Assembly: GCA_944363535.1 (NCBI GenBank)
Contig: CALVUG010000010.1
Coordinates: 1 to 36,918, forward strand
DNA length: 36,918 nt
Origin: an uncultured Bacilli bacterium
Lineage (GTDB): Bacteria > Bacillota_I > Bacilli_A > RFN20 > CAG-826
Direction of reading: 5' to 3'
Part shown: piece after piece, positions 1 to 36,918 of the stretch
How the letters are laid out: every line of letters starts with the position of its first letter
Position numbering within the stretch: the stretch's first letter is position 1
Made by a program: the position numbers and the translations under genes
Notes under the pieces: generated by a model
Database searches by the model: none
What the model saw: only the letters and a program-made list of their open reading frames with translations
Told to the model about the DNA's origin: nothing

Positions 1-77
1 TTTTACCAAGGAAGAAAAAGCGACCCCTAGGGGTCAGTCAATAATGCATCCCTTGGATACATATATTATTAATGAGA
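1..77. repeat. Left copy of 77-bp inverted terminal repeat
   Basis: The first 77 bases are the exact reverse complement of the last 77 (36842-36918); identity stops at base 78. The copy contains the palindrome GACCCCTAGGGGTC (22-35) and, on the minus strand, a following T-run, so it can act as a terminator for the CCA-enzyme gene. A length of exactly 77 is a common final k-mer in de Bruijn assemblers, so this is probably the first k bases of a longer repeat flanking the segment in inverted orientation. No transposase or tRNA is visible in it. Confidence 0.95.
15..35 (-). terminator. Palindromic terminator inside left terminal repeat
   Basis: On the minus strand GACCCCTAGGGGTC is followed by GCTTTTTC, a short GC-rich hairpin with a U-tract. 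It lies about 60 bases beyond the stop codon of the CCA-enzyme gene and is the only candidate terminator for it. The stem is fully palindromic, so a hairpin must leave about four central bases unpaired. Confidence 0.55.
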
Positions 78-95
78 TATTTAAGATTATAATCT

Positions 96-767
96 TTAAT
101 ACCTTTTTAAGATATTAAATTCTTTCAAAAGTTTAAAATAATTTTCATCGATCATCTGCATGCGATGTATTTCTTGATTCACTTTATCAGGATTTAATAG
201 TTTCAATAGATGAGCGTTTTCTTTCATCACTTGCGCGAGATGTGGTTCTAAATCGAAGTTAAGTAGTAACTTAAATCTTAAAGCACGAAGGATACGAAGT
301 GGGTCTTCTACGATACGCGTGTAAGGATTACCAATCGCACGAATAAGATAAAATCTTAAATCTTTTAAACCATCCGCAAAATCATAAATCTTTCCATCTT
401 TATCGATGTAGATAGCGTTGATAGTAAAATCTCTTCTTTTATAATCTTTTTCAATTTTATCAGTGAAAGTAATTTTTAAAGGATGACGATGATCTTCATA
501 TTCATCTTCTTCTCTTAAAGTTGTAATATCAACTCTTATCCCATCCATCTTTAAATAAGCACTTCCTAGATGCGCATAAGGCGCTTTTAAATCTTCGAGA
601 AATTCATTCATTTCTTCCACTCTCGCATCGCTACATAAATCTAAGTCATGGCATTCTCTTCCTAATAAGAAGTCACGTGAAGAACCACCGATCATGTAAA
701 GTTTATGACCATGATTTTCAAAGATGTCCGCGAGTGTTAAAAATGTTTGAGGTAAAGGTTTATCCAT
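96..767 (-). CDS. cca: Short class II CCA-adding enzyme / poly(A) polymerase family nucleotidyltransferase
   Basis: Adds or repairs the 3' CCA end of tRNAs in the cytoplasm. The head domain carries GGSSRD (27-32), the catalytic acids of DLD (41-43), D80 in a RVDIT context, and RRDFTINAI (111-119). The neck motif EDPLRILRALRF is at 154-165, with a likely motif E around 190-203. The protein ends at residue 223, just after the neck; family members usually have about 380-450 residues with body and tail domains that hold the tRNA elbow. The stop (96-98) is followed by further stops, so no simple frameshift restores a tail. All four tRNA genes in this window already encode CCA, which would leave mainly repair for this enzyme. 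A terminator separates it from hup upstream, so it probably has its own weak promoter. The family call is firm; CCA versus A-adding specificity cannot be read here. Confidence 0.85.
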   Translation of the reverse strand: MDKPLPQTFLTLADIFENHGHKLYMIGGSSRDFLLGRECHDLDLCSDARVEEMNEFLEDLKAPYAHLGSAYLKMDGIRVDITTLREEDEYEDHRHPLKITFTDKIEKDYKRRDFTINAIYIDKDGKIYDFADGLKDLRFYLIRAIGNPYTRIVEDPLRILRALRFKLLLNFDLEPHLAQVMKENAHLLKLLNPDKVNQEIHRMQMIDENYFKLLKEFNILKRY

Positions 768-796
768 ACATTCTTATTTTAAAGATAATTTATCAA

Positions 797-821
797 TTAA
801 AAAAGCCCCGAAGGACTTTTT
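797..821 (-). terminator. UUCG-loop terminator after hup
   Basis: The minus strand reads AAGTCC-TTCG-GGGCTT followed by a T-run: a 6-bp stem (one G-U pair) closed by a UUCG tetraloop. It lies between the hup stop and the start of the CCA-enzyme gene. Confidence 0.85.
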
Positions 822-847
822 GTAAGAACGATATAACACGTTAAAGA

Positions 848-1123
848 TTATTTATTTAATTTATCTTTTAGCGTTTGAGCGGTTTTGAAACGAACAAGTT
901 TCATTTCAGGAATGTCGATGTGGACACCTGTGCGCGGATTCGTACCTTTTCTTGCTTTATGCACTTTTGGTTCTAAGACACCAAAATTAGAAATATGCAC
1001 ATCTCCGCCATTCACTAATTCATCAGAAATAGTATCGAAAAGAGCACCGACAACATCTTCAACAATATAGTTAGGATAATCGACTCTTTGAACGATTCGA
1101 TCAATTAGATCTCGCTTATTCAT
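848..1123 (-). CDS. hup: HU family histone-like DNA-binding protein
   Basis: Small dimeric nucleoid protein that bends and compacts DNA. At 91 residues it has the usual HU length. The N-terminal helical part (1-40) leads into the SNFGVLEP strand region (45-52), and the DNA-wrapping arm carries NPRTG (62-66) with the intercalating proline at 63; the RFK segment at 78-80 is also typical. The start is firm: AAAGGAGG lies 6-7 bases before the ATG. It has its own promoter and a UUCG terminator and is therefore a monocistronic unit next to gpsA, as hbs is near gpsA and der in Bacillus. Confidence 0.96.
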   Translation of the reverse strand: MNKRDLIDRIVQRVDYPNYIVEDVVGALFDTISDELVNGGDVHISNFGVLEPKVHKARKGTNPRTGVHIDIPEMKLVRFKTAQTLKDKLNK

Positions 1124-1150
1124 AACGTTCCTCCTTTCACTCTTTATCTT

Positions 1151-1180
1151 ATTATAAAATAAAATTTACTAATTTTACAA
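1151..1180 (-). promoter_or_regulatory. hup promoter
   Basis: Minus strand TTGTAA (1175-1180), 18-base spacer, TATAAT (1151-1156). It lies wholly in the gap between gpsA and hup, upstream of the strong Shine-Dalgarno of hup. Confidence 0.6.
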
Positions 1181-1182
1181 AA

Positions 1183-2181
1183 TCAATCTTCACTCTTCAA
1201 AGGTCTTAACATCAATTCACGACAAATTGTCGAAGGTTTGGCTCCCTCATAAATAATTTGATAAAGTGCTTCGATGATCGGTAAATGTATCTTATGAACG
1301 TGGCCTAATTCATGTAATACTTTGATGGTACGAATACCTTCAACCGTCTTTTTATTCGTCTTTAAGAAATCTTTTACATCGTCATCTAAACCAATTTTTA
1401 ATCCAGCTTCAAAATTTCTAGAATGATATGAATAACACGTGACGATTAAATCACCTACACCAGTAAGACCATACAAAGTTTCTTTTTTGGCTCCGAAGAC
1501 GTGAGCGAGTCGACCAATTTCTAATAAGCCACGCGTCACAAGAGCCGCTCTTGCATTATCGCCTAATTTTAATCCTTCGATCATCCCACTCGCTAAAGCA
1601 ATAGCGTTTTTCATCGCTACTTGATATTCCGCCCCTATCTCATCTTTTAAAGTGTAAACTCTAAAATAATCATTCGCGAACATCTGCTGTACTTTCTTCG
1701 CCGCTTCTTCATCTTTGGAAACGGCACTTATCAAAGTGATATGTCTTAAAATTACTTCTTCAGCGTGCGATGGTCCAAGTAAGGAAGTGACTTCCCCTCT
1801 TTTCTTAAATGGAATAATTTTTCGAATGAGCGTAGAAATAGTAATATCTTCTTCAGGGTCAAATCCTTTCGCTGTATTGATAAATAAAACTTTTTTATCT
1901 AATAAGGTATCGATTTGTGTAAGGACGCTTCGCATAGCGATAGTCGGTATAGATAACACTAAGGCATCGGCAAAGTCGATTGCCTCTTTTAAATCACTTG
2001 TGCCTTTCATTTGAAGCGGTAATTTGACGTGAGGAAAATAAGAGACATTTTCATGTATCTCATTTAAAGATTTCACATCTTCAATCTTATTAGAATAGCA
2101 AAGAACTTCATGCCCATTATCGCATAGAACTTGCCCTAAGGCTGTACCCCACGTACCGAAACCGATGATGCTTACTTTCAT
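1183..2181 (-). CDS. gpsA: Glycerol-3-phosphate dehydrogenase [NAD(P)+]
   Basis: Reduces dihydroxyacetone phosphate to sn-glycerol-3-phosphate, the backbone for membrane phospholipids. The Rossmann motif GFGTWG is at 7-12, a conserved lysine sits in NTAKG (102-106), and the catalytic lysine is probably K191 in AMKNAIALASG. The family signature GDLIVTCYSYHSRN is at 243-256. The length of 332 is normal. The start codon overlaps the end of der by 4 bases, so the two are translationally coupled in a cmk-der-gpsA operon. Confidence 0.96.
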   Translation of the reverse strand: MKVSIIGFGTWGTALGQVLCDNGHEVLCYSNKIEDVKSLNEIHENVSYFPHVKLPLQMKGTSDLKEAIDFADALVLSIPTIAMRSVLTQIDTLLDKKVLFINTAKGFDPEEDITISTLIRKIIPFKKRGEVTSLLGPSHAEEVILRHITLISAVSKDEEAAKKVQQMFANDYFRVYTLKDEIGAEYQVAMKNAIALASGMIEGLKLGDNARAALVTRGLLEIGRLAHVFGAKKETLYGLTGVGDLIVTCYSYHSRNFEAGLKIGLDDDVKDFLKTNKKTVEGIRTIKVLHELGHVHKIHLPIIEALYQIIYEGAKPSTICRELMLRPLKSED

Positions 2182-3488
2182 TGTGTCTTTCTCCTAAAAA
2201 TTAATTTGATTGGTGAACCATCGAAGACGAAAGTCTCACGCAGACGATTTTTTAAATAACGTTCGTAAGAAAAATGTAGATAGTTAGGATCGTTACAAAA
2301 TAAGACGATAGTCGGAGGTTTAATAGCCACTTGATTTGCGTAATATATTCTTAATCTTCCCCCATTAAAATTTGGTGTCTCATTCATAATTTGTGCATCT
2401 TCGATCACGCTATTTAATAAAGAGGTTTGAATACGAGAAACATAACCATCGTAAGCGACGTCGATAGCTTTAAAAATCGTATGTAATCTTTCCTTTTTTA
2501 AAGCCGAGACAAAGACGATAGGAGCGTAATCTAAAAACTTAAATTCAGCACGTATCAATTTTTCAAATTCTTGCATCGTCTTTTCGTTTTTTTCCACTAA
2601 ATCCCACTTATTTACGACGATGATGATAGCTTTATCTTGTTCGATAGCGTAACCTATAACGTGCTTATCTTGTTCGATGATACCCACACTTGCGTCGATG
2701 ACAAGTAAGACGATGTCACTTCTTTCCATCGCTTTCAAAGCTCTTAAAGCACTATATTTATCGATAGCTTCATAGATCTTACCGCGCCTTTTTAACCCAG
2801 CCGTATCGATCACTTTATAACTTCTTCCATCACGAGTAAAATCGATGTCGATAGCGTCTCTTGTCGTCCCTTCAATATTCGATGTAATGACACGATTTTT
2901 ATTAATTAAAGCATTAGTCAAAGATGACTTACCAACATTAGGGCGACCCACTAAGGTAAAACAAATTTTACCCTCTTCTACTTGTTCTACTTTTGTAGGA
3001 AGATAAGAGACAATTTTATCTAATAAGTCACCGATCCCAATACCATGTACCCCACTTACTAAAATGGGTTCACCTAAACCTAGAGCGTAGAAATCGTAAA
3101 GATTTTCTACCTTATTTTTATTATCAGATTTATTGATAGCGAGGATGACTGGTTTCTTCTCTTTTCTTAAAATTCTTGCCACTAGTTCATCATCTTTTGA
3201 AACGCCTGTTTTTGCGTCCACTAAAAAGACGATGACATCCGCCTCTTCGATAGCGATTTTAGCTTGCATCCTAATCTCATCTTGGAAAGGACGATCTTCG
3301 ATTTCAATTCCACCCGTGTCGATTAAATAAAACGAATGACCAAGCCATTCGCATAGACCATACATCCTATCTCTTGTCACGCCCGGCATATCGTTAACGA
3401 TAGCTTTTCTTTCGCCGAGTAGACGATTGAAGATAGTAGATTTTCCGACGTTTGGACTACCTACTAAGGCGACGTAGCCTTTAGCCAT
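2178..3488 (-). CDS. der: Ribosome biogenesis GTPase Der (EngA)
   Basis: Essential double GTPase for maturation of the 50S subunit. Domain 1 has the P-loop GSPNVGKS (10-17), DTGG (57-60) and NKSD (119-122). Domain 2 has GRPNVGKS (181-188), DTAG (228-231) and NKWD (293-296). The C-terminal KH-like domain (about 350-436) contacts rRNA. The 436-residue length is typical. It overlaps the end of cmk by 8 bases and gpsA by 4. Confidence 0.97.
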   Translation of the reverse strand: MAKGYVALVGSPNVGKSTIFNRLLGERKAIVNDMPGVTRDRMYGLCEWLGHSFYLIDTGGIEIEDRPFQDEIRMQAKIAIEEADVIVFLVDAKTGVSKDDELVARILRKEKKPVILAINKSDNKNKVENLYDFYALGLGEPILVSGVHGIGIGDLLDKIVSYLPTKVEQVEEGKICFTLVGRPNVGKSSLTNALINKNRVITSNIEGTTRDAIDIDFTRDGRSYKVIDTAGLKRRGKIYEAIDKYSALRALKAMERSDIVLLVIDASVGIIEQDKHVIGYAIEQDKAIIIVVNKWDLVEKNEKTMQEFEKLIRAEFKFLDYAPIVFVSALKKERLHTIFKAIDVAYDGYVSRIQTSLLNSVIEDAQIMNETPNFNGGRLRIYYANQVAIKPPTIVLFCNDPNYLHFSYERYLKNRLRETFVFDGSPIKLIFRRKTQ

Positions 3489-4155
3489 TTTGTTCTCCCG
3501 TCTTCGTTTTAATAATTTTTAAAACTTCGTTTACAACTTCATCCACGCTCATAAAAGAAGTATCGATCAAAACTGAATCGCTCGCCGCTTTAAGTGGAGC
3601 GAATTCACGATGTGAATCGATGTAATCTCTTTTTCTTACATCTTGTTCGATTTCTTCTAAAGTACAAGGAATACCTTTTTGCATATTTTCTTCGTATCTT
3701 CTAATGGCTCTAGTTTCAACTGAAGCAATTTGAAAGATTTTTACTTTCGCATCTGGTAAGACGTAAGTGCCAATATCTCTACCATCCATGACGACGTTAG
3801 AAGTTTTCGCTAAGGCACGTTGTTGTTCCACTAAGGCAAGACGAATGTCTTTATAAGAAGCGATGTAAGAAACATTCGCGTTAATGTCAGGTTGTCTAAT
3901 TCTAAAAGTGACATCTTCATCATTTAAAAATACTTTATTATCAGGAGTTAAGGTGATGTGAACTTCAGGAATTAAAGCTACGCTTTTTTCTTCATCTTTT
4001 GGATCCACTCCTCTTAAAATCGTATGAAGAGTGTAGGCGCGATACATCGCTCCCGTATCGATATAAGTATAGCCTAATATTTCTGCGACTTTCTTAGCCA
4101 CAGTGGATTTGCCGGCTGCGGCTGGTCCATCGATTGCAACGCTGATGTAAGACAT
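3481..4155 (-). CDS. cmk: Cytidylate kinase
   Basis: Phosphorylates CMP and dCMP to the diphosphates using ATP. The P-loop GPAAAGKS is at 10-17, the nucleotide-binding DTGAMYRA at 33-40 and the conserved DGRDIGT at 124-130. At 224 residues it has normal length. A Shine-Dalgarno (AAGGAG) precedes the ATG, and the gene follows the small membrane protein gene by 12 bases, so that gene probably opens the operon. The order cmk-der-gpsA-hup matches Bacillus. Confidence 0.96.
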   Translation of the reverse strand: MSYISVAIDGPAAAGKSTVAKKVAEILGYTYIDTGAMYRAYTLHTILRGVDPKDEEKSVALIPEVHITLTPDNKVFLNDEDVTFRIRQPDINANVSYIASYKDIRLALVEQQRALAKTSNVVMDGRDIGTYVLPDAKVKIFQIASVETRAIRRYEENMQKGIPCTLEEIEQDVRKRDYIDSHREFAPLKAASDSVLIDTSFMSVDEVVNEVLKIIKTKTGEQNG

Positions 4156-4167
4156 AATTAACTCCTT

Positions 4168-4506
4168 TTAAAATAAGATGATACCGTAGGCGATAATTAA
4201 AGCGATGATAGCTAAAGAAAGAACAGAAATGATCGCATAATAAATTCTAATTTTTTTATTCATGCGAATGTAAGAAAAAGTCGATGGTTTATAGTCACCG
4301 TCTTTTTTTCCATCATCATTTAATTCTTCGTAATGTAAACCAAGATTAGGATGAGACATCAGTTGATCAATTTCTTGTTTCTTACTAGGATCAACTTCCA
4401 TCTTCGACGATGAAAAAGTCGTAATCGTATCGAAATCGTCATCATCCATCGCTTCGATCGATTTTCTTCTTTGCTTAAATAAGTCAGTTCTCGTCTTTTT
4501 CGTCAT
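4168..4506 (-). CDS. Small single-pass membrane protein of unknown function
   Basis: No family recognised. The 112-residue protein has a charged cytoplasmic-looking part with an acidic DDDDFD run (21-26) and lysine/arginine-rich segments, and one hydrophobic helix at about 87-110 that ends the protein. This looks like a C-terminal tail anchor. It has no signal peptide. It is the first gene of the cmk-der-gpsA operon, 12 bases before cmk, and a TATAAAAT box lies upstream in the gap shared with the divergent ferredoxin gene. Confidence 0.7.
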   Translation of the reverse strand: MTKKTRTDLFKQRRKSIEAMDDDDFDTITTFSSSKMEVDPSKKQEIDQLMSHPNLGLHYEELNDDGKKDGDYKPSTFSYIRMNKKIRIYYAIISVLSLAIIALIIAYGIILF

Positions 4507-4581
4507 AAACTCATTACCTAATTTTATATTCTAATAAAAATTAAGCTTCTTTTAAAGTGCGAGTGTTACTTTATTCCCATC

Positions 4582-4609
4582 TTGACAAAGCCGATAGATA
4601 ATTTATAAT
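4582..4609 (+). promoter_or_regulatory. Ferredoxin promoter
   Basis: Consensus TTGACA (4582-4587), 16-base spacer, TATAAT (4604-4609). The predicted transcript starts about 18 bases before the ferredoxin ATG, just upstream of its AGGAGG. Confidence 0.9.
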
Positions 4610-4634
4610 CAAAGCGTCTAGGAGGACGCAAACA

Positions 4635-4823
4635 ATGGCAAAGAAAGTCAATGTGAATAAGGATGTCTGCATCGGATGCGGTCTTTGTACAGGTTTACTT
4701 CCATCAGTGTTCGAATTTGACGATGATGGTAAAGCCAAAGCAAACGAAGTTCCAGCCGAAGATGAAGGCTCAATCGCTGATGTCGTCGCCCAATGCCCAG
4801 TTGGTGCTATCGAAGAAGAATAA
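4635..4823 (+). CDS. fer: [4Fe-4S] ferredoxin
   Basis: Low-potential electron carrier in the cytoplasm. The 62-residue protein has one cluster-binding set, C12-x2-C15-x2-C18 and C54 followed by proline, as in single-cluster Bacillus-type ferredoxins. The second cluster of clostridial 2[4Fe-4S] ferredoxins is absent. The surface is acidic. AGGAGG lies about 10 bases before the ATG, and a consensus promoter and a hairpin terminator make this a stand-alone gene. The redox partner is not in the window. Confidence 0.93.
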   Translation: MAKKVNVNKDVCIGCGLCTGLLPSVFEFDDDGKAKANEVPAEDEGSIADVVAQCPVGAIEEE

Positions 4824-4848
4824 TTTCTTACATCATAACGATTAAAAA

Positions 4849-4873
4849 GAAAAGAGCATTATCTCTTTTTTTC
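4849..4873. terminator. Bidirectional terminator between fer and ribU
   Basis: AAAAGAG (4850-4856), loop CATTAT, CTCTTTT (4863-4869) then more T. The preceding A-run gives a U-tract on the other strand too. The hairpin overlaps the last codons of ribU, so it can serve both converging genes. Confidence 0.75.
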
Positions 4874-5557
4874 TTGCTCTTCTTCTTGATTTATCGTCTC
4901 TACGACCACTTCTTTATTTTTCTTTTCTTCCGCTTTTTTAAGTTTAGCTTGATGGTAAGCATTAGCAATCTTTTCGATTGTTCGACGCATAATTTTATAG
5001 ATGAGTAAAGTCGCTACGACGACGATCGCATCTTTTAATGCATTAAACGGTAAAGCGATATAAAAACCATATGACCAGTCGAGGTTAGTGACGTATGGGA
5101 AAGTTTCTTGAATCATCGATAAATCTAATCCAAATAGATAAGCATAGAATGGAACGGAAATATAAATATTGACGATTAGTGCAAAGAATAATTGTAAGAT
5201 TGTTCCGACGAGTAAACCTAATAAAGCCCATTTAAATTTACGACGATATTTATAGATGATGACAGCCGGAATGATGAAGACGATAGAAAGAAATAAGTCC
5301 GTCAATTCCCCGACGCACATCGTCGAAGTCATCGGTAATTTGATGATCGTCTTAATAAAAATTGAGGTGAGCGCCACTAAGGGGCCATAAGCAAATCCAG
5401 CGACAAAATTAGGAATTTCATCGAGGTGAATTTCTAAAAATGAAGGAGCGAATGGTACCTTAAATTGTAAGCCGGGGACGACGTAAAGAATAGTCGCTAT
5501 CGCCCCGAAGATAGCGGACCTTGTCATGAAGAGAATAATCTTGTGTGTCCTTGACAT
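4859..5557 (-). CDS. ribU: ECF transporter riboflavin-specific S component RibU
   Basis: Membrane protein that binds riboflavin and joins the shared ECF energizing module (not in this window). The N-terminal half has the RibU-like layout: a first helix (about 7-28), a FAPSFLEIHLDEIP segment (36-49), then FVAGFAYGPL (51-60). About six hydrophobic segments are present and the C-terminus is a charged Lys/Glu tail of about 45 residues, longer than usual. The assignment is strongly supported by the FMN riboswitch in its 5' leader. The ATG directly follows the T-run of the leader terminator, and its Shine-Dalgarno AGGAG lies inside that hairpin. Confidence 0.93.
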   Translation of the reverse strand: MSRTHKIILFMTRSAIFGAIATILYVVPGLQFKVPFAPSFLEIHLDEIPNFVAGFAYGPLVALTSIFIKTIIKLPMTSTMCVGELTDLFLSIVFIIPAVIIYKYRRKFKWALLGLLVGTILQLFFALIVNIYISVPFYAYLFGLDLSMIQETFPYVTNLDWSYGFYIALPFNALKDAIVVVATLLIYKIMRRTIEKIANAYHQAKLKKAEEKKNKEVVVETINQEEEQEKKR

Positions 5558-5581
5558 AAAAAACTCCTAGCCAGGGCTAGG
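5558..5581 (-). terminator. FMN-riboswitch expression platform: terminator that also hides the ribU Shine-Dalgarno
   Basis: The minus strand reads CCTAGC-CCTG-GCTAGG then AGTTTTTT and the ATG. The 3' arm plus next bases supply AGGAG, the only Shine-Dalgarno for ribU, and the U-tract runs straight into the start codon. The hairpin's GCCCTG is complementary to CAGGGC in the first aptamer strand (5698-5703), a candidate antiterminator pairing. Confidence 0.85.
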
Positions 5582-5598
5582 AAAAGAAGAGAAAATGC

Positions 5599-5707
5599 AC
5601 TTCTTCCATCTTGACTTTAACAATCGCCACTTGAATTGCACAAGTTCATGCTCAACTAGAGCTCGCGGGGTATACCGCCGGTCGGAAATTACATCCTGCC
5701 CTGAAGT
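5599..5707 (-). promoter_or_regulatory. FMN riboswitch (RFN element)
   Basis: The minus strand shows the conserved RFN core: AGGGCAGG, then CCGACCGGCGG, CCCGCGAGC, a GTGGCGA segment, and AAAGTCAAGATGGAAGAAG. P1 pairs ACTTC (5703-5707 complement) with GAAGT (5599-5603 complement). FMN binding is expected to favour the downstream terminator hairpin and switch off ribU. Confidence 0.96.
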
Positions 5708-5713
5708 TTCTTT

Positions 5714-5742
5714 ATTATATAACTTCATCAGTGTATTGTTAA
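5714..5742 (-). promoter_or_regulatory. ribU promoter
   Basis: Minus strand TTAACA (5737-5742), 17-base spacer, TATAAT (5714-5719). The predicted start, near 5707, coincides with the first base pairs of aptamer P1, so the aptamer is the very 5' end of the mRNA. Confidence 0.75.
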
Positions 5743-5801
5743 CATATAACCTAATATTTTTCTTCTTTAGAAAAAATTATTTAATTTTTCAAGGAGTTGA
5801 G

Positions 5802-5807
5802 TATGAT
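5802..5807 (+). promoter_or_regulatory. -10 box of a probable leaderless promoter
   Basis: TATGAT ends 8 bases before the ATG at 5816, so the transcript would begin within about 2 bases of the start codon. The -35 region is poor. AAGGAG at 5791-5796 lies 19 bases from the ATG, too far to act, and would be upstream of the RNA start. Confidence 0.4.
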
Positions 5808-5815
5808 ATAACCAT

Positions 5816-6121
5816 ATGGAAAACGAATATTTAACGAAATCACAATTACGTAGACTTTTGACGAAACATGATCCCGTCGACGTTTTAAAATACATCGAAA
5901 AATGTGTCTTAAAAAATAAACCAGACGATGCACTCATGTTAACTTTAATTGATATTACGAAAAGTTATATTTATCTTTTGGCTGTGCAAGATACTTACGA
6001 TAAAGAACTTAACGATGAAATCACTAATAAAGCCATCATGGCCTTACATGACGTCATCACTTTATTAGGTTTTGAAGATATTAGACCTAATTTTGAATCT
6101 ATCGATAAACACGTCGCTTAA
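5816..6121 (+). CDS. Conserved-looking small cytoplasmic protein, function unknown
   Basis: No family recognised. The 101-residue protein is predicted mostly helical, with no signal or membrane segment and one cysteine (C31). The ATG at 5816 is the only sensible start, because an in-frame stop lies at 5804-5806. No Shine-Dalgarno is placed correctly and the -10 box is 8 bases upstream, so leaderless translation is likely. A strong terminator follows, so the gene is monocistronic. It sits between divergent ribU and hsp20 but shares regulation with neither. Codon use resembles the neighbours. Confidence 0.75.
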   Translation: MENEYLTKSQLRRLLTKHDPVDVLKYIEKCVLKNKPDDALMLTLIDITKSYIYLLAVQDTYDKELNDEITNKAIMALHDVITLLGFEDIRPNFESIDKHVA

Positions 6122-6158
6122 TTAAAATATTTTTTAAAAAATTAATATCATTTTTATT

Positions 6159-6184
6159 AATTCACACTGGTGAATTATTTTTTT
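6159..6184 (+). terminator. Terminator after the 101-residue gene
   Basis: AATTCAC (6159-6165), loop ACTG, GTGAATT (6170-6176), then A and seven T. A perfect 7-bp stem. Confidence 0.9.
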
Positions 6185-6192
6185 ATAAAAAA

Positions 6193-6219
6193 TTAGCACT
6201 TACCTATTGACAGTGCTAA
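6193..6219 (+). promoter_or_regulatory. CIRCE operator 1 (HrcA site)
   Basis: TTAGCACTT (6193-6201), 9 bases, CAGTGCTAA (6211-6219). Two half-site bases differ from the TTAGCACTC-N9-GAGTGCTAA consensus. It covers the -35 box of the hsp20 promoter. Confidence 0.85.
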
Positions 6220-6234
6220 AAATAGTCCTATAAT
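6207..6234 (+). promoter_or_regulatory. hsp20 promoter
   Basis: Consensus TTGACA (6207-6212), 16-base spacer, TATAAT (6229-6234). The -35 lies inside CIRCE 1, and the predicted start near 6241 lies inside CIRCE 2. Confidence 0.92.
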
Positions 6235-6238
6235 ATAG

Positions 6239-6265
6239 TTAGCACTTGAAAGATGTGAGTGCTAA
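6239..6265 (+). promoter_or_regulatory. CIRCE operator 2 (HrcA site)
   Basis: TTAGCACTT (6239-6247), 9 bases, GAGTGCTAA (6257-6265): one base off the consensus. It overlaps the transcription start. Together with CIRCE 1 it brackets the promoter on both sides. Confidence 0.95.
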
Positions 6266-6286
6266 AAATAATGGAGGTACACCAAT

Positions 6287-6718
6287 ATGGCAAAATATGA
6301 AACTCAACTTAGACATCACTATGATGAAGACTTATTCCCGTTCGATAATATTTTCGACGACTTCTTCTCTACCACGACTAGAAGAGTGGGTGAAATGCTT
6401 AAGACCGATATCTTAGAAGATAATGATCATTACACTTTGAAGATGGAAGTTCCAGGCGTCAAGAAAGAAAATATTAAGATGAGCTACGAAGATGGCTATC
6501 TTACCGTCTCTTGCACGAAGAGCGATGAAAATGATGAAAAATCTCATCACAAATACGTGCGTAAAGAAAGATATTTCGGTTCCTATTCACGTAGCTTCTA
6601 CATCGGTGAGATGGAAGATAACAAAATCGATGCTTCATTAAATGATGGTATCCTTACGATCAAACTTCCTAAAGAAGTTGAAAAAGCACCTGAGAAAAAA
6701 TTTATCGAAATTAAATAA
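6287..6718 (+). CDS. hsp20: Small heat-shock protein, Hsp20/alpha-crystallin family
   Basis: ATP-independent chaperone that holds unfolding proteins in oligomers. The 143-residue protein has a short N-terminal arm with an FDNIFDDFF segment (19-27), and an alpha-crystallin domain from about 40 to 135 containing DILEDNDHYTLKMEVPGVKKENI and SFYIGE. The domain ends in LNDGILTIKLPK, the family's usual closing strand motif. GGAGG lies 9 bases before the ATG. Two CIRCE sites around a consensus promoter show HrcA control; in Bacillota CIRCE usually governs groESL and dnaK, less often Hsp20. hrcA is not in the window. Confidence 0.95.
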   Translation: MAKYETQLRHHYDEDLFPFDNIFDDFFSTTTRRVGEMLKTDILEDNDHYTLKMEVPGVKKENIKMSYEDGYLTVSCTKSDENDEKSHHKYVRKERYFGSYSRSFYIGEMEDNKIDASLNDGILTIKLPKEVEKAPEKKFIEIK

Positions 6719-6733
6719 GTCTAAATTTCTAAT

Positions 6734-7606
6734 CTACTTAACGGAGGGTTTCCTAGGTCTAGGAGCCCTCTTTTTAGATTTGTTTTGGAGAAGTTCCGCT
6801 AAGAACTTATCTCTTTCATTTTCACTTTCAAATTTAAATGTCACTTGCAATTTGGAATAAGATGAATCGCAGTGATATTTCGAATCAATTTTCTTTTTAA
6901 ATTTATCGTCGTTAACGTCATGTTTATAGGCGTAGACTAATTTTTCGATATCGTGCACACTTAAATTATCAGAGTAGATACGTTTAAGTAAATCTTGCAT
7001 GACATCTTCTGGTAAAGCCACTAAAGCTTTGGCGTGACCGTAGGTCAACTTACCAGTACTTAAATCGGAAAGAACGCTATCTGGTAAAGTTAAAAGTCTT
7101 ACGATATTAGTCACTTGTGGACGAGAAATATGGATGAGAGTAGCGACGCTATTTTGTGAATAATTATAATCTTTAATAATCTTTTCTAACACTAACGCCA
7201 TCTCGACGATATTTCTTTCTTTGTGATCGTTGATATCACTTAGTAAAGTGAATAATAAATCTTCGTCGCTTACATCTAAAACAATGCAGGGAATTGGACT
7301 AATTTTTGCTAACTTCGCGGCAAGTAATCTTTTTCTTCCTAAGACGATTTCATAGTGATCTTTCTTACTTCTTACGATGAGTGGTGTTCTAAAACCATTC
7401 TTCTTTAAAGATTCACCAATACTTTTAAGCAAAGTATCGGAAAGTTTTGCTTTTTTTAAGAACAAATTATCGTCGATGAGTTTCGATTCAATCTCTTTGA
7501 CAGAATTAGATTTATATTCTTTTTCCATCTCGCGAATGACATCGCTCTTAGCGAATTTCTTCACTAATTCTTTCAAGTCTTGGTTAATGATTTTGTTGTT
7601 GCTCAT
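6734..7606 (-). CDS. parB: ParB/Spo0J-type chromosome partition protein
   Basis: Binds parS sites and works with ParA in chromosome segregation. The N-terminal ParB/Srx fold spans about 50-125; the CTP-binding box usually written GERR is GRKRLLAA here (90-97). A helix-turn-helix lies at about 148-172 ([21 protein letters not shown]), followed by [13 protein letters not shown] (186-198), typical of the family. The C-terminal dimerization part ends in a basic tail. At 290 residues it could be ParB or its paralogue Noc; being last after parA favours ParB. It overlaps parA by 23 bases. The codons of its tail form the terminator hairpin of the convergent hsp20. No parS was found nearby. Confidence 0.9.
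6744..6775 (+). terminator. hsp20 terminator embedded in parB coding sequence
   Basis: GAGGG (6744-6748) pairs with CCCTC (6766-6770), with an inner CCTA/TAGG stem, then TTTTT. On the other strand these bases are the last ten or so codons of parB, encoding its Pro/Arg/Lys-rich tail. Confidence 0.85.
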
Positions 7607-8369
7607 AATCTAATATCTCCTTTGCTAGATTTAAATATGATGTCGACCCTAAAGAAGTTGGTCGATAGATGATAGATGGAATACCCCTCGCACTCGCCTC
7701 TGGTAAAGTGACGTTACGAGGAATGTGAGTGAGGAAAGTCTTTTCTTTAAAAAGACCTCTTATCTGCGTCGATACTTCCGTCGCTAGACGAATTCTTGCA
7801 TCGTACATTGTCAGTAAAAACCCTTCGATCGATAAATCGTGATTATATTGAGTTTGAATATTGGAGATGCTCGCTAATACTTGAGCCACTGCTTCTAAAG
7901 CAAAATATTCACATTGGACGGGAATGATGCAAGTCGAAGCCGCCACTAAGGCATTAATCGATAAAAGTCCTAAGGAAGGCGGACAATCGATGAACATATA
8001 ATCATAATTTTTCTTAATTTTCTTCAAATTTTCTTTAAGTAAGAAATAAGGATTAAGATTTTTAGCGTTACTTTGTAAATGGACATCTAAACTTGTCAAT
8101 TTAATATTGGCTGGTAATAAATCTAAACCTTTCATCGTCGTCTTTTTAATAACTTTATTAATATCGTAATCGAACGCTAAGCAGTCGAAAATCGAACGAT
8201 TTAATAAAGTAATATCGATGCCGACGCCACGTGAAGAATTGCCTTGTGGATCCATATCGATTAAAAGGACGTTTTTTCCAAGGTAAGCAAAAGATGCGCT
8301 TAAATTTATTGCTGTCGTCGTCTTACCGACGCCACCTTTTTGATTAGCGATCGCAATAATTCTTCCCAT
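7584..8369 (-). CDS. parA: ParA/Soj chromosome partition ATPase
   Basis: Walker-type ATPase that binds DNA non-specifically as an ATP dimer and moves ParB-parS complexes; Soj homologues also act on DnaA. The deviant Walker A KGGVGKTT is at 11-18, the switch/Walker A' region LIDMDPQGN at 36-44, and the Walker B-like FIDCPPSLG lies near 123-132. The 261-residue length is normal. The ATG directly follows a TATAAT box by 6 bases with no Shine-Dalgarno, so a leaderless transcript is likely here in addition to read-through from rsmG. Confidence 0.96.
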
Positions 8370-8375
8370 AATTTA

Positions 8376-8402
8376 ATTATAGCAAAAAAATTGTGAAATC
8401 AA
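8376..8402 (-). promoter_or_regulatory. Internal leaderless promoter for parAB
   Basis: Minus strand TTGATT (8397-8402), 15-base spacer, TATAAT (8376-8381), then six bases and the ATG. A start 7 bases after the -10 falls on the A of the ATG. It fills the only sizeable gap (33 bases) in the suf-to-parB gene run. Confidence 0.5.
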
Positions 8403-9098
8403 TTATAAAGGTTTAGATTTAATGATGGAAAAATCGCGCGGATATTTTTTTGCGTTTTCACGCATCTTTAAATAAGATACAATACGCCTTTCACCTGCCA
8501 TATTTGGTAAAGCAAAATTTAAGACGTTATCCACTTTTAAATTTAGTAGTTTTGAAATTCTATTTTCATCTTTAATTTGCGATTCACTAGCCTTAGATTT
8601 TAAAGTCATTAATAAACCATTAACTTTGACGAAAGGAGCAAGAATTTCAAGTTCGATATTCGTTGGGGCAAACGCTCTTGCGGTCACTAGATCAAAACTT
8701 TCTCTAAGTTCACTATGAGCAAGAGTTTCAGCCCTACCTAAATAAGTTTTAATATTTTTAAGATTTAAAGCTTCGCACACCAAATTAATAAAATGAATTT
8801 TTTTATGATTAGAATCGATTGCTACCCCTTGCATATAAGGATAAATGATCGCTAATGGGATGAGAGGAAATCCACCCCCAGAACCGACATCTAAGACATT
8901 TTTTCCGTTCAAATCCATATCTTTAAATGGATAAAGTGAATCATAAAAGTGTTTAATTAAAACATCTTCTTCATTCGTAATAGCGGTCAAATTATATTTT
9001 TCGTTTTCGCTAATTAAAAGTTTATAGAAATTAAAAAATGCTTCTTCTTGTTCCTTATTGAGATTTGGAAATATATCTTTCAATATTTTAAAATCCAT
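8403..9098 (-). CDS. rsmG: 16S rRNA (guanine-527-N7) methyltransferase
   Basis: Methylates G527 of 16S rRNA using S-adenosylmethionine; formerly gidB. The SAM-binding motif VLDVGSGGGFPLIPLA lies near residues 65-80, and the TARAFAP segment follows around 135, both typical. The ATG at 9098 overlaps the mnmG stop by one base (TGATG). A TTG three bases upstream is an alternative start that adds one residue. GAGAGGA lies about 8-9 bases upstream. mnmG-rsmG-parA-parB is the classical order near the origin in Bacillota. Confidence 0.95.
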   Translation of the reverse strand: MDFKILKDIFPNLNKEQEEAFFNFYKLLISENEKYNLTAITNEEDVLIKHFYDSLYPFKDMDLNGKNVLDVGSGGGFPLIPLAIIYPYMQGVAIDSNHKKIHFINLVCEALNLKNIKTYLGRAETLAHSELRESFDLVTARAFAPTNIELEILAPFVKVNGLLMTLKSKASESQIKDENRISKLLNLKVDNVLNFALPNMAGERRIVSYLKMRENAKKYPRDFSIIKSKPL

Positions 9099-10978
9099 CA
9101 ATTATTTCCTCTCTTCTTCAAATAGATCAAAAGCCTATTAATGTCACTTGGATTGATACCAGAAATTCTTGAAGCTTGGGCAAGGCTAATCGGTCTAACT
9201 TTAGCAAGCTTTTCTCTTGCTTCTAAGGCTAAACCATCGATATTTTTATAATCTAAATCGCTAGGTAAAGTAACGCTTTCTAATTTCTTTAATTTAATCG
9301 CATCATGTTCTTGTTTTTTAATGTAACCTTCATATTTAATTTTCACTTCAAGTTTAACGATGGAAATTGGAAGGAAATTTAAAGCTTTTAATTCATCATT
9401 ATTTTCGATAATTTTTATAAGTGAAACATCTTTTCTTCTTATGAGTTCTAGCGCATTCACGCCATGCGTTAACGGTTCATAATTTAGTGATATTAAATAA
9501 CTATTTAACCAACTATCTTTTGGTCCAAAATGTAATTTAGCTAAAATATCGTAACCTTTTTGAATCTTATTTTCTTCTTCCTTAAAGATTTTATATCTTT
9601 CTTCACTAATTAGACCAAATTTATGACCATGTTCGCTAAGCCTAGTGTCCGCGTTATCGTGTCTTAATAAGAGGCGATACTCTGCCCTGCTTGATAAAAG
9701 TCGATAAGGTTCGCTAATCCCTTTAGTGACTAAATCATCGATCATGACACCAATGTAAGATTCATCTCTTCTTAAAATAAAAGGTTCTTCATTTTTAATT
9801 TTTAAAGCAGCATTAATGCCAGCCATAAGTCCTAATCCCGCTGCTTCTTCATAGCCTGACGTTCCAGCAATTTGACCAGCGATATATAAGCCTTCATATT
9901 TTTTTGTTTCTAAAGTCTTAGTTAATTCAAGAGGTGAAAGTGCGTCATATTCAATCGCATAAGCATATTTTAAAATTTCAGCCTTTTCTAAGCCTGGTAA
10001 AGAATGAACCATATCCACTTGCACTTCTTCGCACATCGAAGTTGCGAATCCTTGTAAATAGATAGAATTTAAATCATGACCTTCAGGTTCTAAGAATAAT
10101 TGGTGTCTTTCATGACTTGGAAATTGGACGACTTTAGCTTCAATTGAAGGACAATATCTTGGACCAATGCCTTTAACATTCCCGCTATATAAAGCAGTCT
10201 CATTTAGATGAGAATTAATAATATCATGTGTTTCTTTCGTCGTATAAATTAGATAACAAGGATATTGTTCATCAAGAGGAATGAACTTATTTGTCTCGTA
10301 AGAAAACGCTAATGGTTCATCCGTCCCTAATTCAATTTTAGCTTTGCTAAAGTCGATAGATTCTCTTTTGACACGTGGAGGTGTGCCAGTCTTTAAACGA
10401 ATGATTTCTAAACCCATCTCTTTTAAACATTGAGAAATTTCTTTGACGCTCTTCTCTCCGTCTGGCCCACCTTCATGACGTTTTAATCCGACAAGTATTT
10501 CTGCATTCGCATATGTACCTAACGCTAAGATGGTAGCTTTCGAATAAAAAACTTGTCCATCTTTTAAAACGACACCTAAAACTTTTTTATCTTCGTAAAT
10601 TAAAGAAGTAACCGCTCCATCTAGATAAGTAAGATTTTCTTGCTTCAGTATCTTATCTTGCATGATTTTTCGATATAACGCTCGATCATTTTGTGAACGA
10701 AGCGCCCATACCCCAGGCCCTTTACCGCGGTTAAGCATCTTCATTTGCATGTAACGATCGTCCGCGCTTTTAGCCATCTCGCCTCCAAGAGCATCAATTT
10801 CTCTTACGACGATACCTTTAGCCGAACCACCGATGGAAGGATTGCAAGGCATATTAGCGATGTTGTTAAAATTTAAAGATATAAGTAAAGTTTTTAGTCC
10901 CATACGCGCAGGAGCAAGACTAGCTTCGATACCAGCATGACCGCCACCGACGACGATGACATCAAAACGATTATCCAT
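9098..10978 (-). CDS. mnmG: tRNA uridine-34 5-carboxymethylaminomethyl modification enzyme MnmG
   Basis: FAD enzyme that with MnmE modifies the wobble uridine of several tRNAs. The dinucleotide-binding GGGHAGIEA is at 11-19, the CNPSIGGSAKG motif at 45-55, and the second family signature (GQIAGTSGYEEAAG) in the middle third. The length of 626 is typical. The ATG overlaps the sufB stop by one base (TAATG), so mnmG is translationally coupled to the Fe-S operon. mnmE is not in the window. Confidence 0.97.
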   Translation of the reverse strand: MDNRFDVIVVGGGHAGIEASLAPARMGLKTLLISLNFNNIANMPCNPSIGGSAKGIVVREIDALGGEMAKSADDRYMQMKMLNRGKGPGVWALRSQNDRALYRKIMQDKILKQENLTYLDGAVTSLIYEDKKVLGVVLKDGQVFYSKATILALGTYANAEILVGLKRHEGGPDGEKSVKEISQCLKEMGLEIIRLKTGTPPRVKRESIDFSKAKIELGTDEPLAFSYETNKFIPLDEQYPCYLIYTTKETHDIINSHLNETALYSGNVKGIGPRYCPSIEAKVVQFPSHERHQLFLEPEGHDLNSIYLQGFATSMCEEVQVDMVHSLPGLEKAEILKYAYAIEYDALSPLELTKTLETKKYEGLYIAGQIAGTSGYEEAAGLGLMAGINAALKIKNEEPFILRRDESYIGVMIDDLVTKGISEPYRLLSSRAEYRLLLRHDNADTRLSEHGHKFGLISEERYKIFKEEENKIQKGYDILAKLHFGPKDSWLNSYLISLNYEPLTHGVNALELIRRKDVSLIKIIENNDELKALNFLPISIVKLEVKIKYEGYIKKQEHDAIKLKKLESVTLPSDLDYKNIDGLALEAREKLAKVRPISLAQASRISGINPSDINRLLIYLKKRGNN

Positions 10979-12387
10979 TAGCCGACACTACCTTCCATGT
11001 CGAGTTTGATCAATTGATTTAATTCGACAGCGTATTCCATAGGAAGTTCTTTTGAAAATGGTTCGATAAAGCCCATGACGATCATTTCTTTCGCTTGTTC
11101 TTCATCTATACCACGTGACATCAAATAAAATAATTGTTCTTCATTAATTTTTGAGACTGTCGCTTCATGTTCAATATAACTTGTCGCATTAGCCATCTCA
11201 TTTTTTGGTAAAGTATCAGATTTAGAGATATCATCGAGAATTAAAGTATCGCATTTAACGCTTACTTTCGAATGATGAGCGCCTTCTTTAATCCTTACCG
11301 TTCCACGATAATTTGAAGTCCCACCATTTTTAACGATAGTTTTAGAAATAATCGTCGAAGAAGTGCGAGGAGCTTCATGAATCATACGCGCTCCAGCATC
11401 TTGATATTGATCTTTACTCGCTACCGCTACAGAAATGCAAGTGCCTTTCGCCCCTTCGCCTCTTAAGACGCAAGCAGGATATTTCATGTTGACGCTACTT
11501 CCGATATTACCATCGATCCACTCCATCAAAGCATTTTCGTAACATACAGCTCTTTTAGTTACTAAGTTGACGATATTTTTCGACCAATTTTGAACAGTTG
11601 AATATCGACATCTAGCGTTTTTATGAACGAAAATTTCTACGACCGCCGCATGTAAACTTTCTTTGGAATAAATCGGAGCAGTACAGCCTTCCACATAGTG
11701 GACATCCGCACCTTCATCGACGATGATAAGCGTCCTTTCAAATTGACCCATCTTCTCTTGATTGATACGGAAATAGGACTGAAGGGGCTTTTCTAATTTG
11801 ACACCTTTTGGTACGTAAATAAATGAGCCACCAGACCAAACCGCCCCATTTAAAGCAGCAAATTTATTATCGCTATAGGGCACGATGGTGCCAAAATACT
11901 TTTTCACTAGTTCTGGACAGACTTTTAAAGCTTGATCAGTCGATAAAAAAATGACTCCTTTCTCATCAATTTCCGTAAGCATATTATGATAGACTACTTC
12001 CGATTCGTATTGAGCGCTTACACCAGCGAGAAATTTTTGTTCAGCTTCAGGAATACCTAATCGATCGAAAGTATGTTTGATCGTCTCCGGTACTTCTTCC
12101 CAACTATGACCTTCTTTTTCGGCTGTTCTAATAAAATAAGTGTAAGAATCAAAATCTAAATTCGAAAGATCAGGACCAAATTTTGGTAAAGGCATCGCTT
12201 TGAACGCACGATAAGATTTAAGACGATATTCGAGCATCCAATCAGGCTCACCTTTCAATTTAGAAATAGTTCTCACTACCTCTTCATTTAATCCTACACC
12301 AGTAGAAGTAACTGGTTTTACTTCGTCTTTAAAACCGTAAGCGTAAGTTTCTTCATTTTTATTTTTAAGATCATTTGCCATCGACAC
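10978..12387 (-). CDS. sufB: Fe-S cluster assembly scaffold SufB
   Basis: Core of the SufBCD complex on which Fe-S clusters are built. The 469-residue protein carries the typical SufB stretches: YESEVVYHN, then [26 protein letters not shown], and a C-terminal [12 protein letters not shown] and [11 protein letters not shown]. The GGAGG is 6 bases before a GTG (12387) and 12 before an ATG (12381); the GTG is kept for spacing, but the ATG would remove only two residues. It overlaps sufU. It is the last suf gene and is coupled directly to mnmG. Confidence 0.96.
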
Positions 12388-12811
12388 TAATGGCCTCCTT
12401 TAAAGCGTTCCAACCAATCGTCGCACATTTGATACGAGCGGCTTGTTTATGCGTATTTTTAAAGGCGTTAGCCTCATCTAAAATATCGCTATCGAAAGGT
12501 TTTTCAAAAATCATATTAAAATATGATTCTAAAATCTTTTTGGCTTCTTCGATCGTTTTACCGATCACTAAATCGCACATAATATCAGTCGAACTCGCGG
12601 TGATCGTACACGCTACACCATCAAATAATGCGTCAGTGACAACCCCGTCTTTAATTTCGACGTAAAGGGTAATATCATCGATACAATTTTCTGAATCCTT
12701 ATGAATTTGAATGTAACTTGATAAATCATTAGGCACGTGACGGTGTCTAGGATTAGAAAAGTGATCCATAATAATAGATCTCATCATATGTTCATCAAGA
12801 AAAATAGGCAT
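12371..12811 (-). CDS. sufU: SufU, zinc-dependent sulfur acceptor for SufS
   Basis: Takes persulfide sulfur from SufS and passes it to SufB. The Zn/sulfur ligands of Bacillus SufU are all matched: C-x-D in NCIDD (about 38-40), the cysteine in GVACTITAS (about 63) and the one in RIKCATIGW near residue 128. The 146-residue length is normal. It overlaps sufS upstream and sufB downstream by 17 bases each, so expression is tightly coupled. SufU rather than IscU points to Bacillota. Confidence 0.94.
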
Positions 12812-14033
12812 CTAAGAATCCCTCACTTCCATCTAATGCTTCACAAAGAGCATCAATTTCTTCAAATGTATTATAAAACGCTAAAGAGATGCGCACCGTC
12901 GCTAGTGAATGAAGATGATCGATCAATATTTTAGCGCAGTGTTGACCACTTCTTGTCGCAATACCTTTTGAATTGAGATAAGTCGATAAATCTTGGGCAA
13001 AAACATCTTTGATGTTGATAGTGATGATAGCACCTTCAGCGTGTTCATTATAAATGATAATATTTTTAACTTTTTTAAGTTTTTCGATAGCGTAAGCGCG
13101 TAGTTCACTTTCTCTTTTTTCAATGTTATCAATACCATAATCATTGATGAAATCGATCGCTGCCCCTAAACCGAAGATGCCTTCAAGATTTAACGTTCCA
13201 GCTTCTAATCTTTCTGGTGCGCTAAGATAACGTACATCGCCGCACGCTAAGAACTTCGCATTCATGCCCCCACCAGAAAGAAGCGGTTCCATCTTATCTA
13301 ATAAAGCTTTTTTACCATAGATGACACCTAAGCCAGTTGGGCCATACATCTTATGCGCACTGAAAGCTAAGAAATCACAATCGATATCTTGCACATCAGT
13401 TTTCATATGTGGGACAGATTGAGCCCCGTCTAAAACAAAATAAGCGTTAAATTCGTGGCAAATACGGGCCATTTCTTTTACTTCGCTCTTAAACCCTAAG
13501 ACGTTAGTGACATGTGCGACGCTAACGATTTTAGTTTTATTGGTAATAACTTTTCTTAAATTATTCGCGGTGATACGACCTTCTTCAGTCAATGGAATGT
13601 AGACGATTTTAGCTTTTTTAATTTCGGCAATTTTAAACCACGGTAAGACGTTAGAGGCATGCTCTGCTTCATCGATAATTATCTCATCGCCTTCTTCAAC
13701 ATATTTTAATAAACCATAGGCAATGATGTTGATGGACATAGATGCGCCAGCGGTGAAGACGATTTCTTCAGGCATTTTAGCGTGGATAAATTTTGCAACT
13801 TTTTCTCTAACACCATAGACGTATTTATCCATTTCAAAGCAAAGATCATAATCGCCTCGATGCGAATTAGAAGTCTTATTAAAATAGTAATCTTTCACTG
13901 CTTCAAAAACTTGATAAGGTTTAAAAGTTGTGGAAGCATTATCTAAAAAGATAAGAGGTTTACCTTGCATACGCTTATCTTCATTCAACATAGGAAAATT
14001 TGCTCTAATTTCATCGATATCCATCTTCTTCAT
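12795..14033 (-). CDS. sufS: Cysteine desulfurase SufS
   Basis: PLP enzyme that takes sulfur from cysteine for Fe-S assembly. The PLP lysine is K228 in SAHKMYGPTG, preceded by DGAQSVPHM (202-210), and the persulfide cysteine is C366 in RSGQHCA (361-367), placed as in group II desulfurases. The ATG follows GAGGA by 8 bases. It overlaps sufD by 4 bases and sufU by 17. The length of 412 is typical. Confidence 0.97.
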   Translation of the reverse strand: MKKMDIDEIRANFPMLNEDKRMQGKPLIFLDNASTTFKPYQVFEAVKDYYFNKTSNSHRGDYDLCFEMDKYVYGVREKVAKFIHAKMPEEIVFTAGASMSINIIAYGLLKYVEEGDEIIIDEAEHASNVLPWFKIAEIKKAKIVYIPLTEEGRITANNLRKVITNKTKIVSVAHVTNVLGFKSEVKEMARICHEFNAYFVLDGAQSVPHMKTDVQDIDCDFLAFSAHKMYGPTGLGVIYGKKALLDKMEPLLSGGGMNAKFLACGDVRYLSAPERLEAGTLNLEGIFGLGAAIDFINDYGIDNIEKRESELRAYAIEKLKKVKNIIIYNEHAEGAIITINIKDVFAQDLSTYLNSKGIATRSGQHCAKILIDHLHSLATVRISLAFYNTFEEIDALCEALDGSEGFLDAYFS

Positions 14034-14755
14034 AAAATTTTCCTCAAGGAAGATAATATATCTTCTTTTATCTTTTGATCTTCGATTTCATTTATAGCCA
14101 TCTGTAGATGCGCTAAAGTTAAAAGAAGCTTTGCTTCATCTTCATCCACTCCACGCGAAGCTAAATAAAACATCGCATTTTCATCAACTGAACCGACGCT
14201 TGCAGAATGCATGGCGATGACATCATCGCAGTCGATCGATAAGATAGGATCAGCCCTACCGTAAGAATCATCATCATAAACGATAATTTTAGCCACTTGT
14301 GAGACGCTTGCCTTATAGGCTTTTTCATAAATTTTTCCAACGCCAGCAAATCTTAACTTTCCGCCTTGAAGGGCGACACCAAGATTATGCATCGACGCTC
14401 TACTACGTTCGACTAGATGATGGAAGGAAACATCGATATTTTTATCATCATTTTCTTTAGCGACACTCGCTAAAGTCCAATCTAAAGATGAGTTTTCACC
14501 TACTAATTCAATATTTGCATTTAAATTTAATAAGCCATCACTTAAATCAAAGATGGTGACGTGCATCTTGGCTTCTTTTTTTAATTTACCAATAAAAGAT
14601 AAATCTTTTACTTCGCCGTTAAGGAAGATGATGAGACGAAGAGAAGAATTTTCATTTAAACTAAATTGCAGCGTAGAAAAATTCAAAGGACTAACCAAAG
14701 TTAAAGTCTTTTCTTCATCTTTATGCAAAGTTAAATTTTTTTTACTTACTTTCAT
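14030..14755 (-). CDS. sufD: Shortened SufD subunit of the SufBCD scaffold
   Basis: Forms the SufB-SufD heterodimer that carries the nascent cluster. Only 241 residues long against roughly 400-440 for usual SufD. The preserved part is the beta-helix core and the C-terminal end, with ILSIDCDDVIAMHSASVGSVDE (about 168-189) and MFYLASRGVDEDEAKLLL (191-208). The conserved histidine in MHSAS is present. The N-terminal helical domain is missing. The start lies 14 bases inside the end of sufC and the gene overlaps sufS by 4, so no lost 5' coding segment can be hidden here: it is a short form, not a broken gene. Confidence 0.9.
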   Translation of the reverse strand: MKVSKKNLTLHKDEEKTLTLVSPLNFSTLQFSLNENSSLRLIIFLNGEVKDLSFIGKLKKEAKMHVTIFDLSDGLLNLNANIELVGENSSLDWTLASVAKENDDKNIDVSFHHLVERSRASMHNLGVALQGGKLRFAGVGKIYEKAYKASVSQVAKIIVYDDDSYGRADPILSIDCDDVIAMHSASVGSVDENAMFYLASRGVDEDEAKLLLTLAHLQMAINEIEDQKIKEDILSSLRKIL

Positions 14756-15584
14756 TTTTCTCTTTCGCTCGATTTTTCTTAACAGCGCAGCTACCTAGGG
14801 AAATGACTTTCGGTTTAGCGTCTTCACCTTTCTTTAAAGAAATACCATATTCTTCTTCTAACCATTCGTAACCTTCGACGTCGATTTTTTCGACGTAACT
14901 ACTATCACCTTCGAAGACGATTCTACCATCGACGATGATGACGACGCTGCTAGGTTTCACGATTTCATATAGCCTTGCATAATGCGAGATGATTAAAATG
15001 CCTTTACCAGCATTTTGTTCTTCTTTTAAAGCTTTTGCGACGTAATTTATTGCATCGACATCTAGACCACTATCGATTTCATCTACCAAAGCAAAAAGCG
15101 GATTTAAAATGCGCATTTGCATAATTTCATTTTTCTTCTTTTCACCACCGCTAAAACCTTCGTTAAGTGAACGATTGACCATATCGAAAGGAAAGTTAAC
15201 TTCTTTCGTTGCGTTATTAAGTAGTTTATAAAATTCCGATAACGAAATTGGCTTTTCTCTTCTCGCGTTGATAGCGGATCTTAAAAAATCCGCCGTTGGA
15301 ACGCCTGGTACTTCCACCGGTAATTGCATGGCTAAGAATAGTCCTAGTCTCGATCTTTCCGATGGACTAAGTTTTAAAATATCTTTTCCGTCGAGTAATA
15401 TTTCACCTTCATCCACGTGGTAACGAGGATGACCCATGATCGTCATTAATAAGGTTGATTTACCGTGGCCATTCGGGCCGAATAAAGCGATAGTCTCGCC
15501 TTGATTTAAGGTGAGGTCAATTCCTTTTAAGATGGCCTTTCCATCGATTGATACGTGCAGGTTTTTAATCGTTAATGTATGCAT
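14742..15584 (-). CDS. sufC: SufC, ABC ATPase of the Fe-S assembly complex
   Basis: Cytoplasmic ATPase that drives SufB-SufD rearrangement. Walker A GPNGHGKST is at 36-44, the signature FSGGEKKK at 144-151 and Walker B ALVDEIDSGLD at 165-175, as in all SufC. The protein has a C-terminal extension of about 30 residues beyond the usual 250, rich in lysine. I chose the ATG at 15584 with GAGG 8-9 bases upstream; an in-frame GTG at 15593 would place the Shine-Dalgarno against the start. It is the first gene of the suf-mnmG-rsmG-parAB run, with a TATATAAAAT stretch upstream that may hold its promoter. Confidence 0.95.
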   Translation of the reverse strand: MHTLTIKNLHVSIDGKAILKGIDLTLNQGETIALFGPNGHGKSTLLMTIMGHPRYHVDEGEILLDGKDILKLSPSERSRLGLFLAMQLPVEVPGVPTADFLRSAINARREKPISLSEFYKLLNNATKEVNFPFDMVNRSLNEGFSGGEKKKNEIMQMRILNPLFALVDEIDSGLDVDAINYVAKALKEEQNAGKGILIISHYARLYEIVKPSSVVIIVDGRIVFEGDSSYVEKIDVEGYEWLEEEYGISLKKGEDAKPKVISLGSCAVKKNRAKEKNESK

Positions 15585-15703
15585 ATTTCTCACCTCGCGT
15601 GATTTATATTTTATATAATCGCTAATGATTTTACCACTCAGACGATAAAAAAGTAATTAAATAGTGTTCGGGCGTTATTTATAAATAAGGAGTAAAAATC
15701 TAT

Positions 15704-15732
15704 TTGATATTTACAAATAAGATGTATAAAAT
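15704..15732 (+). promoter_or_regulatory. Promoter of the lipoprotein pair
   Basis: TTGATA (15704-15709), 17-base spacer, TAAAAT (15727-15732). An AAGGAGG follows just before the ATG at 15770. The 185-base gap with sufC also holds the divergent sufC promoter region. Confidence 0.6.
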
Positions 15733-15769
15733 AAAATACGCTATACATACGAAGGAGGAATAATAGTAT

Positions 15770-17599
15770 ATGAAAAAAAGCAAGCTTAGTTTCGGCCTCG
15801 CTTTTACACTCTTACCACTCGTCGCGGTATCAGCGTGTTCTCCCGCAGTAACTCCTAACGATGAAAACATCGTTTCTTTTACTGATCCAAATGGTAACAC
15901 TGTCAATATCCCGACCGATGAAATTTATGCTAACTACAAAGTCGAAAAAAATGGTGTCGAAAGATTTTACAACGCCTTAGTCGAAGTCGTAGTTCGTAAC
16001 GAGATGAACAAAGAAGAATATGCGGATACGAAAGCGCATTGTGAATCTTTAGCACGTAACCGTGTCGAAGGTTCAAAAGAACAAGCGCAAAGTAACGCAG
16101 AGGCAAATGGTACATCTTATGATGAAGAATTCGAAAGCATCTTAGATTCCAACAACTGTGAAGATGAAGAAGAATTGTTCGACCTTTACACTTATCAAGA
16201 GATGACAAGCGCTCTTGAAGATGAATGGTTCTCCACTGAAAAATTATCAGAACTACTCGTCGCCGAAGATGGTTACTTCGATACGGAAGTGCCTTATCAC
16301 ATCCGTCACATCTTAGTGAACGTCACCGCTTCCATCCCAGAAGGTTTATCCATCTCCACTTCACCATTCACTTCACAAGAAATTACATCTTCTGAAGCGG
16401 CAAAATTATCGAACGTCGTCTCCGCTTTAGCGAGCGGCAACGAATCATTCGGTACGATCGCTTATCGTTATAGCGATGATTCAAGTGGCGATACTTCTAG
16501 CCGTAACAATTATGGTGATGTTGGTATCATGGGCCGTTCGACATCGTTCGTCAACGAATTCAAATTAGGTATTTATACCTACGATTTACTCTATCAAAAC
16601 GATGCGACACGTAGCCAAACGCTCGAAACAGCCTTAGGTTTAGATGAGATGTATCCAAATGATGAAATTGCTACTGAATTCACAGATATGGGATTAAATA
16701 ATATAGGTACTATTCCATATGGCGAAATTCTTAAACTAGGTCAAGTCGCTAATGTCGAAACTTCCAACAGCGGCGCTCCAGTCAACAATGGCGTTTCTTT
16801 ATACTATCCTCGAAACATCCTCTTCAATAAATATTTCAATAAACATAATGTTTCTATCATCACTCCAAATGATGTAAGTGTCCCTGACGTCGACGCTAGT
16901 GGTCGTCTAGCTTCCCGTGAAGACTTCACTGGTACATTAAATATGAATTACGTCAATAATTCAAAAGGTCGTTTCCAACAAGTCGCTGCTTTAGATAATC
17001 AATATGCCTTATGTGATGAACAAGGTAACGTCATCTTAGCGGTCCGCGCTGGAAGCGGTTATGAAGGCGTCCACTTCATGGTCGTCCAACGTAATTACTT
17101 AGACGAAGTCGTCAATGACGTCACCTTACAAGAATATTACACGACCGCTATTCCAGGTGAAGAAGCTTATCCTACCACCGCTGATGGTCAAGATAAGGCG
17201 ACATACGTCAACTTCATCCGTGGTAATAACACGACTTATAACACTCGTGCTACGCAAGTTAGAGATGCTATCATGGCTTATAATCCTTACATCACCGATG
17301 ACATGTATTGGTCACTCTTCGAAGAACAAAACGTCGTCATCCACGATGAAACCTTAGCCACTAAGATCGATGAATATCTCGAAACGCGTAAATTAGATGA
17401 AACGTTCAATCGCAATGAAACGTTCGAAGATTCTTGGGATGCTTACATCGACTTACTCAAGATTCAACAACAACTTCGTGGCGTGAACGATGATGGCGAA
17501 CCAGTCAGATTAATTTCTGAAACATGCGCCGTTAAATTCCAAGAAGATCCTAACTCACCAGCCTTTGCTGAAGGAGGTATTTGTTACTATGCGCAATAA
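15770..17599 (+). CDS. Large secreted lipoprotein with parvulin-like (PrsA-type) peptidyl-prolyl isomerase domain
   Basis: Probable extracytoplasmic folding factor anchored to the membrane outer face. The signal peptide ends in the lipobox V-S-A-C with the lipidated cysteine at C23. Residues about 50-170 are helical and acidic, like the chaperone part of PrsA/SurA. From about 175 to 270 there is a parvulin pattern: YHIRHILV (176-183), FGTIAYRYSDD (227-237), then NYGDVGIMGR (247-256) and FVNEF (260-264). At 609 residues it is about twice the length of Bacillus PrsA, with long loops and an unassigned C-terminal half. AAGGAGG gives a firm start. It overlaps the next lipoprotein gene by 11 bases. 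Calling it PrsA itself would go too far. Confidence 0.8.
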   Translation: MKKSKLSFGLAFTLLPLVAVSACSPAVTPNDENIVSFTDPNGNTVNIPTDEIYANYKVEKNGVERFYNALVEVVVRNEMNKEEYADTKAHCESLARNRVEGSKEQAQSNAEANGTSYDEEFESILDSNNCEDEEELFDLYTYQEMTSALEDEWFSTEKLSELLVAEDGYFDTEVPYHIRHILVNVTASIPEGLSISTSPFTSQEITSSEAAKLSNVVSALASGNESFGTIAYRYSDDSSGDTSSRNNYGDVGIMGRSTSFVNEFKLGIYTYDLLYQNDATRSQTLETALGLDEMYPNDEIATEFTDMGLNNIGTIPYGEILKLGQVANVETSNSGAPVNNGVSLYYPRNILFNKYFNKHNVSIITPNDVSVPDVDASGRLASREDFTGTLNMNYVNNSKGRFQQVAALDNQYALCDEQGNVILAVRAGSGYEGVHFMVVQRNYLDEVVNDVTLQEYYTTAIPGEEAYPTTADGQDKATYVNFIRGNNTTYNTRATQVRDAIMAYNPYITDDMYWSLFEEQNVVIHDETLATKIDEYLETRKLDETFNRNETFEDSWDAYIDLLKIQQQLRGVNDDGEPVRLISETCAVKFQEDPNSPAFAEGGICYYAQ

Positions 17600-19289
17600 G
17601 AAATTATTTGTCATCGCTGCTTTAGCAGGTGTCGTCTTAACTGGCTGTTCTGAAGTAAGAGCCCACCCAGGCGATTACGATGATCCTATCTTAAATAATC
17701 CTGATGGCACAAAAGTTGATGTTGTAAACAACATCGCAAGCGTCGTCTACGATGCTCTCGATGATGCTGGTACGACCAACGAACAAGTTCTTGAAACTTT
17801 AAAAGTTAGTCTTGCTGAATCGATCTTTGGCACCGCCGAAGAACTTGAAGCAGCTTATAGTAGCGGCGCAAGTAGCGAAGCCTTCACTAACTTAAAAAAT
17901 ACGCATGCTTATTACACCGAAGATATCGAAGAAACTTTAAGCGAAACTGAAAAGAATGAATATTCTTTCTGGCGTTTAGAACAATTAGTGGCTGAAGTTC
18001 AAGACCGTATTCTCGATGCGTATTATGGCCTCATCATCGGTGGTGATTATAGTGATGATTCCTTGTTTAGCGAAGAAAAATTCGCTAACTTCATCCGTAG
18101 CGAGCTTTATGAAGTAGTAGATCCTGAAACTGAAGCTTTCCCTACTACTTTCTATGAAGATGTATTAATCACTCCAAGCAAGACTTACGAAACGATCGAA
18201 ACTTGGGGAATTCATATCGATTATTATGAAGATTACACTCGTCGTGTCATCATCCCCAACATCTACATCGATTTGTTAGCGGAACAATATCTCTTCGATG
18301 AAAACTATTCATCCTTAGGGAGAAGTTACGCCCGTAAAGTCAATTACATCGCAATTACTTCTAACGATGAGTTTGCAAATGCTGCTCCTTATTTAATGCT
18401 AAATTTCATCGAACAAAACATCTTAGCGGAAGACGCTACAGCTGAAACCGCTAATTTGGAAATACTTGCGAATGCTTGGAGGGGTTATGCAGATGATTAT
18501 CTTAAAAAAGGCAATGAAACTGAACTATTAAACCTTTCTCTCGGTGCTGGTTCGTTCCAAAATAAGACGACCCGCGCTGAACATGGTTCCATCTCCTATT
18601 ACAGTGGTACGCAATACGGTAACATCTTAGACGATTACGATTTAATCTACGAAGATGATCCGCAAAGAAACGATCAAACAGTCGAATCTGATTTCACTAA
18701 TTCTTATTCTTATACGATCGAAAAAGGTCTCGAACTTAAGACGAGAACGATGCGTACGACCGATTATACGACTGATGGTTGGTTCATCCAAAACGGTGGT
18801 TTATCCACTTTACCTTCTTGGATTAGAACTAGATTATTCAATATCGGTGTCGCTAACGCCATCGATGATATTACCGATGAAAAAGATGCTTCAGTAGCAG
18901 AAGCTGACCGCGTCACTTCTAACTTCGTCCGTAAGATTGATGGTTATTATTATTTATTACCACAAACGACACAAAGTGGTAGCGAAGATGTCGACTTCTT
19001 ACTTTACGACAATGATTCTAAGACTTATTACATCATCCAAATTGAAGAAGCTGTCTCATCTTCTAAACTCAATCGTAATTCCCAAAATAATTACACCAAT
19101 ATCCACCAAGACCATGGTGAATACATGGAAGAAGTAGCGAGAAACATCGCTGAAACGATGGCGGAAGGCGGAAGTTATGATGATCAAGCTATCCTCTTCT
19201 ACTTCGAAAATATGGACTTACAATATTACGATGAAGACCTCTACAATTACTTCGTCGAAACCTTCCCAGATTTATTCGAAGAAGATTAA
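17589..19289 (+). CDS. Large secreted lipoprotein, likely divergent paralogue of the upstream PrsA-like protein
   Basis: Function unknown. With the ATG at 17589 (GGAGG 11 bases upstream) the protein opens with a short basic signal peptide and the lipobox V-L-T-G-C, cysteine at 20. About 565 residues, acidic, rich in Tyr, Asp and Glu. It parallels its neighbour: a NPDGTKVDV stretch after the lipobox against DPNGNTVNI; a helical N-terminal half; and near the C-terminus a strand like TYYIIQIEE followed by a closing NMDLQYYDEDLYNYF against NVVIHDETLATKIDEYL. No parvulin signature remains. The 11-base overlap implies coupled production, so the two may act together at the cell surface. An in-frame ATG at 17565 exists but lies before the Shine-Dalgarno. 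Confidence 0.75.
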   Translation: MRNKKLFVIAALAGVVLTGCSEVRAHPGDYDDPILNNPDGTKVDVVNNIASVVYDALDDAGTTNEQVLETLKVSLAESIFGTAEELEAAYSSGASSEAFTNLKNTHAYYTEDIEETLSETEKNEYSFWRLEQLVAEVQDRILDAYYGLIIGGDYSDDSLFSEEKFANFIRSELYEVVDPETEAFPTTFYEDVLITPSKTYETIETWGIHIDYYEDYTRRVIIPNIYIDLLAEQYLFDENYSSLGRSYARKVNYIAITSNDEFANAAPYLMLNFIEQNILAEDATAETANLEILANAWRGYADDYLKKGNETELLNLSLGAGSFQNKTTRAEHGSISYYSGTQYGNILDDYDLIYEDDPQRNDQTVESDFTNSYSYTIEKGLELKTRTMRTTDYTTDGWFIQNGGLSTLPSWIRTRLFNIGVANAIDDITDEKDASVAEADRVTSNFVRKIDGYYYLLPQTTQSGSEDVDFLLYDNDSKTYYIIQIEEAVSSSKLNRNSQNNYTNIHQDHGEYMEEVARNIAETMAEGGSYDDQAILFYFENMDLQYYDEDLYNYFVETFPDLFEED

Positions 19290-19315
19290 TTCATCGCTTC
19301 ATTAAAGAAAATTAG

Positions 19316-19341
19316 GAGGCTAGAAAAAACTAGCCTCTTTT
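19316..19341 (+). terminator. Terminator after the lipoprotein pair
   Basis: GAGGCTAG (19316-19323), loop AAAAAA, CTAGCCTC (19330-19337), then a T-rich tract. A perfect 8-bp stem. Confidence 0.93.
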
Positions 19342-19392
19342 CTTTATTTTAATAGTATAATTATATTAACAAATATAAAGGAGATGATATTC

Positions 19393-19815
19393 ATGGCTAA
19401 ATACGATGCGAACTGTATCTTTTGTCAAATTGCCCAAGATAAAATCAAAGCTTATAAAATTTATGAAGATGATCAAGTCCTAGCGTTTCTTGACACTAAT
19501 CCTAAATCGATGGGACACGCCTTAGTGATTCCTAAGGTTCATCACGATAACTTCTTAACCACTCCTAAAGACATCATGCACAAAGTTTACGATGTCGCAC
19601 AAAAGATTGGCCAAGCCGATATGAATGGTTTAGGCGCAGTCGGTATCAACATTCTTACGAATTGTTACGAACCCGCTGGACAAAGTGTCATGCACTTCCA
19701 CGTGCACGTCATTCCGCGTTATCTTACCGGTGAACGTTACCAAATCGATATGAAGGAAAATTTAGACGATAAAAACTTACCTGCAATCGTGAAAGTAATT
19801 AAAGATAATTTATAA
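19393..19815 (+). CDS. hit: HIT family nucleotide hydrolase/phosphoramidase
   Basis: Small histidine-triad protein that cleaves nucleotide phosphoramidates and related substrates; the physiological substrate is not known. CIFC near the N-terminus resembles the zinc-site cysteines of Hit proteins, GHALVIPK is typical, and the catalytic triad is HFHVHVIPR near residues 112-120. I chose the ATG at 19393, with AAGGAG 9 bases upstream; an ATG at 19384 abuts the Shine-Dalgarno. A TATAAT at 19356-19361 probably drives it. It converges on the YhaM-like gene with 5 bases between them and no visible terminator. Confidence 0.94.
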   Translation: MAKYDANCIFCQIAQDKIKAYKIYEDDQVLAFLDTNPKSMGHALVIPKVHHDNFLTTPKDIMHKVYDVAQKIGQADMNGLGAVGINILTNCYEPAGQSVMHFHVHVIPRYLTGERYQIDMKENLDDKNLPAIVKVIKDNL

Positions 19816-19820
19816 AATTG

Positions 19821-20759
19821 TTATTTGTTCGATTTCTTCGGTTGATAGAAAGAACGATCATCGAACGCTAAAACACGTTGCGACCATTCCCCGCCCTTCA
19901 CGTCGTGGAGGGCTTTTTCAACCATCTCAAGTTTAGCGTCCATATCATCGATCATATTGAGGGCTAAAGCTTCTTTTATCATCGGTTCGACGGGTGAACC
20001 ATATTCTTTTTTGCCGTGATGAGTAAGAATTAGATGTTCTAAGACGAGACGCACTTCATCATCGACACCTAATTCTTTACATTTATTAGATATGAGCGCA
20101 TGCGCGATGCTAATGTGACCGATGAGACGTCCTTCGTTCGTGTATTTAGCGATGATGGGACCTGATAATTCGATGACTTTACCTAAATCGTGTAAGATCG
20201 TCCCACTTAATAAAATATCCGAGTCTAAAGAAGGATAAAGATTTAAAAGCGCCTTCGCTAAACGAACCATATGGACGCTATGGACGAGTAAGCCACCAGC
20301 GAATTCATGATGATTTTTCGTCGCTGCCGGAAAGCTAATAAATTTATCGCGATATTCATCTAGTAAAGTTTTTACGACGAGATGATAATCCTTATCTTTG
20401 ATAAGGGCAATAGAATCGTCTAGTTCCTTTTCTAAGGCCTTAAAATCGTAATTAGGGCGAGGAATATAATCTTCGAGGTGATAATCATCAGGTAAGACGT
20501 TCATCACCTTGTAGACCTTCAATTGCATCTGATCACGATATAGATAAGTTACCCCATCCACGCGCACGACTTTACCGACGTCAATAACTTGATAATCACC
20601 AGGTTCAATTTCCCATTTCTTCGCTTCGATGGAACCACTTTTATCTTGTAAAGTAATCGAAAGATATGGTGAGCCGCTACTATTGACGCCGCGGACGACG
20701 TTCGTCACAAGAAATTTTTCACCATAAATTTCTTCATTTGATTCGAAATCTTTAATCAT
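19821..20759 (-). CDS. yhaM: 3'-5' exoribonuclease YhaM-like (OB fold plus HD domain)
   Basis: Metal-dependent 3'-5' exonuclease that trims RNA (and can cut DNA in Bacillus). An OB-fold occupies about 10-90, with YLSITLQDKSGSIEAKKW (32-49). The HD domain follows, with HEFAGGLLVHS (151-161), the HDLGK motif (190-194) and THHGK and DDMDAK further on as metal ligands. The length of 312 matches YhaM/CbfA. It overlaps recX by 4 bases and ends the operon. Confidence 0.9.
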   Translation of the reverse strand: MIKDFESNEEIYGEKFLVTNVVRGVNSSGSPYLSITLQDKSGSIEAKKWEIEPGDYQVIDVGKVVRVDGVTYLYRDQMQLKVYKVMNVLPDDYHLEDYIPRPNYDFKALEKELDDSIALIKDKDYHLVVKTLLDEYRDKFISFPAATKNHHEFAGGLLVHSVHMVRLAKALLNLYPSLDSDILLSGTILHDLGKVIELSGPIIAKYTNEGRLIGHISIAHALISNKCKELGVDDEVRLVLEHLILTHHGKKEYGSPVEPMIKEALALNMIDDMDAKLEMVEKALHDVKGGEWSQRVLAFDDRSFYQPKKSNK

Positions 20760-21538
20760 TTGAAATATTCCTCCATCAGCATGAAAATCGTTCTTTGCCT
20801 ATAGCCTATGCGTTCCATCCCGCGATAAAACTTTTGTTTATCTTCTTTCGCTTTCATTTTTTGTTTCATCGCATCAAGACGCGCCTGATCCATATCGACT
20901 TCTTCAGCGAATTTAACGTGAGCGAGTTCTTCATCGATCAAACTAATCTTAAAACCGTAGTTATATAAAGCTTTACGTAATTTATATTTTCCAAGCGGAC
21001 CATATTTATCATATTTTGGTTTTATTAAGCGAATTTGTCTCTTCAAATTTTCTCTTTCAATCTTTTCGTCGAAAGGAAAATTATCGACGTGAAAATAGAT
21101 ACGTTTATCAGCGAGTTTCTTCTCGCATTCTTTGTAAGAATAGCCTTTCGATAAATAATACGCTAAATATTCTTCTCTTAACGTTCTATCATCGAATAGA
21201 TGCCTCTTATTATCGAGTTCATACATGATCTTTTTAATTTGTTCTTCGTCTAATCCTTCTTTTTTAGCGAGGCGTTCTTTGAAGAAACTTCTTGAAACTT
21301 TATATTTATTTAAATACTTAATATATTTTTTTAGGGTTTGATATTGTTTAGTTTCATCTAAGATTTTTTTCACTTCCGCAGTAGTTAGTGTTTTAGAAAC
21401 GTAAAGACGATTATTCAAAGTAGTTTCAAAGTCGCAAGGAAAATTATTTCCGTCGCTTAAATAGACGATATTATTGGCTTTTTGTCGCTTAATCGCAACG
21501 ATTTCTAAATTACCAATTCTTTTTGATGGCTCTTGCAT
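20756..21538 (-). CDS. recX: RecX regulatory protein
   Basis: Modulates RecA filaments during recombination and SOS repair. The 260-residue protein is made of repeated three-helix units typical of RecX: YLNKYKVSRSFFKERLAKK, then YLAYYLSKGYSYKECEKKL, and a third ending in YRQRTIFMLMEEYF. The start lies 29 bases inside the end of the glycosyltransferase gene, so the reading frames overlap. recA is not in the window. Confidence 0.88.
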   Translation of the reverse strand: MQEPSKRIGNLEIVAIKRQKANNIVYLSDGNNFPCDFETTLNNRLYVSKTLTTAEVKKILDETKQYQTLKKYIKYLNKYKVSRSFFKERLAKKEGLDEEQIKKIMYELDNKRHLFDDRTLREEYLAYYLSKGYSYKECEKKLADKRIYFHVDNFPFDEKIERENLKRQIRLIKPKYDKYGPLGKYKLRKALYNYGFKISLIDEELAHVKFAEEVDMDQARLDAMKQKMKAKEDKQKFYRGMERIGYRQRTIFMLMEEYFK

Positions 21539-22694
21539 ACACCTTCTTAATCCTTTCGTAAAATTTTTCTATCGAATATTCGTCCATCTTCTTAAAGGCA
21601 TCATCTTTTATCTTTTCTAACTCTTCTTCTTTTAAAGATAAAATCAACTCTAACTTCTTGACGAAGTCATCTTCATCGTAGAAGAAGAAACCATTCTTCC
21701 CACTTTCAATTAAATTATACAAATTATCATCATATCTCGCTAAGACGATGCGGCGTGCGGCCATAGCTTCAAGATAAGTTAAGCCTTGTGTTTCTGAAGT
21801 CGAAGCCGAGACGTAAATATCGCTTAGATTATAATAGAAACCTACTTCTTCATTAGGAACTTTACCTAAGAATAAAATTTCTTTTTCTAAGCCAAGATTT
21901 TTACTCATGTTTTTCAATTCTTCTTCGTGTGGACCGCTACCGACGATCAAGAGTTTCATCTTTTGTTTTGGATGAGCTTTACGATATTTAGCGTAATCTA
22001 AGATGACGACATCGACGCTTTTAGCTTTATCGACGCGGCCAAGACACAGTAATGTCTTCGTGTCTTCATCAATTCCTAATTCTTCTTTTTTCTTCTTCAA
22101 TGCGGAAACATCTTGATTTTGAGGTAAGAAACGATGAAAATCGATGCCGGTTGGAATGATATTAATATAAGATTCCACTCCTATTTCCCTTAGATAATTT
22201 TTAATCTTTTTAGAAGGCGTAATAAATTCATCCGCCATATCAGCGATGACTCCAACGAACCACCTAATAGCGTTTTTTGCTAAGCGGTCAAAGTGACCTT
22301 TGAAGAAGTCGCTAAAATAGTAAGTGTAATCTTCGTATTGTGTGTGGTAAGTATAAACTGCGGGCACATGTAATAAATACGAGATTATGCGACCAAAAAA
22401 TCCCACACCTAAATCAGATTGGACGTGTAAGACGTCAGGTTTGAACTTTTTGATGAACGTCGTCACCTTCGAATGATAGAACCAAGTGAAACGATAATTG
22501 AACATATTTTTCATCACGAGACCAGGTATACGTACGATATCTTTTTCGTAAGTAATTTCGTTGCTGAAAGGATTAGTGGTCACAATCAACACTTCGTGAC
22601 CATGTTCTTCAAAAGTTTTTTTCATGTATAAAGTTGACGTCGCTACGCCATTAATTTCTGGTGGATAAGTGTCAGAAAAGACGACGATACGCAT
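21510..22694 (-). CDS. GT4 glycosyltransferase, probably diacylglycerol glucosyltransferase
   Basis: GT-B-fold retaining glycosyltransferase. The N-terminus, MRIVVFSDTYPPEINGVATS, and GHEVLIVTTNPF closely resemble 1,2-diacylglycerol 3-glucosyltransferases of Mollicutes and Bacillota. The donor-binding C-terminal half has CLGRVDKAKSVDVVI and the EX7E region STSETQGLTYLEAMA with E's in the expected places. At 394 residues it has normal length. It lies 15 bases after the flippase-like gene, which supports a membrane glycolipid or lipid-linked polymer pathway. Specificity is inferred from resemblance; a polysaccharide mannosyltransferase is possible. Confidence 0.82.
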   Translation of the reverse strand: MRIVVFSDTYPPEINGVATSTLYMKKTFEEHGHEVLIVTTNPFSNEITYEKDIVRIPGLVMKNMFNYRFTWFYHSKVTTFIKKFKPDVLHVQSDLGVGFFGRIISYLLHVPAVYTYHTQYEDYTYYFSDFFKGHFDRLAKNAIRWFVGVIADMADEFITPSKKIKNYLREIGVESYINIIPTGIDFHRFLPQNQDVSALKKKKEELGIDEDTKTLLCLGRVDKAKSVDVVILDYAKYRKAHPKQKMKLLIVGSGPHEEELKNMSKNLGLEKEILFLGKVPNEEVGFYYNLSDIYVSASTSETQGLTYLEAMAARRIVLARYDDNLYNLIESGKNGFFFYDEDDFVKKLELILSLKEEELEKIKDDAFKKMDEYSIEKFYERIKKVYARAIKKNW

Positions 22695-22709
22695 ATTCTT
22701 TTCTCCCCT

Positions 22710-24188
22710 TTATAACTTATTATCGATGTCGATTTCAGTGAAGCTATCTTGCTTACTAGCTTTCTTCACTTCTTTAATCTTATCTTTTCTCGTATCGAGA
22801 TAATATGCATCATCTTGGAAATTGATGATGAGTGAATCTTCATCTTCGATATTATCTATAGGGGTCCTCCTTCTTCTTAAATGTAATTTTTCTTGTAAGG
22901 CCCGCCTTGAAAGTTGCGAAGTTTCATATTGCTTATTAGAAGATAGACGACGTTCTTCAAACGTACGTAATTGTAATTCCAAATACGTTTGACGAATGGA
23001 ACTTTTGTCCGTATCCATCTCGCTTGGTGTCGCACGGTAAAAAGCAGTGAAAAGACCAGCGAACAGCAATGGGACAGTATAAATTGAAAAACGCCAGATG
23101 ATGAGCGAAGCATTCGTCACCGCTTGCGTCGTAAAAAAACCTGCGCCTGGATTTAGGTCATTATAGAACATGACGGAGAAGAAAATTTCTGAAATGCCGG
23201 CGGTGCCAGGTAAAGGCCAAAAGCCAGTACACATCTGGTGGAAACTAGACATGAAGCAAGCATCGAAGAAGGAATTGATGTTCGTATTATTTAATCCATC
23301 TAAGGCCATTCCCGCAAAGTAAGGAATACAATATTTTGCCGTCATCATGATGAAACTACAGACGATAATTAGAAGTAAGAAAGGAATATTAGATTGAAGA
23401 CGTCTCAATTCAATTTTGAAGTTTTCAACTTGAATTCTTAAAGATTCTCTCGTCTTTTCAGGATGTTTAAGTAGATGCATCTTCGCAAGTAGGTTAATGC
23501 TATGTTTCATAATAAAATTATGAATGTGACGGTTATAAGACATTAAGAACAATAGACCAATTAAAGAAATGTTAATGATGAAACCAAAAATCGCTAGAGG
23601 CCAAACAGGAATTGGCACACCATTAAGATTAAAAGAACCAATCGAACTAATTAAGTCATATTTAAAGATGAATGATAAGATGCCGTATAAAATTAAGACG
23701 ATTTGATAAGTGATAAAAGACATGACCATGATGCTTGCCGCGTTAGAGACAGGTACACCTTGTTTAGAAAGAGTACGCGTTTGAAAAACTTGTTCACCTG
23801 TTCCAGCTGGTAAGACACCATCGTAAAACATTCCGACGAGTTTATTCGCCATCGCTTGTCGGAATTTATAACGTCTCGTATATAATCTTGCGTAACAAAA
23901 GATGATGAAGGCATCGACGAGGAAGTGGAAGAACACAATCGCGGCGATGACAAGAATCCAACGCCAATCCGTACTTGTAAAAGCATTGACGACGTCAAAA
24001 AAGTTATTATATAAAGTTAAGGCAAGCGAACCTGCCGTAAGAAGTAAGATGATGATGATGTAAGCGGTGTATTTTGCGATAGGCGAAACACGCTTTTTCT
24101 TACGATTCTCTTCCCCTTCTTTTAAAGCTTCCTCGACTTCAGGATCAAGGGCTTCTTCATTCATTGTCTCGATGTCTTCTTTTTTCAT
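22710..24188 (-). CDS. Flippase-like integral membrane protein (LPG synthase TM / UPF0104 / YbhN family)
   Basis: Polytopic membrane protein of the family that shares the flippase domain of MprF. After a charged cytoplasmic start (1-38) there are about eight hydrophobic segments between 39 and 370. Family marks are GMFYDGVLPAGTGEQVFQTR (about 118-137) and the GTAGISEIFF stretch (about 304-313). The C-terminal 110 residues are a charged cytoplasmic tail. There is no MprF synthase domain, so it is not a lysyl-PG synthase. The neighbouring GT4 gene suggests it moves or supports a glycolipid product. The Shine-Dalgarno is weak. Confidence 0.85.
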   Translation of the reverse strand: MKKEDIETMNEEALDPEVEEALKEGEENRKKKRVSPIAKYTAYIIIILLLTAGSLALTLYNNFFDVVNAFTSTDWRWILVIAAIVFFHFLVDAFIIFCYARLYTRRYKFRQAMANKLVGMFYDGVLPAGTGEQVFQTRTLSKQGVPVSNAASIMVMSFITYQIVLILYGILSFIFKYDLISSIGSFNLNGVPIPVWPLAIFGFIINISLIGLLFLMSYNRHIHNFIMKHSINLLAKMHLLKHPEKTRESLRIQVENFKIELRRLQSNIPFLLLIIVCSFIMMTAKYCIPYFAGMALDGLNNTNINSFFDACFMSSFHQMCTGFWPLPGTAGISEIFFSVMFYNDLNPGAGFFTTQAVTNASLIIWRFSIYTVPLLFAGLFTAFYRATPSEMDTDKSSIRQTYLELQLRTFEERRLSSNKQYETSQLSRRALQEKLHLRRRRTPIDNIEDEDSLIINFQDDAYYLDTRKDKIKEVKKASKQDSFTEIDIDNKL

Positions 24189-24208
24189 CTAAACTTCTTT
24201 CTAAAAAA

Positions 24209-24814
24209 TTAAAAACGGTAACGGTCTTCCCCTTCCGCATCTTGAAGCGCTCTAACGACTGGGACGATAGAAAAAGGCATGACCACTAAGACGATGTATC
24301 TAAGGATGTAAGTCCAAGTTGTCCCGCTCATGAAATTAAGATAACCAAAAAGGATGATGAAGACGTAAGCGACCGCCGTCGTAATACTTAAAGTTAAAAC
24401 GATCGTTGCAATATTATTAAATATTTCGATACCAAATAAGAAGATGAAGAATAACATCACTAGGTAAGAAAGAGCCACTAATGAAACGATGATGAAAGCA
24501 CTAATGGCCACTGCATCGTAAGTAGTAAAGGCTAATATTCCGCAAACGACGGCTAAATAGGTAAAAATGCCTACGAACACTAATTCGATGATACATGATG
24601 CTAAAGTGATGCCAAATTGTTCATTCTTCGTTAGATAAAATAATAAACCTGCACCAATTAAAAGGATACCAGCTACGTAAGAAAAGTAGCTAAACATACT
24701 CGCCCCCGTCCCATAGATTGAAGAGATGATACCATCGACGAGTAATAATGCCCCAGAGATGAGAGGGAAGATAATTCCTAATAAACGTGCTTTTGAGTTC
24801 TTGATTAAGTGCAT
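24209..24814 (-). CDS. Polytopic membrane protein of unknown function
   Basis: A 201-residue protein with about six hydrophobic segments and short loops; no family recognised. Glycine- and aromatic-rich segments resemble the 159-residue membrane protein at 28620-29099, but I see no clear homology. AAGAGG lies about 7 bases upstream of the ATG. It is the first gene of the set that continues with the flippase-like, GT4, recX and yhaM genes, and is divergent from the ABC exporter across an 84-base gap. Confidence 0.7.
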   Translation of the reverse strand: MHLIKNSKARLLGIIFPLISGALLLVDGIISSIYGTGASMFSYFSYVAGILLIGAGLLFYLTKNEQFGITLASCIIELVFVGIFTYLAVVCGILAFTTYDAVAISAFIIVSLVALSYLVMLFFIFLFGIEIFNNIATIVLTLSITTAVAYVFIILFGYLNFMSGTTWTYILRYIVLVVMPFSIVPVVRALQDAEGEDRYRF

Positions 24815-24852
24815 GATTTTGCCTCTTATTTAATTTATCAAATTAACATCCT

Positions 24853-24870
24853 TTTTGCAATGTTGCAAAA
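24853..24870. promoter_or_regulatory. Perfect inverted repeat, candidate operator
   Basis: TTTTGCAA-TG-TTGCAAAA, an 18-base dyad in the gap between divergent membrane-protein and ABC exporter genes. Its right arm overlaps the candidate -35 (TTGCAA) of the exporter promoter, so a dimeric repressor bound here would block it. No regulator gene is adjacent. Confidence 0.5.
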
Positions 24871-24890
24871 TTTACTAGATACGTTAAAAT
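24863..24890 (+). promoter_or_regulatory. ABC exporter promoter, probably leaderless
   Basis: TTGCAA (24863-24868), 16-base spacer, TAAAAT (24885-24890). The -10 ends 8 bases before the ATG, leaving a leader of about 2 bases. AGGA 4 bases before the ATG is too close to be an effective Shine-Dalgarno. Confidence 0.5.
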
Positions 24891-24898
24891 TTTAGGAA

Positions 24899-26683
24899 AT
24901 GAAAGAGTATTTGAAATTCGTCGGAAACATTTTAAAAGAACATAAAGGGCGTTACGCCTTATGTTTCATCTTCCAATTCATCTCAGTTTTTTTCACTCTT
25001 CTTTCGACTTTCCTTTCTAAAATTCTCATCGATTGTTTAAATGGTGATATTTTTAATATCGAGCTAACTGGTGTGGTTGAACAAACGATCGTCAGCATCT
25101 TAGGTGGACCTGAATTTCTTCAAAATAATTATTGGTTATTTTCGATCATCATCTTCACCGTTGGTTTAGCGATCGCCTCTATTAACGTCGCTAGAGCGTT
25201 AACGAATGCTTCCGTCACCGTTGGCATCTCCAAAAAAATGCGCGTCATGTTATTCGATCACATCCAAAGGATGCCCTTTTCAAAAATTCGTTCTTTTCAA
25301 TCAGGGGATTTAATTCAAACTTGCACTCGAGATGAAAATATCTTAAGACGCTTCGCTGTCCAAGAAACTTTACTCATCACTTACACTTTATTTTTAATCG
25401 TCATCGCTTTCTTGCTTTTACTTTCAATTAATTGGATCATCGCTTTGACAAGTATCGCTATTCTTCCTATCTTATTTATCTATTCTTTTTTCATCATTAA
25501 AATCGTTAGAAAAAGATATCGCGCCACTGATGATTCAGAAGGTTTATTAACTTCTAAAATTGAAGAAAATATCTCCGCGGTAAGATTAGTGAAAGCTTAC
25601 AATAATGAAAATTATGAAATCAAAGATTTTAATCGTTACTTAAAAGATTATCGTAAGAAATTTATTTCTTGGCGACTCATGTCTTCTTTATATTTTGCGT
25701 CGAGCGATATCTTAGTGTTCTCTCAAATTACGTTCACGACGGTCTTTTCTTTATATCTTACTCTCATCGGGGAAGTTTCAGTTGGAACTTTCGTCATCTC
25801 TTTCACTTTCGTCAATTTGATGGTGTGGCCAGTAAGAGACGTCGCTTCCACTTTATCTAATCTCGCCCGTGCTTTCGTAAGCGTCGACCGCATGAACCTA
25901 ATTTTAAAAGAGAAGAAAGAAGATACTTTAAGTGGAAGTAAACCAAAAATTGATGGAACGATCAAATTCGATCACGTCTATTTTTCTTACGACGAGAATG
26001 AACCAATTTTAAAAGATATATCTTTAGATATCAAAGCTGGCGAAACGATCGCTATCATGGGTCGCACTGGTTCAGGCAAATCCACTTTAGCGCAGCTCCT
26101 TGCTAGACTTTATGACGTTAATGCTGGCCATATCTATCTTGGCGAAAATGACATTAATGACATCCAAAAAGATTATTTAAGACATAACGTCGCTATCGTC
26201 TTACAAGAACCTTTCTTATTTTCTAAGACGATCGAAGATAATCTTCGTCTCGCTGACGCAAGTTTAAATGAAGAAAAGATGATAGAAGCGACAAGTATCG
26301 CTAATATCGATGAAACGATCCACGGTTTTGAAAAAGGTTACCTCACCCCCGTCGGTGAAAAAGGTGTAACTTTATCCGGTGGACAAAAACAAAGACTTGC
26401 TATCGCTAGAACTTTACTCACTAACGCCCCTATCTTAATTTTTGATGATTCGTTAAGCGCTCTCGATACGGAAACAGATTTAAAAATTAGAAGTAACTTA
26501 AAAAAGAGAGCTAATAAACATACGACTATCATCATCACTCACCGCGTCGCCACCGCCAAAGACGCTGATCGTATCTTAATATTAAATGAAGGTAAGATTG
26601 AAGCTTTAGGAAAACACGAAGAACTTCTTAAAAAAGAAGGTTTATATAAAAGAATTTATGAAATACAGACGAGGATGGTGTGA
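24899..26683 (+). CDS. ABC exporter half-transporter with degenerate catalytic site
   Basis: First subunit of a heterodimeric type IV exporter (drug or lipid). The N-terminal transmembrane domain covers about 1-310 (six helices). The nucleotide-binding domain has Walker A GRTGSGKS (388-395), a canonical signature LSGGQ (492-496), and Walker B ending in IFDDS with D517 in place of the catalytic glutamate; the switch histidine is H548. An Asp at this place is typical of the degenerate site of LmrCD and TM287/288-type exporters. Its stop overlaps the start region of the partner gene. No substrate can be named from sequence. Confidence 0.92.
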   Translation: MKEYLKFVGNILKEHKGRYALCFIFQFISVFFTLLSTFLSKILIDCLNGDIFNIELTGVVEQTIVSILGGPEFLQNNYWLFSIIIFTVGLAIASINVARALTNASVTVGISKKMRVMLFDHIQRMPFSKIRSFQSGDLIQTCTRDENILRRFAVQETLLITYTLFLIVIAFLLLLSINWIIALTSIAILPILFIYSFFIIKIVRKRYRATDDSEGLLTSKIEENISAVRLVKAYNNENYEIKDFNRYLKDYRKKFISWRLMSSLYFASSDILVFSQITFTTVFSLYLTLIGEVSVGTFVISFTFVNLMVWPVRDVASTLSNLARAFVSVDRMNLILKEKKEDTLSGSKPKIDGTIKFDHVYFSYDENEPILKDISLDIKAGETIAIMGRTGSGKSTLAQLLARLYDVNAGHIYLGENDINDIQKDYLRHNVAIVLQEPFLFSKTIEDNLRLADASLNEEKMIEATSIANIDETIHGFEKGYLTPVGEKGVTLSGGQKQRLAIARTLLTNAPILIFDDSLSALDTETDLKIRSNLKKRANKHTTIIITHRVATAKDADRILILNEGKIEALGKHEELLKKEGLYKRIYEIQTRMV

Positions 26684-26685
26684 TT

Positions 26686-28623
26686 ATGGCCTTTGCCTTC
26701 CAAGAAGAAGCCTTACCAAAAAAACTTAATTTCTACGTCTGGAAAAGAATTTTAAAGTACGCTTTAAGAAGGTGGAAATTAATTTTATTACTTTTGCTTT
26801 GCGTCATCATCGTTACCTTCTATGATAGTGCTTTTATTCCTTTGATGAGTAAAGCCGCCATCGATAGTGTCGAAGCTAATCTTGGGATGGACTTTGCAAG
26901 TTTTCTCATCCCCGTCGATATTTATGGTATTAAATTTGACGTCACCTACTGGGCTTACGTCTTTATCTTAATGGGTGGAATAATCTTACGTTCCATCGCT
27001 ATTTTATTCAATTTCTTCCTCATGAATTACATCGCCATGTGCATCGTTATGGATCTAAGAATCGATGGTTATCGACGTATCCAAGAATTATCCTTCTCTT
27101 ATTTTGATCGCACTCCATCTGGTTGGCTCATCGCAAGATTACAAAATGATGCTTCTAGCATCGGTGATCTTTTATCGCATGGCCTCACCAATATGATTTG
27201 GATGTCTTTTGAAATTATCTTCACTTTAATTACGATGTTCATCGTCTCTTGGCAAATGTCACTAGTGATCCTTATCACCGTTCCTTTCATCATGGTTATT
27301 TCTCCTATCTTCGAACTAAAGATTTTAAAGAAACATCGTCTAGCAAGAAGCGCTTATTCGAACTTTGTAAGATGGCTCGCTGAATGTATCGCCGGAGCGA
27401 TGACTATCAAGACCTTAGCGATCGAAAATCAAGTCGAAAATGAAGCGAGCGAAGTGACTGAAGACATCCGTAAGAAGATGTTCGCCGGAAGAAAAGTTAA
27501 CGCTTTCTTTCAACCTTCCATCTCCTTACTTTCTAGCCTTGCAACGGCCTTAGTGATAACTTTTGGTATCTACGTCTTCCATGCGAATGAATCCGATTAC
27601 ATCATCTCCATTTCCACTCTCGTCTTAGCGTTAGGCTTCGTTTCAAAAATCTATTCCCCTTTACAATCATTCTTCGAAATATTTGCAGAATTTATGTCCG
27701 AACAAGCTTCCGCTGAAAAGCTTTTGAACTTGATCGATACGAAACCCGCGATTGAAGATAGTGAAAAAGTCATAGCAAAATATGGTACTTTATTTGCCCC
27801 TAAATTAGAAAATTATGAAAAGATGCAAGGTCATATCAAATTTGATCACGTCTCTTTTTCTTACTTACCGGAAATCGAAGTCATCCACGACTTAAATATC
27901 GATATTCCAGAAGGCACTTCTTTAGCCATCGTTGGAGAAACCGGAAGCGGTAAATCGACCCTAGTTTCCCTTCTAGCAAGATTTTATGAACCAACTGCTG
28001 GTAATATCTTAATTGATGACGTTGATTATCGCTCCCGTTCCGTCGGTTGGCTTCGCTCTAACATCGGTTTTGTCCAGCAAAATCCCTTCATTTTCCGTGG
28101 TTCTTTTAAAGATAATATCGCTTATGGTAAGCCCGATGCAAGCCTAGAAGAAATAAGACGCGCAGCGATGCTAGTGGACATCGATTCATTCATCATGTCC
28201 TTTAAAGATGGTTACGATCATCTTCTCGTAGATGGCGGAAACGAGTTATCGACTGGTCAAAAACAACTCATATCTTTTGCTAGAGCCATCATAAGAAATC
28301 CGCGCATCATGATCTTAGATGAAGCTACCTCTAGCGTCGATACGGAAACGGAATTAACGATTCAAAGTGCATTCAACATGATTTTAAAAGGAAGAACTTC
28401 CATCATCATCGCCCACCGCCTTTCCACCATCGTTAACGCTGATCGAATCCTTGTGATGAAGGACGGAAAAATACTCGAAGACGGCAATCATAAATCTTTG
28501 ATGCAAAAGAAAGGTTACTATCATCGCTTGTACATGAACCAATTTAAAGAACTGACAATCGACGAACAAATATCGACTTACGAAGCACAAATTGAAGGAA
28601 TGAAATTAGATAATAAAATTTAA
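26686..28623 (+). CDS. ABC exporter half-transporter, catalytically competent partner
   Basis: Second subunit of the heterodimer. The transmembrane domain spans about 20-370, longer than its partner's through an inserted loop after helix 1. Walker A GETGSGKS is at 417-424, the signature is LSTGQ (521-525) instead of LSGGQ, and Walker B has the full DE (545-546). With the partner's D517, the off-consensus signature falls in the same composite site, leaving one normal and one degenerate ATP site. The ATG at 26686 is preferred (GAGG 11 bases upstream); a GTG at 26680 overlaps the previous stop. Its stop codon shares a TTAA with the stop of the convergent gene. Confidence 0.92.
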   Translation: MAFAFQEEALPKKLNFYVWKRILKYALRRWKLILLLLLCVIIVTFYDSAFIPLMSKAAIDSVEANLGMDFASFLIPVDIYGIKFDVTYWAYVFILMGGIILRSIAILFNFFLMNYIAMCIVMDLRIDGYRRIQELSFSYFDRTPSGWLIARLQNDASSIGDLLSHGLTNMIWMSFEIIFTLITMFIVSWQMSLVILITVPFIMVISPIFELKILKKHRLARSAYSNFVRWLAECIAGAMTIKTLAIENQVENEASEVTEDIRKKMFAGRKVNAFFQPSISLLSSLATALVITFGIYVFHANESDYIISISTLVLALGFVSKIYSPLQSFFEIFAEFMSEQASAEKLLNLIDTKPAIEDSEKVIAKYGTLFAPKLENYEKMQGHIKFDHVSFSYLPEIEVIHDLNIDIPEGTSLAIVGETGSGKSTLVSLLARFYEPTAGNILIDDVDYRSRSVGWLRSNIGFVQQNPFIFRGSFKDNIAYGKPDASLEEIRRAAMLVDIDSFIMSFKDGYDHLLVDGGNELSTGQKQLISFARAIIRNPRIMILDEATSSVDTETELTIQSAFNMILKGRTSIIIAHRLSTIVNADRILVMKDGKILEDGNHKSLMQKKGYYHRLYMNQFKELTIDEQISTYEAQIEGMKLDNKI

Positions 28624-29099
28624 TTTTCAGGATGATTAACAAAGATAGCTTTTAAGACGAGCAACACCGCGCTTAAAAGTAAGAGGACGGAAGCGATAAT
28701 TGGGCCAAATGACATGGCGATGTTATTTCCCGCAAGACCTTGCATCGAAAGAGCAATTTGGCGGGTGAAAATAATTAAGATGCCTGACACTAAATAGATG
28801 AGAGCAACAATTAAATCATTACGCCATTTATCGCTTAGTAAGAAAGCACAAATACCGCCGACCAAAGGTAAGGCCCAGAAAATTAATAAGACGACGTTAA
28901 AATTGAATGGTTCCATGACCGTCACTGATTCCACCGTTCCACCAAAAATTAAAAGGTAAGAAGCGATGTAGACATTTTGACCATCGTCTACGTACATGAC
29001 GCCTGGTAAGAACATGAGTAAAGTCGCGATGACACCGATGACACCAAAGATGGTCATCGCAATTTTTTTCTTTTTATCGCTAAGAGATATTTTTTTCAT
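28620..29099 (-). CDS. Small four-helix membrane protein of unknown function
   Basis: A 159-residue protein with four hydrophobic segments (about 12-32, 66-86, 92-112, 125-150) and a basic N-terminus. No family recognised. AAAGGA lies about 9 bases before the ATG. It converges on the ABC exporter with stop codons overlapping in TTAA, and it lies 25 bases downstream of the metallophosphoesterase gene, so it may be in the same transcript. Confidence 0.7.
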   Translation of the reverse strand: MKKISLSDKKKKIAMTIFGVIGVIATLLMFLPGVMYVDDGQNVYIASYLLIFGGTVESVTVMEPFNFNVVLLIFWALPLVGGICAFLLSDKWRNDLIVALIYLVSGILIIFTRQIALSMQGLAGNNIAMSFGPIIASVLLLLSAVLLVLKAIFVNHPEN

Positions 29100-29123
29100 A
29101 AGCGTTACATCCTTTCTTTTATT

Positions 29124-29990
29124 TTACACACTTTTTAAAGTGACGTGAACAATTTCAGGCGGACAGCGATAACGGATTTGAAATTGATTGCTCATCCCGA
29201 TACCGGCCCCTAAAAATAAAGTTGAAGTATGGTCTTCATACGTTTCGACGTACATCCCACGCGTGTAATGTGGAAATAACCCTTGCCCCATGATGATGGG
29301 CACTCCGATACCGACCATATTAATTTGTCCACCATGCGTATGACCTGAGAAGACGTAATCAAATTTATACTTAGTATAAGTTGGCATAAATTCCGGACGA
29401 TGGGAAAGTAAGATGTTAATAGCATTTCCATCCATCGGATGATTTTTTAACATTTCATCTAAAAAAGGAGAAACATCATCGATATTTAAATTTTCATCGA
29501 TCTTTTCTCGATATGGATCATGGATACCATAGATTTGTAAAGCATTTCCTTTTATTTCTAGATTGATGCAATCATCTTCTAAGATGTAGACGTCATAATC
29601 TAGTAATAGATTTGTTAGCGGATCCATCATCGGTGAATAATATTCGTGATTACCGCGCACGAAGACGATAGGAACATCAAGCGATTCTAAGATGGAAGAG
29701 ATACGTTCTAAATCTTCTTCATCGCTAAATTGGTCGACTAAATCACCGACGAGGAAGACGATATCTTTTTCGACGCTTTCGAGCATGTCGATAATATTCC
29801 CATTAGGGTAATTAAGCTCATGATTATGAAAATCGGAAAGTTGTATGATGTTAATTTCTTCGCCCACTAAGTCATGTTTTACTTTGTAATTAGTGATGAG
29901 TAATGTATCATCATGCCCTGCGCCAAAAGATAAGAAAACGCTTCCTACGACGATAAGAAAGGCTGATAAGATACGAAGAAAAATTTTCAT
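29124..29990 (-). CDS. Membrane-anchored metallophosphoesterase (YkuE-like)
   Basis: Calcineurin-like phosphoesterase fold with an N-terminal membrane anchor (about 1-24). Metal ligands follow the family order: DFHNH, GDLVD, GNHEY, then HRPE and GHTHGGQ. Bacillus YkuE and UDP-diacylglucosamine hydrolases are relatives, so a membrane phospholipid or cell-surface phosphate ester substrate is plausible but not shown. The ATG at 29990 overlaps the upstream gene's stop as ATGA; an in-frame GTG at 30002 is less likely because the AAGG would touch it. Confidence 0.87.
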   Translation of the reverse strand: MKIFLRILSAFLIVVGSVFLSFGAGHDDTLLITNYKVKHDLVGEEINIIQLSDFHNHELNYPNGNIIDMLESVEKDIVFLVGDLVDQFSDEEDLERISSILESLDVPIVFVRGNHEYYSPMMDPLTNLLLDYDVYILEDDCINLEIKGNALQIYGIHDPYREKIDENLNIDDVSPFLDEMLKNHPMDGNAINILLSHRPEFMPTYTKYKFDYVFSGHTHGGQINMVGIGVPIIMGQGLFPHYTRGMYVETYEDHTSTLFLGAGIGMSNQFQIRYRCPPEIVHVTLKSV

Positions 29991-30952
29991 TCGCTTAACC
30001 ACCTTTCTAAGTTTAAATCATCAATTTGACAAGCTTTCTTCCAATCGATAGTTTGAAGTTTTTCCTTTCTTTCTTCCCCGCTTAAAAGACTTACGTCATG
30101 AATGTCAGTGACTAATATATCTTGCGCAGCCTTACTAAGATATGGATTATGACAACGATCTTCCACTAGGTGATAAATGACATTTTTACATCTTTCTAAT
30201 TTCTTGATATTTTTATAGGCATATTTAACATTTACTACATCATCTTTTAAGCCATGGATAACTTTAAAGTTAACATCTTTATTTTTCTTCATAATTTGGG
30301 GGGCGCTAGTGAATAGAAAACGTGGATGAATAAATAATTCTTTTATTAGTAATAAAACTGCAGCGAAAGCATTCTTTTTACCGAGTAAATCGAATAAGAA
30401 TCTTTCATCGTTAAAAGTGGAAAAAGAAACGACTTCTTTCACTACCTTTTTAGGAAAAGTTAAAAGACCTGTGATAACTGAATAAGCACCATAGGAATGA
30501 CCAAGCAACGTCATCTTTTCATCTTTTAGTTTTGGCTCTACTTTTAAAAAACTTAAATAGACATCTTTTAATATGATGGCTCCTTGGCTTAAACTCTTAA
30601 AATTTTTACCCCCACTTTGACCCATCCCATACATATCGAATGTTAAGACGATGTAACCAAGCTCACATAAAGCATTAATTAAAGAAGTATAAGCTAAATG
30701 ACCCGCTCCTACTCCATGAGCGAATAATAGATAACCTTTATCTTTTTTCTTTCCTTCATATTTCGCAGCAAAAATGCTTACTTTCCTAATAGGAAAAGTA
30801 AAATAACTAACGTTTAAATTGGGGTAATCGCTTGCGTCTTCGTAGACGAAATCTTCGACGTAATCAAATCTTGGTAACTTTGAAGATACAAAAATTATCA
30901 AGATGAAGATGAAACATGGAATAAGTAAAAGTAAGAACCAAAGATAAAACAT
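29987..30952 (-). CDS. Membrane-anchored alpha/beta hydrolase
   Basis: Serine hydrolase fold behind an N-terminal hydrophobic helix (about 1-25). The oxyanion-side motif FAHGVGAGHLAY, the nucleophile elbow GHSYGAYS, and a late aspartate (GLKDDVVN) and histidine (EDRCHNPY) form a plausible Ser-Asp-His triad. Substrate unknown; lipid or acyl ester is an inference from the neighbours. The ATG at 30952 has no Shine-Dalgarno and follows a TATAAT by 11 bases. A TTG at 30958 is an alternative that would be leaderless. The stop overlaps the phosphoesterase ATG. Confidence 0.8.
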   Translation of the reverse strand: MFYLWFLLLLIPCFIFILIIFVSSKLPRFDYVEDFVYEDASDYPNLNVSYFTFPIRKVSIFAAKYEGKKKDKGYLLFAHGVGAGHLAYTSLINALCELGYIVLTFDMYGMGQSGGKNFKSLSQGAIILKDVYLSFLKVEPKLKDEKMTLLGHSYGAYSVITGLLTFPKKVVKEVVSFSTFNDERFLFDLLGKKNAFAAVLLLIKELFIHPRFLFTSAPQIMKKNKDVNFKVIHGLKDDVVNVKYAYKNIKKLERCKNVIYHLVEDRCHNPYLSKAAQDILVTDIHDVSLLSGEERKEKLQTIDWKKACQIDDLNLERWLSE

Positions 30953-30963
30953 AATCAATAAGT

Positions 30964-30969
30964 ATTATA
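30964..30969 (-). promoter_or_regulatory. -10 box of the hydrolase-phosphoesterase unit
   Basis: Minus strand TATAAT, 11 bases before the ATG at 30952. The -35 match is weak. It is divergent from the -10 box at 31022-31027, sharing a 77-base-scale gap. Confidence 0.45.
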
Positions 30970-31021
30970 ACGTTAATGGGAGAATAAAAAACATCGATTT
31001 TTATTCTTTGACATTTTAGTT

Positions 31022-31027
31022 TATAAT
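31022..31027 (+). promoter_or_regulatory. -10 box of a probable leaderless promoter
   Basis: TATAAT ends 8 bases before the ATG at 31036, with no Shine-Dalgarno between. A TTGACA at 31008-31013 is only 8 bases upstream of the -10 and therefore not its partner; the true -35 is unclear. Confidence 0.5.
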
Positions 31028-31035
31028 TTTTAACG

Positions 31036-31965
31036 ATGATTAAAGCCTTAACAAATAAGATAGCAAGAACATATCCCCAAATTAAAAAGCGCGTCTTCGA
31101 AGTCGATTTCTTACGCGGCTTATGTATCCTTTTGATGATCATCGATCATTTCTTTTACGATTGGTACGTTTTAATGCCTCAAATCTTTGGCGCTATTACT
31201 GGACCTGCATGGCTAGAAGCCTTACATGATTTTGCTACATTTTGGTGGGAATGGGATGTAAGAGAAGTAACTAGATTCATCGTCGTCGCTTTATTTTTCT
31301 TTTTAAGCGGTATCTCCACTTCTTTTTCAAGATCGAACATTAAAAGAGGTAGCGTTTATTTCACTATCGGGATTTTTATTTCTTGCGTCACCTTCGATAT
31401 CGATCAGATGACTAATGGTATCCAAATCGCTATGATCGTCAACACCATCTTTACTTTTGGTCTTGCAACGCTATTATTTGGTATCTTTGAATATTTATTC
31501 AAAAAATTTGTTAAAAACAAATTAGCGTTCACTATCACTTGTGCTTCCATTGGTGTCGCTATCATCATCGCGGGTTACATGAGTCCAACTTTATTTGATA
31601 AGACGGCCACTTTACAAGAATTAAATTTTTCTAATCTCATGTTATCGATACTAGGCTATGGTAAGCTACATAATCAAGCTGATTACATGCCCTTATTCCC
31701 ATATCTTGGTTTCATCTTCTTAGGCGCGGCTTTCGCTTCCATTTTCTACAAAGAAAAGAAATCATTATTTCAACCCTTATTCGATAAATTTAACCATCGT
31801 AAGAAAGATTACGTCGATAATATCGTCTGGCTACCCTCTAAAGTAGGTAAAGGCGTTTCATTCGTCGGAAGATATGCTTTCTTAACTTACATCATCCACC
31901 AGGGGGCACTCATCATCATTTGTGCGATCATCATGCTTTCATTAGGGTATAGTTTAAATATATGA
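31036..31965 (+). CDS. DUF1624 / heparan-alpha-glucosaminide N-acetyltransferase-like membrane protein
   Basis: Polytopic membrane protein of about seven to eight helices. The first helix carries FEVDFLRGLCILLMIIDHFFYDW (about 20-42), the diagnostic D-x-x-RG-x-x-I-x-x-M-x-x-DH pattern of this membrane acyltransferase group, with the histidine as likely catalytic residue. The family transfers acetyl groups from cytoplasmic acetyl-CoA to an acceptor across the membrane; the acceptor here is unknown. Its stop overlaps the start of the acyl-CoA synthetase-like gene (ATGA), so the two are coupled. No Shine-Dalgarno; leaderless translation likely. Confidence 0.8.
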   Translation: MIKALTNKIARTYPQIKKRVFEVDFLRGLCILLMIIDHFFYDWYVLMPQIFGAITGPAWLEALHDFATFWWEWDVREVTRFIVVALFFFLSGISTSFSRSNIKRGSVYFTIGIFISCVTFDIDQMTNGIQIAMIVNTIFTFGLATLLFGIFEYLFKKFVKNKLAFTITCASIGVAIIIAGYMSPTLFDKTATLQELNFSNLMLSILGYGKLHNQADYMPLFPYLGFIFLGAAFASIFYKEKKSLFQPLFDKFNHRKKDYVDNIVWLPSKVGKGVSFVGRYAFLTYIIHQGALIIICAIIMLSLGYSLNI

Positions 31966-33581
31966 GAAAAAATTATGAATTAACGATGTACATGGCCTTA
32001 AGACGAACGGCGCTTCATCATCCAACATACCGTGCCTTAAATTTTGAAGGACGTTTCATCAATTATCGAACTCTCATCGATAAGATTGATTTATATGCTT
32101 CTAACATCAAAAAATATCATCTCGATGAAAAAGGTGTCATCACGTTATGTTTGCCTAACGTGCCTGATGCAATTTATTTACTTTACGCTTTCAATAAACT
32201 AGGAGTGAAATTAAGTCTTGTTCATCCTTTGATGAATGCTTCCATCTTAAAAAAGACGATGGAAAAAACTTCTTCTCACGTCGTCTTCGTCTTAGATACG
32301 ATGTATTTAAAATTTAAACATCTAGAAGATGAACTAGATTATAAGATTGAAGTCATCCCTTGCATCGTTAAAAAAGACTTGAATATTTTTAAGAAACTAG
32401 GCTATCAAATTATCAACCGCAAGAATTTAAAATATAAAGTAACTCTATCAACTTTGAATCTTTCAAGAGGCAAAAGGGAAGTAACCCCAATTGATGATGA
32501 CATTCATAGCGACCGCTTCTATCTACAATCTGGTGGTACCTCTGGAGCGTCTAAAACTATCGCTTTAAGCAATCTCAACATTAACGCGAACGTACGTTTC
32601 TTCTTCGATCGACTAAGTTTAGACACTCCTAAGAATAAATATATGCTTGCCGTCTTACCAATGTTTCATGCTTTCGGCTTATGCATGGGAATTCACGTCG
32701 CTTTATATTTTGGAGGCTGCGATATGCTCATGCCAAAATTTTCTAGTAAGAAAACGATCGCCTTAATGAAACGAAAAAAGCTTTCGTTCATCATCGGTAT
32801 TCCTTTACTTTATTCGAAGCTCATCAAAGATAAACATTTCGATGGAAGACATTTAAAATCGCTTAACGTCTGCTTCGTCGGAGGTGACTTCTCAGATGAA
32901 AAAATTATCGAAACTTTCAATAAAACATGCGCAAAACGCCACTCGATGGGTCGTTTATACGTCGGTTATGGCCTAACTGAAGCAAGTGGAGTCGTCTCTT
33001 TAAATACGCACGCTGATCATCGAGACTATACGGCAGGGAAACTATTAGATAATATCGATGTGCTCATCAAAGATACGAATTCGAATAAGATATTAGCTGA
33101 TGAAGAAGATGGTGAAATTTATCTTAGTGGCGAAAATTTGATGAACCATTATTTAGATGAGCCAAACGACGATGCTTTCATCATTTACGAAGGGAAAAAA
33201 TATTTTGATACTGGTGACTTTGGTCACGTGACAAAAGACCGCTTCTTAGTTTTCAAACAAAGAGTAAAAAATATTATTAAAGTCAAAGGCATTAACGTTT
33301 TCCCACAGGAGATAGAACAGGTTTTAAAAGAGCATGATGCAATCTATGATTGTAAAGCTATCGGCGTTCAAGATGATGAATTTTCGCATAAAATTGTCCT
33401 CTTCGTCGTCTTAAATAAGAAATCGAATAAAACGATCGATGAAAAAGAAATTAGATCGCTCGTCGATGAAAAATGCGGAAGATATTCTTCCCCTCACATC
33501 ATTAAATTTATCGATAAACTACCTTACACGAACATTGGAAAAGTTGACGTCTTAAAACTTGAAGAGATGTCAAAAGATTAA
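31962..33581 (+). CDS. AMP-forming acyl-CoA synthetase-like enzyme
   Basis: ANL-superfamily enzyme that activates a carboxylic (probably fatty) acid through an acyl-adenylate. The P-loop-like SGGTSGASKT is at 190-199, GYGLTEASG at 335-343, YFDTGD at 414-419, the hinge region near FKQRVKNIIKVKGINVFP (about 430-447), and the adenylation lysine is K527 in NIGKVD. At 539 residues it is full length. Its product could feed the coupled membrane acyltransferase. Both acyl-CoA and acyl-ACP ligase roles are possible. A short AT-rich inverted repeat after the stop (33585-33605) may be a terminator. Confidence 0.88.
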   Translation: MRKNYELTMYMALRRTALHHPTYRALNFEGRFINYRTLIDKIDLYASNIKKYHLDEKGVITLCLPNVPDAIYLLYAFNKLGVKLSLVHPLMNASILKKTMEKTSSHVVFVLDTMYLKFKHLEDELDYKIEVIPCIVKKDLNIFKKLGYQIINRKNLKYKVTLSTLNLSRGKREVTPIDDDIHSDRFYLQSGGTSGASKTIALSNLNINANVRFFFDRLSLDTPKNKYMLAVLPMFHAFGLCMGIHVALYFGGCDMLMPKFSSKKTIALMKRKKLSFIIGIPLLYSKLIKDKHFDGRHLKSLNVCFVGGDFSDEKIIETFNKTCAKRHSMGRLYVGYGLTEASGVVSLNTHADHRDYTAGKLLDNIDVLIKDTNSNKILADEEDGEIYLSGENLMNHYLDEPNDDAFIIYEGKKYFDTGDFGHVTKDRFLVFKQRVKNIIKVKGINVFPQEIEQVLKEHDAIYDCKAIGVQDDEFSHKIVLFVVLNKKSNKTIDEKEIRSLVDEKCGRYSSPHIIKFIDKLPYTNIGKVDVLKLEEMSKD

Positions 33582-34017
33582 TTCTTTATTTTTAAAAATA
33601 AAAAGTTGTCCGCAAACCATTATAACAGGATACTTTTTACTATTTTCAAAATTATTTGTTCAATATTTCTGTCAATATACATGTGAATTCCTTCCGAGAA
33701 ATATAAAGTCTAATTTTATTTTGCTCGGAATTATTCAATTATCAGTATCAAAACTTAATCATGATATCGTTAACTATTCATAAATAAATATCTCGAATAC
33801 GTTTTAGAAAATATTAATAAGTTACCTATTGATGATCTTTTACCTTGGTCAGAGAAACTTTCTAAATCACTATCAATTAAGCAATATTTAAAGTAACTGT
33901 TCGAATATTCGTACACATCTAGGTGAGAATCTTTTAGGGATACCTTTATTTACGTGGATGTTGTGTCTTTTATAAAAGCATTCAATCGTATCGTAATAAA
34001 TATATAACAATGATGTG
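33582..34017. other. AT-rich stretch without intact gene
   Basis: About 440 bases between the acyl-CoA synthetase-like gene and the left fic repeat. It holds the transposase tail at 33774-33896, a TATAAT with a TTGAAA 19 bases away on the minus strand near 33615-33650, and the short palindrome CGAATATTCG at 33902-33911. Composition is poorer in CG words than the flanking core genes. No complete reading frame, RNA or insertion-sequence ends could be recognised. Confidence 0.6.
33774..33896 (+). pseudogene. C-terminal remnant of an IS66-like transposase
   Basis: The plus-strand frame ending at the TAA at 33894 reads KYLEYVLENIN, then KLPIDDLLPWSEKL, which resembles the closing segment of IS66 TnpC transposases (tyrosine/leucine-rich helix, then a DLLPW motif). 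A stop at 33771 closes the frame upstream, so only about 40 codons survive and the catalytic core is gone. It marks this spot as a former insertion site. Short length keeps confidence moderate. Confidence 0.55.
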
Positions 34018-34070
34018 ATTCTCTCATTTTTAAAAGATTTCTCGTAAAATATTGTGCCAAATGAGAGAAA
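34018..34070. repeat. Left 53-bp direct repeat flanking fic
   Basis: Aligns without gaps to 35111-35163 at a constant offset of 1093 bases, 42 of 53 positions identical. Perfectly kept blocks are ATTCTCTCAT, TTTCTCGTAAA and ATGAGAGAAA. It abuts the fic stop codon. On the minus strand it ends with ATGAGAGAA, the same three codons that open fic, which here lead into a 25-codon frame (34027 down to 33950) unlike Fic. Confidence 0.85.
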
Positions 34071-35120
34071 CTATAATTTCACTATATAATATGTTGTTTT
34101 ACCAGAACCTTGTTTTTCAAGTTTTCTTTCTTCTACCATTTTAGCCATTGCTTTTTCAATAGCGCTAATAGATAAACTTGGACATAATTCCGCAATATCA
34201 GATTTTGTAATTTTGCCAATTTTTTGCTTAATTGCATTATCAACTAGTTCATATGCAGACATTTTTTTAGATATTAGTTTTACTCTTTGTTCAAAATCAT
34301 CATAGGCCATCTCAATAATGCTTAGTAAATATTTAACAAATGGAGTCGGATCATCATTTCCTTCGTGCCATCCATGCTGAGAATCGAACAAGGCATCATA
34401 ATATAAATCTTTTATCTTCGATATTTTTGCTTCTAAAGAAATATATTTTCCAACATAATATCCAGATTTATATAAAAGTAAAGTTGTAAGTAGCCTAGAC
34501 ATTCTTCCGTTACCATCATTAAATGGATGTATGCATAAAAAATCATGAATAAAAATCGGGATTAAAATAAGTGAATCAACATCTTTTCTTTCTATCGCCT
34601 TATTATATTCATCGCATAAATTTTTAATTGCGATAGGGGTTTCAAATGGTGAAAGCGGGGTAAATAAAATATAACTATTACCTTTTTCATCCGTTGCGCT
34701 TATATAATTTTGGACATTTTTAAATTTCCCACCATCATTAACTTCGTCATTATGAGAACATAAAATAGAATGTAATTGTAAAATATAATTAGGCGTTAAT
34801 GGAATGTATTCAAAACTATCGTGAATAGTTGATAATGTATCTCTATAGCCAGCAATTTCTTTTTCATTTCTATTTTTTGGAGTAGTTTTTTCGTATACAA
34901 GTTGTTTTAATCTTGAATCAGTTGTTCTAATTCCTTCTATTGCATTACTAGCATCAGTACTTTGTATTTTAGCAATTTCAACTAATCTATTTAAATCAGC
35001 AGGTTTTTGAGCCAAATATAGCTCTTGTTTTCCCTTTGCTTCGTGAATATTTGCTACCTTAAGAAGTATTTCATTATTCCAAGATATATATTTTAGTTTA
35101 CTATAATCAAATTCTCTCAT
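34071..35120 (-). CDS. fic: Fic domain AMPylase with N-terminal inhibitory motif and C-terminal winged helix
   Basis: Fic proteins transfer AMP (or other phosphate-linked groups) from nucleotides to hydroxyl groups of target proteins. The full active motif HPFNDGNGRMSR is at 198-209, so the enzyme should be active. An inhibitory helix motif S-x3-E-G (SNAIEG, 58-63) sits in the N-terminal part, as in class II Fic proteins, whose glutamate blocks the ATP site. The C-terminal region (about 285-349) looks like a winged helix and may bind DNA. The gene has few CG words and more A/T-ending codons than its neighbours, and 53-bp repeats bracket it, which suggests acquisition. No separate antitoxin gene is present. 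AAGAGG lies 5 bases before the ATG. Confidence 0.93.
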   Translation of the reverse strand: MREFDYSKLKYISWNNEILLKVANIHEAKGKQELYLAQKPADLNRLVEIAKIQSTDASNAIEGIRTTDSRLKQLVYEKTTPKNRNEKEIAGYRDTLSTIHDSFEYIPLTPNYILQLHSILCSHNDEVNDGGKFKNVQNYISATDEKGNSYILFTPLSPFETPIAIKNLCDEYNKAIERKDVDSLILIPIFIHDFLCIHPFNDGNGRMSRLLTTLLLYKSGYYVGKYISLEAKISKIKDLYYDALFDSQHGWHEGNDDPTPFVKYLLSIIEMAYDDFEQRVKLISKKMSAYELVDNAIKQKIGKITKSDIAELCPSLSISAIEKAMAKMVEERKLEKQGSGKTTYYIVKL

Positions 35121-35163
35121 ATTTAACCTCTTTCTCGTAAATTATAGCATAAAATGAGAGAAA
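35111..35163. repeat. Right 53-bp direct repeat holding the fic promoter and start
   Basis: Partner of 34018-34070. On the minus strand it contains, in order, TTTCTCTCAT, the extended -10 TGCTATAAT, TTTACGAGAAA, the Shine-Dalgarno AAGAGG and the first three fic codons. Three TTCTC-type boxes, two as inverted copies, surround the -10, so it also looks like an operator. Confidence 0.85.
35141..35149 (-). promoter_or_regulatory. fic promoter (extended -10)
   Basis: TGCTATAAT on the minus strand, an extended -10 with no good -35. Predicted start near 35134, giving a 13-base leader with AAGAGG. It lies between inverted TTTCTC/GAGAAA boxes, which suits repression by a protein bound across it, perhaps Fic's own winged helix. 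Confidence 0.6.
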
Positions 35164-35296
35164 AACTAATAATTATGAATAAAAGACATCACTTCGCATC
35201 ATTTTCATACGCTAGATGAATATCAAAATTAAAAATGCTCAATTTCTCGAGTATATATAATTCAATTTAATACGAAGTATCAAAATAAATCACTAA

Positions 35297-35381
35297 TGGT
35301 GCAGCTAGCAGGACTTGAACCTGTACGAGTTGCCTCACTAGATCCTAAGTCTAGCGCGTCTGCCAATTCCGCCATAGCTGC
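35297..35381 (-). tRNA. tRNA-Leu (anticodon UAG)
   Basis: Acceptor stem GCAGCTA/TAGCTGC; anticodon stem CTAGA/TCTAG with loop CTTAGGA giving UAG; long variable arm (class II tRNA); T-loop GTTCAAG. The 3' CCA is encoded. It is the last of four tRNAs and borders the accessory fic region. Confidence 0.95.
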
Positions 35382-35396
35382 ATATAAATATCAATA

Positions 35397-35472
35397 TGGT
35401 GCCGTCTAGAGGACTCGAACCTCCAACCTATTGATTACAAATCAATTGCACTGCCAATTGTGCTAAGACGGC
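35397..35472 (-). tRNA. tRNA-Thr (anticodon UGU)
   Basis: Acceptor GCCGTCT/AGACGGC; anticodon stem ATTGA/TCAAT with loop TTTGTAA giving UGU; T-arm with GTTCGAG. CCA is encoded. 76 bases. Confidence 0.95.
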
Positions 35473-35479
35473 ATCTTTC

Positions 35480-35555
35480 TGGTGGATACTATAGGGATCG
35501 AACCTACGACCTCTTCCGTGTGAAGGAAACGCTCTCCCAACTGAGCTAAGTATCC
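35480..35555 (-). tRNA. tRNA-Val (anticodon CAC)
   Basis: Acceptor GGATACT/AGTATCC; D-stem GCTC/GAGC; anticodon stem TTTCC/GGAAG (one U-G) with loop TTCACAC giving CAC; T-arm GTAGG-TTCGATC-CCTAT. CCA is encoded. The CAC anticodon reads only GUG and is an uncommon extra valine tRNA in low-GC genomes of this kind. Confidence 0.9.
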
Positions 35556-35568
35556 ATTTAAGAATAAA

Positions 35569-35586
35569 GCCCCTGTCATCAGGGGC
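35569..35586 (-). terminator. Hairpin between tRNA-Ile and tRNA-Val
   Basis: Perfect stem GCCCCTG/CAGGGGC around a 4-base loop. On the minus strand it is followed by TTTATTC, a weak U-tract, so it could be a partial terminator or a processing stem within the tRNA transcript. Confidence 0.5.
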
Positions 35587-35601
35587 CTAAGTCTTCGACA
35601 T

Positions 35602-35678
<77 letters not shown>

Positions 35679-35697
35679 ATATCGCTGACGATTTAGT

Positions 35698-35727
35698 ATT
35701 ATAAGGCTAAACAAAACTAAATTGCAA
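35698..35727 (-). promoter_or_regulatory. tRNA cluster promoter
   Basis: Minus strand TTGCAA (35722-35727), 18-base spacer, TATAAT (35698-35703), between the rpsI terminator and tRNA-Ile. Confidence 0.7.
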
Positions 35728-35728
35728 C

Positions 35729-35757
35729 AAAAAAAGCCACCAGTTTTCGCTGATGGC
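35729..35757 (-). terminator. Terminator after rpsI
   Basis: Minus strand GCCATCAG, 6-base loop CGAAAA, CTGGTGGC, then seven T. An 8-bp stem with one G-U pair. Confidence 0.93.
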
Positions 35758-35779
35758 AAATTGATGTAAAAATAATTGA

Positions 35780-36178
35780 TTAACGTTTGACGAATTGTGG
35801 TGCGCGTCTTGCAGCTTTAAGACCGTATTTCTTACGCTCTTTCGCACGGCTATCACGAGTTAATAAGCCATGATCTTTTAAGACTTTACGATCGACGCCA
35901 GCTTCGAGCAACGCTCTTGCGATACCAAGACGTAATGCGCCAGTTTGTCCACTGAAGCCACCACCTTGCACATGAGCATTGACATCGAACTTATCAGCGT
36001 TTCCACTCACTTCCAATGGTTGTCTTAAATCCATTACTAGAGTGTCATGCGGCATGTAAGTATTGACATCCACATCGTTTACGATAATTTTACCTTTACC
36101 AGGAGTAAGATAAACACGAGCAATGGACGATTTACGACGTCCTGTTCCGTAATATTGTACAGTTTCTTTCTTTGCCAT
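35780..36178 (-). CDS. rpsI: 30S ribosomal protein S9
   Basis: Small-subunit protein whose C-terminal tail reaches the P-site tRNA. The 132-residue protein has [16 protein letters not shown] near the start, [19 protein letters not shown] in the middle (72-90), and the basic [25 protein letters not shown] tail ending in the conserved KR. GGAG lies upstream of the ATG. It follows rplM by 10 bases, the universal L13-S9 pair. Confidence 0.98.
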
Positions 36179-36188
36179 ACTTTACTCC

Positions 36189-36629
36189 TTACTTCACCAC
36201 TTCGAGCACGACTGGTTTTTGTGCTTCGTGATGATGTTCATTACCCGCATAGACGAAAAGTTTTTTCAAAATCTTTCGACCAAGTGGGCCTTTGGGCAAC
36301 ATTCCCCAGACGGAACGTTCGATCATTTCCTCTGGATAACGTTCGACCATATCTTTCGCACTTCTAGTGCGTAAGCCACCGGAATAACCGGAGACATTGT
36401 AATACTTCTTTTGAAGAAGTTTGTTACCAGTTAAGGCAACTTTTTTTGCATTGATGACGATGACGTAATCACCGCAATCAACATTGGGAGTGTACGTGGG
36501 TTTATTTTTACCCATTAACACAATGGCTACTTCCGAAGCGAGTCGACCTAATGGTTTATCAGTTGCATCGACGACATACCAAGTACGTTTGACTTCGCGT
36601 GGTTTCGCTAACGTAGTTTGACGTTGCAT
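36189..36629 (-). CDS. rplM: 50S ribosomal protein L13
   Basis: Early-assembling large-subunit protein. Contains [17 protein letters not shown], then [22 protein letters not shown], and [11 protein letters not shown] with [14 protein letters not shown] chose the ATG at 36629, with AGGAGG 8 bases upstream, giving 146 residues; in-frame codons further upstream add seven residues that include the Shine-Dalgarno region. A consensus promoter and a structured leader precede it. Confidence 0.97.
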
Positions 36630-36693
36630 AATTTTGACCTCCTGAACCAAACTGTATTCTTACCGGGACTACAATTTAGGCAGTTAAGTGCCA
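36630..36693 (-). promoter_or_regulatory. rplM-rpsI 5' leader, candidate L13 autoregulatory element
   Basis: The predicted mRNA leader is about 64 bases. It starts with a GGCA/TGCC stem-loop (36679-36692) and holds a second TGTA...TACA pairing around GTCCCGGTAAGAA, then AGGAGG. Bacillota are known to have L13 leaders upstream of rplM; I could not match the published consensus from memory, so the assignment rests on position and structure. Confidence 0.45.
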
Positions 36694-36699
36694 CGTATA

Positions 36700-36728
36700 A
36701 ATATACATATTTAAGTTCGACCTGTCAA
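36700..36728 (-). promoter_or_regulatory. rplM-rpsI promoter
   Basis: Minus strand TTGACA (36723-36728), 17-base spacer, TATATT (36700-36705). A strong promoter, as expected for ribosomal protein genes. Confidence 0.88.
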
Positions 36729-36841
36729 AAGAAAAATCAACGATTTTCTTTTTTAGGATGTTTTTAAGGCAATAAAAAATGTGTGAAACATATATTTATC
36801 ACTTTTATTTAATTTATTTTATTTTTGATATAATTAATATG

Positions 36842-36918
36842 TCTCATTAATAATATATGTATCCAAGGGATGCATTATTGACTGACCCCTAGGGGTCGCT
36901 TTTTCTTCCTTGGTAAAA
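36842..36918. repeat. Right copy of 77-bp inverted terminal repeat
   Basis: Exact reverse complement of bases 1-77. Reading outward it starts TCTCATTAATAATATATG and ends with the palindrome and T-run. The 110 bases between it and the rplM promoter (36730-36841) are AT-rich with no gene seen. Confidence 0.95.
36884..36904 (+). terminator. Palindromic terminator inside right terminal repeat
   Basis: GACCCCTAGGGGTC followed by GCTTTTTC on the plus strand. Unlike the left copy there is no upstream gene for it to end, so it may close a short transcript starting at the repeat edge or belong to the repeat itself. Confidence 0.5.

Follow-up and report, generated by a model that had tools for sequence, protein, structure and literature searches.

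A conserved overlapping gene pair in uncultured Bacilli encodes a PrsA-type parvulin lipoprotein and a predicted PrsA-fold partner with an apparently dead active site

Two large lipoprotein genes, here called P1 and P2, follow each other in the window (the whole 36,918-nucleotide stretch of DNA that was analysed) and overlap by 11 bases (17589–17599), with the ATG start codon of P2 at position 17589. The coordinates, the overlap and the lipoprotein character of both products given in the first-pass annotation were borne out, each protein carrying a signal peptide and a lipobox. The locus contains the following features:

14742–15593, minus strand: SufC-like ATPase gene, divergent neighbour of the pair (presumably SufC, from sequence type); in the same place in 35/40 related loci
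15704–15732, plus strand: weak promoter-like site TTGATA-17-TAAAAT 5′ of the pair
15754–15758, plus strand: GGAGG ribosome-binding site of P1, read from sequence
15770–17599, plus strand: P1, PrsA-type parvulin lipoprotein gene, 609 amino acids
17573–17577, plus strand: ribosome-binding site of P2 (GGAGG), lying within P1, read from sequence
17589–19289, plus strand: P2, gene for a PrsA-fold lipoprotein apparently without a parvulin active site, 566 amino acids
19314–19339, plus strand: intrinsic terminator 3′ of the pair, 10-bp stem and T-rich tail
19384–19815, plus strand: HIT-domain protein gene 3′ of the pair; on the same strand as the pair in 36/40 related loci
19821–20759, minus strand: YhaM 3′-5′ exoribonuclease gene 3′ of the pair; kept there in 28/40 related loci

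Of the shared promoter and strong terminator claimed earlier, only the latter stands out from chance: the window holds six terminator-like sites compared with 2.5 expected from shuffles, whereas its ten promoter-like sites represent no enrichment over the 10.6 of shuffled sequence. The gene order around the pair in the 40 related loci is sufC, pair, HIT and YhaM. In Listeria, Staphylococcus and Bacillus, prsA adjoins yhaM, according to PMC3921577, and P1 shares this neighbourhood mark of the PrsA family.

Judged by its sequence and predicted model, P1 is the PrsA-type foldase of its lineage, a lipoprotein with a parvulin domain, an N/C foldase part and predicted activity. The cysteine of its lipobox VSAC (C23) is invariant in both P1 alignments (32 rows, and 23 rows in the wider one). 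Residues 176–265 match the Pfam models Rotamase_3 (E 1.2e-4, above cut-off) and Rotamase (E 8e-4), and P1 is the sole PF00639 (Rotamase) match in the genome. The domain is laid out as follows:

16295–17092, plus strand: P1 parvulin domain, residues about 176–441, from Pfam, the model and alignment to PrsA/Pin1
16307–16309, plus strand: H180, catalytic-type residue
16478–16480, plus strand: D237, catalytic-type residue
16559–16561, plus strand: F264, catalytic-type residue
16595–16969, plus strand: insert in the P1 parvulin domain, about residues 276–400, limits from predicted secondary structure
17072–17074, plus strand: H435, catalytic-type residue

The four catalytic-type residues, assigned by alignment to PrsA and Pin1 as given in PMC11853100 and PMC2678132, are retained together in 31 of 32 P1 relatives and in 19 of 23 rows of the wider alignment. 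A search of solved structures with the P1 sequence found PrsA at E 1.5e-6. In the predicted model (m69d41f5bb5d3, pLDDT 83.3), residues 49–538 align to PrsA chains with moderate Z scores of 8.7–9.3 for the top seven entries, and Foldseek gives a weak best E value of 0.003 against PrsA. The dN/dS ratios of P1 (0.06–0.20 in three comparisons) indicate purifying selection.

As had been noted from the letters alone, the parvulin signature belongs to P1 only: for P2, neither Pfam nor NCBIfam gave a match better than chance. A search of solved structures with its sequence retrieved ATP synthase gamma chains and nothing else, at chance level (E 0.78 or worse). The cysteine of its lipobox LTGC (C20) is invariant in the wider P2 alignment (20 rows). 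The predicted model (m5ff52b3b8b56, pLDDT 83.9) points to PrsA. Nine of the best ten Foldseek matches are PrsA and one is SurA, the best PrsA match being weak (E 0.011), and residues 29–560 align to B. subtilis PrsA (4wo7) with a VIA Z score of 8.4, a value near the level reachable by common arrangement. The fold comparison set beforehand as a check thus gave matches to PrsA chains almost end to end for both models (Z 8.4 for P2, 9.3 for P1), which speaks against unrelated folds. Within P2 the corresponding features are:

18327–19055, plus strand: pseudo-parvulin region, residues about 247–489, from the model and SurA/PpiD alignment
18339–18341, plus strand: V251, near the position of one active-site His, strands read from the model
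18501–18764, plus strand: insert in the parvulin region, about residues 305–392
19026–19028, plus strand: Y480, near the position of the other active-site His, strands read from the model

The parvulin domains of SurA and PpiD align to P2 residues 246–490 with an rmsd of about 3; the equivalence of V251 and Y480 to the two histidines is approximate, being read from strands rather than from a printed superposition. None of 37 P2 relatives has a His at residues 248–255 or 476–485, and in the wider alignment each stretch contains a His in one row of 20. P2 therefore looks like a protein that keeps the parvulin fold around an apparently dead active site, and because it has neither parvulin signature nor catalytic His we label it a PrsA-fold pseudo-parvulin and not a PPIase. 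The loss of the histidines is not strict proof of lost catalysis, since the double His mutant of Pin1 is still active according to PMC2678132. P2 too is under purifying selection (dN/dS 0.09–0.13 in three comparisons). The parvulin inserts of P1 and P2 measure about 90–130 residues, are conserved and sit at different places.

The first-pass annotation had described P2 as a paralogue that lost the isomerase motif. The missing histidines and the paralogy, the latter by way of intermediates, agree with this, but the domain itself was not lost. Profiles were compared with signal peptides removed and with column-reversed profiles as controls, none of which was significant. Direct comparison of the mature P1 and P2 profiles was not significant (probability 1.9%), nor did BLASTP of P1 against P2 give anything significant. 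The intermediates come from PrsA-sized pairs of another Bacilli family, A7 being the profile of the first genes and A6 that of the second genes. The chain runs from P1 to A7 (E 8e-25), from A7 to A6 (E 1.2e-28) and from A6 to P2 (E 7e-11), the last being the weakest link and resting on 73 C-terminal columns; P1 also reaches A6 (E 2.6e-9), and the comparison of A7 with P2 was not significant. These profiles support P2 as a paralogue of P1 through PrsA-sized intermediates rather than by direct comparison, and the sequence homology of P2 to PrsA likewise appears to hold through A6 and A7 only.

Three shorter likenesses were set aside. An N-terminal hhalign match between P1 and P2 (94.6–94.7%) fell under 4% after the signal peptides were cut, and is thus a signal-peptide match. 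The BLASTP motif YDLLYQNDATRS in P1 and YDLIYEDDPQRN in P2 was rejected as homology: in the models it lies in the helix before the P1 insert versus inside the P2 insert. The NPDG/DPNG motif, earlier taken as a common mark, occurs in 3/32 P1 rows and 2/37 P2 rows; because it is genus-local, confined to the proteins of the window and their closest relatives, it is no sign of common ancestry.

Co-occurrence of the pair, the second check proposed beforehand, holds: of 58 related genomes, 54 carry the two genes next to each other, and none of the 58 was seen with them apart. The gap between them ranges from −53 to +19 bases in 40 loci, with start sites picked by rule. Partner lengths covary (Spearman 0.67 in 41 pairs; 0.62 in 35 rows of family f25, five of them repeats), a correlation that relatedness alone can produce. 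At 609 and 566 residues the proteins are indeed about twice the size of PrsA, but the system is not specific to this lineage as had been supposed: PrsA-sized pairs occur in other Bacilli families, with first and second genes adjacent in 30/30 loci. The active/inactive split is not universal among them, because 10 of the 30 first genes are without both His. The persistent side-by-side placement suggests that the two proteins act together on the outside of the cell membrane.

Our preferred reading, to which we assign a probability of roughly 0.55, is that P1 and P2 are two subunits of an extracytoplasmic foldase, a catalytic PrsA and an old chaperone-only duplicate, most likely joined as a heterodimer. 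P1 would be the lipid-anchored PrsA, in which an N/C foldase part accompanies a parvulin domain bearing the catalytic residues. P2, an ancient tandem duplicate as the intermediates suggest, would have retained the PrsA fold and the lipid anchor and lost the parvulin active site; it may bind and retain exported proteins that have yet to fold, but not isomerise their prolines. Overlap of the genes and the ribosome-binding site of P2 within P1 would lead to co-translation in similar amounts. The two would probably sit on the outside of the membrane as a P1:P2 heterodimer, because known PrsA proteins dimerise through their foldase parts; in Listeria, dimerisation by N-terminal swap is described as most important for function (PMC12826049). 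The inserts of both proteins probably form docking or lid surfaces. At a little under even odds we extend this to Bacilli beyond the model genera, where PrsA would be an obligate hetero-oligomer of catalytic subunit and pseudo-enzyme; the gene pair behind it would be older than the split of several families, doubled in size in the order of the window and with 800–1100 residues per subunit in another family, f12.

It is rather unlikely that P1 and P2 instead form separate PrsA homodimers with different substrates, like Listeria PrsA1 and PrsA2, and stand together through tandem duplication and a common operon. Known PrsA proteins are homodimeric with non-redundant paralogues, and inactive streptococcal PrsA proteins are reported to function alone; some genomes of family f4 moreover have more than two such genes in a row, namely P1-P2-P1 in L076 and a comparable repeat in G053. 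Against this, the strict adjacency with overlap or near-contact and the lack of any related genome with the genes apart favour equal dosage, and partner lengths rise together, though kinship alone can give that. We give little credence to P2 being a surface protein of other function, in adhesion or a cell-surface structure, built on a PrsA-like scaffold with P1 as its dedicated folding helper. Its divergence beyond any family model and beyond the reach of the P1 profile, and P2-specific motifs such as LGR.YAR (conserved in 35/37 P2 rows), would fit, but the PrsA layout is retained along the whole of P2, from lipid anchor to C-terminus, and the second genes of the PrsA-sized pairs retain weak scores as PrsA and as parvulin (Rotamase_2, 21/30 rows). 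That P2 is unrelated to PrsA, its likeness a common helical arrangement and its adjacency a conserved operon only, is very improbable: the failed direct match of the mature proteins and the low Foldseek scores are countered by a VIA listing whose eight leading rows are PrsA-type chains or PpiD, with the first clearly unrelated row at Z 2.6, and by PrsA-sized second genes that match PrsA over 251 columns (E 1e-28) as well as P2, with clean reversed controls.

In Gram-positive bacteria, the principal factor for folding proteins after export is PrsA, which is regarded as a homodimer; the S. pneumoniae protein is also named PpmA. PrsA of Bacillus subtilis, Listeria and Staphylococcus shares with P1 and P2 the lipid anchor and the N/C foldase part around a parvulin domain, and with P1 the catalytic residues and the nearby yhaM. 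P1 and P2 differ from it in being about twice as long, in their parvulin inserts and in forming an overlapping gene pair whose second member appears to be without the active site. In S. pneumoniae PrsA, Ile150 and Tyr235 replace both His, and the protein has no PPIase activity and still folds a substrate, according to PMC11853100. This protein and S. pyogenes PrsA1 and PrsA2 resemble P2, which has Val and Tyr near those positions, in combining the PrsA fold with replacement of both active-site His. The streptococcal proteins, however, are of ordinary size and recognised as PrsA, with no active/inactive tandem pair described in the passages of PMC11853100, whereas P2 is missed by family models. 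Gram-negative SurA and PpiD resemble P2 in having a SurA-type chaperone body that bears parvulin domains, but are periplasmic or transmembrane instead of paired lipoproteins. PpiD is stated to act as a heterodimer with YfgM in PMC9643414. SurA and PpiD rows rank below PrsA for both models; the records of relatives are of Bacilli MAGs. YfgM is, to our knowledge, not a PrsA-type paralogue.

An inactive PrsA is already known from the pneumococcus; the new part, as far as titles and the beginnings of abstracts go, is the conserved active/inactive gene pair, no tandem of this kind having been found among them. If one member of the conserved pair is indeed catalytic and the other dead, the two would offer a natural experiment separating isomerase from chaperone function, set in uncultured Bacilli of about 1 Mb genome size in which P1 is the sole parvulin found. 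The identity of the pair would also name large lipoproteins overlooked by family models.

In family f12, the two proteins have 800–1100 residues each and were considered as candidate double PrsA units. Comparison of N-half with C-half was not significant. The A6 profile picks up both N-halves (E 1.6e-8 and 8.9e-14). A7 picks up the C-half of the first protein (E 5.9e-7) and does not clearly match that of the second.

The two lipoprotein genes of interest, P1 (609 residues) and P2 (566 residues), overlap by 11 bases, as the first-pass annotation had reported, and each is preceded by a GGAGG ribosome-binding site, that of P2 lying within P1. The pair and its surroundings in the window are as follows:

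15770-17599, + strand: P1, lipoprotein gene with signal peptide and lipobox
17589-19289, + strand: P2, lipoprotein gene with signal peptide and lipobox
15704-15732, 5′ of P1: promoter-like site, not above chance
19314-19339, 3′ of P2: terminator stem
Upstream of the pair, divergent: sufC-like gene
Downstream of the pair: HIT gene and yhaM

Thus, of the shared promoter and strong terminator previously assigned to the pair, the terminator stem is present, but the promoter does not stand out. The parvulin signature is indeed confined to P1, which matches the Pfam models Rotamase_3 (E 1.2e-4, above the cut-off) and Rotamase (E 8e-4) and is the single PF00639 match in the genome; P2 has no match above chance among Pfam or NCBIfam models.

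P1 is a PrsA. The residues His142, Asp174, Met192, Phe196 and His220 named for Listeria PrsA1 (PMC11853100, excerpt) correspond in our alignment to H180, D237, F260, F264 and H435, and the H, D, F and H are all kept in 31 of 32 aligned P1 relatives (A4) and in 19/23 rows of a more distant alignment (A1). The predicted model (pLDDT 83.3) aligns to PrsA chains over residues 49-538, with Z 9.3 and an rmsd of 7-8 across about 246 residues; Foldseek's own best E, to PrsA, is 0.003. The parvulin region of the model superimposes on human parvulin 14 with an rmsd of 2.6 over 97 residues. The location of P1 fits as well, since yhaM adjoins Listeria prsA2 and S. aureus prsA and lies near B. subtilis prsA (PMC3921577, excerpt). 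In P1, a disulphide behind the foldase part could join the C-terminal cysteines at residues 586 (17525-17527) and 605 (17582-17584), both conserved in 90% or more of the A4 rows.

For P2, the predicted model (pLDDT 83.9) likewise points to PrsA: the first five Foldseek matches are PrsA proteins, albeit with weak E values (best 0.011), and in a second structural comparison residues 29-560 align to B. subtilis PrsA (Z 8.4, rmsd 7.0, 249 residues), followed by Listeria PrsA1, an E. faecium PPIase and others, with the first clearly unrelated rows at Z 2.6. As such Z values are near the reach of unrelated helical models, the ranking weighs more than the value. The parvulin domains of PpiD and SurA align to P2 246-490 with an rmsd of about 3. 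In all 37 aligned P2 relatives (A5) the first strand of this region reads YAR(K/E)VN, and neither residues 248-255 nor, in the last strand (TYYIVQI), residues 476-485 include a His; the broader alignment A2 has a His in each of the two stretches in 1/20 rows. The view of P2 as having lost the isomerase motif therefore holds for the histidines, but the PrsA/parvulin-type fold appears to be retained. Pneumococcal PrsA, with Ile and Tyr at both His places, is without PPIase activity and still folds substrate (PMC11853100, excerpt). Because Pin1 stays active without both His (PMC2678132), the dead parvulin site that sequence and model suggest for P2 is likely, not proven.

Whether P2 is a paralogue of P1, as had been proposed, was not apparent from direct profile comparison, in which the two did not match once signal peptides were removed (probability 1.9%). 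A search of 296 genomes of the class with the P2 profile gave weak matches in another family, f25. Here the second gene, a lipoprotein of about 290 residues with a weak Rotamase_2 match in 21/30, is present in 53/57 genomes; directly 5′ of it, in 30/30 fetched loci (five further rows being omitted as repeats of the same places), lies a PrsA-like gene of about 326 residues with Rotamase in 30/30 and a membrane anchor read from sequence. Some loci also have suf genes upstream or HIT adjoining. Comparing mature parts, with no significant column-reversed control, the P1 profile matches that of the f25 first genes (A7; E 8e-25), A7 that of the second genes (A6; E 1.2e-28), and A6 both P2 (E 7e-11 over 73 columns) and P1 (E 2.6e-9); A7 versus P2 was not significant. 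Together with the same gene order and neighbours, these links connect P1 and P2 by a chain of homologues. Within A7, at the columns that hold residues 171 and 258 of L133:525-1496, both His are present in 20/30 rows, neither in 10/30 and one alone in none: the pair is lost as a unit. I/Y is the most frequent replacement, as in pneumococcal PrsA; judging by these residues, neither partner may be a PPIase in such genomes.

The pair is kept together. Among 58 genomes that share the window's genus, family or order, its own genome included, single-sequence searches found P1 in 50 and P2 in 43, with P2 adjoining P1 in all 43 (the window, 40 fully read loci and the weaker L073 and L081). Profile searches and ORF listings added G039, G040, G041, G043, G045, G046, G048, G050, G051, G053 and G055, so that P1 and P2 are adjacent in 54/58 genomes and apart in none. 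In G004 an unrecognised 541-residue ORF follows P1, in G034 the second gene lies at the edge of the stretch, and searches of G006 and G009 found neither gene. In a named collection, several members of which are genomes of this set, P1 is directly upstream of P2 in 36 of 37 loci, the other starting too near P2 to judge; P1 is split into two ORFs in L099, L109 and L117, where P2 is also partial in L117. Around the 40 full loci, several of which stop at contig ends, a same-strand HIT gene follows in 36, a divergent SufC match lies upstream in 35 and YhaM follows in 28. Both genes are under purifying selection and P2 is not in decay: dN/dS against three congeners, the third with synonymous sites near saturation, is 0.10, 0.06 and 0.20 for P1 and 0.13, 0.09 and 0.10 for P2. 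L089 (CAMBSI010000002.1), titled a Staphylococcus epidermidis MAG, has a P1/P2 pair sharing about 38-42% identity with that of the window, and the title or binning is therefore probably wrong.

The estimate of about twice PrsA size was accurate: medians in the window's order are about 614 + 566 residues (41 pairs), against about 326 + 290 in f25 and 331 + 284 in f20 (L202). These PrsA-sized versions in other families speak against a lineage-specific system. In f17 the loci read hold one ordinary PrsA. Pairs in f12 reach roughly 880-1110 + 810-920; a pattern search found no lipobox in the first gene, yhaM lies downstream in one Pfam-checked locus (L193), and two scanned loci gave no Pfam family apart from one sub-threshold match. 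Halves of these giants partly match PrsA-type profiles, as though each giant were a fusion of two PrsA units. In some genomes of family f4 the single pair is replaced by longer arrays in which first and second genes alternate, as P1-P2-P1 or as two pairs.

L193, 3499-9094: f12 tandem giants
L194, 2100-7401: f12 tandem giants
L195, 5883-11719: f12 tandem giants
L197, 2690-8167: f12 tandem giants
L201, 274-6075: f12 tandem giants
L076, 414-5422: f4 array
G053 C1, about 523206-529603: f4 array

Predicted secondary structure places an insert at about 276-400 in P1, ahead of the last strands, and at about 305-392 in P2, ahead of the second strand. The differing sites suggest separate acquisition of the two inserts. 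Both insert-bearing regions contain conserved motifs, with [YF]PRN in 32/32 P1 rows.

Known PrsA proteins form dimers through an N-terminal swap, and function in Listeria depends on dimerisation more than on any other property (PMC12826049, excerpt); several substrates do not require the isomerase activity (PMC12445088 and PMC3921577, excerpts). Together with an overlapping pair of one catalytic and one putatively dead gene, these properties fit a P1:P2 heterodimer, which we infer: both proteins would build the foldase bowl, and P1 alone would isomerise. There are precedents for PrsA proteins that are inactive, for genomes with two or three PrsA, and for a PrsA gene located near yhaM. In the literature searched, which covered few subscription papers, we found neither an adjacent active/inactive PrsA pair kept across families nor a doubled PrsA size; the nearest printed idea there is a single sentence, proposing that a cell with both native and foreign PrsA could contain heterodimers of the two (PMC6749698, excerpt).

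Close to the pair, window positions 21510-24188 hold membrane glycolipid genes, a monoglucosyldiacylglycerol synthase-like glycosyltransferase beside an LPG-synthase-type membrane protein. Two overlapping MsbA-like ABC exporter genes (594 and 647 residues) at 24899-28623 likely encode a heterodimeric exporter.

Follow-up and report, generated by a model that had tools for sequence, protein, structure and literature searches.

A class II fic gene framed by two operator-like arrays in an uncultured Bacilli bacterium: probable self-repression with an auxiliary site behind the stop codon

The fic gene and its repeated promoter

Near the right end of the window, that is, the whole 36,918-nucleotide stretch of contig CALVUG010000010.1 analyzed in this study, a gene for a Fic enzyme lies between two direct repeats, one of which contains its promoter while the other follows its stop codon. 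Why should a promoter element recur behind the gene that it serves? A sequence-only reading of the locus had offered three answers: a gene cassette exchanged between the repeats, the scar of a tandem duplication, or paired operators bound by the winged helix of Fic itself. Loci and genomes used for comparison are denoted below by L and G numbers, respectively.

The fic gene (34071..35120, minus strand) encodes a class II Fic enzyme of 349 amino acids, as assigned from the list of open reading frames, Pfam, PADLOC, and an AlphaFold2 model. The protein has the core HPFNDGNGRMSR and matches the Pfam Fic family at 2e-17, and the Fic motif HPFx(D/E)GN(G/K)R is present as HPFNDGNGR, which is invariant in the alignment. 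The class II inhibitory motif (S/T)xxxE(G/N) is found in the N-terminal part as SNAIEG, residues 58-63, and every residue of S58-NAI-E62-G63 except A60 is invariant among 34 relatives. No antitoxin-like open reading frame adjoins fic, and the inhibitory motif is located within Fic itself. A type II toxin-antitoxin system of the Fic/Doc class I kind was rejected, as there is no adjacent gene for an inhibitory-helix antitoxin.

The AlphaFold2 model (mean pLDDT 82) predicts a C-terminal winged helix at residues 289-347, with helices at 289-298, 306-312, and 318-330 and a two-strand wing at 334-347, these blocks having pLDDT values of 67-90; the built-in DNA-binding domain suspected from the sequence is also predicted by the model. 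The best solved relative is the Bordetella Fic protein 8UQU, followed by SoFic, CbFic2, and CccR (7XUX), and the PADLOC profile for SoFic, a phage-defence protein, matches the window protein at 8e-41.

The 53-bp copies at 34018-34070 and 35111-35163 are identical at 42 of 53 positions, as first described, and the pair is real: when the surrounding 3 kb was shuffled 200 times with dinucleotides preserved, the best match reached 27.7 on average and 32 at most. An unsupervised repeat search recovered the same pair as 71 nt at 73% with an offset of 1093, and no further copy of the 53-bp element was found in the genome when up to three mismatches were allowed.

The right copy, hereafter U, is the putative promoter operator array (35111..35163, minus strand). 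Read on the minus strand from 35163 to 35111, it has the structure TTTCTCTCAT-TTTATGCTATAA-TTTACGAGAAA-GAGGTTAAAT-ATGAGAGAAT. The best-kept blocks of the repeat are three boxes, as had been noticed from the sequence: box 2, TTTCTCTCAT (35154..35163), box 3, TTTACGAGAAA (35131..35141), and box 4, ATGAGAGAA (35112..35120), the last of which also forms fic codons 1-3. The -10 hexamer TATAAT (35141..35146) lies within the array as part of an extended -10, TGCTATAAT, and the Shine-Dalgarno sequence GAGG occupies 35127..35130, so that all the promoter and start signals ascribed to this copy were located in it.

The left copy, hereafter D (34018..34070, minus strand), directly adjoins the fic stop codon (34071-34073) and reads, from 34070 to 34018, TTTCTCTCAT-TTGGCACAATAT-TTTACGAGAAA-TCTTTTAAAA-ATGAGAGAAT. 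It contains the same boxes 2 (TTTCTCTCAT, 34061..34070), 3 (TTTACGAGAAA, 34038..34048), and 4 (ATGAGAGAA, 34019..34027), the last with no gene behind it. Neither a Shine-Dalgarno sequence, nor a clear -10, nor a following open reading frame is seen at D, although ATGAGAGAA is retained, as the initial description of the left copy had it. We consider D a candidate second operator array without a promoter.

A box array common to the Fic family

To place these boxes in a wider context, we used 80 homologues from genomes together with homologues from viral contigs and others, 123 distinct proteins in all. Boxes around the -10 are common, by eye, to the promoters of Fic homologues of gut bacteria, and 117 of the 123 loci clear a lenient inverted-pair threshold. 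The box order is F-F-R-R, and the inner inverted pair straddles the -10, so that the inverted repeats overlap the -10 region of fic's own promoter. Counted from the first inner box, the register is F at -20 (43 loci), R at +22 (95 loci), and R at +41/+42 (76 loci), with a median box count of 0 at other offsets; this register does not depend on the inverted-pair threshold. In the window array, three of the four box positions are evident.

In approximately one third of the loci, among them L015, L085, and L068, an extra box set (F -73, F -53, R -31) precedes the promoter array at a distance of 53 bp, which gives these fic promoters two tandem arrays. Further variants include L004 (G002:C3 128927-131257) and L120 (G060:C2), in which two different fic genes stand in tandem, each with its own promoter type, and L125 of G232 (657-1797), where the two arrays around fic are opposite to each other in box asymmetry, TCTCTCAT and TACGAGAA having changed sides.

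The letters of the box vary by clade, the alphabets including TTCCCTTAA, TTCTCGTAA, TTCTCCTAA, TTCGCCTAA, TCTGCACAA, and TTCGTCCAA; the window boxes are of a mixed TTCTCTCAT/TTCTCGTAA kind. Within one alphabet, all 14 sites of the exact paired box in 22 genomes are at fic. The search of related genomes that the sequence-only reading had recommended thus located the motif at fic and at solo sites (see below) and at no general promoter site, and a general regulon site was ruled out, since the exact box pair occurs only in these two contexts. The reversed-pattern control gave no matches in 279 genomes and matches in one genome in a search of 298. One candidate, L146, was set aside as probably a chance palindrome because of its 9-nt spacer.

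If the winged helix of Fic reads the box, the residues of this domain should follow the box letters. By corrected mutual information, the recognition-helix residues 323, 326, and 318 rank 1, 3, and 4 of 284 columns. When overall protein distance is corrected for, the top two of 289 columns are residue 322 and then residue 306, which both belong to the winged helix, and residues 310, 323, 317, and 326 are also high. Among the pairings, SxSS(I/V)EG goes with CCCTTAA boxes, SKASVEN with TCCTAA or GCCTAA boxes, and SASSVE with TCGTAA boxes. The box letters thus appear to track the C-terminal winged helix. This covariation is supportive but not conclusive, because the distance-corrected mean over the whole recognition helix (0.065) lies below that of the best other 18-residue window (0.083).

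The second array behind the stop codon

Downstream arrays were sought within 70 bp of the fic stop codon, using as a template the boxes of each locus itself. Such an array was found in 21 of 114 loci, compared with 3 of 3019 background windows. In an earlier scan, limited to the first 81 loci, the count was 14, compared with 3 of 5789. The D arrays occur in three box alphabets, in every case the alphabet of their own locus, and their inner arm begins either 0-2 or 15-22 bp past the stop codon. For instance, in G087, which belongs to another genus and whose Fic is 95% identical to that of the window, the D array differs from the window D only outside the boxes. Both arrays were also seen at fic genes on the viral-classed contigs L173, L174, L176, and L185, including some in a third alphabet, TTCGTCCAA.

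In the 21 pairs of U and D, the identity is 0.90 in the boxes, 0.42 in the spacers, and 33% in the next eight bases. D is therefore no recent duplicate, and the tandem-duplication scar considered in the sequence-only reading does not hold as an event of recent date. As judged from these comparisons, the repeat pair is neither unique to this locus nor newly duplicated. Selection maintains the boxes of D, and the simplest reason would be that they offer the same protein another place to bind.

The scar reading as such, in which D would be the functionless leftover promoter of a tandem duplicate or of a lost second fic, could draw on the tandem fic genes known in G002 and G060 and on the spacing of the D-type arrays, which is that of the promoter array. 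We regard it as highly improbable. The boxes are kept while the spacer, the -10, and the Shine-Dalgarno sequence are lost; this holds for three alphabets and at a constant position after the stop codon, and no remnant of fic was detected beyond D in the loci that have this array. A scar without function in particular is refuted by the box identity in D, which exceeds the spacer identity.

Another possibility is that D acts at the gene end as a regulated antisense promoter or as an aid to termination, with Fic bound there. Several relatives have a terminator hairpin directly after D, and in the window a promoter-like site, weak and on the plus strand, is listed at 34061-34090. On the other hand, the region has 14 promoter-like sites compared with 13.4 in shuffles, and no terminator was found beside the window D. 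Neither an antisense promoter nor a terminator at the window D stands out above the shuffles, and we consider such a role very unlikely, if marginally less so than the leftover promoter.

The second array is not a general property of the family. Since about four fifths of the homologues lack it, D is not essential. A quick tree has D in scattered positions, with 12 changes of the trait, at least 4 of which are forced by well-supported branches. The distances between U and D range from 1093 to 1124 bp and have no common helical phase, a pattern that speaks neither for nor against looping over 1.1 kb.

The conserved unit, its site, and single-element loci

The stretch from D through fic to U (34019..35182, minus strand) is common to the window and L008 with 85% nucleotide identity, and the flanks beyond 34019-35182 are unrelated. 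Compared with the genus mate G001, the window has an additional stretch at 33547..35293; homology with G002 and G003 runs to 35225. In G001, tRNA-Leu directly adjoins the AMP-ligase gene with no fic between them, while the same point is occupied in G002 by a gene for a DUF4143-like ATPase and in G003 by other genes. On the evidence of these alignments, the window fic occupies a variable site, flanked by the tRNA-Leu cluster on one side and by the AMP-ligase gene on the other. A remnant of an IS66 transposase, suspected by eye as its decayed tail on the plus strand at about 33780-33897, had no Pfam support.

A pattern search in 279 genomes of the order identified 18 exact elements in 16 genomes (reversed control, 0), of which 11 are at a cognate fic and 7 are away from one (L114, L116, L118, L119, L121, L126, and L127). 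The clearest case is L121 of G063, whose left flank can be aligned with the left flank found on the U side of L123, L115, and L113, and whose element and right flank, terminator included, align with the D side of the same loci (scores of 67 and 108, compared with shuffle maxima of 36); the apparent switch point lies within a shared CTCTCATTTT. By these alignments, L121 is clearly a single element with a U-side left flank and a D-side right flank that lacks a cognate fic. A second single-element locus without fic is probably represented by L126 and L127 (G234 and G235), compared with L125: the left flank scores 83 against 40, and the right flank is weaker (36-39, reached in 4 of 500 shuffles). 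No cognate fic was found elsewhere in the incomplete assemblies of G029, G045, G063, G234, and G235. Single-element loci may have arisen by loss of fic or may represent the state before its insertion.

Broken loci were found in Clostridia. In L144 (1501-2286), the U promoter array leads into an alpha/beta-hydrolase gene, the very outcome anticipated for a promoter left joined to whatever lies downstream, and in L142 (890-1600), a fic lacking residues 1-143 is joined to an element.

These loci bear on the proposal that U and D are recombination sites of a mobile cassette, at which the fic unit would be excised and inserted by a recombinase supplied in trans or by a complex with bound Fic, with one element left at empty sites. 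The fic-less single elements in G063 and probably G234/G235 agree with it, as do the 7 exact elements, of 18 in all, that have no cognate fic beside them, the unit shared between the window and L008 in unrelated flanks, the variable tRNA-Leu site, and the presence of fic on plasmids and on contigs classed as viral. The data give no support to a dedicated excision system. Conservative site-specific recombination usually requires an identical core, whereas the inter-arm spacers of U and D differ in all 21 pairs (mean identity 0.42). No recombinase is encoded in the 1.1-kb unit; a serine recombinase lies approximately 300 bp upstream of fic in L008 and has no counterpart in the window. Fixed transposon-like ends were not found, the length of the shared flanks varying from pair to pair, and homologues without D, which form the majority, are equally widespread. 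Single-copy empty sites do exist, but an identical crossover core and a linked recombinase were not found. We therefore consider a mobile cassette unlikely, and regard the original proposal as right in part, for the single-element loci and for L144. The sequence-only reading had named two outcomes that would speak against it, the motif occurring at unrelated promoters, or relatives having fic without the left copy and no deletion alleles; neither was cleanly obtained, as the motif is not general, and relatives free of the left copy exist along with deletion-type alleles.

Solo elements of the window box type in L118 (about 2877-2930 and 4305-4428) and L116 (3264-3293) stand beside a different fic, 65% identical, which has its own operator in the alphabet TCTCACCAA. 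In L121, a HipB/HipA-like gene pair lies between 78-bp direct repeats (3382-3459 and 4972-5049, 83% identical), next to the solo element and to a fic of a third type.

Proposed self-repression with an auxiliary operator

We suggest that Fic represses its own gene through its winged helix and that D is an auxiliary operator. This reading is probably correct, and among the three initial answers the paired operators bound by the Fic winged helix are the best supported by the comparative data. Autorepression is the natural reading because the boxes covary with the helix, because they are private to fic, and because CccR provides a precedent. The C-terminal winged helix would recognize the short box, and with the boxes of U placed as F(-20), F(0), R(+22), and R(+42), the inner pair lying across the -10, bound Fic would block RNA polymerase. 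D, which has the same spacing but no promoter, may persist as an additional binding site at a distance of about 1.1 kb from U, most likely strengthening the repression through bridging or looping to U, or through roadblocking. Both the binding of Fic to the boxes and the action of D on U are what we infer from these patterns. As a by-product, U and D would form short direct repeats, and a rare loss of fic would leave one element.

The seven intact elements away from a cognate fic, which have no obvious job there, count against autorepression. In a bolder extension of the model, Fic-winged-helix genes would be self-contained selfish units, in which the enzyme, the private operator code that coevolves with it, and the operator behind the stop codon move as one. 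A Fic-bound bridge between U and D would both silence fic and align the repeats, so that loss or exchange of fic is built in and solo operators are left across genomes. This extension appears rather doubtful, slightly more so than the mobile cassette.

Several characterized proteins resemble the window Fic. CccR (YPK_0951 of Yersinia pseudotuberculosis, PDB 7XUX) is likewise a class II Fic protein with a C-terminal HTH, and the window protein matches 7XUX in sequence and fold. According to the consulted part of its description, CccR acts as a repressor of its own gene, binding to inverted repeats in the -35/-10 region of the promoter, as established by reporter, EMSA, footprint, and ITC experiments (PMC9755527). 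The CccR site, as given there, is a single pair of arms, each 10 bp long and separated by 26 bp, in contrast to the F-F-R-R array with a clade-specific box in the window family, and that part of the text describes no second array behind the gene (PMC9755527). CccR is also presented there as a secreted effector, whereas nothing in the window suggests secretion.

SoFic/Sofic (Shewanella oneidensis, 3EQX; E. coli) has the same domain order and accounts for the PADLOC match at 8e-41. In E. coli, Sofic is countered by the small protein AS1, according to the sections consulted (PMC12249575); no AS1-like open reading frame was seen beside the window fic, and those sections describe no Sofic operator. 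CbFic2 of Coxiella burnetii (8CIL), a class II Fic with a C-terminal winged HTH, binds DNA, and this binding affects the enzyme activity, as stated in the part of the report consulted (PMC10628234). The binding reported there is to random DNA, and a promoter operator is not described in that part, which distinguishes CbFic2 from the window family.

Class II proteins make up approximately 80% of Fic proteins, and their control is described as little known in the text consulted (PMC9755527). An operator code for the winged-helix branch would allow the likely site of an uncharacterized Fic to be read from its promoter, and the single-element relatives would form a natural record of fic genes coming and going. 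Autorepression by a Fic-HTH protein is already known from CccR. A multi-box array with a clade-specific code, together with a promoterless array behind the stop codon, appears to be new, with no report in the literature searched, mainly openly accessible papers.

Repressors of the lac type act by looping to a remote auxiliary operator that has no promoter of its own, and the window D resembles such a distant second operator. It differs in its place directly behind the end of fic, and in that the enzyme encoded between the two arrays would itself be the repressor.
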